Shown one piece after another: positions 1 through 64,000 of a stretch of 64,000 nucleotides of DNA. The notes under the pieces are model-generated. The model worked only from the letters and a program-made list of their open reading frames with translations, ran no database searches and was not told where the DNA came from. Source of the DNA: Acetobacter okinawensis (GTDB lineage Bacteria; Pseudomonadota; Alphaproteobacteria; Acetobacterales; Acetobacteraceae). Made by a program: the position numbers and the translations under genes. The stretch is from contig NZ_JOPJ01000002.1 in assembly GCF_002153655.1 (NCBI RefSeq), positions 62,001 to 126,000 of the forward strand, given 5' to 3'. The stretch's first letter is position 1. The number at the start of each line of letters is the position of its first letter.

Positions 1-24
1 CCCACAAAACCAGCAGGCCACCAA

Positions 25-53
25 TAAAAAAACCCCGGCACAGTGCCGGGGTC
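25..53 (-). terminator. Rho-independent terminator of purA
   Basis: A GC-rich hairpin (ACCCCGGCAC/GTGCCGGGGT with a 1-3 nt loop) is followed on the minus strand by seven T residues. It lies about 35 bases past the purA stop, so it most likely ends the hisZ-purA transcript. Confidence 0.9.
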
Positions 54-84
54 TTTCAGATATCTGTCATCAAACCGTCATAAC

Positions 85-1374
85 TCAGTCTTCAAACGGA
101 TCGCGGACCAGAATGGTGTCATCACGGTCCGGACTGGTGGACAGCAGCGTGACCGGAGCCCCTACCAGTTCTTCTACACGGCGCACATATTTAATGGCCT
201 GAGCTGGCAGGTCGGCCCAGCGACGCGCGCCCTGAGTGGTTTCTTTCCACCCTTCGATTGTCTCATACACCGGGCGAACACGCTGCTGTGCCGCGGAGCC
301 AGAGGGGAAGCGCTCAATCTTCTGGCCGTCCAGTTCATAGCCGACACAGATGTTGATCTCATCCAGACCATCCAGCACGTCCAGCTTGGTCAGGGCCAGC
401 CCATTAACACCGCCAACCCGCACGGCATGGCGGACCAGAACAGCATCAAACCAGCCACAGCGGCGCGGGCGCCCCGTAACCGTACCAAACTCATGCCCAC
501 GCTCACCAAGGCGGCGGCCAATGGCATCATGCAGTTCGGTCGGGAACGGCCCCTCACCCACGCGGGTGCAGTATGCCTTGGCAATGCCCAGCACAAACCC
601 TGCAGCGGACGGCCCCATGCCAGAACCTGTTCCCGCATTGGCGGCAACGGTGTTGGAGCTGGTAACAAACGGGTAAGTCCCATGGTCCACATCCAGCATG
701 ACCGCCTGCGCACCCTCGAACAGAATGCGGCGACCGTTGCGGCGCGCATCATCCAGAATGTCCCACGTAGCAGCCATAAAGGGCAGAACCTTGGGAGCAA
801 CATCGCTCAGGAAGGCAAGCAGCTCTTCCTTGGCAAAGGTTGGCGCGCCTAACCCGGCCAGCAGCGTGTTGTGGTGCAGGAGCAGTTCGTCCAGCTTCCA
901 GTCCAGCGTTTCGGGCTCGGCCAGATCGCACAGGCGGATGGCACGGCGGGCCACCTTGTCCTCATACGCGGGGCCAATACCACGCCCTGTGGTGCCAATC
1001 TTGCGGTCGCCACGGGCGGCCTCACGCGCACGGTCCAGCGCGCCGTGCACGGGCAGGATAAGGGGGACGTTTTCTGCAATTTTCAGGGTTTCAGGGGTCA
1101 CGTTCAGCCCCTGCTCTGCAATCCGCGCAATTTCGGCCAGCAGAGCCTGCGGGTCCACCACCACACCGTTACCGATAATGCCCAGCTTGCCGCTGACTAC
1201 ACCTGACGGCAGGAGCGACAGCTTGTAAACCTGATTGCCAACCACAAGCGTATGGCCTGCATTGTGCCCGCCCTGAAAACGCACCACCACGTCGGCCCGA
1301 CTGGCCAGCCAGTCAACGATTTTGCCTTTGCCTTCATCGCCCCACTGGGCGCCGATCACGGTTACGTTGGACAT
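85..1374 (-). CDS. purA: Adenylosuccinate synthase
   Basis: PurA condenses IMP and aspartate, using GTP, to adenylosuccinate in the committed step of AMP synthesis in the cytosol. The 429-residue length is typical of the family. The N-terminus carries the GTP-binding/active-site signature [11 protein letters not shown] (about residues 8-18), and the GGHNAGHT and QWGDEGKGK-associated IMP-site segments are present. [14 protein letters not shown] and the C-terminal TKLDVLDG motif are also intact. The ATG at 1374 gives the standard N-terminus. The gene follows hisZ by 65 bases on the same strand, an arrangement seen in several alphaproteobacteria, and is followed by a strong terminator. Family assignment is certain. 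Confidence 0.98.
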
Positions 1375-1439
1375 AGACGGTCTGCTCCTGAAAAAAACTG
1401 CCTGCTGGTCAAAAAAGAAAAATCACGCCTGAAGGGCTC

Positions 1440-2588
1440 TCAGGCGAGGTCCACCCTGTGGGTGCCGGAAAGAACGCTGCCACACCCAAGCTGGCGGGCC
1501 TCCGCCTCTGCCTGTGCGCCTGAGGCAAAACCGCGCACGGTCGCATAGCCCTGCGTGCGCAGGCTTGCGGCCTCTTGCCGGTTGGCATCCAGCGCCAGAT
1601 ATACGCGGGCGCGGGCCGGGGCGGGGGGAATCATGCGGAAGAGCACATCGGGCCGCAGGGTCAACCCGCAGGCCGGTTCGTTATCATTGCAGATGTAACG
1701 CCCGCCACGCCCCAGCTCTTCCGAGCGGCCCACGGCAAACAGCGTCACACACACACCGGTATGGTATTTCCAGCCCCGGAATTCTACCGGGTCCACGGTC
1801 ATACGCAGGGTCGGACAGATTTCACGCACAGCGGCGACCGTATCAATCAACCGGTCCAGCACAATGCGGGCTTTGGGTGGCAGGCTCAGCTCAGCAAGCA
1901 ACGCCACCGTGTGCTCCGCAGCCCCGGTTGCGTCCAGCAGGGCAATAAGCGTTGCAGCCAGTGCTCCACCATGCTGGGCCACGGCTGCGGCATCCTTGCG
2001 GTCGAGCGCGCGCATAAGTGCCGGGCGCTGTGCGGCGGGCACACCCGCCTCTTCCAGCAGGGCGGGAATAAAGGGCGGCATGGTCAGGTCGAAGGAGACA
2101 TCCTGCACGCCAAGGCGCATGAGCGCTTCGGCCCCGATAGACATGACCTCTGCATCGGCTTCGGGGGAATCCGGGCCGATCAGCTCAATGCCGGTCTGCA
2201 TGATCTGGCGGCTGCTTTCCTCCGCAGCTACAGGAGCGACCACAACGCACGGGCCTGCGTAGGATACGCGGAGCGGGCGCGGCAGTCCGCTAACACGAGT
2301 CGCAGCCATGCGGGCGATCTGGGGCGTAATGTCTGGCCGCAGCACCATCATGCGCCGGGTGTCCGGGTCCATGACCCTGAAGCACTGTTCCGCCAGAGCC
2401 ACCCCTGCACCAGCAAGGTAGGTTTCCTCAAATTCCATAAGAGGCGGGCGGACGCTGTCGTAGCCGTGGGAGGCAAACACATCCATAAGGGTTGCCACAC
2501 CCCGCGCTTCCGTACGGGCATCGGGGGTTAGCAGATCTACAAAGCCAGCAGGCAGCAGGGCCGGGCTAAAGGGCGGGTCGTCCGTCAT
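1440..2588 (-). CDS. hisZ: ATP phosphoribosyltransferase regulatory subunit HisZ
   Basis: HisZ is a catalytically inactive paralogue of histidyl-tRNA synthetase. It forms a complex with short-form HisG, activating the first step of histidine synthesis and transmitting histidine feedback. The protein (382 residues from the ATG at 2588) shows the class II synthetase-like fold: FEETYLAGAG near residue 50, RPDITPQIARMA near 85, and a late GGRYI segment. Length and motifs fit HisZ rather than HisS, because the tRNA anticodon-binding domain is absent. An upstream in-frame ATG at 2624 would add 12 residues; I prefer 2588 because the common N-terminus PALLPAGFVDLL then starts normally. HisG is not in the window. 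It probably shares a transcript with purA. Confidence 0.93.
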   Translation of the reverse strand: MTDDPPFSPALLPAGFVDLLTPDARTEARGVATLMDVFASHGYDSVRPPLMEFEETYLAGAGVALAEQCFRVMDPDTRRMMVLRPDITPQIARMAATRVSGLPRPLRVSYAGPCVVVAPVAAEESSRQIMQTGIELIGPDSPEADAEVMSIGAEALMRLGVQDVSFDLTMPPFIPALLEEAGVPAAQRPALMRALDRKDAAAVAQHGGALAATLIALLDATGAAEHTVALLAELSLPPKARIVLDRLIDTVAAVREICPTLRMTVDPVEFRGWKYHTGVCVTLFAVGRSEELGRGGRYICNDNEPACGLTLRPDVLFRMIPPAPARARVYLALDANRQEAASLRTQGYATVRGFASGAQAEAEARQLGCGSVLSGTHRVDLA

Positions 2589-2677
2589 GCCTCGGGCTAT
2601 AGCACTCCATGCTCCGCCCGTCATGCCCGTGGGCGTGTTCTTTTGCGCCTTTTACCACACAAAACGGGTGGATGTGC

Positions 2678-4159
2678 TCAGCCCTCGGCAACACCGGGCA
2701 GCGTTTCCCACCCTGAGCCGATAAAGGTGAGCACCCGCCGCCCCATGCCATCGGCCCGCAGCACCAGCAGATTCTGGTCCTCGAACCATGCCAGAAGGCG
2801 GCGCGCCCGACCGGTGGACACCGTGCCATATACCTTGGCAATTTGCGCATCCGATGGGCAGGGCGCGCGCTCAATGGCGGCACGGGCCAGAAAAAGAAAG
2901 ACCGCCTGAAGGTCCTCTGGCAGGGCGGAGGCCCGGGCTTCGGCCTCCTGCCATTGTGTGGAGGCGGACGTATCCTCCCCTACCCCGCTACGGGCTGTGG
3001 CCAGCGCGCGGTTAAAGCGGCGCAGGTCCAAAGCATTGCGCCCCAGCCCTGCAATACGGCAGCGCACCAGAAAATCCTGATACAGGACAGGCACGGGCCT
3101 GAAGGACGAATCCTCATCCACCATCATGTCGCGCAGGATGGCGTTCATGCGGCTTTCACGCTCGGCCTGTGTTTCGGGCGTGTCATCCTCCTGCTCCTGC
3201 TCGGCCTGCACACTGGCCTGTGCCTCCCCATGGGCGGCAAGCTGTGTCAGCAGATCGGGGGCAGAAGGAGCAGGCGCCTTGCGCTGGCGGGCGGGCAGGT
3301 CCTGCACGGGTACGGGGGCCAGAATAAGCTCGTGCACGGGGGCGGACGGGGGCTCAAACGGTGCAAGCACCGGCCCTGCCGAGCGGCTTTCCGTCTCCAC
3401 AGCGCCAATGCGCACAGAGAGTGGCCTGCGGCTAAGGGCAGGACCAAGAGCCACAAACGTGCCACGCGCAAGGTCACGGAACGCTTCGGCCTGCCTGCGC
3501 TCCATACCCAGCAGGTCCGCCGCGCGCGCCATATCAATATCCAGAAAAGTGCGCCCCATAAGAAAGTTGGAGGCTTCCGCCGCCACATTCTTGGCCAGCT
3601 TGGCCAGACGCTGCGTGGCAATAATACCCGCAAGTCCACGCTTGCGGCCACGGCACATCAGGTTGGTCATGGCCCCAAGGGAGGCCCTGCGCGCTTCGTC
3701 CGAGACTTCACCCGCCGCAGCAGGCGCAAAAAGCTGCGCCTCATCCACCACCACCAGAACAGGGTACCAGTGCTGGCGCGGCACCTCGAACATACCGCCC
3801 AGAAAAGCCGCGGCCCAACGCATCTGCTGGTCCGCGTCCAACCCTTCCAGATTGAGCACTACAGAGGCACGGTGCATGCGCATACGCTCACCCGCCGCAT
3901 GCAACGCCATTTCCGAATGGTCCGCACCATCGATGACCAGATGCCCGAATTTTTCGGCCAGACTGACAAAATCGCCCTCGGGGTCGATAATCGCCTGCTG
4001 GACCATGCGCGCAGACTGCTCCAGCAAACGCCGCAGAAGATGCGATTTACCCGACCCGGAGTTGCCCTGCACCAGAAGACGCGTGGCCAGGAGTTCGCCC
4101 AGGTCCATGCGTGCCGGACCACCCCCCGGCACCTCCCCCATTGTAATCATGCTGTTCAT
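2678..4159 (-). CDS. HerA-like P-loop ATPase (DUF87 type) with a C-terminal winged-helix-like region
   Basis: The protein has a Walker A motif GNSGSGKS at about residue 32 and a Walker B VVVDEAQLF near 155. A downstream GIIATQRLAKL segment is typical of the HerA/VirB4/FtsK-like ATPases that move DNA or polypeptides. After an acidic, Ala/Pro-rich linker, the C-terminal 150 residues look like a small helical or winged-helix domain. I chose the ATG at 4159 because its ATG overlaps the TGA of the upstream flavoprotein (ATGA), suggesting translational coupling; an earlier in-frame start at 4201 would overlap more. There is no NurA-like nuclease next to it, so a role in end resection is not supported. 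The substrate is unknown. It is last in the trpB-trpA-flavoprotein run. Confidence 0.85.
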   Translation of the reverse strand: MNSMITMGEVPGGGPARMDLGELLATRLLVQGNSGSGKSHLLRRLLEQSARMVQQAIIDPEGDFVSLAEKFGHLVIDGADHSEMALHAAGERMRMHRASVVLNLEGLDADQQMRWAAAFLGGMFEVPRQHWYPVLVVVDEAQLFAPAAAGEVSDEARRASLGAMTNLMCRGRKRGLAGIIATQRLAKLAKNVAAEASNFLMGRTFLDIDMARAADLLGMERRQAEAFRDLARGTFVALGPALSRRPLSVRIGAVETESRSAGPVLAPFEPPSAPVHELILAPVPVQDLPARQRKAPAPSAPDLLTQLAAHGEAQASVQAEQEQEDDTPETQAERESRMNAILRDMMVDEDSSFRPVPVLYQDFLVRCRIAGLGRNALDLRRFNRALATARSGVGEDTSASTQWQEAEARASALPEDLQAVFLFLARAAIERAPCPSDAQIAKVYGTVSTGRARRLLAWFEDQNLLVLRADGMGRRVLTFIGSGWETLPGVAEG

Positions 4160-5412
4160 GGTTGGAGGGGATACCGCCTTGGCCCACCCTTGCGCAACCA
4201 TGCCTCCATTCCCTTTGCTGCAGCGCGGCCGGTAGCAAGACAGGCATGGAGCAGATACCCCCCTGTCGGGGCCTCCCAGTCCAGCATTTCCCCCGCAACA
4301 AACACACCGGGGAGCGCTTTGAGCATAAAAGACTCGTCACACGCCGCGCGTGTAACCCCTCCGGCTGTGGAAATGGCACGGGCCAGTGGCTCAGGGGCAT
4401 AAAAGGTCAGCGGTACGGCCTTGATAAGTGCTGCCAGAGCGCGGGGGTCTGCGGGGACATCACCCTGCTCACGCAGCAGCCCCACCACTGCGGGGGGCAG
4501 ACGGAGCGCCTTACGCAAACGATTGCTCAGGCTCTCCCGCACACGGGTTGCACGCAGCCTGCCCAGCAGTTCCTGCTCGCTCAGGTCCGGGCGCAGGTCG
4601 CACAGCACCGTAGCCTGCCCCTGCGTGGCAATAGCCTGCCGCACAGAGGTGGACAGCGCATAAAGTGCGCCCCCTTCCACCCCTGTGCGGGTCAGCACAA
4701 TTTCGCCACGCACACGCCTGCCTTCAAATGTCAGGGCAATGGGCTTGAGCGGAGTGCCCGCAAAACGCTCGGCAAAAAGAGTGGACCACTGCGTGCAAAA
4801 GCCGCAGTTGGCGGGCTCCAGTTGCGCCACCTCCACGCCACGCTGTTGCAGCAGGGGAACCCAGCCACCAGAGCTCCCCAACCGTGGCCAGCTTGCGCCG
4901 CCAAGGGCCAGCAGAACGGCATCCGCCTCCACCGCAACCTGCTGCGCAGCCGCATCCCCCGCCTGTTGTGTCGTAAACAGAAGCTGCGCGCCCTCGCCCC
5001 ACCCCAGCCAGTCCGCGCGGGTTTGAAGCACCACCCCAGCCGCATGCAAACGCGCGAGCCATGCCCGCAGCAGGGGTGACGCCTTCATCCCTGTAGGGAA
5101 AACCCTGCCGGATGAGCCAATAAAACTCGGCTGCCCCAACCCCGACATCCAGTGACGAATATCGGACATGGTCCATGCATCCAGTGCCGGGCGCAACCAT
5201 GGGCTGGCCGGGCCATAGCGCTCAAGCACTGCGGCATGCTCTTCGGAATGGGCAATGTTCAGCCCTCCCCGCCCGGCCATAAGGAACTTGCGGCCAAAAC
5301 TGGGCATGCGGTCCATAACCCGCACACCATACCCCACCCCGGACAGATACTCGGCGGCGGCAAGCCCTGCGGGGCCGCCGCCCACAACAACAATGCGGGG
5401 GTTATCGGTCAT
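4156..5412 (-). CDS. TIGR03862/HI0933-type flavoprotein (NAD(P)/FAD-dependent oxidoreductase)
   Basis: The N-terminus is a Rossmann FAD-binding fold: IVVVGGGPAGLAAAEYL at about residues 7-23, followed by MAGRGGLNIAH. The HI0933-family C-terminal sequence TAGGVTR and FVAGEMLDWEAPTGGY is present, which binds FAD at the end of the protein. These features place it in the BaiN/HI0933 group of flavoproteins; no substrate is established for this branch. The ATG at 5412 is preferred to the TTG at 5424. The gene starts 19 bases after trpA and overlaps the HerA-like gene by four bases, so it is probably co-transcribed with trpBA, although no link to tryptophan synthesis is known to me. Confidence 0.88.
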   Translation of the reverse strand: MTDNPRIVVVGGGPAGLAAAEYLSGVGYGVRVMDRMPSFGRKFLMAGRGGLNIAHSEEHAAVLERYGPASPWLRPALDAWTMSDIRHWMSGLGQPSFIGSSGRVFPTGMKASPLLRAWLARLHAAGVVLQTRADWLGWGEGAQLLFTTQQAGDAAAQQVAVEADAVLLALGGASWPRLGSSGGWVPLLQQRGVEVAQLEPANCGFCTQWSTLFAERFAGTPLKPIALTFEGRRVRGEIVLTRTGVEGGALYALSTSVRQAIATQGQATVLCDLRPDLSEQELLGRLRATRVRESLSNRLRKALRLPPAVVGLLREQGDVPADPRALAALIKAVPLTFYAPEPLARAISTAGGVTRAACDESFMLKALPGVFVAGEMLDWEAPTGGYLLHACLATGRAAAKGMEAWLRKGGPRRYPLQP

Positions 5413-5431
5413 GAATGGTGGCAATTACCGA

Positions 5432-6265
5432 TCATGGTGCCTTCTGGCCTGCCGCACGCACGGCCTGAGCCAGACCACGGATCTGCTCAAGCACACGCGG
5501 CAGGGTCTGGGCTGTGGCCCGCCCCTGCTCGTCCAGCGTTTGCGCGAGCGTTGCCAGCAGGGCGGAGGCCACAACAGCGCCATCGGCTATGCTGGAGGCC
5601 TGAGCAGCCTGCTCTGGTGTGCGCACGCCAAAACCAATGGCAATGGGCAGATCAGTCGCCGCACGGATGCGGGGAATGGCACCGGCAAGGTCATGCGCAC
5701 TTGCCGAACGGGTACCCGTAATCCCCACGATGCTGACATAATAAACAAAGCCCGAGGCATGTGCGAGCACATAGCTCAGGCGGGCATCAGGCGTGGTCGG
5801 GGCGACCAGACGGATAATATCCAGCCCCGCAGCCTGCGCGGGAGCGGCAATGACAGCACCCTCCTCTGGCGGCAGGTCAACCAGAATAAGCCCGTCCACC
5901 CCGGCGGCGGCGGCATCCTTGCAGAATCGCTCGTAACCGTAAGATTCCACGGGGTTGACGTAGCCCATCAGAATAATCGGGGTCGCGTCATCCTCCTTAC
6001 GGAATTCCGCTACCATATCCAGCACGCCAACCAGCGTGGCCCCGGCCTTGAGCCCGCGCAGGGCTGCTGCCTGAATAACCGGACCATCGGCTGACGGGTC
6101 GGAAAAAGGCATGCCAACCTCAATCAGGTCCGCACCGGCTGCGGGCATGGCCCGGAGCAGTTCAAGCGATGTGGCACGGTCGGGGTCATACGCCTCCAGA
6201 TACGGAATGAGCGCGCCACGACCTTCGGCAGCAAGGGCTTTAAAACGGGCGGCAATACGGCTCAC
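5432..6265 (-). CDS. trpA: Tryptophan synthase alpha chain
   Basis: TrpA cleaves indole-3-glycerol phosphate to indole and glyceraldehyde 3-phosphate and channels indole to TrpB. The 277-residue TIM barrel has the catalytic glutamate and aspartate in [16 protein letters not shown] (about residues 47-62). It also has the phosphate-binding GITGTRS loop near 178 and [10 protein letters not shown] near 210. It starts with GTG at 6265, which overlaps the trpB stop (GTGA); no ATG fits the family's N-terminus, so coupling to trpB is likely. trpF, often upstream of trpB in alphaproteobacteria, is not adjacent here. Confidence 0.98.
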
Positions 6266-7506
6266 AGCGTAACTCCCAGATGCTCGGCAACAGTAAAGAT
6301 GTCCTTGTCCCCACGACCGGACAGGTTGATCACCAGCAGCGTGTCCTTGGACAGGGTGGGGGCAAGTTTGGCGGCGTAGGCCACGGCATGCGCCGATTCG
6401 AGGGCAGGAATAATCCCCTCCAGCTTTGTGCAGAGCTGGAAGGCGTCAAGTGCTTCCGTATCGGTCGCACCCACGTATTCGGCACGGCCAATATCATTCA
6501 GCCATGAATGTTCCGGCCCGACACCGGGGTAATCAAGCCCGGCGCTGATGGAGTGCGCCTCATCGATCTGCCCGTCCGCGTTCTGCAGAAGATAGGTGCG
6601 GTTGCCATGCAGCACACCGGGGCGGCCACGCTCGATGGATGCTGCGGTTTTGCCGCTATCCAGCCCATGGCCTGCGGCTTCCACCCCAATCAGGCGGACG
6701 CTCACATCATCCAGGAAGGGGTAGAAAATACCCATGGCGTTGGAGCCACCACCAATGGCCGCCACCACCACATCCGGCAGGCGGCCTTCGGCCGCGCGCA
6801 TCTGGGCTTTTGTTTCCTCCCCGATCACGCTCTGGAAGTCACGCACCATGGCGGGGTACGGATGCGGGCCAGCTACGGTGCCGATCAGCATGTAGGTGTC
6901 CGCCACATTGGCCACCCAGTCCCGCATGGCCTCGTTCATGGCATCCTTGAGCGTGCCGGCCCCGGCGGTTACAGGCACAACCTCGGCCCCCAGCAGGCGC
7001 ATACGGAACACGTTGGGCTTTTGCCGCTCCACATCGGTCGCACCCATGTAGATCACGCATTTCATGCCAAACAGGGCGCATACGGTGGCAGTGGCCACAC
7101 CGTGCTGGCCTGCCCCGGTCTCGGCCACAATGCGGGTACGCCCCATGCGGCGGGCCAGCAGAATCTGCCCCATGACGTTGTTGAGCTTGTGCGAACCGGT
7201 ATGGTTCAACTCTTCACGTTTAAGATAGATTTTGGCGCCCCCCAACTCCTCTGTCATGCGGCGGGCAAACCACAGCGGGCTGGGGCGACCGATATAGTCG
7301 GTCTGGTAATACGCCAGTTCCTTGTGAAAAGCGGGGTCGGCCTTTGCGGCCTCGTATGCCGCGTTCAGTTCCAGAATAAGCGGCATAAGCGTTTCGGCCA
7401 CAAAGCGGCCGCCATAACGGCCACCAAAATGCCCGTGTTCATCAGGCTGCTGCCTGAAGGAATTGCTCTGTGCCGCTGCGGCGCCGTGTTCGCTCGGGTT
7501 CGCCAT
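6262..7506 (-). CDS. trpB: Tryptophan synthase beta chain
   Basis: TrpB joins indole and serine to form tryptophan with pyridoxal phosphate. At 414 residues it is of normal length. The PLP lysine lies in [11 protein letters not shown] (about residues 97-107) and the phosphate-binding GGGSNAMG is near 240. The catalytic glutamate is in AETGAGQHG. Together these identify TrpB1 rather than the TrpB2 branch. The N-terminal 25 residues are a variable extension before the conserved [13 protein letters not shown]. The ATG at 7506 is preceded by a purine-rich AGGACAGAG. The promoter must lie in the 250-base divergent region shared with the CorA-like gene. I saw no leader peptide or trp attenuator there. 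Confidence 0.98.
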
Positions 7507-7759
7507 TCTCTGTCCTGCCGCTCCTTACAATAGCCCCATGGCGCGCCCTGTCGGGGGCCATATGTCCTTATCATTTTCAACTGGCAAAATGGCTTACCAG
7601 ATGCGCGGCCGCATTGCACGGTCCCGTGCGGTCATCTTGCCACAAACCGGACAAAGGCGTCATACTTGGCGGAACACGTATACTTGGGGGCAGGTCGCCA
7701 ACCCGGCCGTCACCGGCACGCACACGCTCCGCCTGCAAGGCAAAAACTGGGAGAATCGT

Positions 7760-8932
7760 ATGTTTCTGGCCCACAGGCCCGGTATGCCTGCTCGCGCCGT
7801 TGAAACGGAAGACGATGCCAAAAACGCTATCTGGCTGGATCTTCTCAACCCCACTCCGGACGAACTGGCGCTGGCGGCAAAGCTGTGTGGCCAGCCCATT
7901 CCCACGCTGGACGACCTGAGTGCGATCGAGAGCTCCTCGCGCATTAGCGTACGCAATGGGGCTGCGTTCCTGTCCTCCCCGCTGCTGCGCAAGAGCGGGT
8001 CGGATTTTCAAACCATGCCGGTCGGTTTTATCCTGACCGAGCAGCGGCTTTTTACCATCCGCTTCCAGTTCTATCTGGCGTTCGAGACAGTCGCCCAGCT
8101 TGTGGCGGACTGTGTTGCCGCCACCATGCCACCGCCGCACACCACACCGGAACGGCAGGGCCTGCCCGCCCAACCCAGCGAAATCCCCCCCCAGCATGAA
8201 ACCCTGCTCTACGCGGGAGAAATACTGGTAGCCCTGATTGAGGCCATTGTGGACCGGCTGGCCGATATTCTGGAAAGCATGGGCAACCTGCTGGACACAC
8301 TCTCGCACGATATTTTTCGCGCCCGCACGCAGCAGACCCCCATCCGCAACGTGGCCGTGTGGCAGCGCAACCTGCTCCAGCGCGTGGGCGAGGCAGGCAA
8401 CCTGTGCTCGCGCATGCGCGACACACTGCTGGGCATGGAGCGTATTGCCCTGTTTTTGGGCGAAAGCCGGAAAACTTCTTCCACACTCCCGGTTACGGGG
8501 TTTGCCCTGTGCACGCCGCGTTCATCCCCCCCAACGCCGCTCACCACCCCCGCCCCGGATGAGGAGGGCAAGGTCACTGCGGCCTATGCTCTGTCGGGCA
8601 CATTGCGCGCGCGCATAACCTCCGTCAGCCATGACCTGTCCTCGCTCGATGCCTATGTCTCCCAGTCGCAGGACAAGGTGGAGTTCCTGCTTGATGCAAC
8701 GCTGGGGTTCATCAACATTGAACAGAACGGGGTGATGAAAGTATTGACCGTGGTCAGCTTCATCGGGGTCGCACCAACCCTAATTGCGGGTATTTATGGT
8801 ATGAACTTCAAGTACATACCCGAACTTAACTGGTCTTTTGGTTACTGGTACTCGCTCGGGCTCATGGCTACGACCATCATCCTGCCGCTGCTGTGGTTCT
8901 GGAAAAAGGGCTGGCTGGGCGGCATCAAATAA
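7760..8932 (+). CDS. corA: CorA-family magnesium/divalent-cation transporter
   Basis: CorA proteins are homopentameric inner-membrane channels for Mg2+ (or Co2+/Zn2+), with a large cytoplasmic funnel. The 390-residue protein has a soluble N-terminal domain, a long helical stalk (VEFLLDATLGFINIEQN near 315-330) and two C-terminal membrane helices. The first membrane helix ends in the signature YGMN, and the second is followed by the basic tail KKGWLGGIK. The frame is open from 7463, but only the ATG at 7760 gives a sensible N-terminus. The insert between residues 115 and 150 is Pro-rich. It stands alone, divergent from trpB. The ion preference cannot be told from sequence. Confidence 0.9.
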   Translation: MFLAHRPGMPARAVETEDDAKNAIWLDLLNPTPDELALAAKLCGQPIPTLDDLSAIESSSRISVRNGAAFLSSPLLRKSGSDFQTMPVGFILTEQRLFTIRFQFYLAFETVAQLVADCVAATMPPPHTTPERQGLPAQPSEIPPQHETLLYAGEILVALIEAIVDRLADILESMGNLLDTLSHDIFRARTQQTPIRNVAVWQRNLLQRVGEAGNLCSRMRDTLLGMERIALFLGESRKTSSTLPVTGFALCTPRSSPPTPLTTPAPDEEGKVTAAYALSGTLRARITSVSHDLSSLDAYVSQSQDKVEFLLDATLGFINIEQNGVMKVLTVVSFIGVAPTLIAGIYGMNFKYIPELNWSFGYWYSLGLMATTIILPLLWFWKKGWLGGIK

Positions 8933-8968
8933 CGCCCGGCACCGCCCGCGCACGCGCCATATCCTGTG

Positions 8969-8997
8969 TTGACGATCCATGGCGCCGCAGGTATTAT
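8969..8997 (+). promoter_or_regulatory. Sigma-70 type promoter of rho
   Basis: TTGACG at 8969-8974 and TATTAT at 8992-8997 are separated by exactly 17 bases, a close match to the housekeeping consensus. Transcription would start near 9004 and leave a leader of about 175 nt before rho. Start-site mapping has not been seen. Confidence 0.7.
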
Positions 8998-9068
8998 CCC
9001 TCCCCAAGACGCTGGCTGACTTCACCTGCCCAGCGGTTTCCCCTCCCGTCAGGTTCCTTCTGGCCCGG

Positions 9069-9114
9069 ACATGCCTCTTCAGGCATGCGTGTTACCGGTC
9101 TCCCCGACCGGCTC
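9069..9114 (+). promoter_or_regulatory. Two adjacent hairpins in the rho leader
   Basis: The leader contains CATGCCT-CTTC-AGGCATG (perfect 7-bp stem with a tetraloop) followed closely by CCGGTC-TCCCC-GACCGG (perfect 6-bp stem). They sit in a C-rich, G-poor transcript. Rho represses its own gene by premature termination in enterobacteria; by analogy this could be the control region here. That is inference. Confidence 0.45.
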
Positions 9115-9181
9115 TGCCGTGCATGGAACGACCCGGACCTTCCCCTTTTGAACTTTTCTTGCCAGTCAGGGCATTTGTTAG

Positions 9182-10480
9182 ATGCATCTTGCGGAACTCA
9201 AGGCCAAGTCTCCAGCCGACCTTCTGGCCTGCGCTGAAGACCTGAATATCGAAAACGCGTCCTCCCTGCGCAAGCAGGACATGATGTTCGCCATCCTCAA
9301 AACACTGGCGGACAACGATCAGGCCATTTATGGCGAAGGCACGCTTGAGATCATGCATGACGGGTTTGGATACCTGCGTGCGCCCGAATCCAACTACCTT
9401 CCCGGCCCGGATGATATTTACATCTCCCCCACACAGGTCCGCCGCTTTGGCCTGCGCACCGGGGATACGGTTGAAGGCCAGATTCGCGCCCCACGGGATG
9501 GAGAACGCTACTTCTCCATGCTCAAGATCAACACGATCAACTTTGAGTCCCCCGATGCGGTGCGCCACCGGATCAACTTTGACAACCTGACCCCGCTCTA
9601 CCCCGAGCGCCGCCTCCAGATGGAAGTGGAAAGTCAGGCCACCGCCCCCGAACCCAAGGGCGACAAAAACAAAAAAGGCGCACAAAAGGACTTCACCCCC
9701 CGGGTGATCGACCTTGTCTCCCCCATCGGTATGGGCCAGCGCGCCCTGATCGTGGCACCGCCGCGTTCAGGCAAGACGGTCATGCTCCAGAGCATTGCCT
9801 CCTCCATTTCGGCCAACCACCCCGAAGTGTTCCTGATCGTGCTGCTGATTGACGAACGCCCAGAGGAAGTGACCGACATGGCCCGCTCCGTGCGGGGCGA
9901 GGTCATTGCGTCCACCTTTGACGAACCCGCACACCGCCACGTGCAGGTCACCGAAATGGTGCTCGAAAAAGCCAAGCGTCTGGTTGAACACAAGCGCGAT
10001 GTGGTGATCCTGCTCGACTCCATTACCCGTCTGGCCCGCGCCTACAACACGGTCGTCCCCTCATCGGGCAAGGTGCTGACAGGTGGTGTGGATGCCAACG
10101 CCCTGCAGCGGCCCAAGCGCTTTTTTGGTGCAGCCCGTAACATTGAGGAAGGTGGCTCCCTGACCATTATCGCCACAGCCCTGATTGATACCGGCAGCCG
10201 CATGGACGAAGTGATCTTTGAAGAGTTCAAAGGCACGGGCAACTCGGAACTGGTGCTCGACCGCAAGCTGGCCGACAAACGCACCTTCCCTGCCATTGAC
10301 ATCACCAAGAGCGGCACCCGTAAAGAAGAGCTGCTGGTGGACCGCGCAACCCTGTCCAAAATGTGGGTACTGCGCCGGATTCTGGCACCCATGGGCACCA
10401 TGGACGCGATGGACTTCCTGCTCGACAAGCTCAAATACAGCAAAACAAACAATGACTTCTTCGAAGCCATGAACAACTAG
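9182..10480 (+). CDS. rho: Transcription termination factor Rho
   Basis: Rho is a hexameric RNA helicase that binds C-rich nascent RNA and terminates transcription. The 432-residue protein has the N-terminal helical domain and the cold-shock-like RNA-binding domain ([20 protein letters not shown] around 62-81). The ATPase core has Walker [10 protein letters not shown] near 195, Walker [17 protein letters not shown] near 275 and the Q/R loops. A Lys-rich insert ([12 protein letters not shown]) joins the two halves. The ATG at 9182 gives the family N-terminus [11 protein letters not shown]. The leader has a strong promoter and two hairpins. The terminator downstream overlaps the end of the convergent TusA-like gene. 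Confidence 0.98.
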
Positions 10481-10489
10481 CCCACAGCA

Positions 10490-10547
10490 GGGCCAGCCCC
10501 ATAAACGCCCTGACCTGTCAGGCGGGCGTGGGGCTGGCCTCTTTTTT
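10490..10547 (+). terminator. Rho-independent terminator of rho, overlapping the convergent tusA-like 3' end
   Basis: GGGCCAGCCCC (from about 10491) pairs with GGGGCTGGCC (10530-10539), followed by CTCTTTTTT on the plus strand. The right arm lies inside the last codons of the minus-strand TusA-like gene. Confidence 0.8.
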
Positions 10548-10802
10548 GCGGATTGTCAGCACCACGCTGCCATCTGGCTGGGGGGTGTCCGCTACAATGC
10601 TATGGCCCAGCGCCCTAGCTGACCGGCTGACATTACGGTGCGGCTCCTCCCCCATAAGGCGCACTGCCAGCAGGCCACCGGGAGCCAGCACGTCCAGCGC
10701 CAGACGTGTGCGTACAAACGTCATGGGGCATTTTTCCGCAGTAATATCCAGAGCCGTAGCACTAGTACCATTGTGCTGCTCTGGCATCAGGGCATCATTC
10801 AT
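10518..10802 (-). CDS. TusA/SirA-family sulfur-carrier-like protein
   Basis: TusA-like proteins are small alpha/beta carriers that pass persulfide sulfur between partners. The 94-residue protein has the family core: LDITAEKCPMTFVRTRLALD, with the CPxxxxR(T) cysteine near residue 23, then LAVRLMGEEPHRNVSRSA and a short final strand. The ATG at 10802 is chosen because AGGAAGG lies six bases upstream; the frame is open further to 10901. It diverges from the Fur-family gene and its last codons lie in the rho terminator. No partner (TusBCD, MnmA, rhodanese) is nearby, so its pathway is unknown. Confidence 0.85.
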   Translation of the reverse strand: MNDALMPEQHNGTSATALDITAEKCPMTFVRTRLALDVLAPGGLLAVRLMGEEPHRNVSRSARALGHSIVADTPQPDGSVVLTIRKKEASPTPA

Positions 10803-10962
10803 GCCAACCTTCCTCCTTCCGAGGGAAAAACCACAGGCGACCATCATACAGACAGGCCTACACAGCATAAAAAAACTGCATGGTGGTGTAAAATTGGACA
10901 AACACCTCTGACTTCGGCTACCTGAAAGACGAACGCAGAGATGATAACATTAGACAGGGTTT

Positions 10963-11454
10963 GTGACCTTGAAGGTACAAGCGGCAGAATCGCGGATTGA
11001 GCAGCTGTGTATCGAACACGGCCTGAAAATGACCGGACAACGGCGGGTTATCGCCCGTGTTCTTTCCGAAGCAGACGACCACCCGGATGTGGAAGAACTG
11101 TACCGCCGCGCGCTGGTACTGGATTCCCGCATTTCGGTCGCCACCGTGTACCGCACGGTACGGCTGTTGGAGGAAAAGGGCATTCTGGAACGCCGGGATT
11201 TTGGCGGCGGACGTGCTCGGTATGAAGCAACGGAACATGGTCGACACCATTATCACCTGATTGACGTTGATAACGGCAAAGTGATCGAGTTTGAAGACCC
11301 TGAGCACGAAGCCTTTATGATGAAGGTGGCAGAGCGGCTTGGATTCGAGTTTGTCTCCATGCGGCTGGAACTGTTTGGCAAAAAACGTCAGGCAGCCGCG
11401 GCTCCATCAGGCAAGACAACTCCCCGCCCCCGCCGCAAGAAAGACCAGACATGA
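10963..11454 (+). CDS. fur: Fur-family metalloregulator
   Basis: Fur-family dimers bind Fe2+, Mn2+ or Zn2+ and repress uptake genes. The protein (163 residues) has the N-terminal winged helix (LKMTGQRRVIARVL, ISVATVYRTVRLLEEKGI). The metal-binding segment RARYEATEHGRHHYHLIDVDNGKVIEF is present in two stretches, as is a C-terminal dimerisation domain. The zinc-binding CxxC pairs of many Fur proteins are absent, as is usual in alphaproteobacterial Fur/Mur. It starts with GTG at 10963 behind GACAGGG. Its TGA overlaps the next ATG (ATGA), so it is translationally coupled to the OlsB-like gene. Whether it acts as Fur or as manganese-sensing Mur cannot be told from sequence. Confidence 0.9.
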   Translation: MTLKVQAAESRIEQLCIEHGLKMTGQRRVIARVLSEADDHPDVEELYRRALVLDSRISVATVYRTVRLLEEKGILERRDFGGGRARYEATEHGRHHYHLIDVDNGKVIEFEDPEHEAFMMKVAERLGFEFVSMRLELFGKKRQAAAAPSGKTTPRPRRKKDQT

Positions 11455-12296
11455 GTTCCACACAAACCACAGGCGGACTTTCGGCGCTGGATCTGGACCG
11501 CTCACGCTTCCCGGAACTGCATGGTGGCAGCCTGAGCGTCCGCATTGCCGAAACAGATGACGAACGTGACGCGGCTCAGGCCCTGCGTTACCGCGTATTT
11601 TATGAAGAAATGGGCGCTCACCCGAGTGCTGAAACCCTGCGCTTGAAGCGCGATATTGATGAGTTTGACAGCGTTGCAGACCACCTTCTGGTCATAGACA
11701 ACGCTATTGCCTCGGACGCACGCGGGGTTATTGGCACCTATCGGCTTGTGCAGGGGGATGCGGCGCAAAAGATCGGTCGCTTTTACTCCTCCAATGAATA
11801 TGACATTACCCCGCTCAAGGAATTCCCGGGCCGACTGCTTGAAGTCGGGCGTTCCTGCGTAGACAAGAACTACCGTGGCCGTGCTGCCATGCAGCTCTTG
11901 TGGCGTGGCATTGCGTCCTACATTTTTCTCCACCGTATTGACCTGCTGTTTGGTTGCGCCAGCCTGCCCTGCACGGACCCCGACCAGATTGCGGACGAGC
12001 TGACCTACCTCTACCATAACCACCTCGCCCCCCCAGCCCTGCGTGTCCGCGCGCTGGAAAACCGGCGGGTGGAAATGCTGCGCACGGACCCACATACCCT
12101 TAATGTGCGCCGCTGCCTTGTAGGCCTGCCGCCCCTTATCAAGGGGTATCTGCGCCTTGGGGGTTATGTGGGGGATGGCGCGGTCATTGACCCGCAGTTC
12201 AACACCACCGACGTTGCCATTCTGGTTAAAAGTGAGCTTCTGGCGGACAAATACTACCGCCATTATGAACGCCGCCTGCGCGACGCACTGGACTAA
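11451..12296 (+). CDS. OlsB-like GNAT N-acyltransferase (ornithine-lipid type)
   Basis: The 281-residue protein belongs to the COG3176 branch of the GNAT fold. The segments LRYRVFYEEMGA (about 43-54), GTYRLV (near 97), LEVGRSCVDKNYRGR and a hydrophobic MQLLWRGIASYIF helix are typical. OlsB adds 3-hydroxyacyl chains from acyl carrier protein to ornithine to make lyso-ornithine lipid. No olsA is adjacent, so the substrate is inferred from family only. It overlaps the Fur-family gene by four bases. A shared transcript would tie envelope lipid modification to metal sensing, which is speculation. Confidence 0.8.
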   Translation: MSSTQTTGGLSALDLDRSRFPELHGGSLSVRIAETDDERDAAQALRYRVFYEEMGAHPSAETLRLKRDIDEFDSVADHLLVIDNAIASDARGVIGTYRLVQGDAAQKIGRFYSSNEYDITPLKEFPGRLLEVGRSCVDKNYRGRAAMQLLWRGIASYIFLHRIDLLFGCASLPCTDPDQIADELTYLYHNHLAPPALRVRALENRRVEMLRTDPHTLNVRRCLVGLPPLIKGYLRLGGYVGDGAVIDPQFNTTDVAILVKSELLADKYYRHYERRLRDALD

Positions 12297-12311
12297 GCCG
12301 CGCATAGCACT

Positions 12312-12372
12312 CGCCCGTGGGGGCAGCCCCTTGACTCAAACGGACTTCACCCACGGGCAGGCGACCTGCCTG
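12312..12372 (+). repeat. Inverted repeats between the OlsB-like gene and lnt
   Basis: GCCCGTGGG (about 12313-12321) pairs with CCCACGGGC (12350-12358). It is followed at once by GGCAGG-CGA-CCTGCC, a second small hairpin ending five bases before the lnt ATG. There is no T-run, so it is not a classic terminator. The loop of the large repeat contains TTGACT, which could be a -35 element. Confidence 0.5.
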
Positions 12373-12376
12373 CACC

Positions 12377-14032
12377 ATGAGCGCCCCCATGCCCCGTAAA
12401 ATTGTGTTTTCCCGCTTTTACCCAAAACGGGAAACTCTCTGCTTTGCTGCCATTCTGCTGGGTCTTGGCGGCCTTGCCACACTGGCCCTGCCCCCTTTGC
12501 ATGGCCTGCCCGTGCTGTTGCTGAGCTTTGGCCTACTGGGCCACATCCTCAACACTACCCAAAGCTGGAAGCGCGCAGCCTGGACCGGAGCATTGTTCGG
12601 GTTTGGCTTTTATGCCGCCGGTCTTTACTGGCTGGTCCATGCCGTGCTCATCCGTGCCGATGAGTTCTGGTGGTTTGTCCCGTTTCCCTCCCTTGGTTGC
12701 GCGCTCATTCTGGCACCCACGGTTGCCACCCCTGCGGCACTCTCCACCCTGCTGCCCGCTGGCATACGCCGCCTGAGCGCCTTTGCTGCCCTGTGGACGT
12801 TGTTTGACATGGGACGCAGCTTTATTTTTAGCGGCTTTACATGGAATGCGCTGGGGAGTTGTCTAGCCATTCCCGGCCCTGTAGGGCAGTTGCTGATCCA
12901 ACCTGCCGCGTGGGTGGGGGAGGACGGGCTGACTTTGGGCCTTGTTGCGCTTGCGCTGCTGTGCGGCACCACCATGCTGGAGCAAACACCCCTTGCCCGT
13001 TGGATAAGCCGCACGCTCAACCCCGGGCATATGCCCTACCTTTGCCTGCCCCACCTGCGCAGGCGCGTGTTGATGTGTTCGGGGGCTGGTCTTCTGGCGT
13101 GGGGCATGGCAGCAGGTTTGCGGCTATACACCGTGCAGCCCACAGGCGAGCCCGGCCCCATTGCTGTTATTGTACAGGGGAATGTCCCCGAGACCGAAAA
13201 AATTGGCCGACAATCCCCGCGTGATATTTTTATGCGCTACCTAGGCCTGACGGCTCAGGGGGTTCAGGCAGCCCAAGCGTTACAAACCACGCAGCGCAAA
13301 CCGGGCGAGCACTTTCGGCCTATTGTTTTTCTGTGGCCCGAAACCTCTTTCCCCGGTTATGACCTGATCCAGAACAGCCCGCGTGCACGGCAGGCTATTA
13401 TGGAATGGGCTGTCGGGGCCGACGCAGGCATTATCGGCGCACTGCGCATGGATGACAGCGGGCATTACCGCAACTCCGTAGTTGCTCTGGCCCCCGACGG
13501 CGCCATTGAGGCCGTGTACGACAAAGCCCGGCTTGTGCCATTTGGCGAGTATCAACCCCCGTTCATCCCCCTGCAGATTGTACCACAAGGTGGCATGGCC
13601 GCAGGGCCCGGCCCGCAAACATGGCATCTGGCCGACGTACCCGCTGTTGGCCCTCTTATCTGCTACGAAGTTATTTTTTCAGGCGATGTTGTGAATGCCC
13701 AAGACCGCCCGCGCTGGTTGGCCAACGTGACCAATGACGCATGGTTTGGTAACAGTGCCGGGCCACGGCAGCATCTTTCCTCCGTGCGTTTGCGCGCGGT
13801 AGAGGAGGGGCTGCCCATTGCCCGCGCAGCCAATACAGGTATTTCCGTTGCTTATGATGGTATGGGCCGCATGCTCGACCATCTGGGGTGGGGCAGGCCG
13901 GGTGTTCTCAGCGTGGCACTCCCTGCCCCACTTCCGCCAACCTTGTTTGGCAGATTGGGCCAGTCCATCCCTCTGGCACTTTGCCTTATGCTGCTGGGGC
14001 TGGCATGCATACCCTACCCCAGACGACCATAA
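12377..14032 (+). CDS. lnt: Apolipoprotein N-acyltransferase
   Basis: Lnt adds the third acyl chain to the N-terminal cysteine of lipoproteins at the periplasmic face of the inner membrane. The 551-residue protein has about seven or eight membrane helices, mostly in the first 240 residues, and a nitrilase-like periplasmic domain. The catalytic Glu is in FLWPETSFPG, the Lys in YDKARLVPFGEY and the Cys in PLICYEVIFSG, in the right order. A last membrane helix (LALCLMLLGLACI) ends the protein. The ATG at 12377 follows a short hairpin that may mask the start. Lipoproteins at 45912 and 46329 in this window would be substrates. Confidence 0.96.
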   Translation: MSAPMPRKIVFSRFYPKRETLCFAAILLGLGGLATLALPPLHGLPVLLLSFGLLGHILNTTQSWKRAAWTGALFGFGFYAAGLYWLVHAVLIRADEFWWFVPFPSLGCALILAPTVATPAALSTLLPAGIRRLSAFAALWTLFDMGRSFIFSGFTWNALGSCLAIPGPVGQLLIQPAAWVGEDGLTLGLVALALLCGTTMLEQTPLARWISRTLNPGHMPYLCLPHLRRRVLMCSGAGLLAWGMAAGLRLYTVQPTGEPGPIAVIVQGNVPETEKIGRQSPRDIFMRYLGLTAQGVQAAQALQTTQRKPGEHFRPIVFLWPETSFPGYDLIQNSPRARQAIMEWAVGADAGIIGALRMDDSGHYRNSVVALAPDGAIEAVYDKARLVPFGEYQPPFIPLQIVPQGGMAAGPGPQTWHLADVPAVGPLICYEVIFSGDVVNAQDRPRWLANVTNDAWFGNSAGPRQHLSSVRLRAVEEGLPIARAANTGISVAYDGMGRMLDHLGWGRPGVLSVALPAPLPPTLFGRLGQSIPLALCLMLLGLACIPYPRRP

Positions 14033-14158
14033 GCAACGCTGCTTTAACAAAGCAGGAATTTATATGAAGCATTACAATTTTTCCTTTATGAAACATTAAG
14101 ATTACATGGTATCCGTCCTCCTGTTCCAGCCTTTACAGCCGCGGGAAAAAAAACAGTC

Positions 14159-14683
14159 GTGAGCAATACCGAGCCTCTAACGGATCCAACCGCCACGATT
14201 TCCACCCATGCGGAAACGATAGATGCGCATGTTGGCAAGCGCATTCGGCTGCGCAGGACACTGCTTGGGCTCTCGCAGGAAAAACTGGGGGAGGCCTTGG
14301 GGGTCACGTTCCAGCAAATTCAAAAATATGAACGCGGCACCAACCGGGTCGGCGCGTCCCGGCTGTATGACATTGCCACAGCGCTGGACGTGCCGATCAG
14401 CTTCTTTTTTGACGACATGCTCTCCCCCGCCAAACCAGGCGTCCGTCATCAGGGCTTTGCCGAAACACGCAAGCCTTTTGGCACCCCCGCCCCCAACACC
14501 GCCACGCCACCGGCTCTTCCCAGCAATCCGTCCATAAAAGCCATGACGGATGAACAGGATATGCTGGCCAGAAAAGAAACGTTGGATCTGGTGCGGGCCT
14601 ATTACCAGATACCCGACCGTGACCTGCGGCAGAAAATGCTGGAACTGATCCAGTCCATGGCCCGCCCTAACACAACACGGTAA
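14159..14683 (+). CDS. XRE-family helix-turn-helix transcriptional regulator
   Basis: Residues 20-90 are a Cro/CI-type DNA-binding domain (VGKRIRLRRTLLGLSQEKLG, FQQIQKYERGTNRVGASRLY). The C-terminal half is Pro-rich and then helical (LVRAYYQIPDRDLRQKMLEL). This architecture matches a regulator family that is widespread in alphaproteobacteria, with one member per genome often controlling surface or quorum traits. The targets here are unknown. The start is GTG at 14159, with no strong ribosome site. It ends at a bidirectional terminator shared with the DUF2076 gene. Confidence 0.88.
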   Translation: MSNTEPLTDPTATISTHAETIDAHVGKRIRLRRTLLGLSQEKLGEALGVTFQQIQKYERGTNRVGASRLYDIATALDVPISFFFDDMLSPAKPGVRHQGFAETRKPFGTPAPNTATPPALPSNPSIKAMTDEQDMLARKETLDLVRAYYQIPDRDLRQKMLELIQSMARPNTTR

Positions 14684-14736
14684 AATCCGGACCTGTTCGC
14701 AGCATATCTGCACAAACAGGCCCAAAACCTGTCCAT

Positions 14737-14776
14737 AAAAAAAGAGGGCGGTGCCTGCGCACCACCCTCTTTTTTA
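14737..14776. terminator. Bidirectional terminator
   Basis: AAGAGGGCGGTG pairs with CACCACCCTCTT (one G-T pair) around a short CCTGCG loop. The hairpin is flanked by A-run and T-run on both sides, so it can end both the XRE gene (plus) and the DUF2076 gene (minus). Confidence 0.88.
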
Positions 14777-14811
14777 CTCATATTATCGTACCGTAAGCAG
14801 AGGTGACGCCA

Positions 14812-15570
14812 TCAGAAGCTCTGGTCGTCGCCACCGCCCCAGTCACCACCGTCTCCACCACCCCAATCGCCACCTGCGTCAAAGCCCTGATCGGCCTGTA
14901 CGCCGCCTCCGGCAAACGGGTCGGCTCCGGTGTCACCATAATTATTGACAATGGTTTCATTGGTGGTGGTCCCACCCATGGCCCCTTCGCCCATACCGCC
15001 AGCATCGTGGTGACCGCTAAACAGGCTGGTCAGCGCATTGGCCGCAAGCATACCGCCCGCCACACCCGTGGCTGTGGTCAGCGCGCTTCCCAGAAAACCC
15101 GACCCACCCGAAAACGCGGAAGGCTGCATGCCATAGGGCATGGGCTGCGGCTGGTACTGCGGCGGCATGGCAGGCCGACCACCCCAACCCGGAGGCGGTG
15201 CGGACTGCGGCTGGGCCGACTGCCCACCACCGAACAGGCCACCAAAAAAACCGCCCGACTTCTGCTGCCCGGCATTGCTCTGCTGCTGTGCTGCCTGAAG
15301 AGCCTGCTGTGCCTGCTGGAGCTGGAACTGGAGCTGCTGAATCCGATTCTGTGCCTGCACCAGTGCGGCCTCCTGCACCACGGCCATCTGGGTCACGCGG
15401 TAGCGGGCTTCGGGGTACTTCTGGAATTCCTGCGCAATAAACTGGTCTGCCTGCTGGTCAATCGCGGGCAGGTTGGGCTGGCTCCCCGGCACGCTGCCAA
15501 AGCCACCTTGGGCAGCCCCACCAACACGGGCCATGAATTTTTCAATAAGGTCGCGTTCTTCGTTTGTCAT
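14812..15570 (-). CDS. DUF2076 family protein
   Basis: The 252-residue protein begins with the DUF2076 signature MTNEERDLIEKFMARVGG, followed by a Gln-rich coiled coil (residues about 65-105). A Gly/Pro/Gln linker follows, then a short hydrophobic segment (FLGSALTTATGVAGGMLAANAL) and an acidic Gly/Trp/Asp tail with GGDWGGGD repeats. The family has been annotated as a periplasmic ligand-binding sensor, but there is no signal peptide here and function is unproven. The ATG at 15570 has GAAGG six bases upstream. It is monocistronic, convergent with the XRE gene. Confidence 0.88.
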   Translation of the reverse strand: MTNEERDLIEKFMARVGGAAQGGFGSVPGSQPNLPAIDQQADQFIAQEFQKYPEARYRVTQMAVVQEAALVQAQNRIQQLQFQLQQAQQALQAAQQQSNAGQQKSGGFFGGLFGGGQSAQPQSAPPPGWGGRPAMPPQYQPQPMPYGMQPSAFSGGSGFLGSALTTATGVAGGMLAANALTSLFSGHHDAGGMGEGAMGGTTTNETIVNNYGDTGADPFAGGGVQADQGFDAGGDWGGGDGGDWGGGDDQSF

Positions 15571-15803
15571 TCCATACCTTCCCGCCCTGACGGGCCAATT
15601 GCAGCACCAGAGCTTTGTGCCAGAACACTCTGGCCAAGATGTGGCGCGCCCACAAGCCTGTTACAAGAGAGTACGCCAAGAAGGAAACCCTGCCATAAAG
15701 CCTGCCTTCTCTTCCGGTCTGGCGCGCGGGGCTGTATGGTGTGGCCAACCGTGCCACGCGCACATCCAACCTGACCGTCATATTGCGGAGTTTCATCCAT
15801 ACC

Positions 15804-16688
15804 ATGGACCCGGCGTCTCCCCGCCCCACAGAGCGGCCCCTCTCCTTTCAGGACCTGATCCTGACCCTGCACCAGTTCTGGTCAAAACAGGGGTGCGCCA
15901 TTCTCCAGCCCTATGATCAGGAAATAGGTGCCGGTACACTCTCCCCCCACACCACCCTGCGTGCCTTGGGGAGCAAGCCGTGGAAGGCCGCCTATGTGCA
16001 GCCCTGCCGCCGCCCGTCCGATGGCCGGTACGGGGAAAACCCGAACCGCCTGCAGCACTACTACCAGTATCAGGTTCTGCTCAAACCCACACCGGAGGAG
16101 AGCCAGAAGCTCCTGCTGGACAGCTACCGCGCCATAGGCATTGACCCTGACAAGCACGATATCCGTTTTGTGGAAGATGACTGGGAAAACCCGACCATTG
16201 GCGCATGGGGTCTGGGCTGGGAGGTCTGGTGCGATGGCATGGAGGTCACGCAGTTTACCTACTTCCAGCAGGTAGGCGGCATTCCCGTAACCCTGCCCTC
16301 CACGGAGCTGACATACGGGCTGGAGCGTCTGGCCATGTACGTGCAGGGGGTCGAGAATGTGTATGACCTCGACTACAACGGCGCGGGCCTGACCTACGGC
16401 GATGTGTTCCTGCGCGCCGAACAGGATTATTCGCGCCATAATTTTGAACTGGCCAACACGGAACTGCTCTTCCAGCACTTTAGCGATGCGGAAAAGGAAA
16501 GTGTGGCTCTGGCAGAAGCAGGCGTGGCCCAGCCCGCCTATGACCAGTGCCTTAAAGCCAGCCATCTGTTCAACCTGCTTGATGCGCGCGGCGTCATCAG
16601 CGTAAGCGAACGCGCCGCCTATATTGGCCGGGTGCGCACACTGGCCAAACTGTGTTGCGAAACCTGGCTGGCAGGCGAGGACCAATAA
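15804..16688 (+). CDS. glyQ: Glycyl-tRNA synthetase alpha subunit
   Basis: GlyQ is the catalytic subunit of the bacterial alpha2beta2 glycyl-tRNA synthetase. Residues 12-60 show the family block [19 protein letters not shown] and [33 protein letters not shown] near 75 and [12 protein letters not shown] near 178 complete the class II active site. The 294-residue length is normal. The frame is open upstream to 15741, but the ATG at 15804 matches the family N-terminus. It ends five bases before glyS. Confidence 0.97.
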
Positions 16689-16692
16689 AACC

Positions 16693-18753
16693 ATGCCCGA
16701 ATTGCTGATCGAACTTTTTTCCGAGGAAATTCCAGCCCGCATGCAACAGCAGGCAGGAGAAAACCTGCTCCGCCTGCTGAACGATGCACTGGCCCCCCTC
16801 AACCCGACCGATGCCAGAAGCTACACCGGCCCACGCCGCATTGCAGCCTCCCTTAGTCTGGACGCCATGGTGCCGGGCCGCACCATTTCCGAACGTGGCC
16901 CGCGTGAGGGTGCGCCCGACAAAGCGCTGGAAGGCTTTACCCGCAAGCATGGTGTGGGCAAGGATGCACTGACCCTGCAAAACGGCTTCTGGGTGCTGGA
17001 GCGTGAGGAAGCCCCCCTTGGAGCCGCAGCGCATATTGCCGCCATCATGCCCGATCTTCTGCGCCGCTTCCCCTGGCCCAAATCCATGCGCTGGGGTGCA
17101 GGCAGCAGCATGACATGGGTACGCCCCCTGCGCCGGATTGTCTGCCTGCTTGATGGCCAGATTGTTCCGTTCTCCATGGCCACGGCGGAGGACAACGGGC
17201 ATGGGCTGAGTGCGTCCAACCAGACCGAGGGGCACCGCTTCCTCAACCCCGGCGCCATGGACGTCAGCAGTGCCGCGCAATGGCAGCAGGGTCTGCACGA
17301 ACGCCATGTGATGGTCCATGCCGCCGAGCGGCGCGAGGCCATTACAACGGGCCTGAACACCCTTGCACAGGCCGAAGGGCTGAGCATTGTAGCCGATGCC
17401 GGACTGGTGGACGAGGTCGCAGGGCTGGTCGAATGGCCCGTCCCCTTCCTCGGACGGATCGACCCCATCTTCATGGACCTGCCGCCCGAGGTCATGCAGG
17501 TGTCCATGCGTGTGAACCAGCGCTATTTTGCCCTGCGTAACAGCGATGGTTCGGCTGCGCCGCGCTTTGCCTTTGTTGCCAACATCATTCCTACCGATGA
17601 TGGGTCTCTGGTTGTCAGCGGCAACGAGCGTGTGCTGCGTGCCCGCTTTGCCGATGCGCGGCACTTCTGGAACCTTGACCGCAAACAGAGCCTTGCCTCA
17701 CGCGTAGCCGGGCTGGACAGCATTACCTTCCATGCCAAACTTGGCTCACAGGGCGCACGCACGCGCCGCATGGTGCGCCTTGCCGGTATTCTGGCCGATA
17801 TGGTCGGCGCCCCCAAAGACCTGTGCGAGCGCGCAGCCGAGTTGAGCAAAACCGACCTGACAACCGGCATGGTTGGCGAGTTCCCCGAATTGCAGGGGGT
17901 CATGGGCGGCTACTACGCCCGCCATGACGGTGAACATGCCGATGTGGCACAGGCCATTAGCGAGCACTACACCCCCCGCGGACCGGGGGATGAGGTGCCG
18001 GTAGCCCCCGTTTCCGTCGTGGTCGGGCTGGCCGACAGATTTGATATGCTGACAGCCTTTTTTGCTGCTGGCGAAAAACCATCCGGCTCGGGCGACCCCT
18101 TTGGCCTGCGCCGCGCTGCCCTTGGCATCATCCGCCTGATCCGCGAGAACGGGCTGCGGCTGGACCTGGTGCAACTGTTCGTGCTGGCGGCACAAGCCCT
18201 GCCAGAACCCTTGCGTGACGCCCCCGATCTGGCCCTGCTGCCCCAGTTCATTGCCGAGCGCCTGCGCGTACAGGTCCGTGCCGAAGGGGCACGGCATGAC
18301 TGCCTCGCCGCTATCTCGGTGGATAATGACGACACGGACATTGTGCGTCTGCTCGCCCGTGCTCAGGCATTGCAGACCATGCTGGAAACGGAGGATGGCA
18401 AAAACCTGCTGGCCGCCACCCGGCGGGCTGCCAACATCCTGCGGATTGAAGACAAAAAGGACGGCCCGCACGAAGGTACGCCCGATCCCGCCCTGTTCGC
18501 ACAGGAGGAGGAGCGCGCACTCTACGCAACACTCCAAACGGTCGAACCTGCGGTAGAACAGGCTTTTGCTGCCGAGCACTTTGCGGACGCCATGCGCGCT
18601 GCCGCCAGCCTGCGCCAGCCCCTTGACCGCTTTTTTGAAGACGTGACTGTCAACGCGCCAGAAGTGGCACTTCGCCAGAACCGGCTCAAGCTGCTGTCAC
18701 GCCTTGTGCGCATGATGCGCATGATCGCAGATTTCAGCCAGATTGAAGGTTAA
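16693..18753 (+). CDS. glyS: Glycyl-tRNA synthetase beta subunit
   Basis: GlyS carries the tRNA-recognition and HD-like domains of the heterotetrameric enzyme. The 686-residue protein begins with the typical MPELLIELFSEEIPARMQ and contains VRPLRRIVCLLDG, MRVNQRYFAL and GEFPELQGVMGGYYA. It ends in an anticodon-binding helical domain (LSRLVRMMRMIADFSQIEG). The ATG at 16693, four bases past the glyQ stop, is chosen over the upstream in-frame start at 16624, which would overlap glyQ. It forms the glyQS operon. Confidence 0.97.
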   Translation: MPELLIELFSEEIPARMQQQAGENLLRLLNDALAPLNPTDARSYTGPRRIAASLSLDAMVPGRTISERGPREGAPDKALEGFTRKHGVGKDALTLQNGFWVLEREEAPLGAAAHIAAIMPDLLRRFPWPKSMRWGAGSSMTWVRPLRRIVCLLDGQIVPFSMATAEDNGHGLSASNQTEGHRFLNPGAMDVSSAAQWQQGLHERHVMVHAAERREAITTGLNTLAQAEGLSIVADAGLVDEVAGLVEWPVPFLGRIDPIFMDLPPEVMQVSMRVNQRYFALRNSDGSAAPRFAFVANIIPTDDGSLVVSGNERVLRARFADARHFWNLDRKQSLASRVAGLDSITFHAKLGSQGARTRRMVRLAGILADMVGAPKDLCERAAELSKTDLTTGMVGEFPELQGVMGGYYARHDGEHADVAQAISEHYTPRGPGDEVPVAPVSVVVGLADRFDMLTAFFAAGEKPSGSGDPFGLRRAALGIIRLIRENGLRLDLVQLFVLAAQALPEPLRDAPDLALLPQFIAERLRVQVRAEGARHDCLAAISVDNDDTDIVRLLARAQALQTMLETEDGKNLLAATRRAANILRIEDKKDGPHEGTPDPALFAQEEERALYATLQTVEPAVEQAFAAEHFADAMRAAASLRQPLDRFFEDVTVNAPEVALRQNRLKLLSRLVRMMRMIADFSQIEG

Positions 18754-18793
18754 AAAAAAAGCCCCCACCAACCTATCCGGTAAAGTGGGGGGC
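18752..18793 (-). terminator. Terminator for the DUF1328 gene
   Basis: GCCCCCAC (18761-18768) pairs with GTGGGGGGC (18785-18793). The minus-strand transcript ends in nine U residues, which overlap the glyS stop region. Confidence 0.8.
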
Positions 18794-18815
18794 AAAATAT
18801 CCGGGCTTTAAGCAG

Positions 18816-18850
18816 GAGGGGTCGCACATCTGGAATGTGCGACCCCTTTG
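18816..18850 (+). terminator. Hairpin downstream of glyS
   Basis: GGGTCGCACAT pairs perfectly with ATGTGCGACCC around a five-base loop, followed by CCTTTG. It is the likely end of the glyQS transcript, though its T-run is short. Confidence 0.6.
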
Positions 18851-18854
18851 TGCA

Positions 18855-19031
18855 TTATGGCCCCGAACGTGAACGCCCGCCAAAAAACAGGCTGATAATG
18901 AGCAGCACAACAAAAACAAACAGCAGCACCTTGGCAATTTCCGAAAAACCGGAAGCCGCACCGCTAAACCCAAACAGGGACGCCAGCAGGGCAAAAATAA
19001 GAAAAACAATAATCCACCGTATCAACGCCAT
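18855..19031 (-). CDS. DUF1328 small membrane protein (YtjA-like)
   Basis: The 58-residue protein consists of two hydrophobic helices, IRWIIVFLIFALLASLFGF and IAKVLLFVFVVLLIISLFF, joined by a small Gly/Ser/Ala turn and ending in a basic GGRSRSG tail. This is the DUF1328/YtjA pattern of tiny inner-membrane proteins, often stress induced, with no known activity. The ATG at 19031 has GAGG seven bases upstream; the frame is open ten codons further. It lies between its own terminator and the hairpin at 19094. Confidence 0.85.
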   Translation of the reverse strand: MALIRWIIVFLIFALLASLFGFSGAASGFSEIAKVLLFVFVVLLIISLFFGGRSRSGP

Positions 19032-19093
19032 GCCAGCCTCCCACACGCCACGCATTTGCATGCGTGTTTAATGATCTCATAGGTGTTTAACGC

Positions 19094-19127
19094 AAAATGG
19101 CGACCACGGTTCTGTGGTCGCCATTTT
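19094..19127 (-). terminator. Long perfect hairpin after the secreted tandem-repeat protein
   Basis: AAAATGGCGACCAC pairs perfectly over 14 bp with GTGGTCGCCATTTT around a six-base loop. It lies 27 bases past the minus-strand stop at 19154. The A/T ends give a U-run on either strand, so it may act in both directions. Confidence 0.75.
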
Positions 19128-19153
19128 GGCATGATACTTTGTGTGCCGGTAAT

Positions 19154-19912
19154 TTAGTGCTCGTCCGCTCCGGGAATAATATCATAACCCGGTGTCCCCG
19201 GTGCGGGGCCGGGAGGCGGCACATTCCCCACCGTAATGTTGACCAGCTTGTCTACAGCAGGGCCAATTTCTCGCGCATCAATGGCAATGCCAAGCTCACC
19301 ACTGCTCCCACCACCCACGGCATAGAGCGTCTGCCCCGGCTTGAGCAGGCTGGCCACACGCGCAGCCTCACGCGGGGACAGATAAATCACAGAATGGTCC
19401 TTGAGCACCGCACCGCTCAGATTGCCCCCTACATCATACAGGGGCATCCAGACCTCACCATGGAGAACAAGGTCTGGCCCTGCGATCATTTCCGGTGAGT
19501 GCAGGGGCATCTCAATAAAGCTGTCCTGCACGGTGCGCCCGCGCGGGCTGGTCACGCTGAATGCCCGCATGATCGGCAGAACCTGCCCTTTGAGCCCGCG
19601 AATATCGACCTTGTCCCCCACCTTGACCAAGCCCGCAAATGTGTGGGCCTGCGCGGCAGAGACAAAAACCTGTGTGCCATCATCCAGCACAAAACCCACA
19701 ATGCCCCCGTGTGGTGCGGGCAGGAACTGCACCACATTCCCCGTAAACACGGGCAGGACAGACAGGTCATAAACCCCGGTCGCCTGTTTTTCTGTTGTGG
19801 TCTGTCTGGAGGCAAAAGGCGCGCCATGAGCCTGCTCCCCCTTATGGGCAGGGGCTGCCACCGCAACGGAAGACGCCAGAATGAGAGCAGACAAACTAAG
19901 CAAAGAGCGCAT
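19154..19912 (-). CDS. Secreted protein with two internal OB-like repeats, function unknown
   Basis: The ATG at 19912 gives a clear signal peptide (MRSLLSLSALILASSVAVAA, cleavage near residue 20). The mature 230 residues hold two related units, about 57-108 and 151-203. In each, a G-x-V strand is followed by a G-x-V-L-D/K-D strand, then VS/LS, a helix with repeated Ala, and K-x-G. I read these as small beta-barrel (OB-like) domains. The C-terminus is Pro/Gly-rich (GPAPGTPGY). An in-frame start at 19987 would bury the signal peptide. I do not recognise a named family. It is likely periplasmic and is monocistronic, downstream of purH. Confidence 0.7.
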   Translation of the reverse strand: MRSLLSLSALILASSVAVAAPAHKGEQAHGAPFASRQTTTEKQATGVYDLSVLPVFTGNVVQFLPAPHGGIVGFVLDDGTQVFVSAAQAHTFAGLVKVGDKVDIRGLKGQVLPIMRAFSVTSPRGRTVQDSFIEMPLHSPEMIAGPDLVLHGEVWMPLYDVGGNLSGAVLKDHSVIYLSPREAARVASLLKPGQTLYAVGGGSSGELGIAIDAREIGPAVDKLVNITVGNVPPPGPAPGTPGYDIIPGADEH

Positions 19913-20031
19913 GAAACAACCACTAAGGACAGGCGCGCCCTGCCCCAAAGCGGGCAAGGCGCGGCAATGCGTGAGACTCGTCTGCATAATCTGCCACGAA
20001 AAGCCATTCCCGCAAGAGCGGGAAAAGCGCG

Positions 20032-21609
20032 TCAGTGGCGGAAATGACGCATACCAGTAAACACCATGGCAATACCCGCGGCATCGGCTGCGGCGATCAC
20101 CTCATCATCACGGATGGAACCACCGGGCTGGATGACGGCCGTTGCACCGGCAGCCACAATGGTTTCCAGCCCATCAGCAAAGGGGAAGAACGCATCAGAC
20201 GCTGCCACCGAGCCCTGCGTCAGAGGTGCAGATTGGCCAGCCGCCTTTGCCGCCTCCCCGCTTTTGCTTGCGGCAATCCGTGCAGAATCCACGCGGCTCA
20301 TCTGGCCTGCCCCAATACCAACCGTTGTGCGGTCCTTGGCATATACAATGGCGTTGGATTTGACGTGTTTGGCTACCCGGAATGCAAAGATCAGGTCCTG
20401 CATTTCCTGCTCGGTGGGTTTGCGCTTGGTCACAACCTTGAGCGCTTCGGGGGCAATACGCCCGTTATCACGCGTCTGGGCCAAAAAGCCCCCGGCAACT
20501 GAACGCACGACCGTACCAGCCGCCGTCGGGTCAGGCAGGCCGCCCGTAAGCAGCAGACGCAGGTTTTTTTTGCGCGCCAGCAGGGCTTTGGCATCTTCTG
20601 CCGCATCCGGGGCGACAATGACTTCGGTAAAGATGGTGGAAATTTTTTCCGCCGTAGCAGCATCAAGCGGGCGGTTGAGCGCAACAATGCCACCAAAGGC
20701 AGAAACCGGGTCGCACCGCAGGGCCTGATCCCAGGCTGTGGTCAATGCGCTGGAAACGGCAACCCCGCAAGGGTTGGCATGTTTGACAATGACCACAGCA
20801 GGTTCATCAAACTCGGCCACAGCCTCAAACGCTGCATCCGTGTCGTTGATGTTGTTATAAGACAGTGCTTTGCCCTGCACCTGCACCGCCGTTGCAACGC
20901 CGGGACGCGGGCTGCCATCGCGGTAGAAGGCAGCCTGCTGGTGGGGGTTTTCGCCATACCGCAGGATTTCAGCCCGCTGGCCAGCAAGGGCAAAACGCTC
21001 GGGGAACGCATCCTGCGCCTGTGCTGCAAACCATGCGGCAATGGCAGCGTCATACGCAGCCGTACGAGCATAGGCTGCTCCAGCGTAAAAGCGGCGCGTG
21101 TCCAGCGTGGTGCCGCCATTGCCCAGTGCGTCAATCAGCCCTTCATACTGGGCGGGGTCGGTCAGCACCACCACGTGCGCGTGGTTCTTGGCCGCAGCAC
21201 GGATCAGGGCCGGGCCGCCAATATCAATATTTTCAATGCAGGTTTCTGCATCCGCACCAGAGGCAACCGTTTTTTCAAACGGATACAGGTTCACAGCCAC
21301 CAGATCGATCGGGCCAATGCCGTGCTCGTGCATCTGCGCCACGTGGGCTGGCAGGTCACGGCGACCAAGAATGCCCCCATGAATTTTGGGCACCAGAGTT
21401 TTAACGCGCCCATCCAGAATTTCAGGAAAGCCCGTGTAATCCGATACTTCCGTCACAGGCACCCCTGCATCACGCAGGGCTTTGGCGGAACCGCCCGTGG
21501 ACAGGATTTCCGCCCCCTGCGCCACAAGGGCACGGGCCAGGTCCAGCAGACCTGCTTTATCGGAGACGGAAATAAGGGCACGACGGATAGGAAGCGTCGT
21601 CTGGCTCAT
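20032..21609 (-). CDS. purH: Bifunctional AICAR transformylase / IMP cyclohydrolase
   Basis: PurH performs the last two steps of IMP synthesis: formyl transfer from 10-formyl-THF to AICAR and ring closure. The N-terminal MGS-like domain ([39 protein letters not shown]) carries the cyclohydrolase. The C-terminal domain has the [10 protein letters not shown] transformylase motif (near 262-271), and the protein ends in FTGMRHFRH. The length of 525 residues is standard. 10-formyl-THF supply links it to the folate gene at 50122, and its product IMP is the substrate of PurA at 85. Confidence 0.98.
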
Positions 21610-21702
21610 GGGTGGACCTTTCGCACGGCAAAAACGTAATGCGGCTGATTAGCCAACATGCCGCACGCAGGCAACCAACCGGGACAAAGAAGTGGACACC
21701 GC

Positions 21703-22440
21703 CTAGCGGCGGGTAAACGTCCAGTAAAGCGGCTGGCGGCCAGCGGCTATGGCCTTGGCCTCATACCGGGTAGGGAACCATCCATCCGGCCGGGTCGTGG
21801 CGGGTGGCGGTGCTTCAAAATACGGCTGGGCGGACATGACTTCTTCCACCCATGCCTGATAGGTCGGGTCATCGCTGGCCACACGCCAGATGGCACCGGG
21901 TTTGAGCACACGCGCACAGAGTTCCACATTCTGCGGGTGCACAAAGCGGCGCTTTGCATGGCGGGCCTTGGGCCACGGGTCCGGGAACATCAGAAACAGG
22001 CGGTCCAGACTGGCATCCGGCAATGCCCGCAACACCAGCCGCGCATCATCATCCCACAAGCGGAGCATATCCGGCAGTGGGGCGGTTGCTTCCTGCTCCA
22101 CTGGCACAAGCTTGTTGAGCAGCGAGCACAGACCGTTATGAAAAACTTCGGAGGCTATATAGCCGACCTCGGGGTGGGCTTTGGTCTGGGCCAGCACATG
22201 CTCGCCCCCACCAAAACCGACCTCGAACCAGATCTGCTGTGGCGCATGGCCAAAAACAGAGGCTGGGTCTGCTGCCTTGTCCAGCGGAAACCGCAGGCGT
22301 GGCAGCGTTTCGTCCAGCAGGCGTTCCTGACGGGGGCGGAGCGGATGCCCGCGCTGGCGGCCATACAGCCTTTCCGGCGGGGGCTTTACATCCACTGCTT
22401 CGGGCTGGCCAGTAATAACCTGACCTTTTGCCTCCGTCAT
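21703..22440 (-). CDS. trmB: tRNA (guanine-N7-)-methyltransferase
   Basis: TrmB methylates G46 of tRNA using S-adenosylmethionine. The 245-residue protein has the SAM-binding motif EVGFGGGEHVLAQ (near 70-82), the VLRALPDASLDRLFLMFPDPWPK segment in two parts near 130-150, and the KRRFVHPQ motif after it. The ATG at 22440 has AAGG ten bases upstream; a GTG two codons earlier is possible. It starts 18 bases after metK, the SAM synthetase, so producer and consumer of SAM are probably co-transcribed. Confidence 0.95.
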   Translation of the reverse strand: MTEAKGQVITGQPEAVDVKPPPERLYGRQRGHPLRPRQERLLDETLPRLRFPLDKAADPASVFGHAPQQIWFEVGFGGGEHVLAQTKAHPEVGYIASEVFHNGLCSLLNKLVPVEQEATAPLPDMLRLWDDDARLVLRALPDASLDRLFLMFPDPWPKARHAKRRFVHPQNVELCARVLKPGAIWRVASDDPTYQAWVEEVMSAQPYFEAPPPATTRPDGWFPTRYEAKAIAAGRQPLYWTFTRR

Positions 22441-22458
22441 GAGCACGCTACCTTTATA

Positions 22459-23646
22459 TCAACGCTTCAGTGCGCTGCGCAGGGAATCCACCAGATCGGT
22501 GCGTTCCCACGTAAAGGTATCCAGCTTGTCGTCCGGCGTACGGCCAAAGTGTCCATATGCGGACGTGGTCGCATAGATCGGACGGTTCAGACGCAGGTGC
22601 TTGCGAATGCCGCGCGGCGTCAGGTCCATGACCTCACGCAGGACTGCACCCAGACGGGCTTCGTCCACATCCTTGCCGCTCTCATCCAGATCCACATAAA
22701 CGGACAGCGGATGGGACACGCCAATAGCGTAGGACAGCTGGATGGTGCAGCGGTCAGCCAGACCAGCCGCCACAACGTTCTTGGCAAGGTAGCGGCAGGC
22801 GTATGCTGCGGAGCGGTCAACCTTGGTCGGATCCTTACCGGAGAATGCGCCACCACCATGCGGAGCAGCACCACCGTAGGTGTCCACAATGATTTTACGC
22901 CCGGTCAGGCCGCAGTCCCCATCGGGGCCACCGATCACGAATACGCCGGTCGGGTTGGCGTAAAATTCGTTTTCCGGCGGCATCCAGCCCTCGGGCAGCA
23001 CGCCACGGGTCACGTCCAGCAGACGCTCGCGCAGGGCGTTCTGGTCCGCACCTTCATCATGCTGTGTGGAAATCACGACCGAGGTCGCGCCCACCGGACG
23101 ACCGTTGACGTAGCGCAGGGTTACCTGGCTTTTGGCGTCGGGCTGGAGGCCAGCAACGCGCGCATCGCCAGCGCGGCGCAGGTCGCGGATGGTGTGCAGG
23201 ATGCGGTGCGCATAATACAGCGGCGCAGGCATGAGGGTGTCTGTCTCGTTAGAGGCATAGCCGAACATGATGCCCTGATCGCCAGCACCTTCGTCCTTGT
23301 CCGATGTGCTGTCCACACCTACGGCAATGTCAGCGGACTGAGCATGCAGGTAGTTGGAGGCCTCGGCATGACGCCAGGAGAAACCCTCCTGATCGTAGCC
23401 GATGTCCTTGACCGCTTCACGCGCCAGATGGATCAGCTGTTCGGATGTAACGGAGTCAGGTCCGCGCACCTCACCAGCCATAACGATTCGGTTGGTCGTT
23501 ACCAGCGTTTCACACGCCACGCGGGCTTCAGGATCCGCCGCCAGATACGCGTCCAGAACGGTATCGCTGATCCGGTCAGCAACTTTATCGGGATGACCTT
23601 CAGAAACAGATTCCGAAGTAAACAGAAAATCGCCGTCTTTACGCAT
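22459..23646 (-). CDS. metK: S-adenosylmethionine synthetase
   Basis: MetK makes S-adenosylmethionine from methionine and ATP. The 395-residue protein starts with [20 protein letters not shown], then has [14 protein letters not shown], the [20 protein letters not shown]-loop-like motif near 270 and a normal C-terminus. A longer-than-usual segment (residues about 95-110, [16 protein letters not shown]) is consistent with the alphaproteobacterial form. The ATG at 23646 lacks an obvious ribosome site. Upstream is a long inverted repeat with a T-run and a second small hairpin (see 23695-23760), suggesting leader control. Confidence 0.97.
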
Positions 23647-23694
23647 GATGGTGCCGTTCGCCCCACGCCAGTGAAAAAAGGAAACAGGTAACCA

Positions 23695-23760
23695 TCCCCA
23701 AAAAAAGGGGACGGGACCGTATGGCGTTATAGACTGTAATGGTCAAGAGCCATACGGCCC
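23695..23760 (-). promoter_or_regulatory. Structured region upstream of metK: long inverted repeat plus T-run
   Basis: GGGCCGTATGGC and GCCATACGGTCCC (23713-23725 and 23749-23760) form a 12-bp stem with one bulged base and a loop of about 23 nt. They are followed on the minus strand by TCCCC-T7-GGGGA. The T7 run could make the stem a terminator for dapB. Alternatively the loop's TTGACC could be a -35 element, which would make this an operator-like site for metK. No known SAM riboswitch core was recognised. Confidence 0.5.
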
Positions 23761-23834
23761 CGCCACAAAAAACAAGCCCCTGTTTTCAGCCCTGCGCCAA
23801 ACGCGGGGCATGCGCTGAACAGACAGGCACATGC

Positions 23835-24614
23835 TTACAGCGGCGGCAGACCCAGCACATCTTCCATGTTGTAAAGGCCGGCTTCCCGCCCTTTTGTCCA
23901 CAATGCCGCCCGCACCGCACCTGTTGCGTAGATGCGGCGGTTGAACGAACGGTGCGACAGGGTGATCTGCTCATCCGCAGATGTGAAAAGAACGTCATGT
24001 TCGCCCACAATCTGCCCACCACGCAGGGCGGCAAAGCCAATGGCGCCCGTCTGGCGGGGGCCGGTCAGGCCATCACGCCCACTTTCACGCACGTCTTCCA
24101 GCGCCACGCCACGGCCAAGAGCTACCGCCTGACCAATGGCCAGCGCCGTGCCGGATGGGGCATCCACCTTCTGTCTGTGGTGCATCTCCACAATTTCTGC
24201 ATCATAGGTTTCTGCGGGGAGAGCCTGCCCCATCATCCGGGCAAGGCGCTGCACCAGCGTAACACCGGGCGAAAAATTGGCCGCGTGCACCACGGTCATA
24301 TCACCAGATGCCTCTTGCAGCGCCCCCAGTTGCGCCGCCGACAGGCCCGTTGTGCCCAGCACCCACGCAACGCCGGTACCAACCAGAGCCCTGGCGCTGG
24401 AAACGACTGTATCCGCATGGGTGAAGTCGATCACCACGTCGCATTTTTCCGCCAGAGCAGACATGCTGGTAAATAGTGGAACCTCGGCTGCCAGCCCTGT
24501 GGCCTGTTCTGGCGCGCGCGTGGTGCCCCCTGCAACAGTGGCGCCTGCCGCCCGCACCTCTTCAATCAGCAGTTGTCCTACGCGGCCTGTAATCCCTGCA
24601 ATGCCAATACGCAT
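23835..24614 (-). CDS. dapB: 4-hydroxy-tetrahydrodipicolinate reductase
   Basis: DapB reduces the DapA product to tetrahydrodipicolinate in lysine and meso-diaminopimelate synthesis. The 259-residue protein starts MRIGIAGITGRVGQLL, which holds the NAD(P)-binding GxxGRxG loop. It has the family segments VVIDFTHADT, GTTGLS, the catalytic EMHHRQKVDAPSGTAL (near 150-165) and GEHDVLFTSADEQI. It starts six bases after dnaJ on the same strand, so it may be read from the heat-shock transcript. Confidence 0.97.
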   Translation of the reverse strand: MRIGIAGITGRVGQLLIEEVRAAGATVAGGTTRAPEQATGLAAEVPLFTSMSALAEKCDVVIDFTHADTVVSSARALVGTGVAWVLGTTGLSAAQLGALQEASGDMTVVHAANFSPGVTLVQRLARMMGQALPAETYDAEIVEMHHRQKVDAPSGTALAIGQAVALGRGVALEDVRESGRDGLTGPRQTGAIGFAALRGGQIVGEHDVLFTSADEQITLSHRSFNRRIYATGAVRAALWTKGREAGLYNMEDVLGLPPL

Positions 24615-24619
24615 CTGTC

Positions 24620-25756
24620 TTATTCCGATCCCTCAAAGAAATCACGCACACGACGGAAGAACCCCGTGTGTTCGGGGCTGTGCTTGACATCCTCCCCCGC
24701 TTCTTTCTCAAATTCTTCCAGCAGTTCGCGCTGGCGCTTGGTCAGCACCTGCGGCGTTTCCACTGTGACCTGAATATACATATCCCCCCGCGCACTCGAA
24801 CGCAGGACCGAGAACCCCTTGCCCCGCAGGCGGAAATGCGCGCCGGTCTGTGTTCCGGCCGGAATTTTAACACTGGTGCGCCCACCATCAATCACGGGCA
24901 CTTCTATTTCCGTACCCAGAGCAGCCTGCGCCATGCGCAGGGGTACGCGGCAATACACATTGGCCCCATCACGCTGGAAAATGGAGTGCTCGGAAACAGA
25001 GACATGCACATACAGGTCGCCCGCTGGCACGCCATTGCCACCGGCCTCGCCCTCGCCAGTCAGGCGGATGCGTGTGCCATCCTCCACCCCTGCGGGGATC
25101 TGCACCTTAATGGTGCGTTCCTGCTCCACGGTCCCTTCCCCACGGCAGGCCTTGCAGGGGTCCTTGACCACCCGGCCAGCGCCATGGCAGGTCGGGCAGG
25201 CCCGTTCCACCACAAAAAAGCCCTGCTGCGCGCGCACCTTGCCTGCACCATGGCAGCTTGGGCAGGTTTCCACCCCTGCGGCACCACTGTTGGAGCCTGT
25301 GCCGTGGCAGGTATCACACGCCACACGGGTGATGACCCGCACATCTTTTTCCACGCCTGCAAACGCTTCTTCGAGCGTAATTTCGACATGGGTCTGAATA
25401 TCATTGCCACTGCGGGCCTGCCCACCACGGCGACCCATCATATCTCCAAACATCTGTTCGAAAATATCGCCCAGACCACCGCCACCAAACCCGTTAAAGT
25501 CAAACCCGCCCGGCCCCGGGCCACCCCCTTCAAACGCAGCATGGCCAAAGCGGTCGTAGGCGGCGCGCTTCTGCTCATCCTTGAGCACATCGTAAGCCTG
25601 ATTGATTTCCTTGAACTTGGCCTCAGCCGCATCATCCCCCGGATTACGGTCGGGATGGAACTTCATGGCCAGCTTGCGATAGGCTTTTTTAATTTCCTCG
25701 CCAGAGGCCGTGCGGGTTACCTCAAGAATTTCGTAGTAATCAAGCTTAGTAGCCAT
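24620..25756 (-). CDS. dnaJ: Chaperone protein DnaJ
   Basis: DnaJ is the J-protein co-chaperone that delivers substrates to DnaK and stimulates its ATPase. The J domain (residues 1-70) has the HPD motif in [10 protein letters not shown] Gly/Phe-rich segment follows, then four zinc-binding repeats ([32 protein letters not shown]) near 150-215, and the substrate-binding C-terminus. Length 378 is typical. The ATG at 25756 has AGAGGA five bases upstream. Two tandem hairpins separate it from dnaK, which probably lowers its expression relative to dnaK. Confidence 0.98.
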
Positions 25757-25814
25757 GAAAGTCCTCTTGGGGCTGCCTCTTGCATGAGCACAGCATCTGT
25801 CCAGAATGTAAAAC

Positions 25815-25853
25815 GTAAAAAGGCGTCCGCCTTATAAAAAGCACGGACGCCGC
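25815..25853 (-). terminator. Terminator hairpin after dnaK (second of two)
   Basis: On the minus strand GGCGTCCG and CGGACGCC pair around a loop of about 14 nt, followed directly by TTTTTACG. A second hairpin lies just upstream, so dnaJ is reached only by readthrough or from its own promoter. Confidence 0.78.
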
Positions 25854-25854
25854 A

Positions 25855-25895
25855 TAAAAAATGCATTGAGGCCATGCATGTCACATGGCCCCATA
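25855..25895 (-). terminator. Terminator hairpin after dnaK (first of two)
   Basis: On the minus strand GGCCATG and CATGGCC pair, followed by TCAATGCATTTTTT with a six-T run. It lies 17 bases past the dnaK stop. With the hairpin at 25815 it forms a tandem partial terminator. Confidence 0.65.
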
Positions 25896-25911
25896 GGCTG
25901 CATACGTCCGA

Positions 25912-27822
25912 TCAGGACTTTTTGTTTTCGTTCACGTCTTCAAAGTCGGCGTCAACGATGTCTTTTTCATCAGCCTTGGCACCAGCAGCGGCACCGGCTT
26001 CTGCGCCCTCAGCTTCCTGACCAGCCTTGTAGGCGGCTTCACCCACCTTCATGGCGGCCTGCGTCAGACGTTCGGTTGCGCTCTTGAGCGCGTCCACATC
26101 CGTACCTTCCAGAGCGGACTTAACGGCGGCAATGGCGCTTTCAGCTTCGGACTTGTCAGCCGCAGGCACCTTGTCACCAACGTCAGCCAGAGACTTTTCG
26201 ACCTGATGCACAAGGGATTCCGCACTGTTGCGGGCTTCCACCTGCTCACGCTTGGCCTTATCGGCTGCTGCGTTGGCTTCGGCGTCCTTGACCATCTTTT
26301 CGATGTCATTGTCCGACAGACCACCAGATGCCTGGATCTTGATCTGCTGTTCCTTGCCAGTCGCCTTATCCTTGGCGGAAACGGACACAATGCCGTTTGC
26401 GTCAATATCAAAGGTCACTTCAATCTGGGGCACGCCACGCGGTGCTGCGGGAATACCGGTCAGGTCGAAGTTACCAAGCAGCTTGTTGTCCGCCGCCATT
26501 TCGCGCTCGCCCTGATAGACCTTAATGGTCACAGCGCCCTGATTGTCTTCCGCCGTGGAGAACACCTGGCTCTTCTTGGTCGGAATGGTGGTGTTACGGT
26601 CAATCAGGCGAGTGAACACGCCACCGAGGGTTTCAATCCCCAAAGACAGGGGGGTTACGTCAAGCAGCAGAACGTCTTTGACATCACCCTTGAGCACAGC
26701 CCCCTGAATGGCGGCACCAATGGCAACCACTTCATCCGGGTTCACGTTGCGGGCAGGGTCTTTACCAAAGAATTCTTTAACCGTTTCAATCACCTTGGGC
26801 ATGCGGGTCATACCGCCGACCAGAATGACTTCATCAATCCCCGAAGCGGACAGGCCAGCATCCTTCAGCGCGGCTTTGCAGGGTTCAAGCGTGCGGCTGA
26901 TCAGGTCATCCACAAGGCTTTCCAGCTTGGCGCGGCTCAGCTTGACCACAAGGTGCTTGGGACCGGAGGCATCCGCCGTGATGAACGGCAGGTTGATTTC
27001 GGTTTCCTTGGAGGAGGACAGCTCGATCTTGGCTTTTTCTGCGGCTTCCTTCAGGCGCTGCAGAGCCAGCTTGTCGGAGCGCAGGTCAATGCCCTGCTCG
27101 CGTTTGAACTCGTCAGCCAGAAACGCGATGATCCGGTTATCAAAGTCTTCCCCGCCGAGGAAGGTGTCCCCGTTGGTGGATTTTACTTCGATCACGCCGT
27201 CAGAAATTTCCAGCACGGATACGTCAAACGTACCACCACCAAGGTCATACACGGCCACGGTGCCGCCGCTCTTTTTTTCCAGCCCGTAAGCCAGAGCCGC
27301 TGCGGTGGGTTCGTTGATGATACGCAGCACTTCCAGACCGGCAATGCGGCCTGCATCCTTGGTTGCCTGACGCTGGGCATCGTTAAAGTACGCGGGAACC
27401 GTAATAACGGCCTGCGTGACTTTTTCGCCAAGGTAGGATTCCGCAGTTTCCTTCATCTTACCCAGAATGAAGGCGGAAATCTGGGAGGGGGCGTAGTTTG
27501 TGCCGCGTGCCTCGACCCATGCATCGCCATTGTCGCCTTTGACAATGCTGTAGGGCACCATGCCCTTGTCCTTCTGGACGGTTGCATCGTCAAAACGGCG
27601 GCCAATCAGGCGCTTTACGGCATAAAGGGTGTTGGTGGGGTTGGTAACAGCCTGACGCTTTGCAGCCTGCCCGACCAGCATTTCACCCCCTTCGGTGAAA
27701 GCGACCATGGACGGCGTTGTGCGTGCGCCTTCGCTGTTTTCGATGACTTTTGTTTCGTTACCTTCGCGCACGGCCACGCAGGAGTTGGTGGTGCCGAGGT
27801 CGATACCAATGACTTTGCTCAA
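25912..27822 (-). CDS. dnaK: Chaperone protein DnaK (Hsp70)
   Basis: DnaK is the ATP-driven Hsp70 chaperone, working with DnaJ and GrpE (both in the window). The ATPase domain has [14 protein letters not shown] at the N-terminus, [20 protein letters not shown] near 140, and [16 protein letters not shown] near 190. A substrate-binding domain and a lid follow, and the protein ends in an acidic [16 protein letters not shown] tail. The 636-residue length is normal. The start codon is TTG at 27822-27820: the family N-terminus [10 protein letters not shown] begins exactly there, and AAGGAG lies seven bases upstream. No ATG or GTG fits. No sigma-32 consensus or CIRCE element was recognised upstream. 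Confidence 0.98.
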
Positions 27823-27835
27823 TTTCGTGCTCCTT
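27820..27835 (-). promoter_or_regulatory. Ribosome-binding site and TTG start of dnaK
   Basis: Minus-strand AAGGAG at 27835-27830, a seven-base spacer and TTG at 27822-27820. The ideal Shine-Dalgarno sequence supports use of the rare TTG codon for one of the most abundant proteins of the cell. Confidence 0.8.
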
Positions 27836-27940
27836 GTAGCGACTTCATCCGACCCGAAGCATCAGATAAAGCCCTTTTTTATCGTAACCGGGTGTGCCCG
27901 AACAAAACCGGGCCGCAACCACAATGACAACTCAGATGTA

Positions 27941-27980
27941 TGGTGTGGTTTTCCCTTTTTCAAGAAGGAAAAACCACACG
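27941..27980 (-). repeat. Stem-loop between grpE and dnaK
   Basis: GTGTGGTTTT-CC and GGAAAAACCACAC form a stem of about 12 bp with one bulge around a TTC-rich loop. There is no T-run on the minus strand. It may be a processing or stability element for the grpE-dnaK transcript; its role is unknown. Confidence 0.55.
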
Positions 27981-28016
27981 GCGGAAAGGTTTTTTATCCC
28001 CTCCCGCCCCGCAGCG

Positions 28017-28598
28017 TTACTGCGCGCTGGCACCCTTGGCCACAACCACCATGGCGGGCTTGAGCAGGCGGCCATGCAACGTCCATGTGGGTGTCCATGC
28101 CTGCATGACCGTGCCGGGCGCGTGCTCCGCACTCGGCTGCTCGGCCATGGCCTGATGCAGGTTGGCGTCAAACGCCTTGCCCGCAGGGTTATCGCTCTTG
28201 ATGCCATGCCGTTCCAGAATGGACAGGAAGGAGCGCTCGGTGCTCTCAATCCCCTCGCGCATTTTGGTGACGACTGTATCCTCACCCTCCGTCGGGGCGG
28301 GCAGGCTGTCGAGTGCGCGACGCAGATTTTCTGCCGCTTCCACCACATCGCGCGCAAACTTCTGCACCGCATACTGGCGGGCATCGTCCACATCGCGCTT
28401 GGCGCGGGCCATCAGGTTCTGGTTTTCCGCTTCCGCGCGCAGCCATTTTTCCTTGAACTCCGTTACGGTGCGTTCAAGGTCCTGTACACGCGCATCGGCA
28501 GTGCTCTCGGCGGCACCCTCATGCTGGGGGGCAGCCTGTTCGGCCGGAGCCGGTTCTACCGGGGTCTCGACCTGTGTGGGTTCTGTATCTTGGGTCAT
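28017..28598 (-). CDS. grpE: Nucleotide exchange factor GrpE
   Basis: GrpE is the dimeric exchange factor that releases ADP from DnaK. The 193-residue protein has an acidic, disordered N-terminus (residues 1-45), a long coiled coil (about 48-105, with LERTVTEFKEKWLRAEAENQN), and the C-terminal beta-wing (FDANLHQAMAEQPS, GTVMQAWTPTWTLHGRLLKPAMV). The ATG at 28598 is preferred; an in-frame start at 28709 adds an unlike segment. It lies upstream of dnaK and divergent from chvI. hrcA, often next to grpE in alphaproteobacteria, is absent here. Confidence 0.96.
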   Translation of the reverse strand: MTQDTEPTQVETPVEPAPAEQAAPQHEGAAESTADARVQDLERTVTEFKEKWLRAEAENQNLMARAKRDVDDARQYAVQKFARDVVEAAENLRRALDSLPAPTEGEDTVVTKMREGIESTERSFLSILERHGIKSDNPAGKAFDANLHQAMAEQPSAEHAPGTVMQAWTPTWTLHGRLLKPAMVVVAKGASAQ

Positions 28599-28787
28599 GT
28601 AGCAAGAAGTAGGGAACACCGCACGCGCCGACAAGACCCGTTGGCCCCCTGCAGGGCAGGATTTTGCCCACGACCGCCCTTGGGCTGAAAAAAGCGTGTC
28701 TCTTGCCATTCCCCCCTTGGCATGGATCGGCTGCGGCGCCTAAGTTAGGCAGCTTGCGCGGATGGCAAGGGAAGGAACACACAAACG

Positions 28788-29504
28788 ATGACAGAGCGCA
28801 CCAAGCAGACAATTGCGCTGGTTGATGATGATCGCAATATTCTGACATCGGTTCAGATGACCCTGGAAGCTGAGGGTTTTAACGTCCGTACCTATACGGA
28901 TGGCGAGTCGGCGTTGCAGGGCCTGACGGCCTACCCGGTCGATCTGGCCATACTGGACATTAAAATGCCCCGCATGGACGGTATGGAACTTTTGCAGCGC
29001 CTGCGCACCCGCTCCAACCTGCCTGTCATCTTCCTGTCCTCCAAGAACGAGGAGGTCGACCAACTCATGGGCCTGCGGCTCGGGGCGGATGACTATATTA
29101 CCAAGCCGTTCTCCCAGCGCCTGCTACTGGAGCGCATCCGCGCCCTGCTGCGCCGGAACGAGGTCAGCCGGGCGGAAGCCAGTGGCGCGCCCGCCGGTGG
29201 CGGAGCGCTCACACGGGGCAACCTCTCCCTTGATGAACTGCGCCACAAATGCACATGGAAAGGGGAGGATGTCCCCCTGACCGTAACCGAGTTCCTGCTG
29301 GTCAAAACGCTTGCGCAGCGGCCCGGTCTGGTCAAATCCCGCGACCAACTGATTGACGCCGCCTACGGGGACACGGTGTACGTGGATGACCGGACCATTG
29401 ACAGCCACATCAAGCGGGTCCGCAAAAAATTCCGTCAGGTGGATGATGACTTCAACCAGATTGAAACCCTGTACGGCATTGGCTACCGCTACAAGGAAGA
29501 CTGA
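28788..29504 (+). CDS. chvI: ChvI-type response regulator
   Basis: This is an OmpR-family regulator of the ChvI/ExoS-partner type. The receiver domain has the acidic pair DDD near residue 13, the phospho-acceptor Asp in [12 protein letters not shown] (about residue 56), and the Thr/Lys switch (LSSKN, TKPFSQ). The C-terminal winged helix has [19 protein letters not shown] and ends in [10 protein letters not shown]. In rhizobia the ChvGI system controls acid response, envelope and symbiosis genes. For an acetic-acid producer an acid-response role would be plausible, but that is inference. It is nine bases upstream of the kinase gene. Confidence 0.93.
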
Positions 29505-29513
29505 CCCAAGGGC

Positions 29514-31295
29514 ATGACCGACCGCCCCCCCCTGCTGGCGCATCTGTTCGCGCAGGCCCGCAGCCTGCGCATACCCGGCCAACGCCCGCACAATGGCGGG
29601 GTGGAGGCCACAGCCGCCTATCAGGCGTCGCGCACGCGGCTGATCTCCCCCCTTATGCGCCGTGTGCTGCTGGTCAATATTCTGCCGCTGGCCCTGCTGG
29701 GGCTGACGGTCCTGTTCCTCAACCAGTTCCGCAACAGCCTGCTGGCAACAGAGGTTACAGCCCTGCGTGAACAGGCCCGTATTTACGCCGGAGCACTGGG
29801 GCAAAGTGCGGTGCGGGCCGCCCACCCCCACGCCACACTGCTACAGGACCGCGGCTACGAGCTGGAAGCCAGCCTGGCCCGCCCCCTGCTCCAGCGCCTG
29901 ACCGAACCCAGCCCCAACGCCCATGCCCGCCTGTTTGGCCCGGACGGACGGCTGGTGGCCGATAATCTGATTGATGTGGCCGACACGCAGGACACACCAC
30001 CGGAGCCACATCACTTCCACTCCCATACCATTCCGTTCCCCCCCGCGTTCCAGCCCGGCATTTACGAGCGATTCCTCACGTGGCTCTGGTCGGGCCATAA
30101 CCCCGGTATTGTGACCCTCAACACCGATGAGGAAGATATCCCCGCCCGCCCGGCCCACCCACAGGCCCCCGGCAGCGCGGACCATCCCCCGCCAGAAGCC
30201 CCTCCCTACATCCGCCGCACTGCGCGGGGCAGGCTGATCATCACCGTTGCCGAGCCGGTCATGCGTGACGGCTGGACGGTGGGCGTCATCCAGCTTACCC
30301 GCGTGGCGTCGCAGGTGGACCGCTCGCTGTTTGCCATCCGCTCGACCATTCTCTCTCTTTTCTTTCTGGCACTGGTGCTGACGGTCCTGCTCTCATGGTA
30401 CCTCTCGCTCACCATTGCACGGCCTCTGCTGCGCCTTGCGGCCTCCGCACAGGTCATGCGCGATACAACAGGGCGCACCGGTACAGTTCCCGCCCGCCTG
30501 CTGGCCCGACGGGACGAGATTGGTGATGTCGCCCGCGCACTACAGGCCAGCGCGCAGGCTTTGTGGAAGCGCATGGACGCCATTGAGCGCTTTGCCGCCG
30601 ATGTGAGCCATGAGATTAAAAACCCGCTCACCTCCATCCGTTCGGCCATTGAAACCCTGCTGCGGATTGAAGACCTGAACCAGCAGCGCCGCCTGCTGAC
30701 CATTATTAACGATGATGTCCGCAGGCTGGACCGGCTGATTACCGATATTTCCGACGCCAGCCGACTGGATGCGGAAATGTCGCGCGCCAAGGCAAAACCG
30801 GTCGCCATTGGCCCGCTTCTGTCTGTTCTGGCAGAAATTCATCAGGCTACGCGGCAGGAAGGCCAGCCGATTATTGTCACCGATGTGCAAAACGATTCGC
30901 CCGAACACCCGTTGAGCGCACTGGCCGTAGAGGACAGGCTGGTACAGGTCCTGCGCAACCTGATCGGCAACGCCATATCGTTCTCTCCCCCCGATGGGCA
31001 GATCATCCTCCATGCCGCAGCCAATGGCAAAATGGTGCGCATTGCCGTCTCGGACGAAGGGCCGGGTATTCCGCAGGCCAAGCTGGATTCCATTTTTGAC
31101 CGTTTTTATTCAGAACGCCCCAAAAACGAGAACTTTGGCCAGCACTCCGGCCTTGGCCTGTCCATCAGCCGCCAGATCATAGAAGCCCTGCACGGCAGCA
31201 TTGCTGTGGAAAACCTGCATGACCACAAGGGGCACATCCGTGGTGCCCAGTTCATCATCGAACTGCCCCGTGTGCCCAGCCTGCCCCCGCGCTGA
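29514..31295 (+). CDS. chvG: ChvG-type sensor histidine kinase
   Basis: The 593-residue kinase has a cytoplasmic N-terminus, a first membrane helix near residues 52-72 (VLLVNILPLALLGLTVLFL) and a periplasmic sensor of about 200 residues. That sensor holds a His/Pro-rich stretch (PEPHHFHSHTIPFPP). A second membrane helix (ILSLFFLALVLTVLLSWYL) and a HAMP domain follow. The dimerisation domain has the phospho-acceptor H in ADVSHEIKNPLTS, and the ATP-binding domain has the N box LIGNAISFSPP, G1 DEGPGIPQ and G2 GLGLSISRQ. It is the partner of ChvI. The stop lies inside a small inverted repeat facing the Rid-family gene. Confidence 0.93.
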   Translation: MTDRPPLLAHLFAQARSLRIPGQRPHNGGVEATAAYQASRTRLISPLMRRVLLVNILPLALLGLTVLFLNQFRNSLLATEVTALREQARIYAGALGQSAVRAAHPHATLLQDRGYELEASLARPLLQRLTEPSPNAHARLFGPDGRLVADNLIDVADTQDTPPEPHHFHSHTIPFPPAFQPGIYERFLTWLWSGHNPGIVTLNTDEEDIPARPAHPQAPGSADHPPPEAPPYIRRTARGRLIITVAEPVMRDGWTVGVIQLTRVASQVDRSLFAIRSTILSLFFLALVLTVLLSWYLSLTIARPLLRLAASAQVMRDTTGRTGTVPARLLARRDEIGDVARALQASAQALWKRMDAIERFAADVSHEIKNPLTSIRSAIETLLRIEDLNQQRRLLTIINDDVRRLDRLITDISDASRLDAEMSRAKAKPVAIGPLLSVLAEIHQATRQEGQPIIVTDVQNDSPEHPLSALAVEDRLVQVLRNLIGNAISFSPPDGQIILHAAANGKMVRIAVSDEGPGIPQAKLDSIFDRFYSERPKNENFGQHSGLGLSISRQIIEALHGSIAVENLHDHKGHIRGAQFIIELPRVPSLPPR

Positions 31296-31309
31296 CACTG
31301 CGGGGGTGT
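31286..31309. terminator. Inverted repeat at the convergent end of chvG and the Rid-family gene
   Basis: CCCCCGC and GCGGGGG pair around a loop containing the chvG stop codon. There is no T-run, so intrinsic termination is uncertain. Confidence 0.4.
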
Positions 31310-31318
31310 GCAGCGCGC

Positions 31319-31717
31319 TCAGAACCCGGCAGTGCTTGCGGGGTCTTCTTCCTCTGGCAGGCAGATCACCAGATCAAACACGACTTTTGGCGCAGTCGAT
31401 GGGGCGTCCTTGAGCCACATCATGGTCATACCCGGCGATGTGGACGGAAAAAACTGGCGGAACACAGGAAAACTGGCGGGAAACTCATCCGCGTCTGCAA
31501 TATGGCAGACAATGCGGCTGACATCGCGCAATGCCAGATTCTGCTCTTTGAGCAAGAGAACAGCCTCCTCAAAGGCTGCCCTGCACTGATCGGCCATATC
31601 CATGCCGGAAGAGCGGGACGCTTGCAGCCCTGCAAGCACAAGACCTTCCGCCGTTTGCACAACGCGCGGACGACTGGCGACGGAGCGTGGGGTCCGTGTC
31701 AGAGTTTTATCTTTCAT
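31319..31717 (-). CDS. Rid-family (YjgF/YER057c/UK114 fold) protein lacking the RidA arginine
   Basis: The 132-residue protein follows the Rid pattern: a GLVLAGLQA strand, an AAFEEAVLLLKEQNL helix, DVSRIVCHIADADEF, then FFPSTSPGM and a final VVFDLVICLP strand. In RidA deaminases the segment is PARS/T, with an Arg that binds the 2-aminoacrylate carboxylate. Here it reads PGMTM, so the Arg is missing. It is therefore probably not a RidA-type imine deaminase. The ATG at 31717 overlaps the stop of a small upstream ORF by one base (TGATG). It lies on the minus strand between chvG and rapZ, where hprK often stands in alphaproteobacteria. Confidence 0.82.
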   Translation of the reverse strand: MKDKTLTRTPRSVASRPRVVQTAEGLVLAGLQASRSSGMDMADQCRAAFEEAVLLLKEQNLALRDVSRIVCHIADADEFPASFPVFRQFFPSTSPGMTMMWLKDAPSTAPKVVFDLVICLPEEEDPASTAGF

Positions 31718-31905
31718 CACAGGACGATGCTGTAAGGCAGCTTGGCGGCAACCGCAATTTTCCCTTTCGTAACAAATGCCCGGCCACAGGCCTGCGGGAG
31801 CCATTCGTTAATATCTGGTATAGCAGGTCTGAGCAGAATGCCTTCTCTTCCAGCGTAAAACTGCTTTAAACTCTCGCCGCAACCGAATTGCACGCCATTT
31901 GCCAT
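31717..31905 (-). CDS. Possible small ORF translationally coupled to the Rid-family gene
   Basis: A 62-residue frame starts with ATG at 31905 and ends in a TGA that shares its A with the ATG of the Rid-family gene (TGATG). The predicted protein is mixed, with a basic C-terminus (GRAFVTKGKIAVAAKLP). Its codon use is more A/T-rich at third positions than its neighbours, and there is no convincing ribosome site. It could also be just the leader of the Rid-family gene or a remnant. I recognise no family. Confidence 0.3.
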   Translation of the reverse strand: MANGVQFGCGESLKQFYAGREGILLRPAIPDINEWLPQACGRAFVTKGKIAVAAKLPYSIVL

Positions 31906-31960
31906 GACCGGCTCATTACGGGTGTGCACCTTATCGGACAGTAAAAAGGAAGAGCCGTCC

Positions 31961-32932
31961 ATGCCCATGGCGGATGACACGTCGGTTCCGCGCCGCATTC
32001 TGCTGGTGTCTGGTCTGTCCGGAGCGGGCAAATCTTCCATCCTGCGGATTCTGGAAGACCTTGACCATGAGGTCATCGATAATCCACCGCTGGGCATGCT
32101 GGATGATATTGTCGCTCGTGCGGAGCGCCCCGTTGCCATTGGCGTCGATTCCCGCACCCGTGGGTTTGATGCTTCCGCCGTGCTGGCCGCACTGGCCCGC
32201 CTGCGGGTCAACCCGCACCTGCGCGTGGAGCTGATTTACGCCACAGCGGATGAAAGCGTGCTCCTGCGCCGCTACACAGCCACCCGGCGGCGGCACCCCC
32301 TAGCCCCCCACAGCAGCGTAAAAGAAGGCATAGAAGCCGAAGTGGCCCTGACGGCCCCCCTACGTGCGGCCGCCGATCTGGTCATTGATACAACAGACAT
32401 GCCCCCACCGGACCTACGGCAGTTTGTGGAAAGCCGGTTCAGCCCATGGGTGGGTGGGCCGAGCGAGGGGTTGACCGTCACACTCATGTCCTTCGCCTAC
32501 CCTGCGGGTCTACCGCGTGAGGCGGATATTGTGTTTGACGCGCGCTTCCTGCGCAACCCGCACTACATACCCGAACTCGCCCCCAAAACCGGGCTGGACG
32601 AGGATGTGGCAACCTACGTAACACACGACCCGGACTACCTGCCCTTTCTGGAGCAGATCCACGCCATGCTACAGCTTGTGCTGCCGCGCTTTGTGCAGGA
32701 AGGCAAAAAATACGCCACCATTGCCATTGGCTGCTCCGGCGGCAGACACCGCTCCGTTACGGTGGTGGAGGCTCTGGCCAAACGCCTGTCTGCCCCTGAT
32801 GGCATGGGTCATTATCAGGGGTCTGGCCAATGGCCGATCATGATCATGCACCGCGAGCTGGCACGTCAGGGCATAAGTGCGTGGCGATGGGCCAGAAAGC
32901 CGACCGAAACCCCACACCCCGATCCTTACTGA
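31961..32932 (+). CDS. rapZ: RNase adapter protein RapZ
   Basis: RapZ binds nucleotides and small RNAs and in enterobacteria guides RNase E to GlmZ, controlling glucosamine-6-phosphate synthesis. The 323-residue protein has Walker A VSGLSGAGKSS near 17-27, the IGVDSRTRGFD segment near 60, and the C-terminal IGCSGGRHRSVTVVEALA motif needed for RNA binding. AAAGGAAGAG upstream supports the ATG at 31961; an ATG at 31967 is also possible. In alphaproteobacteria it usually sits in a chvI-chvG-hprK-rapZ-PTS group. Here no PTS gene flanks it. Its RNA target in this lineage is not known to me. Confidence 0.93.
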   Translation: MPMADDTSVPRRILLVSGLSGAGKSSILRILEDLDHEVIDNPPLGMLDDIVARAERPVAIGVDSRTRGFDASAVLAALARLRVNPHLRVELIYATADESVLLRRYTATRRRHPLAPHSSVKEGIEAEVALTAPLRAAADLVIDTTDMPPPDLRQFVESRFSPWVGGPSEGLTVTLMSFAYPAGLPREADIVFDARFLRNPHYIPELAPKTGLDEDVATYVTHDPDYLPFLEQIHAMLQLVLPRFVQEGKKYATIAIGCSGGRHRSVTVVEALAKRLSAPDGMGHYQGSGQWPIMIMHRELARQGISAWRWARKPTETPHPDPY

Positions 32933-32960
32933 CCCCGGATTACGCTGCGGCCATGCCCGT

Positions 32961-33569
32961 TCAGGCGTGGCCTGCCTGCCTGCTCAGCCGTGCCGGATCA
33001 ATGTTAATGGAGGCCAGAGCGCGCCGCCATTTTACGGTATGGTCCATGCCAAAAATCAGTTCCCGCGTAGCAGGCACGACCAGCCATGCATCGTGATGCA
33101 GAATTTCCTGCTCCAGCTGCCCGGCAGACCAGCCCGCGTGCCCCATGGCCAGCAGGGCATCACGCGGGCCGCTTCCACGCGCAATATCTTGCAGCACATC
33201 CATGCTGGATGTCAGCGCCACGTTATCCGTCACGCGCAGACTGTCCTGCCCGCTCCACTCCGCAGAATGCAGCACAAGACCGTGCCCCTCCTCCACCGGC
33301 CCCCCTGCGCAAAGGCCAATCCTGCGCACGGGGGGTATGGGCGCGATCTGCAATTGCTCAAGCAGGTCATCAAAATCAGGGCGTGGGAGGCGTTTGTTAA
33401 TAACAAGCCCCATTGCCCCGCCATCGGGTGTGTGACTGCACATGTAAATAAGGGATTCCCCAAACAGGGTACCCCCCAGCATGGGCGTTGCCACCAGCAG
33501 CATACCTGCAAGGGAAAGGCCGTTATCCATCACAGCGGGGTCGGGTTGGGGAGTGTTTGCAAATGCCAT
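32961..33569 (-). CDS. YqgE/AlgH-family (DUF179) protein
   Basis: The protein shows the DUF179 pattern: MLLVATPMLGGTLFGESLIYMCSH, GAMGLVINKRLPRPDFDDLL, GGPVEEGHGLVLHS and GHAGWSAGQLEQEI. Such proteins have no known activity and often neighbour yqgF or lie near envelope genes. The start is uncertain. ATG at 33569 gives 202 residues; ATG at 33530 (189 residues) aligns best with the family N-terminus; an upstream TTG at 33605 is also open. None has a good ribosome site. It diverges from the ppk2 gene. Confidence 0.85.
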   Translation of the reverse strand: MAFANTPQPDPAVMDNGLSLAGMLLVATPMLGGTLFGESLIYMCSHTPDGGAMGLVINKRLPRPDFDDLLEQLQIAPIPPVRRIGLCAGGPVEEGHGLVLHSAEWSGQDSLRVTDNVALTSSMDVLQDIARGSGPRDALLAMGHAGWSAGQLEQEILHHDAWLVVPATRELIFGMDHTVKWRRALASINIDPARLSRQAGHA

Positions 33570-33678
33570 CCCTGAAGATATGAGAAACACTTCCTTTTTT
33601 GGCAAGATTGCCAGCGCATCTGTTGTCTGTAATTCTATCCATCCGCCATATACGGATCAATTGTCAGGGCACCTGTGC

Positions 33679-34575
33679 ATGAACACCCTCTCCCGCTTTC
33701 TTAACGCACTGGACAGCTACAAGGTTACGGATGGCAGCCAGTTCCACCTTGCCGACCACAACCCCGATGATGATGGACATCTGGGGCTGGACAAGGACAC
33801 GGGGAAAAAACTGCTCCGGCAGGTCAAAGGCCTGTTACAGGATCTTCAGGAACTGCTGTACGCCAACCAGAACCACTCGCTCCTGATTATTCTGCAAGGC
33901 ATGGATGCTGCGGGCAAGGATGGCACGATCAAGCATGTCATGTCCGGGGTAAACCCGCAGGGAGTTGCGGTTACCTCCTTCAAACAGCCGGGTCCCACCG
34001 ACCTGCTGCATGGTTTTTTATGGCGCATCCATGCCGCGGCCCCGCAGGCAGGGCGTATCGTTATTTTCAATCGCAGCCAGTATGAGGATGTACTGGTCAG
34101 CCGCGTACACCCCGAACTGCTTAAAAACGGGCACCTGCCCGGAGCGCTCGACACGCCTGAATTCTGGCAGGGGCGCTATAGCGACATCCGCCACCTTGAG
34201 CACTACCTGAGCAGACAGGGCACCATTGTTCTGAAATTCTTCCTCAACATCTCACGCGAGGAGCAGCGTGAGCGCCTGCTGGCCCGGCTGGATATTCCCG
34301 AAAAGCGCTGGAAATTCTCCCCCTCCGACCTGCATGAGCGCGAATACTGGGATGACTACGCAACCGCCTACCAGGATGCCATTGCCCAGACCGCCCGCCC
34401 ACATGCGCCGTGGATCATCGTGCCAGCCAACCACAAATGGTACGCACGCCTTGTGGTGATTGGCACCATCATTCGGGCATTGCACAATTTGCGGCAGGTC
34501 ACCCCCAAGCCCGACCCTGACGTCATGCACCAGCTCGATGATTACCGCACACGCCTGCTACAGGAAAAACCCTGA
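33679..34575 (+). CDS. Polyphosphate kinase 2, class III type (polyphosphate:nucleotide phosphotransferase)
   Basis: PPK2 enzymes transfer phosphate between polyphosphate and nucleotides. The 298-residue protein has Walker A LQGMDAAGKDGT near 70-81 and the lid and Walker B region FNRSQYEDVLVSRVHPE near 130-146. The SGVNPQGVAVTSFKQPG segment is also typical. The YEDVLVxRVHP form is characteristic of class III PPK2, which phosphorylates both AMP and ADP. The frame is open from 33481, but only the ATG at 33679 gives the family N-terminus. It is likely cytosolic and monocistronic, ending at compound inverted repeats near 34613-34649. Confidence 0.9.
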   Translation: MNTLSRFLNALDSYKVTDGSQFHLADHNPDDDGHLGLDKDTGKKLLRQVKGLLQDLQELLYANQNHSLLIILQGMDAAGKDGTIKHVMSGVNPQGVAVTSFKQPGPTDLLHGFLWRIHAAAPQAGRIVIFNRSQYEDVLVSRVHPELLKNGHLPGALDTPEFWQGRYSDIRHLEHYLSRQGTIVLKFFLNISREEQRERLLARLDIPEKRWKFSPSDLHEREYWDDYATAYQDAIAQTARPHAPWIIVPANHKWYARLVVIGTIIRALHNLRQVTPKPDPDVMHQLDDYRTRLLQEKP

Positions 34576-34702
34576 ACAGCACGCCCCCGGCAACATTGCG
34601 GCCATAGTCACCGGCAGGCCGCTGCGCCACAGATGCGCACCAGCCTGCCACGCCCGCGCACGGTAGAGGTCTCCCCTCTCCCCGCAGGCGCGCACTGCGT
34701 AT

Positions 34703-35716
34703 TTACAGGGTACTTTCCAGCACCCCGTACCAGCCAAGGCCCTTATAGGTTTCGTAACCGGGGGTATGGGCATAAGCAATCAGCTTGTCGCCACTCACAT
34801 AATAACCCCGCTCCTCCTGCGGGGTGAACTTGCAATACTCGCCCGACACACCACTGCCAGTGGACGATGCAATAATACGCTTGTGCGCATCCACCAGCAT
34901 AACCCGCGTCTGGCCCCGTTCTACATCGGACAGACGCACGCCATGTACAATGGCCTCTGCCTGTGGCGCCCAGTCAAATGCTATGCCCAGCACACCCAGC
35001 ACCTGCCCGCGTGCTTCCCCCCCTGCGCGGATGGCGGTGCTGTAAATGGCAGCCTGTTCATTATTGAGCGCTGGCACACGGTTTACATCGGCCACCGCGT
35101 AGTCCTCGCCACTTTGCGTGCGCATGGCGCGCACAAACCATGCTTCGCCCGACATATCATACCCAAGCAGGGAGCGGTGCGTTTGTGGGCGACCGCACGC
35201 CACCACCTTGCCACTGGGGTCCACCACAAAAAGGTCCAGATATACTGTGTAGGATTTTAAAATTGTAGCCAGACGGTCCGCTGCATACTGGTACGCCTGA
35301 GGGGTACGGCTCTCCAGCGCCTGCACCATGGCACTGTCTGTAGCCCACCACCGCACATCACACGAACGCTCGTACAGGTTGCGGTCAATCAGATCGACAA
35401 CGTTCAGGGCCAAATCAGTCAGGCGCTCCCCCCGGCCACGCACGAGCAGGTCATTCCCCGCTTTTAGCAAACGGTCCGTGCTGCTGTCAGTAGCGGTGCG
35501 CAGTTCGGCGGCGATGCCAACAATGCGGGTGGAAATACGCCCCATTTCATCAGCCAGAAGGCCAAAGGCCGCTCCGGCCTGCCCCACACGGGCGGCCTCT
35601 ATACGGGTGTTGATGGCAAGAAATTTGGCTTCGTTCATGACCGAAGCGATCAGATGAATTTTTTCCCGCGTCATTTGAGAAACTTCATAAGCAAGTTTGA
35701 GAATATCGTCTTGCAT
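34703..35716 (-). CDS. Soluble MCP-like signalling segment joined to a C-terminal Cache domain
   Basis: The N-terminal 90 residues resemble the methyl-accepting chemotaxis protein signalling hairpin (MNEAKFLAINTRIEAARVGQAGAAF, LLADEMGRISTRI). The remaining 240 residues read like a Cache sensor (YLDLFVVDPSGKVVACG, YDMSGEAWFVRAM, VLGVLGIAFDWAPQAEAIVHG, VMLVDAHKRIIAS). There is no signal peptide or membrane helix, so both parts should be cytoplasmic. The order is the reverse of a normal receptor. The ATG at 35716 is chosen; an ATG at 35788 would add 24 residues. No che genes are near. Function is unknown. Confidence 0.75.
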   Translation of the reverse strand: MQDDILKLAYEVSQMTREKIHLIASVMNEAKFLAINTRIEAARVGQAGAAFGLLADEMGRISTRIVGIAAELRTATDSSTDRLLKAGNDLLVRGRGERLTDLALNVVDLIDRNLYERSCDVRWWATDSAMVQALESRTPQAYQYAADRLATILKSYTVYLDLFVVDPSGKVVACGRPQTHRSLLGYDMSGEAWFVRAMRTQSGEDYAVADVNRVPALNNEQAAIYSTAIRAGGEARGQVLGVLGIAFDWAPQAEAIVHGVRLSDVERGQTRVMLVDAHKRIIASSTGSGVSGEYCKFTPQEERGYYVSGDKLIAYAHTPGYETYKGLGWYGVLESTL

Positions 35717-35910
35717 GCGGGATGTGTCTTTCAATTCGAAAACGGAACAATTTGATGTGGGAAGGGACACGACCATTCTCACCCACATTCAGGCAGAATA
35801 TGCCCTATCCCCCTGTTCTGCCTAAATTATTCTGACCTGTAAACTCCCGCCATCTGGCCTGTTCCACCATACTCACGCGCATTTGACAGGCCGTGACCGC
35901 CCCGTCATGA

Positions 35911-35954
35911 ACACACTCAGACACACACTCAGACACACACTCAGACACACACTC
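35911..35954 (+). repeat. Tandem 12-bp repeat upstream of the DUF3465 gene
   Basis: ACACACTCAGAC is repeated 3.7 times in perfect copies, ending about 22 bases before the likely ATG. If translation began at the in-frame ATG at 35907 the repeat would encode TLRH units. Confidence 0.85.
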
Positions 35955-35975
35955 CATTCAGCAACAAGGATTGTC

Positions 35976-36476
35976 ATGACCTGTTTTAAAAACCGTATGG
36001 CCCTGTGGGCTTTATGTGCGGGGCTGGGTCTGTCTGGCCTTGGCCAGTCTGCTCAGGCACGCCACAGACACGCTCAGGCAGAACAGCCCCAAACCGTATC
36101 GGCCACATGCGATAATCAGGATTTTCTGAACAAACAGCAGACGTTTGAAAAAGGTGGCCCAAAAGCAGACGCTGCCGTGCATATTTGCGGCACTGTGGTT
36201 GCTGTATCACCAGCAGCCAAAGTAACCCGCAGCGGGCGACATGGTTATTTTTACATGACAGTCGCCCCCAATATTTCCATCCGTATTGTGACCAATCTGG
36301 ATGAAATGCACACGCCCGCATGGCCGTGGGTTGCCAAAGGGGACCATGTGGAGGTGGTAGGCCGCTATTATTATGACTCACCCCGCCAGCAGGGGGTGGA
36401 CTGGACGCACCGTGGTACCGGCCGCTCATGGGGGATTCCGGGTTATGTGCGCGTCAACAACACCCAGTACGACTGA
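35976..36476 (+). CDS. DUF3465 family secreted protein
   Basis: The ATG at 35976, with AAGGA six bases upstream, gives a signal peptide (KNRMALWALCAGLGLSGLG, cleavage near the QSAQA segment). The mature part follows DUF3465: a CDNQDFLN start, AAVHICGTVVAVSPA, SGRHGYFYMTVAPN, VAKGDHVEVVGRYYYD and a closing HWTH-like VDWTHRGTGR. The family is predicted to form a small OB-like beta-barrel in the periplasm, with no proven activity. Two mature cysteines could form a disulfide. A 12-bp tandem repeat precedes it, and a strong hairpin follows. Confidence 0.82.
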   Translation: MTCFKNRMALWALCAGLGLSGLGQSAQARHRHAQAEQPQTVSATCDNQDFLNKQQTFEKGGPKADAAVHICGTVVAVSPAAKVTRSGRHGYFYMTVAPNISIRIVTNLDEMHTPAWPWVAKGDHVEVVGRYYYDSPRQQGVDWTHRGTGRSWGIPGYVRVNNTQYD

Positions 36477-36482
36477 ACCAAA

Positions 36483-36522
36483 AATGGCTGGCCAGAAAAA
36501 ACTGGCCAGCCACCGGGTGTTT
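36483..36522 (+). terminator. Terminator after the DUF3465 gene
   Basis: TGGCTGGCCAG pairs perfectly over 11 bp with CTGGCCAGCCA around six A residues, followed by CCGGGTGTTTTG. It lies between convergent genes and may also act for clpA. Confidence 0.75.
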
Positions 36523-36542
36523 TGCAGGTTTTACCGACAGAC

Positions 36543-38885
36543 CTAGTCTGCGGCTTCCTCTTCCTTTTCGCTGCCACGCTCATCCTCACCGGGGACCGTA
36601 GCATTGCCATCGCTTTGTACGATATCAAACGACAGCTCACCATTTTTAAGGCCGATTTTCACAGCCCCACCTTTGGTCAGCCGCCCGAACAGCAGCTCCT
36701 CGGCCAGAGGTTTTTTGATGGACTCCTGAATAACCCGACCCAGTGGGCGCGCACCATACAGACGATCATACCCCTTTTCGGCCAGCCACTCTTTTGCTGC
36801 CGAAGACAGCTCGATTGTGACATGCCGGTCAGCAAGCTGTGCCTCAAGCTGTAGAACAAATTTCTCTACAACCTGCCCGACAATTTCCTGCGTCAGATGG
36901 GCAAAGGGAATTACCGCATCCAGCCGGTTGCGGAACTCGGGGGTGAACAGGCGTTTGATTGCCTCCTCATCCTCGCCTTCGCGCACTTTGCGGCCAAAGC
37001 CCACGGCCTCCTTGCTCATGTCGGACGCACCAGCGTTGGTGGTCATAATCAGGATAACATTCCTGAAGTCCACAACCTTACCGTTATGGTCCGTCAGGCG
37101 GCCATTATCCATGACCTGAAGCAGAACATTATACAGGTCAGGGTGTGCTTTTTCGATCTCGTCCAGCAACAGCACGGCATGCGGATGCTGGTCAATGGAA
37201 TCGGTCAGCAACCCACCCTGATCAAACCCGACATACCCCGGGGGCGCTCCAAGCAGGCGGGAAATGGAGTGACGCTCCATGTATTCCGACATGTCAAAGC
37301 GGATCAGCTCGATCCCCAGCGCATTGGCAAGCTGACGGGCCACTTCCGTTTTACCAACCCCGGTCGGGCCGGAGAACAGATAGTTGCCAATCGGCTTTTC
37401 AGGATCACGCAGCCCTGCACGCGCCAGTTTGATCGCGGCGGACAGTGCATCGATCGCCTGATCCTGACCAAACACCATCCCCTTGAGGTCGCGCTCCAAA
37501 GACCGCAGCACTTCCTTGTCATCGGCGGAAATGCTTTTGGGTGGAATGCGCGCAATGCGGGCAATAATGTCTTCCACGTCCTTCAGGTTCACCGTCTTGC
37601 GGCGGCGGCCTTCTGGCTGGAGCATGCGCGATGCCCCGACCTCGTCAATCACGTCAATCGCCTTGTCGGGCAGTTTGCGGTCATGGATATAACGCGCAGA
37701 CAACTCGACCGCCCCACGAATGGCCTCTTCCGTATAACGGACCTTGTGATGCTTTTCGTAGCTGCCCTTCAGGCCGCGCAGGATTTTGACCGCATCATCA
37801 ATGCTAGGTTCAGGCACGTCAATTTTCTGGAACCGCCGCACGAGGGCACGGTCTTTTTCAAAGTGCTGGCGGAACTCCTTGTAGGTGGTCGAGCCAATGC
37901 AGCGCAACGTGCCTGCCGCCAGTGCGGGCTTGAGCAGGTTGGACGCATCCATGGCCCCACCGGAGGTGGCACCTGCACCGATAACGGTGTGGATTTCATC
38001 AATAAACAGGATGGCGTGCGGGTCCTGATCCAGCTCCGTGACCACGGCTTTGAGGCGTTCCTCAAAATCACCACGGTAACGGGTGCCAGCCAGCAGTGCG
38101 CCCATGTCCAGCGAGTAGATGGTGGACTTGAGCAGCACTTCAGGCACGCTGCCTTCCACAATCCGGCGGGCCAGACCTTCTGCAATGGCGGTTTTGCCAA
38201 CGCCGGGGTCGCCCACATACAGCGGGTTGTTTTTGGTGCGGCGGCACAGAATCTGGATCGTGCGTTCGATTTCGGTATCCCGCCCGATCAGGGGGTCAAC
38301 CTTACCGGCCAGCGCCTTATCGTTCAGATTGACGCAGTAGGTGGACAGCGCGTCCTGATTTTTCTGGGTTTTTGCCTCAGCACGCTCGGGTTCCTCGCCC
38401 TTTTCCGTGCCCGAGCCCGTGCTTGCAGCCGGGCGGCGGGTAGCGCGGTCGGGGGCTTTGGCAATCCCGTGGGAGAGGAAGTTCACCGCATCCAGCCGCG
38501 TCATATCCTGCAATTGCAGGAAATATACGGCATGGCTTTCGCGCTCGGCAAACAGGGCGACCAGCACATTGGCCCCCGTCACCTCATCCCGCCCGGTGGA
38601 CTGCACATGAATGGCCGCACGCTGGATAACACGCTGGAACGCGGCCGTGGGCTTGGGTTCAGTCGGGCGATCGGACGCCAGACCTGCCAGATCCTTGTCG
38701 AGAAAGCCTGTCAGGTCTGTCCGCAACCGGTCCAGATCAACCCCACAGGCGCGGAACACCGTAACGGCGTCCGAATCATCAACCAGGGCAAGAAGCAGAT
38801 GCTCTAGCGTGGCATATTCATGGTGCCGTTCTCCGGCCAGAATAAGCGCCCGATGCAGCGTCTGCTCAAGATTGCGTGACAACAT
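36543..38885 (-). CDS. clpA: ATP-dependent Clp protease ATP-binding subunit ClpA
   Basis: ClpA is a hexameric unfoldase that feeds substrates, including N-end-rule proteins via ClpS, to ClpP. The 780-residue protein has the N-terminal double Clp repeat and a first AAA domain with [15 protein letters not shown] (near 218). The second AAA domain has [15 protein letters not shown] (near 500) and IGF/L-like ClpP-binding loop context. It ends in a long acidic tail ([10 protein letters not shown]). There is no ClpB-type middle coiled coil, which separates it from ClpB. It lies downstream of clpS on the same strand across 269 bases. Confidence 0.97.
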
Positions 38886-39154
38886 GACGAGACGCTCCTT
38901 TCCCAGGACTTTCCGATCATGGCAGAACTAACGGGAGACCACGATCACATGCCCTGCAATCATATTTGGCCGCTTCGACAAGAAATGCGAGTCATAACCA
39001 CGCAAAAAACGTGCGCTCACGCATTTTTCGTTCTCACGCTCTACAGAAATGCTGGTTTTTCGCGCTTTTTGCACGATTGCCTCAACCGCAAAAAAGACGC
39101 GGCCTCATCCTCAGGCATGGCATTGGCACCGCGACTAAGGCCGTGCCCTGTGCT

Positions 39155-39532
39155 TCAGTCTTTTTCTATGGTGCACTGCAAGGGGTGCTGGTTCTGGCGT
39201 GCAAGGTCCATGACCTGAGAGACCTTGGTCTCCGCCACCTCGTAGGTAAACACGCCACACACGCCCACACCCTTGCGGTGGACGTTGAGCATGATGTCTG
39301 TCGCTTCTTCCCGATTCTTCTGGAAAAAACGCTCAAGGACGTACACCACAAACTCCATGGGTGTGTAATCGTCATTGAGCATGAGCACTTTATACATGGC
39401 GGGTTTGCGGGTTTTGGGCTTTGAGCGCACCACCACGCCAATTTCCGCATCATCGCGGTCCGAATCCATCCCCCCATCACGCCGCGACGGCCCGTTGCCT
39501 GTATGCAGAACAGGAAAATGAAACGCGGCCAT
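39155..39532 (-). CDS. clpS: ATP-dependent Clp protease adaptor ClpS
   Basis: ClpS binds the N-domain of ClpA and delivers substrates with destabilising N-terminal residues. The core is complete: [20 protein letters not shown] (near 47-66) contains the Asn-Asp-Asp that binds the substrate amino terminus. [20 protein letters not shown] follows. The N-terminal 45 residues are variable. The ATG at 39532 has GGAG ten bases upstream; the ATG at 39469 (MDSDRDD) is an alternative. The 269-base gap to clpA holds no further gene; a weak stem (CGTG/CACG) followed by six T lies near 39003. Confidence 0.95.
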
Positions 39533-39825
39533 GGCAACCAAACTCCAAAGGCAGGGGTGGAAAAACTGAGGTGTTCCTTACCACCATATTGGCAAAGCCA
39601 AAGCACAATAAAAGGTGGCGGAACGAGACTAGGGCGGATGCATACCCGTATAGACCCACACTGTGCCATATTTATGCCGCATACTGGCCCAACATGACAC
39701 AAAGAGGTCCCAGACATGCCCCATACGGATTCCATGTGCAGGGCCTCCAGTTTTTTACCGCCATGCTCTTGCGATTCCCAACAGTAGGCGGAATAGTGCT
39801 CCATACGGCACAGGTGGGGGTAGCA

Positions 39826-40989
39826 GTGGCAGACAAAGCAGCGTTACGGCGGACAGGGCAACACAACAGGCCAGCATGTGGCAATAACCCCAAAAACCTG
39901 CGTGCACGTCGGTGGGCAACACTGCTTGCTGGTGTAACCCTTGGTGCTTTTGCAGGGGCCGGGCAGGCCCATGCCCAGTATGCCGGGCAGATCAGCTCCA
40001 TTGTTATGGATGCCAACACCGGGACCGTTCTCTCCCAGACCGATCCGGACCTGCGCCGCTACCCTGCCAGCCTGACAAAGCTGATGACCCTGTATATGAC
40101 CTTCAACGCCCTGCGCGCGGGGGCCATATCCCTTAATCAGTCTGTCCCGGTTTCCATTCATGCGTCCACCATGGAGCCGTCCAAACTTGGGCTGGTCCCG
40201 GGGTCACGCCTGAGTGTTGAGCAGGCCGTCCTTGCGCTGGTCACCAAATCCGCCAACGATGCCGCCTGCGCACTGGGTGAACTGATTGGTGGTGGCAGCG
40301 AGCCGCAATTTGCCGCCATGATGACCCAGCAGGCCCATGCACTTGGCATGTCCCAGACCGTGTTCCGCAACGCCTCCGGCCTGCCGGACCCCGACCAGAT
40401 GACCACGGCACGGGACCTTGCCACTCTTGGCCGACGCCTGATTGCGGACTTTCCCGAGTATTACCACTACTTTGCCACACCCGCCTTCCGCTTCCATGGC
40501 CGCTTCATTCCCAACCACAACCCCATGCTCAAGGTCTATGCCGGAGCAGACGGGATGAAGACAGGCTATACGCAAGAGGCAGGGCGCAACCTTGTAACCT
40601 CCGCCATACGCAGCAATGTGCGTCTGGTTGGGGTGGTTATGGGGGCGTCCAGCAACACCCAGCGCTCACTGGTTATGGCCAACCAGCTTGACCATGGGTT
40701 TGATGCAGAAGGTGTGGCCCCGGTTGCCCGCCCGCTTATTGTGGCGCAGGCCAGCGCCAGCCAGCGCCAGCATGGCCGCCATAGTACGCTGCTTATGGCA
40801 GCCGCCAGCCACAGGCATGCACCACTTGAAGTGGCGGAAGCCCCCGCCCCGCGCCGCCACCATGGTGCCATTACCAGCGTAAGCCACGGCCACCATGCAA
40901 CGGTTATTGGCGCCAAGGTGCACACCATTTCCACCCCCGCAATCCGCCATGGCCTGACCCGGCGCAGCGCCAGCCACAACCGCACCTGA
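39826..40989 (+). CDS. D-alanyl-D-alanine carboxypeptidase (S11 family) with a His-rich tail
   Basis: Family S11 enzymes trim pentapeptide stems of peptidoglycan in the periplasm. The active-site triad is intact: SLTKL (SxxK), SAND (SxN) and GADGMKTGYT (KTG). A signal peptide (WATLLAGVTLGAFAGAGQAHA) precedes the mature QYAGQ start. The frame is open from 39421; GTG at 39826 behind GGTGGGGG gives a long basic n-region, and ATG at 39763 is an alternative. After residue 300 the usual S11 C-terminal domain is replaced by about 80 low-complexity residues rich in His, Ala and Arg (RHHGAITSVSHGHHATVIG), with no membrane anchor. Confidence 0.92.
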   Translation: MADKAALRRTGQHNRPACGNNPKNLRARRWATLLAGVTLGAFAGAGQAHAQYAGQISSIVMDANTGTVLSQTDPDLRRYPASLTKLMTLYMTFNALRAGAISLNQSVPVSIHASTMEPSKLGLVPGSRLSVEQAVLALVTKSANDAACALGELIGGGSEPQFAAMMTQQAHALGMSQTVFRNASGLPDPDQMTTARDLATLGRRLIADFPEYYHYFATPAFRFHGRFIPNHNPMLKVYAGADGMKTGYTQEAGRNLVTSAIRSNVRLVGVVMGASSNTQRSLVMANQLDHGFDAEGVAPVARPLIVAQASASQRQHGRHSTLLMAAASHRHAPLEVAEAPAPRRHHGAITSVSHGHHATVIGAKVHTISTPAIRHGLTRRSASHNRT

Positions 40990-41103
40990 GCATTTTCTGC
41001 TCATTCAGATTACCCGTTATAACCAAAGCGGGTTGCCTTTGTGGCCTGCACTCTTCATCTTGCTGCTTTCTCAAAAGCACCAACAATGATGAGGGAGTGC
41101 AGA

Positions 41104-41904
41104 ATGGCGGGCAGAGGCGGTATCGTTCTCCATACCGAAGAAGACTTCAAACACCTGCGCGCGGCAGGCCAGTTGGCCGCTGCAACGCTGGACATGATTA
41201 CGCCTTACGTCAAACCCGGCGTAACCACGGGTGAGCTGGACCGTATTATCCATGCCTATACGCTTGAACACGGCGCCACCCCCGGCCCGCTGAACTACCG
41301 TGGCTACCCCAAGTCTTGCTGTATTTCGGTCAATCATGTTGTGTGCCACGGCATTCCGGGCGACCGCCCGCTGATTGAAGGCGACATTGTCAATATTGAC
41401 GTCACCCCAAAGCTGAACGGCTGGTTTGGCGATACAAGCCGCATGTACACGGTGGGCAAAGTCTCCATAAAAGCAGCCAAGCTGATTACCACCACTTACG
41501 AAAGCCTGATGCGTGGCATAGAGGTGGTGCGCCCCGGCGCAACCCTTGGTGACATCGGCCATGCCATTCAAAGCCATGCCGAAAAACACCGCTACTCCAT
41601 TGTGGAAGATTTTTGCGGTCATGGCATCGGGCAGGTTTTTCATGCCGAGCCAAACGTCCTGCACTACGGCCGCCCCGGCGAAGGTATGAAGTTAAAGGCC
41701 GGTATGGTGTTTACCATTGAGCCCATGCTCAACATTGGCAAACCCGAAGTAAAAATTCTTGAAGACGGCTGGACCGCAGTCACACGCGACCGTTCCCTGT
41801 CTGCGCAGTTCGAGCATATGCTGGCGGTCACACAGAACGGGTATGAAATTTTTACCCGCTCCCCCGCCGGTTACGACTGCCCCCCCTACCCGACCGAAGG
41901 ATAA
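41104..41904 (+). CDS. map: Methionine aminopeptidase, type I
   Basis: Map removes the initiator methionine after deformylation. The 266-residue protein has the five metal ligands in order: the Asp pair in DIVNIDVTPKLNGWFGDT, the His in DFCGHGIGQ, and the two Glu in FTIEPML and SAQFEHML. SVNHVVCHGIP is the family's substrate loop. The ATG at 41104 is preceded by AGGGAG six bases upstream; the frame is open to 41041. It ends five bases before ggt. Confidence 0.97.
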   Translation: MAGRGGIVLHTEEDFKHLRAAGQLAAATLDMITPYVKPGVTTGELDRIIHAYTLEHGATPGPLNYRGYPKSCCISVNHVVCHGIPGDRPLIEGDIVNIDVTPKLNGWFGDTSRMYTVGKVSIKAAKLITTTYESLMRGIEVVRPGATLGDIGHAIQSHAEKHRYSIVEDFCGHGIGQVFHAEPNVLHYGRPGEGMKLKAGMVFTIEPMLNIGKPEVKILEDGWTAVTRDRSLSAQFEHMLAVTQNGYEIFTRSPAGYDCPPYPTEG

Positions 41905-41909
41905 ACTCC

Positions 41910-43706
41910 ATGCAGGCCGCCTCCACCACGCTTTCCTCCCTTGTCATGCGTCATGTGGTGCTGGCGGCACTCTGTCTGGGTGGCGGGGCTACGACCCTGC
42001 ACGCTCAGGCTGCCCCGGCTGCAGACCCGCTGGCCTATGGGAGCACTCCCGCCACCGTAGCCCCTGCGGCCCCGGTTGCAGGGCAGCATGGCATGGCGGT
42101 TTCCGCCCAGAAGCTGGCGTCCGAGGTCGGGGCGCGTATTCTGGCCAAAGGCGGCAATGCAGCCGATGCGGCCGTGGCCATGGGGTATGCGCTGGCGGTT
42201 GTCTACCCCGCTGCTGGCAATCTGGGTGGCGGCGGCTTTATGATGCTGCGCCCACCGGGCCAGCCCGCCATTTTTTTCGACTTCCGGGAAAAAGCACCAC
42301 TTGCCGCCACGGCTGACATGTATCTGGACAGCAAGGGCAACGTGATTCCCGACCTGTCTGTTCTGGGGTGGAAAGCCGTTGCCGTGCCCGGCACGGTTGC
42401 GGGGCTGGAGGCCGTGCATACACACTGGGGGCACCTGCCCCGGCAGGTCATCATGGACCCTGCCATAAAACTGGCGCGTGACGGATTTGTGCTGGGCGAA
42501 GGCGATGTGCAACTCCTGAACACATCCACCGCAGCATTGGCCAAAGACCCCTACGCCCGCAAAGTCTTTTTGCGCCCCGATGGTTCCCCCTTCCAACCCG
42601 GTGACAGGCTGGTGCAAAAAGACCTGGCCCACTCGCTGGAACTGATCGCACGCAACGGGGCCGATGCCTTTTACAAAGGACCAATTGCCGCCACCCTGCT
42701 GGCCCAGTCCAAGGCGCATGGCGGCATTTTGCAGGCCGAGGATTTTGAGCACTATAAACCCCGTGAACTGCCCCCCATAACCTGCTCCTACCGTGGTCTG
42801 CTGGTGGAAACCGCACCACCACCCAGCGCAGGCGGCATCGCCCTGTGCGAAATGCTGGAAATTCTGGCCGGGTATGACATGCACGCGCTGGGCCTGCACT
42901 CCGCCCCCGCTCTCCAACGCGAAATTGAGGCCATGCGCCGCGCCTACTCCGACCGACGCAACCTTGGCGACCCGGCTTTTGTCCACAACCCGGTCAGCAG
43001 CCTGCTGGACCCCGCTTATATTGCCAGCGTGCGCGCCCACACGCCCACAGACCACGCCACCCCATCGGACACGCTACGTGCAGGCATTGCCGAACCCGAA
43101 AAACCAGAAACCACACAGTTTTCCGTTATTGACCAGCATGGTTTTGCCATTTCCACCACCTACACACTCAACGGCTGGTTTGGTGCCAAGGTCATGGGGG
43201 GCGATACCGGCATTATCATGAATGACGAGATGGACGATTTTTCCATCAAACCCGGCGCGCTCAACATGTTTGGTATTCCCGGCAGCGTGGCCAATGCCAT
43301 TGCTCCGGGCAAAACGCCGCTGTCCTCCATGGCACCGACCATTGTCTCCCGCGCAAACAGGCCGGTCATGGTCATTGGCAGCCCCGGCGGGTCGCGCATT
43401 CCCACCATTGTGCTGTCGGTCATTCTGGGCGTGGTGGATTATGGGCTGAACATCCAGCAGGCCATAGACCTGCCCCGCCTGCATGAACAATGGATACCCC
43501 AGAGTGTGGAAGTGGAGGCCGGAGCACTCAGCACACAGGTACAGCAGGCACTGGAGCAGGAAGGGTACAGCTTTGTCCTGCATGCACCGTGGGGTATTCC
43601 CGAAGGGATTCTGGTTGGTGGCCCCAGCCTGAGCAGCCACGGCCCTGCACGCTTTTATGGCGGCTCCGACCACCGCCACCCCGGTGGTGCGGCCATAGGG
43701 GAATAA
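41910..43706 (+). CDS. ggt: Gamma-glutamyltransferase
   Basis: GGT hydrolyses or transfers the gamma-glutamyl group of glutathione and related peptides in the periplasm after self-cleavage into two subunits. An N-terminal signal peptide (HVVLAALCLGGGATTLHAQ) is present. The self-processing site is the first Thr of TTQFSVID (about residue 401), where most homologues have TTHFSV. The substrate-binding GSPGGSRIP is near 490 and NDEMDDFS near 445. The 598-residue length is normal. It is probably co-transcribed with map, five bases upstream. Confidence 0.95.
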   Translation: MQAASTTLSSLVMRHVVLAALCLGGGATTLHAQAAPAADPLAYGSTPATVAPAAPVAGQHGMAVSAQKLASEVGARILAKGGNAADAAVAMGYALAVVYPAAGNLGGGGFMMLRPPGQPAIFFDFREKAPLAATADMYLDSKGNVIPDLSVLGWKAVAVPGTVAGLEAVHTHWGHLPRQVIMDPAIKLARDGFVLGEGDVQLLNTSTAALAKDPYARKVFLRPDGSPFQPGDRLVQKDLAHSLELIARNGADAFYKGPIAATLLAQSKAHGGILQAEDFEHYKPRELPPITCSYRGLLVETAPPPSAGGIALCEMLEILAGYDMHALGLHSAPALQREIEAMRRAYSDRRNLGDPAFVHNPVSSLLDPAYIASVRAHTPTDHATPSDTLRAGIAEPEKPETTQFSVIDQHGFAISTTYTLNGWFGAKVMGGDTGIIMNDEMDDFSIKPGALNMFGIPGSVANAIAPGKTPLSSMAPTIVSRANRPVMVIGSPGGSRIPTIVLSVILGVVDYGLNIQQAIDLPRLHEQWIPQSVEVEAGALSTQVQQALEQEGYSFVLHAPWGIPEGILVGGPSLSSHGPARFYGGSDHRHPGGAAIGE

Positions 43707-43721
43707 TCCCCCACCCCTGCC

Positions 43722-44771
43722 TTACAGACGATCCAGCCTGTGCGTGACCCCCTGCGGGTCACGCACCTGATGCGCGCCGGTAATATAGTCCGGGCCAAGG
43801 GGGACCTTGCCGTAGCCACCGGGAATATCCAGCACATAAATCGGCCATGCCAGCCCCGTAACGCGCCCACGCAGCCCGGCCAGAAGGCGCAGCCCCTCCT
43901 CTACCGGAACATGAAAATGCGCAGTCCCCGGAGCGGGGTCGAGCTGGTGCAGGTAATAGGGCCGCATACGGTTTTCCACCATGGTGCGGAACAGGGCTTC
44001 CAGCGCAGCTTCGCTATCATTCACACCACGCAGCAGGACTGACTGCCCAAGCAGGGGTATGCCGCGCCGGACAATACGGCGCAGGCTCTCCCGCGCTGCG
44101 GGTGCCAGCTCCCGTGCATGATTGACGTGGATCGCCATCCACATGGCTTTTTCTGTTTCCAGCGCATCCAGCAAGGCGTCCGTCACACGCTCTGGAGCCG
44201 CCACAGGAACACGCGTATGCACCCGAATGGTGCTCACATGCGCCATGGCGGAAAGTGCTGCCACAATCTCACCCAACCGACGGGGGGACAGCATCAGCGG
44301 GTCTCCTCCGGTCAGGATCACTTCCCTGATCTGCTCATGCGTGCGCAGCCACTCCAGCGCACGGTGCAGGGCGTTCTCATCCAACACCCCACCGTCTGGC
44401 CCCACATGCTCACGCCGGAAGCAGAAGCGGCAGTACAGCGGGCACACCAGCAGCGGCTTGAGCAGCGCACGGTCCGCGTAGCGGTGCACAATACCCGGCA
44501 CGGGGGAGAGGGCATCGTCCCCTATCGGGTCAGAACGTTCTTCGGGGGTTACCACCAGTTCGCGCGCACTGGGCACAACCTGTACGCCAATCGGGTCATC
44601 GGGGCTTTGCATCAGGGCTGCAAAGGCAGGGGGGATGGCTGTTGCGTAGTGTTGCGCAACCGCCCGCAACTCCGCCGCCTGCGTGGGGGCCACCATACCG
44701 GCGGCAATCAGTTCATCTGGGGTGCGCAGCGTTCGGCTGGTCGCAAAAGGGGGCTTGACCGGGGAAGACAT
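43722..44771 (-). CDS. epmB: EF-P beta-lysylation protein EpmB (KamA-family radical SAM lysine 2,3-aminomutase)
   Basis: EpmB converts (S)-alpha-lysine to (R)-beta-lysine for attachment to elongation factor P. The radical-SAM cluster motif CPLYCRFC (CxxxCxxC) is near residues 113-120. It is followed by VILTGGDPLMLSP, HTRVPVAAPERV and the PLP lysine region GGYGKVPLG near 330. At 349 residues it matches EpmB rather than the longer clostridial aminomutases. It diverges, with a 20-base gap, from the EpmA gene, so the two share one control region. The EF-P gene is not in the window. Confidence 0.92.
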   Translation of the reverse strand: MSSPVKPPFATSRTLRTPDELIAAGMVAPTQAAELRAVAQHYATAIPPAFAALMQSPDDPIGVQVVPSARELVVTPEERSDPIGDDALSPVPGIVHRYADRALLKPLLVCPLYCRFCFRREHVGPDGGVLDENALHRALEWLRTHEQIREVILTGGDPLMLSPRRLGEIVAALSAMAHVSTIRVHTRVPVAAPERVTDALLDALETEKAMWMAIHVNHARELAPAARESLRRIVRRGIPLLGQSVLLRGVNDSEAALEALFRTMVENRMRPYYLHQLDPAPGTAHFHVPVEEGLRLLAGLRGRVTGLAWPIYVLDIPGGYGKVPLGPDYITGAHQVRDPQGVTHRLDRL

Positions 44772-44791
44772 GTACCGCCTCTACTCCGCCC

Positions 44792-45817
44792 ATGTCTGTG
44801 TCTGCAACATCTCATCTGCCCGTTGGCGCACCGGACCCTGAGCATCTTCGGGACCGGCTGCCATTTTTACGCCGCCGCAACATGGTCCTGCGTGGCACAC
44901 GCGCCTTTCTGGAGGCCCGCGGCTGCATGGAGGTGGAAACCCCCTGCGCCACCCCCACACCGGGGGAAGAGGTCCATCTGCTGCCTTTCCAGACCATGCG
45001 CGAAACGCCCGATGGCCAGCGCCAGCCCCTGTTCCTGCACACGAGTCCCGAGTTCGCGATGAAGCGCATTGTCGCGGCTACCGGGCTGCCGGTGTTCCAG
45101 TTTGCCCGCGTCTGGCGCAATGGCGAGGCCAGCGCCACGCATGCCCCGGAATTTACCATGCTGGAGTGGTACCAGCCCGGCATGCCCCTGACCGGCCTGA
45201 TGGATGAGACCGAAGCCCTGCTCAAGGCGGTCCTTCCACCAACCCTGCACCGCAACGCCTGCACGCTGGACATGAGCCAGCCCTTTGAACGGCTGAGCAT
45301 GGAGGAGGCTTTTCACCGCCATGCGGGGGTGGACCTGCTGCCCACACAGAGCAATGCACAGGCACTGGCCCAAGCCGCAGGCTGCCCCCTGCGTGAAGGG
45401 GAACTCTGGGAGGACCTGTTCTTCCGCCTGTTGCTGGAACGAATCGAACCCGCCATTGGCCGGACACGCCCCACGTTTTTAACCCATTGGCCAGCCAGTC
45501 AGGCTGCCCTAGCCCGCAAGGACCCCACCGACCCGCGCGTGGCCCTGCGTTTTGAACTCTACGCCGCAGGCATGGAACTGGCCAATGCGTTTGACGAGCT
45601 GACAGACCCCGCCGAACAACGCCAGCGCTTTGCGCAGGACAGGGCCGAGCGCCAGAGCCTTTACCCCACCCGCCCCACTTGGCCCATGGACGAAAAACTG
45701 CTCCACGCCCTGCCCCACATGCCCCCATGCTCGGGCATTGCACTGGGCTTTGACCGGCTGGTCATGCTCGCCAGTGGGGCGCGGCATATACAGGATGTCT
45801 TGTGGATACAGGATTAG
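44792..45817 (+). CDS. epmA: EF-P lysine aminoacylase EpmA (GenX/PoxA)
   Basis: EpmA is a lysyl-tRNA-synthetase-like enzyme without an anticodon domain that ligates beta-lysine to EF-P. Residues 35-60 hold class II motif 1 (RAFLEARGCMEVETP). FARVWRNGEASATHAPEFTMLEWYQPG is motif 2 and the final CSGIALGFDRLVML is motif 3. Absence of the N-terminal OB-fold separates it from LysS. The ATG at 44792 lies next to the divergent epmB start. The pair implies that EF-P in this organism is beta-lysylated, aiding translation of polyproline stretches. Confidence 0.93.
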   Translation: MSVSATSHLPVGAPDPEHLRDRLPFLRRRNMVLRGTRAFLEARGCMEVETPCATPTPGEEVHLLPFQTMRETPDGQRQPLFLHTSPEFAMKRIVAATGLPVFQFARVWRNGEASATHAPEFTMLEWYQPGMPLTGLMDETEALLKAVLPPTLHRNACTLDMSQPFERLSMEEAFHRHAGVDLLPTQSNAQALAQAAGCPLREGELWEDLFFRLLLERIEPAIGRTRPTFLTHWPASQAALARKDPTDPRVALRFELYAAGMELANAFDELTDPAEQRQRFAQDRAERQSLYPTRPTWPMDEKLLHALPHMPPCSGIALGFDRLVMLASGARHIQDVLWIQD

Positions 45818-45911
45818 TCTGCAACATTTAGCCTCCACAGGTGTTCTGATGCATGATCCACCCCTGCGCTGAACACCAAAGGCGTATTCCACCAAGAGGC
45901 AAGTCCGTGCC

Positions 45912-46316
45912 ATGCCACATGCAAAGAAAATTCTACTGGTCGGGCTTCTGGCCCTTGCCGGCTGCCAGGTTCCCAGCGAGCAGGAGCGCCGCAAACTTGA
46001 CTCCATGATCGGGCGCCCCACCGTGGATGTCATCCGGACATTTGGCGTGCCCACACGCCAGTTTACCACCGGGGACCACACTTTTCTGGCCTACATCACG
46101 CAGGAGACCGACTACACCATGCCCATGGGCGGCGGATGGGGCTATGGCCCCGGCTGGGATGGTGGATGGGGCTATGGTGGCTGGGGTGGCTACGGCGGCG
46201 GATGGGGTGGCTGGGGCGGCGGCATAGGCACGGCTTATACCTACAGCTGCCAGACCAACTTTGAGGTGGTGAATGGCCTTGTCATCAGCTGGACCATGCG
46301 CGGTGATGGCTGCTAG
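45912..46316 (+). CDS. Small lipoprotein with a Gly/Trp/Tyr-rich segment
   Basis: The 134-residue protein has a lipobox LLALAGC (Cys at residue 18), so it should be a membrane lipoprotein. The segment LDSMIGRPTVDVIRTFGVPTR resembles the start of SmpA/BamE-like domains. It is followed by a 40-residue run built of GGW, GYG and GGWGG units. The protein ends with a strand-like region containing two cysteines (SCQTNFEVV, GDGC). I recognise no named family. The low-complexity insert within an otherwise BamE-like layout is odd. It is likely monocistronic, though the fasciclin gene starts 13 bases later. Confidence 0.8.
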   Translation: MPHAKKILLVGLLALAGCQVPSEQERRKLDSMIGRPTVDVIRTFGVPTRQFTTGDHTFLAYITQETDYTMPMGGGWGYGPGWDGGWGYGGWGGYGGGWGGWGGGIGTAYTYSCQTNFEVVNGLVISWTMRGDGC

Positions 46317-46328
46317 GCCATCTGCACC

Positions 46329-47159
46329 ATGCACCATCTGAGCAGCCCATCCAACACACACGGCACCATGGCTGCCCGGACACCCTCTGCCCCGCTACGC
46401 TCCCTGACAGAGCAGAGCGGGCGGGTGGCCTGCCTGATGGCACTCACAGGCATGAGTGTTCTGGCGGGGTGTCAACAACAAAGCCCTGCCCGGCAGGATA
46501 GTTACATCACTCCGCTTTCAACCTGTGCCTATATGATGCCAACAGTCTCCGGCACCCGCACACACGGGTACCGGGGCATGCCCGGCACCACCCCCGGCAA
46601 CAATCCGGTTGAGAGTGCGGTAGCGTATAGCAACCCGCAGACACCCGCCTTCTGCGACCGCCCGCTACCGGACACACTACGCAGTGCGCTGGAACTGGCC
46701 GATTACACACATCTGCTGGACAGCTCCGGCCTGCTTGCCACCTTGCAGCAGACAGGACCATTTACGGTTTTTGCCCTGCCCAATGCTGCACTGGAACAGT
46801 ACAATACGCGCATGGGGGGGCAACTGCTCAACCCGGCCCACATCAACACGGTGCGGGACATACTGGCGTACACGATTGTTGCAGGAAACTGGCCACACAA
46901 GGCCCTGCGTGCAGCGGTTGATGCCGCCCCTGCCCACAGCCTGCGGCTCCCGACCCTGAGCGGGCAGCCACTTACGGTCTGGCTGGACCAGACGACAGAT
47001 CAGATTATGGTTGGCACACCCAATGGCGTAAACAGCCAGCTATGGGTTATGGGCATTCCCCAATCCAATGGTGTGCTATATTTTACGCGCGCGCTGCTGC
47101 TGCCACCAAAGGCACAGGCGGCTCCCGTACCCAATACCTCAGCAGCAGGTGCGCTGTAA
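46329..47159 (+). CDS. Fasciclin-domain lipoprotein
   Basis: The N-terminus ends in a lipobox SVLAGC (Cys near residue 48). Starting at the ATG at 46329 the signal sequence is long; an ATG at 46368 would shorten it by 13 residues. The C-terminal 150 residues form a fasciclin domain: LADYTHLLDSSGLLATLQQ, GPFTVFALPNAALEQYN, INTVRDILAYTIVAG and GVLYFTRALLLP. Such domains often mediate adhesion. The gene follows the Gly/Trp-rich lipoprotein by 13 bases, so they may be co-transcribed. Downstream, an inverted repeat (CGCCCC/GGGGCG) is centred near 47188. Confidence 0.88.
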   Translation: MHHLSSPSNTHGTMAARTPSAPLRSLTEQSGRVACLMALTGMSVLAGCQQQSPARQDSYITPLSTCAYMMPTVSGTRTHGYRGMPGTTPGNNPVESAVAYSNPQTPAFCDRPLPDTLRSALELADYTHLLDSSGLLATLQQTGPFTVFALPNAALEQYNTRMGGQLLNPAHINTVRDILAYTIVAGNWPHKALRAAVDAAPAHSLRLPTLSGQPLTVWLDQTTDQIMVGTPNGVNSQLWVMGIPQSNGVLYFTRALLLPPKAQAAPVPNTSAAGAL

Positions 47160-47171
47160 CAAACCAGCGCG

Positions 47172-47205
47172 CCTCTGACGCCCCCATACAAGCGGGGCGG
47201 AGGCC
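47172..47205. terminator. Hairpin between the fasciclin gene and the ThiE-like gene
   Basis: CCTC-TGA-CGCCCC pairs with GGGGCG-GAGG. It is followed by CCTTATT on the plus strand. It lies between convergent genes. Confidence 0.45.
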
Positions 47206-47225
47206 TTATTCCGGGTTCTGGCTGC

Positions 47226-47828
47226 TCAGAGCACCCATGGAGTGGGGTCATCCCACCAGCATGCATCTGGCATAACAAAATCCACATCACACCCAGCAAG
47301 CGTGCGGGCTTCCTCCGGGGTGCTGGCGTAGGCTACGGCGGGCAGTTCCATCATCATGCACCACCACTGGGCGAGGGCCTGCACGGCCTGCGTGGCCTCT
47401 GCCTTATCGGGGGTATCTGGCGCAAAACAGATGTAATCCGCCCCTTCCTCCCCCGCACGCATGGCGGCATCGCGGCTGCTGCCAACGGCCACGCCAAGTT
47501 GCAGTTCATCCCCGATCTGGCGACGAACATCGCGCACATTGGCGTCCTGATAACCCGAGGACAGATGAACGCCATCGCACCCGGTCTGTATGGCCAGTGC
47601 GGGGGCGTCTTCCAGCATCAGGGCAATGCCCCTGTTCTGGACAACGGGGCGAATAGCCCCGATCAGGTCGGTGGCGGCAACAGGCGTGAGCCCACCGCCC
47701 AGACGCAGCAGCAGGGCTGCTGGCTGGTGGTGGGCCAGACGCTGTTCCAGCACCGGCAAAAACGCATCGGCATGCAAAAGCGGAGGCGTAACAAGATAAA
47801 GCTCCGACACTCCGGCTACCTTTCCCAC
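47226..47828 (-). CDS. ThiE/TenI-like protein with degenerate active-site residues
   Basis: The 200-residue protein follows the ThiE barrel: ELYLVTPPLL, GCDGVHLS, LGVAVGSS, GADYICFAP. Key residues are altered. The QLREK motif reads LLRLGGG, ND before the active site reads ED, GQxD reads SSGYQD, and the final A-x-G-G-I phosphate loop reads AYAST. So thiamine-phosphate synthase activity is doubtful; it may be TenI-like or have another role. It starts with GTG at 47828, 20 bases after the class I aldolase gene. I would not name it thiE without tests. Confidence 0.75.
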   Translation of the reverse strand: MGKVAGVSELYLVTPPLLHADAFLPVLEQRLAHHQPAALLLRLGGGLTPVAATDLIGAIRPVVQNRGIALMLEDAPALAIQTGCDGVHLSSGYQDANVRDVRRQIGDELQLGVAVGSSRDAAMRAGEEGADYICFAPDTPDKAEATQAVQALAQWWCMMMELPAVAYASTPEEARTLAGCDVDFVMPDACWWDDPTPWVL

Positions 47829-47848
47829 ACGATGCGCTGATCCATCAT

Positions 47849-48763
47849 TCAGCTCTTGAAGATGGTGATGATCTGGTCCAGCAGAGCCAGAGCTTCCGCC
47901 TTGGGGCGCTGGAACACGTTACGGCCAATGATGGAGCCAAAACCGCCACCGTCATGAATACCCTGAATGGTCGCCAGCAGGTTGTCCGTGCCGGTATGTT
48001 CCCCACCCGAGAAGATGACGATACGGCGGCCAGCAAAGCTGGACTGCACAACATGGTTGATACGGGCTGCCAGAGTGGCCACGTCCACCTTGTTTTTTTC
48101 ATACACAGGTTTGCAGGCGTCGAGTGCAACAACATCGGTCGGCGGTTTGACCTTGATGATGTGCGCACCACACAGGGCAGCCATATGTGCGGCATAGGCA
48201 CAGACGTCCACTGCGGTTTCAGCCTTTTTGTCCAGCACCGGACCGCGCGGGTAGCTCCATGCGATCACAGCCAGACCAACAGACTTGGCTTCGGCTGCGA
48301 GTTCACGCAGTTCTTCCATCTGGTCGAAGCAGTATTCAGAACCGGGGTAGATGGTAAAGCCAATACCAGCACAGCCCAGACGCAGCGCGTCAGCCACGGT
48401 GCCGGTTACGGCCTGGTCTTTTTCGGTCGCAAGGCTGTTGGAGCTGTTGCACTTGAGAATAAGCGGAATTTCGCCCGCAAAGGTGGCGGCGCCACATTCA
48501 AGCATACCCAGCGGTGCGGCATAACCGCTCAGCCCGGCCTCAATAGCAAGCTGGAAGTGGTAGTGCGGGTCATAGGCGGCCGGATTGGCTGCGAAAGAGC
48601 GGGCTGGACCATGCTCAAACCCCTGATCTACCGGCAGAATGACCATTTTGCCGGTTCCACCCAGCTTGCCTGCATTAAGCAGACGGGCCAGATTCGTCTT
48701 TGTACCGGGGTTATCGCTCTCATACTGGTTGAGAATAGCCTTAACCTTCGGGGTCAGCGTCAT
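47849..48763 (-). CDS. Class I fructose-bisphosphate aldolase (DhnA type)
   Basis: Class I aldolases cleave fructose-1,6-bisphosphate by a Schiff base. The 304-residue protein has VDQGFEHGPA near 44, the family segment IKVKPPTD with the Schiff-base Lys (near 200), and IFSGGEH near 245. Length and motifs match the archaeal/DhnA-type fructose-bisphosphate aldolase. Its TGA-linked neighbour (48760) overlaps by four bases (ATGA). GAAGGA about eight bases upstream supports the ATG at 48763. In acetic acid bacteria this step serves gluconeogenesis and the pentose phosphate route more than glycolysis (general knowledge). Confidence 0.93.
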   Translation of the reverse strand: MTLTPKVKAILNQYESDNPGTKTNLARLLNAGKLGGTGKMVILPVDQGFEHGPARSFAANPAAYDPHYHFQLAIEAGLSGYAAPLGMLECGAATFAGEIPLILKCNSSNSLATEKDQAVTGTVADALRLGCAGIGFTIYPGSEYCFDQMEELRELAAEAKSVGLAVIAWSYPRGPVLDKKAETAVDVCAYAAHMAALCGAHIIKVKPPTDVVALDACKPVYEKNKVDVATLAARINHVVQSSFAGRRIVIFSGGEHTGTDNLLATIQGIHDGGGFGSIIGRNVFQRPKAEALALLDQIITIFKS

Positions 48764-49275
48764 GTGGAACAGTCCTTCTTTTGCCTTGTGTCCGGCACAT
48801 TATTTTCCGGATGCTGGTGTTGGCAATAACCGTGGGCGAAATACCCGACAAGAGACGATATGGCACTTAACGGCGTGATAAGGTTAAATGATGGCGGGCA
48901 CTGTGGCAGAAGTGCTGCGTTTTGCTGTGCGTACAAGGCCCGGACCGTCTCGTATTGTGGGTTTTGCTGGCGCAGAATGGCAGCTTGCTGCCCACAACGC
49001 AACGCCATGAGCGCCCCAGCCGGACTACTGTCACAATCGAGCACGTGCACAAAGCTCCGCGTGGCCGATTCTGCCACCCCGTCCATCAGGGCATGCCACC
49101 AGCTCACCCCCATGAACGCCACAGCACCGGGGGGGGAGAGCAGGCCCACACAGCCGCCATACGCCGCCTGATCAGCCGCACGCAAGGCCATGCACGCCTG
49201 CGCATGGCCAGACACACACACATAGCGGATACCCGAGTGAGACAATGAGAAAAGTGGCCTGTTTTCCGTGAGCAT
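48760..49275 (-). CDS. Uncharacterised protein overlapping the aldolase gene
   Basis: The frame has its likely ATG at 49275 (171 residues) and extends further upstream to 49404 without a better start. The first 130 residues look like a folded alpha/beta protein (IRYVCVSGHAQACMALRAADQ, LLSPPGAVAFMGVSWWHALMD, FVHVLDCDSSPAGALMALRCGQ). The last 40 are polar and contain the aldolase ribosome site. I recognise no family. Its TGA overlaps the aldolase ATG by four bases, a usual sign of coupling. It is divergent from the gene at 49332. It is likely real but unproven. Confidence 0.65.
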   Translation of the reverse strand: MLTENRPLFSLSHSGIRYVCVSGHAQACMALRAADQAAYGGCVGLLSPPGAVAFMGVSWWHALMDGVAESATRSFVHVLDCDSSPAGALMALRCGQQAAILRQQNPQYETVRALYAQQNAALLPQCPPSFNLITPLSAISSLVGYFAHGYCQHQHPENNVPDTRQKKDCST

Positions 49276-49331
49276 GCTTGACGCGATCGCTTTTGCAGGT
49301 GATTCCTTATCCCCAAGAGAAGGGAAAAGGA

Positions 49332-49628
49332 ATGCAGGATCAAGACGTGGAGCCGCACTCACCCCAAGGCAACAGCTATGCCAGCATGCACACCCGCGTA
49401 ACATCTGCGGAAGAGTCCATCACCCGTCTGGACCGTGCCTTGCAGCGCATTTCCTTTGCTCTTGATAAAAAGCAGCAGAAAAGACCACCCGCCCCCAACC
49501 CCAACCAGCAGGAACTGCTGGCCAACATTGACGCGCTGATCCTGCGTGTGCGCGACGTGCTGGACCAGACCAGCGCCTCCACACTCAGCCATGATACGCT
49601 CCCGCCCCCCCCTGCGGAGGAGAACTGA
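49332..49628 (+). CDS. Small coiled-coil-like protein upstream of zapA
   Basis: The 98-residue protein has a polar N-terminus, a helix with heptad pattern (AEESITRLDRALQRISFALDK), a Pro-rich turn, a second helix (LLANIDALILRVRDVLDQ) and a Pro-rich end. A small coiled-coil gene directly before zapA is common in alphaproteobacteria (DUF4164-like), and this one fits that place. Role unknown, perhaps linked to ZapA. The ATG at 49332 is preceded by a purine-rich AAGGGAAAAGG. It ends three bases before zapA. Confidence 0.75.
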   Translation: MQDQDVEPHSPQGNSYASMHTRVTSAEESITRLDRALQRISFALDKKQQKRPPAPNPNQQELLANIDALILRVRDVLDQTSASTLSHDTLPPPPAEEN

Positions 49629-49631
49629 CCC

Positions 49632-50000
49632 ATGGCGCTTGTTTCGGTGCATATTAACGGCCACAGCTACACTGTCGGGTGTGAGAACGGGCAGGAACGC
49701 CATGTTCAGGCCATGGCGCATCAGGTTGAGCGCCGCGTACAGCAGGTGCGCAATCTGGGCTTTAGCGGCGAGAGCCGTCTGCTGGTGCTGGCTGCCCTGC
49801 TGATGGCGGACGAAATTCAGGACCTCTCAGGCAACCGGGTGCCCGAAAGCACAATTCTGGCCGCACAGGACGCCGAACGCCTGCGCGCAGAGCTGGCCCT
49901 GACCAACCACCGGCTGGCCGATCTGGCCGACACTGCAGAATCTCTTGCAGTGGAGATAGAGCGCGCCTACATAGAGAAGGCGGAGCTGCCCGATACGTGA
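49632..50000 (+). CDS. zapA: Cell division protein ZapA
   Basis: ZapA bundles FtsZ filaments at midcell. The 122-residue protein has the family N-terminal domain (VSVHINGHSYTVGCENGQE, MAHQVERRVQQV, LLVLAALLMADEIQDL) and a C-terminal coiled coil (AERLRAELALTNHRLADLADTAES). Length and position before the 6S RNA gene support the call. It probably shares a transcript with the small gene three bases upstream. Confidence 0.93.
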   Translation: MALVSVHINGHSYTVGCENGQERHVQAMAHQVERRVQQVRNLGFSGESRLLVLAALLMADEIQDLSGNRVPESTILAAQDAERLRAELALTNHRLADLADTAESLAVEIERAYIEKAELPDT

Positions 50001-50135
50001 GGCAAGTCATCCCCTGGGCCGATAAGCACTTCCTAGGGAGCTGGCTCTGTTGTGGCCCTGGTCACATTACCCGGCGCCCACCTGCACTAGCAGGTCCTGG
50101 AGGTTGAAAGACCCACGGTCCATGGTGGCTCCGCA
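50001..50135 (+). ncRNA. ssrS: 6S RNA (SsrS) candidate
   Basis: The zapA-6S-fthC order is a classic location for this RNA, which binds sigma-70 RNA polymerase by mimicking an open promoter. The sequence folds as expected. GGAGC (50037-50041) pairs with GCTCC (50128-50132). Inside lies an open bubble, then TGTGG pairs with CCACG, and at the tip CCTGC-ACTA-GCAGG (50081-50094) forms a hairpin. Ends are approximate. The 3' arm contains the ATG of the next gene at 50122. Confidence 0.75.
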
Positions 50136-50706
50136 CACCCCCCACACAAGCAATGACCCGCCAGACATTGCCGCACGCAAAAAAACACTGAGACTCCAGT
50201 GTGCAGCGGCCCTGCGCGCGCGCAACGTGCGGCTTGACCACGGTATTGTCCGGCGGCTGGAAGCTTTGCTCCATCCCGAAGCGGGCCCCATTGCCTGTGT
50301 ATGGCCACTTGCGCATGAGGTGGACCTGCGCCCCCTGTGCCATACGCTGGCGCAGGCTGGGGCAACCGTTGTGCTCCCCCAGACACCTCCACGCGGCGCA
50401 CCACTGGTTTTTCGCCAATGGGTGCCAACATCCACCATGCTGGCTGGCCGCTTTGGCACGCATTACCCCGATGGCCCAATTATGGAGCCACGTATTGTGC
50501 TGGTACCCCTGCTGGGCTTTGACCGCACCGGCAACCGCCTTGGCTACGGAGGGGGATATTATGACCGCACACTGGCAGCCCTGCCACACGCCGCCAGTAT
50601 AGGCTATGCTCCCTCCACACAGGAGGTGGCGCAACTGCCTTGCGGCCCCCATGACAAGCCCCTGAGCTGCATTGTAACCGAAAAGGAGGTTATTCGTTTT
50701 GGCTGA
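50122..50706 (+). CDS. 5-formyltetrahydrofolate cyclo-ligase
   Basis: This enzyme returns 5-formyl-THF to the folate pool as 5,10-methenyl-THF using ATP. The 194-residue protein has the basic N-terminal helix (AARKKTLRLQCAAALRARN), VWPLAHEVDLRPL, and the C-terminal signatures IVLVPLLGFDRTGNRLGYGGGYYDR (in two parts) and HDKPLSCIVTE. The ATG at 50122 (with GTG right after) lies within the 3' arm of the 6S RNA, and no later ATG precedes the conserved helix. Expression from the 6S transcript is likely. It supplies one-carbon units used by PurH. Confidence 0.93.
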   Translation: MVAPHTPHTSNDPPDIAARKKTLRLQCAAALRARNVRLDHGIVRRLEALLHPEAGPIACVWPLAHEVDLRPLCHTLAQAGATVVLPQTPPRGAPLVFRQWVPTSTMLAGRFGTHYPDGPIMEPRIVLVPLLGFDRTGNRLGYGGGYYDRTLAALPHAASIGYAPSTQEVAQLPCGPHDKPLSCIVTEKEVIRFG

Positions 50707-50739
50707 CCCACACCCGAGCACCGTGCGAAAGACCAGCGC

Positions 50740-51555
50740 GTGAGAATTCTGTTTTTAGGCGATATTGTTGGTCGCACCGGGCGCGATGGTGTGCTTGCCC
50801 GCCTGAGCGACCTGCGCGCGCGGCTGGCGCTGGACCTTGTGGTGGTCAACGCAGAAAACGCAAGCCATGGCTTTGGCCTCTCCCCCGCCATTGCCACCAC
50901 CCTGCTCCAAAGCGGGGTGGATGTGATCACGCTGGGCAACCATGCCTGGGACCGCCGTGACCTGATCGGCCATATTGACGGCGAACCCCGCATTATCCGC
51001 CCGCTCAACTACCCGCCAGCAACCCCCGGTCAGGGGAGCGTGGTGGTCGCACTGGCCGATGGGCGCAAGGCTCTGGTGGTCAATGTTATGGGGCGGTTAT
51101 TCATGGACCCGCTGGACGACCCCTTCCGCTGCATGAACGAACTGCTGACCAAACACCGCATGGGAGCCACGGTACAGGCCATTGTTGTGGATATTCATGC
51201 CGAGGCCACAAGCGAAAAATGGGCTTTTGGCCATATGCTGGATGGCAGGGTATCGCTTGTTGTGGGGACCCACACCCACACACCCACAGCCGACCACCGT
51301 ATTCTGGCCGCAGGCACTGCTTTCCAGACCGATGCTGGCATGTGCGGGGACTACAACAGCGTGATCGGCATGACCAAAGAGCCTGCCGTTGCCCGCTTTG
51401 TGCGCAAAATGCCCGGTGAGCGGCTCCAACCCTCCGAAGGGGAAGCCACGATCTGCGGTATTATGGTGGAAACGGACGATGCAACGGGCCTTGCCCGCCG
51501 TCTGGCCCCCCTGCGCCAAGGTGGCCTGCTTGCCCAGACCATGCCGGACTTCTGA
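50740..51555 (+). CDS. YmdB-like metallophosphoesterase (TIGR00282)
   Basis: This family hydrolyses cyclic nucleotides in Bacillus (YmdB). The 271-residue protein has the metal-binding motifs GDIVGRTGRDGV, VVNAENASHGFG, GNHAWDRRD, DIHAEATSEK and GTHTHTPTAD, with the His and Asn ligands intact. It starts with GTG at 50740. It is 34 bases past the cyclo-ligase, so the zapA-6S-cyclo-ligase group may continue into it. A cyclic nucleotide role here is inference from the family. Confidence 0.9.
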   Translation: MRILFLGDIVGRTGRDGVLARLSDLRARLALDLVVVNAENASHGFGLSPAIATTLLQSGVDVITLGNHAWDRRDLIGHIDGEPRIIRPLNYPPATPGQGSVVVALADGRKALVVNVMGRLFMDPLDDPFRCMNELLTKHRMGATVQAIVVDIHAEATSEKWAFGHMLDGRVSLVVGTHTHTPTADHRILAAGTAFQTDAGMCGDYNSVIGMTKEPAVARFVRKMPGERLQPSEGEATICGIMVETDDATGLARRLAPLRQGGLLAQTMPDF

Positions 51556-51582
51556 GGCAACACCGAGCAAAATTACCAGACC

Positions 51583-51606
51583 GCCGGGCAGGTACCAACC
51601 TGCCCG
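51583..51606. terminator. Hairpin between YmdB-like and NUDIX genes
   Basis: CGGGCAGGT pairs with ACCTGCCCG around a short loop, between convergent genes. Neither strand has a strong T-run. Confidence 0.45.
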
Positions 51607-51619
51607 TTAGCGCAGCAGA

Positions 51620-52021
51620 CTACCCGGCCTGTGTGCAAAACGCCTGCACCGCAACCTGCGTGGCCAGAGTTAAGGGGTGTGGCAGGGCATCCAGAGCAAA
51701 CCAGCCCAGTCCATCATGCTTGTGGGGTTCGCATACGCGGGGCTCTCCCCGCACTGCATCCACCATGTAAACCGGAGCAACCCAGTGCGTTCCTGCTGCA
51801 CGGTCAATCTGGTCCACCACACAAAGCAGGGGGCCGGCCTCTGGCTCCAGCCCCACTTCTTCCCGCACTTCACGCATGGCGGCGTCCGCTATAGTTTCAA
51901 ACGGGTCCACCTTGCCTCCGGGCAGCCCCCAGCACCCGGCCTCGGGCGCTTTCATCCGCCGGATCAGCAACAGGCATCCATCACGCAGGATAAACGCCCC
52001 ACACCCCACGGCAGGTTGCAT
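51620..52021 (-). CDS. NUDIX hydrolase
   Basis: The 133-residue protein has a full Nudix box, GGKVDPFETIADAAMREVREE followed by VGL (pattern Gx5Ex7REUxEExGU), near residues 35-57. VYMVDAVRGEP and HDGLGWFALDALP follow. Such enzymes cleave nucleoside diphosphate-linked compounds; the substrate is not predictable here, although length and the short N-terminus resemble ADP-ribose or MutT-like members. It begins three bases after the HAD gene, as the third gene of a pyrD operon. Confidence 0.9.
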   Translation of the reverse strand: MQPAVGCGAFILRDGCLLLIRRMKAPEAGCWGLPGGKVDPFETIADAAMREVREEVGLEPEAGPLLCVVDQIDRAAGTHWVAPVYMVDAVRGEPRVCEPHKHDGLGWFALDALPHPLTLATQVAVQAFCTQAG

Positions 52022-52024
52022 GCG

Positions 52025-52900
52025 CTACCACACCAGCCGATGCACTGCCGCAGTAGGCTGCAAACCAGCGGCACGGGCCTCGGCCGTAGCCAATGCCATG
52101 TCGTTGCCGATCATTTCCTGATGAATACCGCCTAAAATCCACAGGCTGTCCACACCAACTGCGGCTGCGCCCCGAATATCAGTCCCCAGCGCATCCCCAA
52201 TTGCCAGAATACGGGTGCGTGGAACATCGAGCATAGCAAACACGGGCTGGTACACGCCGGGGTACGGCTTGCCAATCCAGCGCACATCGCCCCCCTGCTC
52301 GGCATAAAAAGCCGCCAGAGCACCCGCACAGATCTGCCGGTTGCCCCCCTTGACCACCACCCTGTCAGGGTTGGCGCAGATCATGGGCAGGTTCCGCGCA
52401 AGACAGGCGCGCAGTTCGGGCAGATACGGCTCCAGCGTGGATACCCCCCGCTCCAGATCCGGCCCCGTGTTCATGACAAAATCCGCCATGCCCACATCGC
52501 TCACACGCTCAATGTCCAGCCCTTCATACAGGCCCAGATCATGCACACCGCCAATGTGGAGCACCCTGTTACCAAGGCGGGCAAACCACGGGTCTGTCCG
52601 CGCCAGCATCTGGCGATGTGTTTCCTCCCCACTGGTCATCACGCCGTGGTAGAGGCTGCGGTCCACGCCAAACCCTTCCAGCTGTGTGGCAATAACACTG
52701 GCGGGGCGGGGTGCATTGGACAGCAGAACAACGCGCTTGCCAGCAGCACTCAGTGCGCGCAGGCACTCCAGAGCGCCGGGGTATGGCTGAACCCCGTCAT
52801 GCACGGTACCCCAGAGGTCTATGATGTACCCATCATACTGGCTGGCAAGGGCCAGCAGCCCGGTAACCTGCGGGACAGTCCAGTTCTCGGTCTCGCTCAC
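52025..52900 (-). CDS. HAD-superfamily hydrolase (TIGR01459 type)
   Basis: The 291-residue protein has HAD motif I, IIDLWGTVHDGVQPYPGA (DxWGTxxDG, near 28-45), motif II VLLSNAPRP near 77, the lysine motif MICANPDRVV, and motif III AIGDALGTDIRGAAAVG. The cap is of the C2 (NagD-like) kind. TIGR01459 members are alphaproteobacterial and have no known substrate. It starts with GTG at 52900 and overlaps the pyrD stop (GTGA), showing coupling. Confidence 0.92.
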   Translation of the reverse strand: MSETENWTVPQVTGLLALASQYDGYIIDLWGTVHDGVQPYPGALECLRALSAAGKRVVLLSNAPRPASVIATQLEGFGVDRSLYHGVMTSGEETHRQMLARTDPWFARLGNRVLHIGGVHDLGLYEGLDIERVSDVGMADFVMNTGPDLERGVSTLEPYLPELRACLARNLPMICANPDRVVVKGGNRQICAGALAAFYAEQGGDVRWIGKPYPGVYQPVFAMLDVPRTRILAIGDALGTDIRGAAAVGVDSLWILGGIHQEMIGNDMALATAEARAAGLQPTAAVHRLVW

Positions 52901-53970
52901 AGGTCTGCTCCACGGATGTCGTCCAGTGTTTCCACCCCCGCAGCACGCATGCTCTGGAGCATCTCCTGCTTGAGGCGCCCCAGCAGAGCCGGTCCTTCAT
53001 ACGCAAAGGCGGTATAGACCTGCACCAGATCAGCCCCCAGGCGGATACGGTCGAGAATATCCTGCCCGCTCTCAATCCCCCCGCAGGAGACAAGTGCCAG
53101 ACGCCCGGCGGCAATATTGGCAACAATACGCAGCATATCGCGCGAGCGGGTGGCCAGCGGACGGCCAGACAACCCACCAGACTCGCCCTTGTACGCACTG
53201 CGCAATGTGGCAGGCCGGGCCAGCGTGGTGTTGTTGATAATCAACCCCTGCGCGCCGCCCTGCACCGCTGCCTCTACAATAGGGGCTATGGCGTCATCTT
53301 CCAGATCAGGGGCGAGTTTGACCAGCAGAGGGGGGCGTTCGGGGTGGCGGGCGGCAATGGCGTCCAGAATACCCTTGAGCTTTGCTGCATCCTGCAAACC
53401 CCGCAGCCCCGGCGTGTTGGGGGAGGAGACATTGAGCACAATGTAGTTCACGTACGGTTTGACCCGCGCCACAAGGGCCGGATAATCCCGCTCGGGGTCT
53501 GCTCCTGTTTTGTTAATGCCAATATTGGCACCCACCGGCACACCTGCCCCACCGGCACGCCCGGATGGCAGGGGGCGGGTCAGGCGGGCAAGCCGCACGG
53601 CAAACCTGTCTATACCCTGATTATTGAACCCCATGCGGTTGATGACCGCACGGTCCTCCTCCAGCCTGAACAGGCGGGGCTTGGGGTTGCCCGGCTGGGG
53701 GCGCGGGGTCACGGTACCCGCCTCGACAAACCCGAAGCCCAGACGGGCCAGCGGGCGCAGCACACGGGCGTTCTTGTCAAAGCCTGCGGCAATACCGATC
53801 GGGTTGGAAAACCGCATACCCAGCGCACGCGTGGCCAGAGCCGGGTCGTCTTCTGGGCGTTTGAAAGGAACGGAAATGCCCAGCGTAAGGGCATCTATGG
53901 CAAGCTCGTGCGCTTTTTCGGGGTCAAGCTTGCGCACAAGCGGCAGGGAGAGGGATGCTAGCACTGACAT
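52897..53970 (-). CDS. pyrD: Dihydroorotate dehydrogenase (quinone), class 2
   Basis: PyrD class 2 oxidises dihydroorotate to orotate at the inner membrane, passing electrons to quinone. The 357-residue protein has an N-terminal helix (residues 1-40, VLASLSLPLVRKLDPEKAHEL), then AAGFDKNARVLRPLARLGFGFVE in two stretches and GANIGINKT. NVSSPNTPGLRGLQ carries the catalytic Ser near 175-188, and late GGIESGQDILDRI binds the FMN phosphate. The ATG at 53970 is preferred to the TTG at 54060. It begins a pyrD-HAD-NUDIX operon. Confidence 0.96.
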   Translation of the reverse strand: MSVLASLSLPLVRKLDPEKAHELAIDALTLGISVPFKRPEDDPALATRALGMRFSNPIGIAAGFDKNARVLRPLARLGFGFVEAGTVTPRPQPGNPKPRLFRLEEDRAVINRMGFNNQGIDRFAVRLARLTRPLPSGRAGGAGVPVGANIGINKTGADPERDYPALVARVKPYVNYIVLNVSSPNTPGLRGLQDAAKLKGILDAIAARHPERPPLLVKLAPDLEDDAIAPIVEAAVQGGAQGLIINNTTLARPATLRSAYKGESGGLSGRPLATRSRDMLRIVANIAAGRLALVSCGGIESGQDILDRIRLGADLVQVYTAFAYEGPALLGRLKQEMLQSMRAAGVETLDDIRGADL

Positions 53971-54062
53971 GCCTTTTGTACTGCCCCAAGCTGCCCCCCA
54001 AGGAAAGAGAAAAAAACAGACCGGTGAGCACACGATTTGCAGCCAAAGTTTTACTTGCAACT

Positions 54063-54083
54063 AAGAGTGATTCTCATTTAATG
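54063..54083. promoter_or_regulatory. Fur-box-like site
   Basis: AGAGTGATTCTCATTTAATG in the pyrD/54135 divergent region holds the core TGATTCTCA that is common to many Fur boxes. A Fur-family regulator lies at 10963. Experimental support is absent. It is 50 bases before the unknown gene at 54135. Confidence 0.45.
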
Positions 54084-54134
54084 ATCCTTCATGACCGATA
54101 GCAAGGGAGGGAGGCGCTGCCTCCGGATCATGTC

Positions 54135-54734
54135 ATGCATCGCACACCCGTCTACCTCACCGATCTTGCCGCCAGCGAACGTCTGACCTTATGGACCATC
54201 CGCCGCCTTGCTGGCGCACCGCCCGCATGTGGGGCTGCTCCCGGCGCATCGGGTAGCCTGTTCCTGCCCTGCTTCCGGCAGGAGTTCATGGCTGTCTCCC
54301 AAGCTTTTCAGGATGCGCTGACAGATATGGCAGCACATGAAATCCCCGCTCTGGATATTTGCGCAGGCAGCACGCTGGCTGTAACGGAGACAGAGTACAA
54401 CCTGCTTTTGGCCACTGAAGCCGCGCAAAACGAGCGGGAAACCGATATGCAGGCTCTCCTGCGCCCCCTGCTCCCCTTTGCACGCCTGCGCCAGCGCATG
54501 ATGGCGGCCCTGACCACTCTGGGCGCGTGCCTTGCCGGGGCAGGCTACTGGCTCTCGCACCATGCTGCGCGGCCCTTGCAGCAGCCTGTTGCCACGGCGG
54601 GCCTTAACCGCGCGGCCTACCCGGCAACAGCCGCTCTTTCCGTTGCGCGCTGGCATGATCTGGACATGAGCATGGCCCACTCATGGCGCCAGACCGCACC
54701 ACGCCACAGCTTTGCTCCCCGCAATGCGGGCTGA
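54135..54734 (+). CDS. Protein of unknown function downstream of a Fur-box-like site
   Basis: The 199-residue protein has a mixed N-terminal half (LTDLAASERLTLWTIRRLAG, then LPCFRQEFMAVSQAFQDAL) and a segment VTETEYNLLLATEAAQNERE. A single hydrophobic stretch (MMAALTTLGACLAGAGYWL) near 120-140 could be a membrane helix. The C-terminus is polar and His-rich. I recognise no family. The ATG at 54135 lacks a good ribosome site. If the Fur-like site is real, it would be iron-regulated. Confidence 0.65.
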   Translation: MHRTPVYLTDLAASERLTLWTIRRLAGAPPACGAAPGASGSLFLPCFRQEFMAVSQAFQDALTDMAAHEIPALDICAGSTLAVTETEYNLLLATEAAQNERETDMQALLRPLLPFARLRQRMMAALTTLGACLAGAGYWLSHHAARPLQQPVATAGLNRAAYPATAALSVARWHDLDMSMAHSWRQTAPRHSFAPRNAG

Positions 54735-54866
54735 ACACCCATGCCTGCACGCAGCGCCACCAGTTACGCAGTGCCCGTACCAGACCCAAGCGGCTCACAG
54801 AGCCACAGCGTTAAACATGCTGATGCCGCTGGAGCCTGACATAACAATGGTCATGCAGCGCTAATT

Positions 54867-54881
54867 GTTCTCTTTATGTTC
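54867..54881. promoter_or_regulatory. LexA (SOS) box upstream of dinB
   Basis: GTTC-TCTTTAT-GTTC is an exact GTTC-N7-GTTC direct repeat, the alphaproteobacterial LexA consensus. It is centred 43 bases before the dinB ATG. A CATAAT at 54902 could be the -10 element, so repressor would overlap the -35 region. Confidence 0.8.
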
Positions 54882-54916
54882 CATTGTGGCGTATTCCATG
54901 CCATAATGCGGGGGCA

Positions 54917-55996
54917 ATGCCTACGCCCATACGCCGCATTATCCATATCGACATGGATGCATTCTATGCCTCGGTCGAACAACGCGACAACCCTGCCCTT
55001 AAGGGGCGGCCCGTTGCCGTGGGGCATTGCCAAGAGCGCGGTGTTGTTGCCGCCGCCAGCTACGAAGCCCGCAAATTTGGCGTAAGGTCGGCCATGCCCT
55101 CCCTTATCGCCCGGCGCAAATGCCCCGAACTGGTTTTTGTCCCTCCCAGATTTGAGGCCTATCGGGCTGTTTCTGCCCAGATTCACGCTATTTTTGCCCG
55201 CTATACGCCGCTCATACAGCCACTCTCGCTGGATGAGGCTTATCTGGACATCACCCACCCGCTCCTCCGCCGCGCCTCCGCCACAGCTATTGCGGAGGAG
55301 ATCCGGGCCAGTATTTTTGAACAGACCGGCCTGACCGCCTCTGCCGGCGTGTCTTACAATAAATTTCTGGCCAAGCTGGCATCTGACCACCGCAAACCCG
55401 ATGGCCTGTTTGTTATTCCACCGGGGAGGGGAGAAGCTTTTGTAGCACCCCTGCCTGTTGGCGCGTTCCATGGTGTTGGCCCCGCCACCGCCCGCCGCAT
55501 GAACGCTCTGGGGATTCATACCGGGGCTGACCTACGCACCTGCGGGCTGGATATTCTCAAGCACCACTTTGGCAAGGCCGCCACATTCTACCATGGCATT
55601 GCCCAAGGCGTGGACAACCGGCCGGTAGAACCCAACCGCCCCCGCAAATCCCTTGGCAAGGAAACAACATTCCTACAGGACCTGCATGCCGAGGTCGAAC
55701 TGATGCAGGCCATGGGCAACCTTGTGGCGCAGGTCTGGGCCGCCTGCCAGAAGCGCACACTCAGCGGGCGCACGGTCACGCTCAAACTCCGCCACTCGGA
55801 TTTTACCCAGCGCACGCGCAGCCAGTCCTTTACACAGCCGGTAGAGAATGAAGTCGCATTGCACGATGCCGCACGCGGGTTGCTGACCCCGCTCCTCCCC
55901 CTTGGCAAGCCAGTGCGGCTCCTGGGGGTTTCGCTCACCGGGCTGGTGCTGCCGGGGCAGCATGAGGCCGCAAGGCAGCTCTCTTTGCTCCCATAA
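54917..55996 (+). CDS. dinB: DNA polymerase IV (Y-family)
   Basis: DinB is the error-prone translesion polymerase of the SOS response. The 359-residue protein has the catalytic HIDMDAFYASVEQ near 10-22, PLSLDEAYLDIT near 100-111, the YNKFLAKLAS motif, a helix-hairpin-helix thumb and the little-finger domain. It ends in RQLSLLP, whose QLSLL is a beta-clamp-binding motif. The ATG at 54917, with GCGGGGG upstream, is preferred; a frame from 54884 is open. A LexA box lies upstream. Confidence 0.95.
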   Translation: MPTPIRRIIHIDMDAFYASVEQRDNPALKGRPVAVGHCQERGVVAAASYEARKFGVRSAMPSLIARRKCPELVFVPPRFEAYRAVSAQIHAIFARYTPLIQPLSLDEAYLDITHPLLRRASATAIAEEIRASIFEQTGLTASAGVSYNKFLAKLASDHRKPDGLFVIPPGRGEAFVAPLPVGAFHGVGPATARRMNALGIHTGADLRTCGLDILKHHFGKAATFYHGIAQGVDNRPVEPNRPRKSLGKETTFLQDLHAEVELMQAMGNLVAQVWAACQKRTLSGRTVTLKLRHSDFTQRTRSQSFTQPVENEVALHDAARGLLTPLLPLGKPVRLLGVSLTGLVLPGQHEAARQLSLLP

Positions 55997-56252
55997 ACAC
56001 TACCCCGCAGTCTTCTGCGCAATATTGGCAAAGAATCCATGATATTGTTTTGATACAGAAACAGTATAGGCATGAACATTTTGCTAACAAAATAAAATAT
56101 CTGGCTCAAAATCAGAAAATATGGACAGAACCGCAGGAAAATTACATGTTCACACATCTGTTTTAATCCTGCCCATGTCTTTACACCCGCAACAATTCAG
56201 GGCAACCGATACAGTTCCATAACAAAAAACTGTCTTGCATAAGGTTGGTTGA

Positions 56253-57350
56253 ATGACTGCGCTCCGCCCCATACCCACAAAAACCGCACCGCAGAACATG
56301 CCATCCCCCCAGCAGGTCGTAGCCTCCGCCTTCCGGCGCAGTGGAGCCCACAAGCCGATGCGCACAGTGCTTGGCTTGCAGGCCCTGCTGCTGATTGCCA
56401 CCAGCGCCCACGCAGCAGGCGCGGACAACAGTGGAACAAACGGGCAGCAGGTTACGCAGGAAACCAAACCCCAGTGGTACACAGGCTCCCTTGTTTCCCC
56501 TTCAGGAGCGCTGGTCAAAAAGGGTGTTTTTGCGTGGGAACCCTATATGGCCTACAGCCAGCCGGTTGGGTACCTGAACAACAATAACGGCATGGAATCG
56601 CTGCACCCACGGCAAAAGTCGGTCAGCAATTTTACCCTGTATAAATATTCAATTACGGATTCGATCAGCATCCAGCTGACCCCGGTCATCAGCTATCGCT
56701 GGAAGAAGGGGGACAATACCAGCAGCGGCCTAAAGTTTGGTGACCTGCCCGTAGACCTGATGTGGCGCTATGTGAATGCAGACCCCAAACGCTATATTCC
56801 CGCCCTGAGCATTTTTGCAGGCATGGCCATGCCTACGGGGGATTATAACCGGCTTGGCCGCGCACAGGACGGGGTAGGTGCAGGAGCCTATACCTTCCGT
56901 CTGGCCCTGACCAGCCAGTCCACCTACACCCTGCCCGGCCAGCATGAATTGCGCCTGCGCGTGTGGAGCACCTTCCGCAGAGCCGTAACAACCGCGCATC
57001 TGCATGATGTAACAAGCTATGACACATCAAACGGATTCAGGGGCCGTGCGCAGCCGGGCATGTATGGGCAGAGTGGTTTTTCGCTGGAATATGCCGTGAA
57101 CCAGAGGTGGGTTCTGGCCATGGATCTGGCGCGGGACTGGGCTAACGGCGCACATGTACGCGGCACAACAGCCACAGGCCAGAAGGTGGATACCATTGCC
57201 CAGTCGTCAGGCGACTGGCAGATCGCTCCGGCTGTTGAATATAGCTGGTCGCCCAACTTTGGGGTGATTGCTGGTGTTTCCACCTATTTTGCTGGGCATA
57301 ACACCAATTTTGACGTGTCACCGCAGGTGGCGTTCAACAGCGTATTCTAG
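56253..57350 (+). CDS. Outer-membrane beta-barrel protein (putative transporter, phenol-MetA-like)
   Basis: The first 55 residues hold a long polar start and a signal sequence (MRTVLGLQALLLIATSAHA). The true start may be this ATG (56358) or that at 56253. The mature part is rich in alternating strands and aromatic residues (GVFAWEPYMAYSQPVGYL, SISIQLTPVISYRWKKG, YTFRLALTSQSTYTLPG) and ends in NSVF, a C-terminal Phe typical of barrels inserted by BamA. The pattern resembles the MetA-pathway transporter family (PF13557). The substrate is unknown. The AT-rich 256-base upstream region probably holds its promoter. Confidence 0.8.
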   Translation: MTALRPIPTKTAPQNMPSPQQVVASAFRRSGAHKPMRTVLGLQALLLIATSAHAAGADNSGTNGQQVTQETKPQWYTGSLVSPSGALVKKGVFAWEPYMAYSQPVGYLNNNNGMESLHPRQKSVSNFTLYKYSITDSISIQLTPVISYRWKKGDNTSSGLKFGDLPVDLMWRYVNADPKRYIPALSIFAGMAMPTGDYNRLGRAQDGVGAGAYTFRLALTSQSTYTLPGQHELRLRVWSTFRRAVTTAHLHDVTSYDTSNGFRGRAQPGMYGQSGFSLEYAVNQRWVLAMDLARDWANGAHVRGTTATGQKVDTIAQSSGDWQIAPAVEYSWSPNFGVIAGVSTYFAGHNTNFDVSPQVAFNSVF

Positions 57351-57361
57351 CCTTACCCCAC

Positions 57362-57393
57362 AAAAAACGGCGGAAAGAAAAACTTTCCGCCGC
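57362..57393 (-). terminator. Terminator of the M16 peptidase gene
   Basis: CGGCGGAAAG pairs perfectly over 10 bp with CTTTCCGCCG around five bases. The minus-strand transcript then has TTTTTTG. It serves the gene ending at 57426. Confidence 0.85.
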
Positions 57394-57425
57394 TCATGCT
57401 CAACCGTTTATGCAGGTTTTACTTT

Positions 57426-60167
57426 TTACGGTGCGGGCGCAGGACCTTTGACAATGGATGACAGGTCATCCGGGCGTATCCACTTGCCAAACGCTGCCTG
57501 CACGTCCGCGCCGGTTGCGTTGTAGTAAGCCTGTGCGCCACGGTCCGCATTATCCAGCGGCAGCCCCAGTTCGGTCAGGTGCAGGTACTGTGCTGCAATC
57601 CGGTCCAGACTGGCGCGGGCCAGAGGAATGCTCCGCAAGAGTGACGCCTTGGCCAGAGCCAGTTCATCATCAGATGGAGGGGCAGACTGCATGGCTTTGA
57701 TGTCACGCACCGCAGCGGCCTGCGCCTTGCCGACCTTATCGGGGTCTGCGCCATAATTGACCGTATACAGGCCACGGGTACGCCCCCACTCAAACGCACT
57801 GCCCACAGTGTAAACATACCCTGTTTTAACACGCAGGTCGCGGTACAGACGTGAGGAGAACAGACCACCCCCCAAGACCTCGTTCCCCAACTGGAGCATA
57901 AAGTGGTCAGGCTGGGCTGCGGTCAGGCCGAGTGTTTCGGCCAGAACCACCTCATCTTGCACACTGCTCTTGTCCGGCACCAGCGCATGGGACGCCTTGC
58001 TCAGGGGCACGGCTGGCAGGTCAATATCAGGGGTGGGTCCTTCGGCTTTCCACCCCCCGAACGCCTGCTCCATAACGGCCTGCGCCTTTTCGGGGGAGAC
58101 ATCCCCCGTCACAACAATAGTCGTGACATCCGGCCGCCAGACCTTTTTATAATAGGCCAGCACGTCATCACGCGTCACACTCATAATCGATTGTGGTGTG
58201 GCCTCGCGCAGGGTGGGGTCTTTGGGGGGCAGGACCGCCATTTTTATGGCACGGCTGAACAGATGTTCGGGCGAGAGCAGTTCCCCCGCCTGCGCCTGTG
58301 CTGCCTGCTGGCGCACAACCTGAAAATCCTTTTCCCCAAAAGCGGGATGCAACTCATTCTCTGCCAGAAGGGCCACACCCTTTGCAAAATCAGGTGTGAG
58401 CACCTGTAGGGAGAACGCACTCCCCGCACTCTCCCACGCTGGAATATCGTCCAGCGCCTTCTGGAAGGCCAGACGGTCATACCGGGTGGTCCCGTAGGAG
58501 AACAGGGCCTCTGTTACATCGTTCACCCCATCCTGCCCTGCGGGCTGCTGCAAGGAGGGAGTGGTCCGCACCTGACCACTGACCTGAACGGTGTGGCTGA
58601 CGTGCGACGGCCAGACAATCAGCCTGATCCCGTTGGACAGGGTGCTGACATACGGCTGCGGAGTCGGTTCGGGCTTGTCGAGCTTGAGCAGCGCCTTTTC
58701 TGCCCAGTCAGGCAGTTTGACAGGCTTGTCGGGGGAGGACGCAAAGGATTCCGCCCCCCCGAACCCCTTGCCCGATACCGGCTTGCCCGAACTTTCGGGC
58801 GTTAGCACGGCCGAGACGGCATGGGCCGGGTTAAGCAGGGTTGCCGCCAGCTTGTTAACCGCCTCTGGTGTCACAGCCTGATAGGCGGCCACCAGATCCC
58901 CCGGTGCATCCAGCCCCTGAAACGCAAGGGCCGTAGACCACGTGGAGGCCAGACCACTGACCGAATTGGCGGCAAACTGCATTTGTGCAATTTCCCGCCG
59001 TTTGGCCGCTTCCACCAGATCAGCCGGAACACCATTTTTGCGGATATTTTCCAGCACCGCGCGCATGTCTGCCATAGTTTTTGCAGCATCCCCGCCCTTG
59101 GGGAAGGCCGCCAGAGCCAGCCCGAAGCCTGCCTCCTTTTTGGGCGCGTATTCAAACCCGGCAAACAGCGCCTTGCCCTGTGGCACCAGATCATACAGCG
59201 CCCCACGCTGGCTGGACAGCACATCGGACAGCACATCTGCAGTGGCATAATCCGCCGCCGAAGAGCCGGGCATGGGGAAGGCAAGCGTTGCAAACCCCAC
59301 CGGGTAATCCGTTGCCAGCGTAAGCGTTTTGGCTGGTGGCGGAACGGGCTTTACCGTGTGGCGGGCGGGCAATGTTTTACGTGGAACACTGCCAAATGTT
59401 TCTTCCACCAACTGCAAGGTGGTCACCGGATTGACGTCCCCCACAATGACCAGAACGGCATTGTTGGGTGCGTACCATTTTTCGTAAAATGCCCGCAGGT
59501 CAGCCGCTTTTGTCTTGTCAAAGGAAGGGCGCGTGCCCAGTGCGTCATGCTCGTACGGTGTGCCTGCAAACAAAATGGCCTGCAACTGCTCAAGATACAG
59601 GTAAGCAGGGCTGGACAGATCGCGCGAGACTTCCTGCTCGATCGCGCCGCGCTCCTTGCTCCAGTCTGCCTCCGACAGGGTCAGTGCGCTCATGCGCAGG
59701 GCTTCTATTCTGAGCAGGACAGGCAGGTCCCGTGCCTGAGCCGTGTAAAAATACTGGGTGACGTCCTCGGTCGTGTCCGCGTTATAGCTCCCGCCAAGGC
59801 GCGTACCCACAGCGGCAAGCTGGTCCTTGTCCAGCCCTTTGCTACCCCGGAACATCATGTGTTCAAGCGCGTGCGCCGTGCCGGGAAAGCCCGCAGGCGC
59901 TTCCGCCGAACCCACCAGATAGTTGATTTCCGTTGTCACCACAGGTGCCAGCCGGTTGGGAACGATTACAACCTTCAGGCCATTGGGCAGGGTTGCCCGC
60001 ACCACCTGTGCGCTGCTGAGCGCAGGCGGCACAAGGGTGGACGGCATGCCCGGCGCTGCCGCCTGTGCAAACGCACCAACGGGCGAAAGCGCACTGCCGC
60101 ACAAAGCCAGAGCGGAAACAAGCGCCAGCGCCCTTGCGCGGGAAATGGTGGTTTTACGAAAAATCAT
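57426..60167 (-). CDS. M16-family zinc metallopeptidase, double-domain, secreted
   Basis: The 913-residue protein begins with a signal sequence (ARALALVSALALCGSALSPVGAFA). It carries two M16 units. The first has the inverted zinc motif HALEH (H99-H103) followed by the distant Glu in ERGAIEQEVSRD. The second, from about residue 480, lacks the motif and is the inactive half usual for pitrilysin-like enzymes of the PqqL/YhjJ kind. It is probably periplasmic and degrades peptides; a specific substrate is unknown. It is followed by a strong terminator and preceded by an oxygenase gene 42 bases upstream. Confidence 0.93.
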   Translation of the reverse strand: MIFRKTTISRARALALVSALALCGSALSPVGAFAQAAAPGMPSTLVPPALSSAQVVRATLPNGLKVVIVPNRLAPVVTTEINYLVGSAEAPAGFPGTAHALEHMMFRGSKGLDKDQLAAVGTRLGGSYNADTTEDVTQYFYTAQARDLPVLLRIEALRMSALTLSEADWSKERGAIEQEVSRDLSSPAYLYLEQLQAILFAGTPYEHDALGTRPSFDKTKAADLRAFYEKWYAPNNAVLVIVGDVNPVTTLQLVEETFGSVPRKTLPARHTVKPVPPPAKTLTLATDYPVGFATLAFPMPGSSAADYATADVLSDVLSSQRGALYDLVPQGKALFAGFEYAPKKEAGFGLALAAFPKGGDAAKTMADMRAVLENIRKNGVPADLVEAAKRREIAQMQFAANSVSGLASTWSTALAFQGLDAPGDLVAAYQAVTPEAVNKLAATLLNPAHAVSAVLTPESSGKPVSGKGFGGAESFASSPDKPVKLPDWAEKALLKLDKPEPTPQPYVSTLSNGIRLIVWPSHVSHTVQVSGQVRTTPSLQQPAGQDGVNDVTEALFSYGTTRYDRLAFQKALDDIPAWESAGSAFSLQVLTPDFAKGVALLAENELHPAFGEKDFQVVRQQAAQAQAGELLSPEHLFSRAIKMAVLPPKDPTLREATPQSIMSVTRDDVLAYYKKVWRPDVTTIVVTGDVSPEKAQAVMEQAFGGWKAEGPTPDIDLPAVPLSKASHALVPDKSSVQDEVVLAETLGLTAAQPDHFMLQLGNEVLGGGLFSSRLYRDLRVKTGYVYTVGSAFEWGRTRGLYTVNYGADPDKVGKAQAAAVRDIKAMQSAPPSDDELALAKASLLRSIPLARASLDRIAAQYLHLTELGLPLDNADRGAQAYYNATGADVQAAFGKWIRPDDLSSIVKGPAPAP

Positions 60168-60209
60168 GAAAAATCCTGTGTCCTGTGAAAACCCGCGCGA
60201 AAAAAACGT

Positions 60210-60869
60210 CTAATACCCCATACCGGGCAATGGCAGTTTTTTGGCCAGAGCAGACAGCTTGTGCCGCCTGAGTTCGGAACGGGCCTTGGCGTCCTCGGTC
60301 ATGTAATTAAGCTGGATGGTATAGCGCGAGCCGACAAACGACTTGTGGCCATGCCATGTGGTGGGGCCATTGGGGAAGATCAGCAATGTGCCATCCACGG
60401 GCTGCACCTCCTTGGCGTAGTCCTCCAGATCATCGGGGCTGCGGAGCAGACGCAGGCAGCCTTCCTGTTTTTCCCACCCCGGCCCTGCGGGGTTGAGGTA
60501 GAGCAGAATGGTGACCCGCTTGGCTGTAGAGTCCGTGTGGATGCGTCCGTCCTTCTCCCGCGTGCGACCACGGATGGTCAGCATGGAGGGCGCATTATCC
60601 AGATCAAGACCAAGCTTGTCGGCAATGATGCGCCGCAGTTCCGGGCCTTCCATCTCCCGCACCAGTGCCTGCACAAGGGGGGACAGGCTGAGCGACTGGG
60701 GCGGGAACGACCCACCCGAGTTGATCTGTGGCAGACTTGCAAACAGTTCGGGCAGATCATCCTTGCGAATAAAATGCGGCACCATGATGTGCGTATAGGG
60801 CTCTGCGCAGACGGGCGCCTGCGTTAATGCCGCGTAGTCGGGTCGGATGGTTGCGTGTGGCGTGGTCAT
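60210..60869 (-). CDS. 2-oxoglutarate/Fe(II)-dependent oxygenase
   Basis: The 219-residue protein has the 2OG-Fe(II) triad: H111 and D113 in RIHTDSTAK, and H173 in TWHGHKSF, followed by R182 that would bind 2-oxoglutarate. YLNPAGPGWEKQEGCLRLL is a typical core strand pair. The protein is probably cytosolic. The substrate is unknown; prolyl-hydroxylase-like 2OG enzymes share this layout. It is upstream of the M16 peptidase on the same strand, so co-transcription is possible. Confidence 0.88.
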   Translation of the reverse strand: MTTPHATIRPDYAALTQAPVCAEPYTHIMVPHFIRKDDLPELFASLPQINSGGSFPPQSLSLSPLVQALVREMEGPELRRIIADKLGLDLDNAPSMLTIRGRTREKDGRIHTDSTAKRVTILLYLNPAGPGWEKQEGCLRLLRSPDDLEDYAKEVQPVDGTLLIFPNGPTTWHGHKSFVGSRYTIQLNYMTEDAKARSELRRHKLSALAKKLPLPGMGY

Positions 60870-60946
60870 ACCCTGTTGTCCGCGAAAGTGAACCTGTTAA
60901 CCGCCGAAACGGTAGAAGGGTTGCGCCCCATAGACAAGAGCCCCTA

Positions 60947-63214
<2,268 letters not shown>

Positions 63215-63281
63215 ACCCGATAAGATGGGCAACTCTGCGCTCCGGCGCAAGGGAGCAAAGCCAACCACGCCACACCCGGCA

Positions 63282-63305
63282 CCTCCCCAGAAAAATCCGG
63301 GGAGG
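63282..63305 (-). terminator. Hairpin between the aldo/keto reductase and uvrB
   Basis: CCTCCCC pairs with GGGGAGG around a loop with an A-run (T-run on the minus strand inside the loop). It lies just past the reductase stop at 63315 and lacks a following T-run. Confidence 0.4.
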
Positions 63306-63314
63306 CAGACTGGC

Positions 63315-64000
63315 TCAGGAGCGTGCAGGGGGCGCCATGAACTCCGGCCCGACCGGGTCGGTCACATGTTGCGCCACAACCGCGTCAATGGCAGCCATGT
63401 CGTCTGCACTCAGCGCCCAGCCAAAAGCGTCCTGCACGGCTGTGATCTGCTCGGGCTTTCTGGCCCCCCATAGGGCAATGGTCGGCCCACGGTCCAGCAC
63501 CCAGCGAATAGCCAGAGCCAGCAGGCTTTTGCCGTGCTGCTCCGCAATGGTTGCAAGCCCCTGCACCGCGTTCAGATACTGGTTGAAACGGGGCTGTAGG
63601 AACTTGGGGTCCACCTTGCGCAGATCATCCCCGGTAAAAACATGCTCTGCGGTCATTTTGCCCGACAAAAGCCCACGGCACAGCGGACCATAGGCCAGCA
63701 CCGCAAGATTGTTCCTGACCGCATAAGGCAGAATATCTTTTTCAATCTCGCGCTCAAACAGATTATACGGCGGCTGAATGCTTGCCACCGGCGCAAATTT
63801 ACGAAATTCGTCCATCTGTTCAGGCGAGAAATTGCTCAGGCCAAGAGCATGGACCTTGCCGCTTTGCACACTTTTTTCCAGCGCGCGTGCGGTCTCCTCA
63901 AACGGGGTTTGGGGGTCTGGCCAGTGCACCTGGTACAGGTCGATATGGTCCGTATGCAGCCGCTTGAGCGATGCGTCCAGTTCCGCCTCCACCCGTGCTT
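63315..64000 (-). CDS. Aldo/keto reductase, C-terminal part (cut by the window edge)
   Basis: The visible 228 residues continue into the window edge without a stop; the first M in the frame is a GTG codon inside the gene. It shows the aldo/keto reductase TIM-barrel pattern: [50 protein letters not shown] and [23 protein letters not shown]. The N-terminal catalytic Asp, Tyr and Lys lie beyond the window. The enzyme should reduce aldehydes or ketones with NADPH; the substrate is unknown. Confidence 0.9.

What the first reader, a model, noticed from the sequence alone, without database searches (positions are those of the whole stretch)
34703..35716. Soluble protein with an MCP-like signalling segment placed before a Cache domain
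Seen: an MCP hairpin-like N-terminus (residues 1-90), then a Cache-like sensor, with no signal peptide or membrane helix. Known: in normal receptors Cache is periplasmic and precedes the signalling tip. Inference: a cytoplasmic sensor with reversed order, possibly acting without a flagellar chemotaxis system, since no che genes are near.
Basis: partly seen in the sequence, partly recalled or inferred. Interest (0 to 1): 0.5.

Follow-up and report, generated by a model that had tools for sequence, protein, structure and literature searches.

The report
Cytoplasmic mini-chemoreceptor with rear-mounted sensor
This Acetobacter gene encodes a small, membrane-free protein in which a bare chemoreceptor tip comes before a Cache sensor domain; the same design is found across many bacteria, and it probably lets a sensor inside the cell feed the ordinary swimming-control system.

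Summary
Window 34703-35716 (-) encodes 337 residues. The N-terminal ~90 residues fold as a chemoreceptor signalling hairpin (1-96 on Tsr 346-441, rmsd 1.2 A), about 90-337 as a double Cache; no membrane helix is predicted. The order is a family trait: MCPsignal in 77 of 77 and dCache_1 in 75 of 77 aligned members, nearly all from Proteobacteria; a capped scan gave 590 relatives, most not inspected.

The inference that it may act without flagellar chemotaxis is not supported. The genome has cheY-cheA-cheW-cheR-cheB-cheY-cheD beside flagellar genes, and in our samples the gene occurs only in genomes with CheW: 11/11 genus, 22/22 family, 30/30 phylum, 50/50 named carriers. The closest relatives found outside the family are Cache-Cache-CheW fusions; membrane Cache-HAMP-MCP-PilZ receptors are more distant kin.

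Best reading: a non-methylated cytosolic chemoreceptor reduced to the kinase-facing tip, controlled by a C-terminal Cache through the Cache's first helix, the opposite polarity to membrane Cache receptors. Chemoreceptors with C-terminal sensors (TlpD) are known, so it is a new variant of a known kind. Ligand and CheA/CheW binding are untested.

The parts
34703..35716 (-). Gene for the 337-aa hairpin-dCache protein (stop codon included)
35429..35716 (-). Residues 1-96: short antiparallel chemoreceptor signalling hairpin (kinase-facing region only; first arm starts at residue 1-2, turn near residue 45)
   Evidence: Pfam MCPsignal; profile vs PDB; AlphaFold and Foldseek/VIA
35564..35611 (-). Residues 36-51: hairpin tip NTRIEAARVGQAGAAF, equivalent to Tsr N381-F396
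   Evidence: Column counts over 77 sequences: N36, G45, G48, F51 77/77; R43 74/77; E40 65/77
35330..35431 (-). Residues 96-129: joint helix (Cache helix 1) with family signature RNLYERSCDVRWWATD; the most conserved part
   Evidence: mean column conservation 0.87 against 0.71 for the tip and 0.64 for the rest of the Cache (the scan patterns bias this upwards); 21 of 34 positions also invariant in the 16 sequences of A1, gathered without that pattern
34706..35329 (-). Residues 130-337: rest of the double Cache domain, ending on its last strand with no C-terminal output helix
35717..35788 (-). Possible 24-residue upstream extension if translation starts at the ATG at 35786-35788; judged less likely

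Best explanation
The protein is a soluble mini-chemoreceptor. Its N-terminal ~90 residues are a shortened chemoreceptor hairpin holding only the part that docks on CheA and CheW; the double Cache domain on the C-terminal side binds a small molecule or senses a state in the cytoplasm. Because the Cache is joined by its first helix and the chain ends at its last strand, the signal must leave the Cache through that helix and run along the second arm of the hairpin to the tip, where it raises or lowers CheA activity. The target is the single CheA/CheW pair of the flagellar chemotaxis system. With no methylation helices it would report without CheR/CheB adaptation of its own. Shown here: sequence, domain order, folds by prediction, absence of a predicted membrane segment and of methylation motifs, the che cluster in the genome, co-occurrence with CheW, and related Cache-Cache-CheW fusions. 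Inferred: dimerisation, binding to CheA/CheW, signal path, and that the Cache has a ligand.
For: Hairpin. Tip residues N36, G45, G48, F51 kept in 77/77, R43 in 74/77, E40 in 65/77. Cache fold. Two CheW-domain proteins in the genome, one CheA and one CheW; CheR, CheB, CheD, two receiver proteins, FlhA, FliP and FliN on the same stretch. Carriers versus CheW: genus 11 of 49 carry the gene, all among the 27 with CheW (Fisher p 4.5e-4); family 22 of 299, all among 234 (p 3.6e-3); phylum 30 near-full-length of 398, all among 328 (p 2.4e-3); 50 of 50 carrier genomes tested. Kin of the Cache: Cache-Cache-CheW fusions, 94.7 and 87.0 bits to the window protein, CheW domain found in 4 of the 5 such proteins seen. 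Joint helix the most conserved region.
Against: No binding or taxis data exist here. The gene lies outside the che cluster, and no neighbour shared across lineages was seen in 80 loci. The window protein scores below Pfam's cut-off for MCPsignal, and its tip departs from the usual QTN/GRGF residues (EAK, GAAF), though some relatives show similar changes. Species are related, so the co-occurrence p-values overstate independence: the 11 Acetobacter carriers form about two identity groups. Two of those 11 copies, and 2 of the 30 phylum copies, carry a frame break or in-frame stop while CheW is kept, so the protein is dispensable or decaying in places. One of the five fusion proteins (L135) gave no CheW match.
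Confidence: 0.72

Rival explanations
1. Non-activating modulator or decoy: the short hairpin occupies CheW/CheA or inserts into receptor arrays without forming proper trimers of dimers, so that the Cache controls how much it disturbs or sequesters the arrays rather than acting as a true kinase-controlling receptor.
For: The hairpin has only about 45-residue arms and hardly any methylation motif. At the position matching Tsr F373 the six commonest residues are R 36, G 11, N 7, Q 5, S 4, A 4 of 77, and the QTN before the tip is mostly replaced; F373 as a trimer contact is recalled, not from a call.
Against: Most other tip residues are kept, R43 in 74/77 and E40 in 65/77. TlpD, a soluble receptor with a coiled coil about half the usual length, keeps a Tsr-like kinase interface linked to its ligand site (PMC12871147: abstract, sections 7 and 8 read).
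Confidence: 0.17
2. Che-independent cytosolic sensor: the hairpin is a dimerisation or protein-protein module that works on another partner.
For: The gene is an orphan in the window and has no common neighbour in the 80 loci examined.
Against: No carrier among genomes in which no CheW was found: 0 of 22, 0 of 65 and 0 of 70 in genus, family and phylum samples; 50 of 50 tested carrier genomes have CheW; kin fused to CheW.
Confidence: 0.07
3. The Cache part is a mechanical or dimerisation element without a ligand, and the protein is a structural part of arrays.
For: No ligand is known. The amino-acid-sensor arginine is absent: window E191, R in 1 of 77. The PAS of TlpD has been proposed to be mechanical (PMC12871147 section 7).
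Against: Residues W193 (76/77), F194, R230, F247 and W249 (77/77) are kept; W and F at 193-194 fit the aromatic pair shared by amino-acid, amine and purine dCache sensors (PMC11245519, passages; matched by eye).
Confidence: 0.1

Closest known systems
TlpD / McpA-type cytosolic chemoreceptors with a C-terminal CZB domain
   Same: Not membrane-bound, coiled-coil hairpin before the sensor, shortened hairpin, no canonical methylation sites, sensor attached to the second arm (PMC12871147: abstract, sections 7 and 8 read)
   Different: The sensor is a double Cache, not a zinc-binding four-helix bundle; the protein starts at the hairpin and has no N-terminal PAS
Membrane dCache_1 chemoreceptors (PctA, Tlp3, McpH)
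   Same: The same double Cache fold and the same family of signalling tip
   Different: There the Cache is extracellular and can signal only through its C-terminal membrane helix (PMC4822843, passages); here it is cytosolic, C-terminal and attached by its N-terminal helix
Cache-HAMP-MCPsignal-PilZ membrane receptors of the same family (L140-L142)
   Same: Distantly related Cache with an RNLFER helix (47-50 bits in the two compared) and a similar tip, LALNATIEAARAG
   Different: Cache N-terminal after a hydrophobic N-terminal stretch, full signalling domain, PilZ at the C-terminus
DctB sensor domain (C4-dicarboxylate histidine kinase)
   Same: Closest solved fold: Z 20.0-21.7, rmsd 2.1-2.6
   Different: Periplasmic; sequence similarity not significant (E 0.27)
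Cache-Cache-CheW fusion proteins (L130, L131, L134, L136; no name known to me)
   Same: Homologous Cache with the RNLYER..D.RWWA helix, chemosensory partner domain
   Different: Two Cache units and a CheW domain in place of the hairpin; 860-940 residues; a membrane segment in L131 is not excluded

Membership tests
Methyl-accepting chemotaxis protein (canonical, PF00015) | Signalling hairpin tip homologous to MCPs | tested here: met
   77 of 77 members match MCPsignal at E<=0.01; the window protein alone scores 29.1 bits, below the cut-off of 34.6; profile vs PDB 1.4e-16; fold rmsd 1.2 A on Tsr
Methyl-accepting chemotaxis protein (canonical, PF00015) | Methylation helices and sites | tested here: not met
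   Strict motif in the first 120 residues of 1 of 77 members (not the window protein), relaxed motif in 18 of 77; three of the four other MCPs of the genome have the strict motif, the globin-coupled one does not. The first arm starts at Tsr 346, so helices with Tsr's methylation sites (positions recalled) have no counterpart
Methyl-accepting chemotaxis protein (canonical, PF00015) | Membrane helices and HAMP | tested here: not met
   Hydropathy and Pfam
Methyl-accepting chemotaxis protein (canonical, PF00015) | Physical coupling to CheA/CheW | not testable with these tools
   Only co-occurrence and kin fusions
Cytosolic chemoreceptors with a C-terminal ligand-binding domain | No membrane segment; sensor C-terminal to the signalling hairpin | tested here: met
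TlpD/CZB chemoreceptors | CZB zinc-binding domain | tested here: not met
   The C-terminal domain is dCache
dCache_1 (PF02743) | Double Cache fold and profile match above the cut-off | tested here: met
   47.8 bits against 45; Z 21.7 with DctB; 75 of 77 members match at E<=0.01
dCache_1AA amino-acid sensors | Arginine two residues before the conserved W (PctA R126 and W128, as named in PMC10104139, passages) | tested here: not met
   Window E191; R in 1 of 77; position set from W193 by eye
dCache_1AA amino-acid sensors | Aspartate equivalent to PctA D173 | tested here: inconclusive
   Likely position 246 is A here and F or H in most members, placed by eye without a formal alignment to PctA
dCache_1PU purine sensors | Full purine motif | not tested
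   Only the W-F pair 193-194 is seen; the other positions need a structural alignment

The most novel reading that the evidence does not exclude
A widespread, so far undescribed class of cytosolic Cache sensors plugs directly into the CheA-CheW core complex by two routes, as a minimal chemoreceptor tip fused in front of the Cache (this gene) or as a Cache-Cache-CheW adaptor. Both read the inside of the cell; the first signals through the first Cache helix, the reverse of the membrane Cache receptors from which the module may have been cut.
Probability: 0.45. Interest if true: 0.65.

Novelty: new variant of a known kind. Interest (0 to 1): 0.46.

Why it matters
Cache domains are treated as the standard extracellular sensor of bacteria, whose only way out is the C-terminal membrane helix (PMC4822843, passages; that paper puts 78% of Cache domains outside with confidence, so inside ones are not unheard of). 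A large family that keeps a complete double Cache in the cytoplasm and attaches it by the other end makes two questions directly testable: can a Cache signal through its first helix, and how short can a chemoreceptor be and still control CheA. At about 337 residues it is small enough to be convenient for structure work and reconstitution with CheA and CheW.

Tried and rejected
Conserved gene neighbourhood as a clue to the ligand: all-against-all comparison of ORFs (at least 90 aa, E<=1e-15) in 80 loci gave, among the 40 largest clusters printed, no neighbour shared across lineages. Nine loci hold a protein that looks by eye like a membrane MCP, and four Magnetospirillum-like loci have ORFs that look flagellar by eye only; the other shared ORFs are local synteny or antisense shadows. 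The surroundings of three Cache-CheW-type proteins were fetched, but their ORFs were not family-scanned; by eye they show no che operon.

A straight helix instead of a hairpin: DSSP reports residues 2-113 as one unbroken helix in both models. Rejected, because the model superposes on the solved Tsr hairpin (1-96 at 1.2 A, 1-114 at 1.9 A) and the first 15 Foldseek rows are all chemoreceptor entries, the next row being at E 0.28. VIA Z values near 11 do not separate helical hairpins in general (ESCRT-III chains score the same), so I rely on Foldseek and sequence.

Hidden membrane helix: two of 77 members reach 1.6 or more on a 19-residue window, both in the Cache strand GVLGIxFDW. L131, one of the fusions, reaches 2.04 in one stretch.

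Nearest kin: three weaker Cache-only matches of the family search were also examined and turned out to be Cache-MCP-PilZ receptors with a hydrophobic N-terminus, 47-50 bits in the two compared, against 94.7 and 87.0 bits for the fusions. 'Closest outside the family' means among the genomes searched (E<=1e-30, capped list).

Ligand guess: DctB is the closest fold, but the sequence match is not significant; no ligand is assigned. Promoter and terminator scans around the gene gave nothing usable.

Literature: ten searches (listings, with passages of some papers) turned up no account of a cytosolic dCache chemoreceptor or of a Cache-CheW fusion. The list of at least 17 C-terminal sensor types in a supplementary figure cited in PMC7390727 (passages) could not be read, and dCache may be on it. 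The 2014 review of cytoplasmic chemoreceptors (PMC4248653) is not held.

Full report
What is there. The gene at 34703-35716 (-) encodes 337 residues; the longer 361-residue reading from an upstream ATG is possible but unlikely, since the A. peroxydans and A. suratthaniensis homologues have no start further upstream in that frame. The genome is an Acetobacter by its closest named relatives: an uncultured Acetobacter MAG (93%), A. lovaniensis (91%), A. peroxydans and A. suratthaniensis (72%). It is 2.72 Mb in 147 contigs.

Domain order. Pfam gives dCache_1 at 1.7e-12 (47.8 bits, cut-off 45) and MCPsignal at 1.1e-6 (29.1 bits, under the cut-off of 34.6). In an alignment of 77 members (A2) all 77 match MCPsignal and 75 match dCache_1 at E<=0.01. 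The A2 profile finds solved MCP tips at 1.4e-16 (4jpb, profile positions 19-81; 2ch7 positions 6-107/108). AlphaFold of the whole protein: mean pLDDT 88.3. Residues 90-337 superpose on the DctB sensor, Z 21.7, rmsd 2.1, 219 residues. Tip residues equivalent to Tsr N381, G390, G393 and F396 are present in 77 of 77, R388 in 74 and E385 in 65. No membrane stretch stands out by hydropathy, and the strict methylation motif occurs in 1 of 77.

The joint. Residues 96-129, which run from the hairpin into Cache helix 1, are the most conserved part (0.87 mean, against 0.71 for the tip and 0.64 for the rest of the Cache). The genome-contig scan used patterns in this very stretch, which inflates the figure. 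But in A1, gathered by whole-protein search, 21 of these 34 positions are invariant in 16 of 16 sequences. The last Cache strand ends at residue 336, and relatives extend a median of 4 residues further, at most 49, so there is little room for a C-terminal output helix. I infer that the signal leaves through helix 1.

Spread. Pfam checked both domains for 76 of these, and the 21 family loci show the same order in translation. The 80 include Acetobacteraceae, Sphingomonads, Caulobacter, Azospirillum, Magnetospirillum, Methylobacterium, Burkholderiales, Bordetella, Halomonads, Ectothiorhodospira, two Verrucomicrobia and one MAG labelled Solirubrobacteraceae. On plasmids there are 9 matching records, 4 annotated as methyl-accepting chemotaxis protein. 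In the tree of 98 rows the Acetobacter copies and one Acetobacteraceae MAG fall in a supported group (100/99) with Sphingomonad, Halomonad and Ectothiorhodospira copies, apart from those of 21 other genomes of the same family, which suggests horizontal movement or an old duplication.

Chemotaxis context. I saw no che genes near the gene in the window, but contig C62 holds MCP, CheY, CheA (760 aa: Hpt, dimerisation, ATPase and CheW domains), CheW, CheR, CheB, a second receiver protein and CheD, with FlhA, FliP and FliN on the same 18-kb stretch, and elsewhere on C62 FlgD and two more MCPs, one protoglobin-coupled. Within the genus, 11 of 49 genomes carry the gene and all 11 lie among the 27 with CheW; none of the 22 without a CheW match has it. 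Family sample: 22 of 299, all among the 234 with CheW. Phylum sample: 32 of 398 at E<=1e-30, of which 30 cover at least 314 of 345 model positions (two of these weaker, E 6e-59 and 5e-46; two with one in-frame stop); all 32 lie among the 328 with CheW. Named carriers: 50 of 50 tested, out of 80 loci. One-sided Fisher p: 4.5e-4, 3.6e-3 and 2.4e-3 (30 copies). Shared ancestry makes these too small, and the samples overlap in the window's genome; without it they are 8.1e-4, 4.6e-3 and 2.9e-3. CheW is common anyway (234 of 299, 328 of 398), so the genus sample, where only 27 of 49 have it, is the most telling.

Unexpected relatives. The two remaining phylum matches are proteins of 880 and 862 residues with two Cache-like units, each with a version of the RNL(F/Y)ER helix, and a C-terminal CheW domain (Pfam CheW 6.3e-20 and 3e-11). 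The window protein aligns to the second unit of L130 at 31% identity over 241 residues (94.7 bits) and to that of L131 at 37% over 158 (87.0 bits). The best solved periplasmic Cache reaches 13.7 bits, E 0.27 (a different program, so only a rough comparison). Five of 398 genomes have a match to the L130 protein at E<=1e-40; CheW is found in four of the five (L130, L131, L134, L136) and not in L135. A second kind of kin are receptors with Cache, HAMP-like region, MCPsignal and PilZ and a hydrophobic N-terminus (L140-L142): their Cache aligns at 47 and 50 bits in the two compared, and their tip reads LALNATIEAARAG, close to the family's. A fusion of this Cache kind to CheW is independent support that such cytosolic Cache domains serve the CheA-CheW complex, and the membrane receptors suggest where the parts came from.

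Comparison. C-terminal-sensor chemoreceptors are a known but 'poorly characterized' subfamily with at least 17 sensor types (PMC7390727, passages), best exemplified by TlpD, which also lacks the canonical methylation sites and has a shortened coiled coil (PMC12871147, abstract, sections 7 and 8). Cache families are principally extracellular, except Diacid_rec and YkuI_C, with 78% of Cache domains confidently so (PMC4822843, passages). The present family differs in its sensor, its minimal hairpin and its joint. It is therefore a new variant of a known kind. It should not be filed as a canonical methyl-accepting protein, because membrane segments and methylation sites were tested and not met, but it most likely works like a chemoreceptor.

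What remains open: partner binding, sign of the response, ligand, and whether it forms homodimers or joins mixed arrays. The amino-acid-sensor arginine is absent (E191; R in 1 of 77), so a classic dCache_1AA ligand is unlikely.

Noticed in passing
L130:1329-3968 (-), L131:2409-4994 (-), L134:1462-4095 (-), L136:1426-4233 (-): Proteins of 860-940 residues with a C-terminal CheW domain; L130 and L131 show two Cache units homologous to the window's. 5 of 398 phylum genomes match, the fifth (L135) without a CheW hit. No che operon seen by eye around three of the five.
   Followed up: partly
L140:3245-5677, L141:3288-5810, L142:38-2611 (-): Receptors with a related Cache, MCPsignal and a C-terminal PilZ domain, possibly c-di-GMP-linked chemoreceptors and a possible source of the window gene's parts; PilZ is above its cut-off only in L141.
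   Followed up: partly
L121 (G317) and L125 (G339): Two of 11 Acetobacter copies look broken: one match is split between two frames, the other has an in-frame TGA, while CheW is kept.
   Followed up: no
L036, L039, L116-L121 versus L037, L038, L122-L125: In the A. lovaniensis group the gene sits between PPK2 and the ClpA-side ORF as in the window; in the A. peroxydans group those neighbours are absent from the fetched flanks (8 kb each side in L037 and L038), so the gene moved or was gained separately.
   Followed up: partly
tree of 98 rows: The Acetobacter copies group with Sphingomonad/Halomonad/Ectothiorhodospira copies, apart from those of 21 other genomes of the same family; the two Verrucomicrobia copies nest inside proteobacterial groups.
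   Followed up: partly
L128:2305-3828 (-), G000 contig C62: The genome also encodes a protoglobin-coupled chemoreceptor.
   Followed up: no
window 35883-36476 (+): A 197-aa ORF next to the gene has no Pfam or NCBIfam match at E<=1 but is conserved (74-86%) beside it in the A. lovaniensis group.
   Followed up: no
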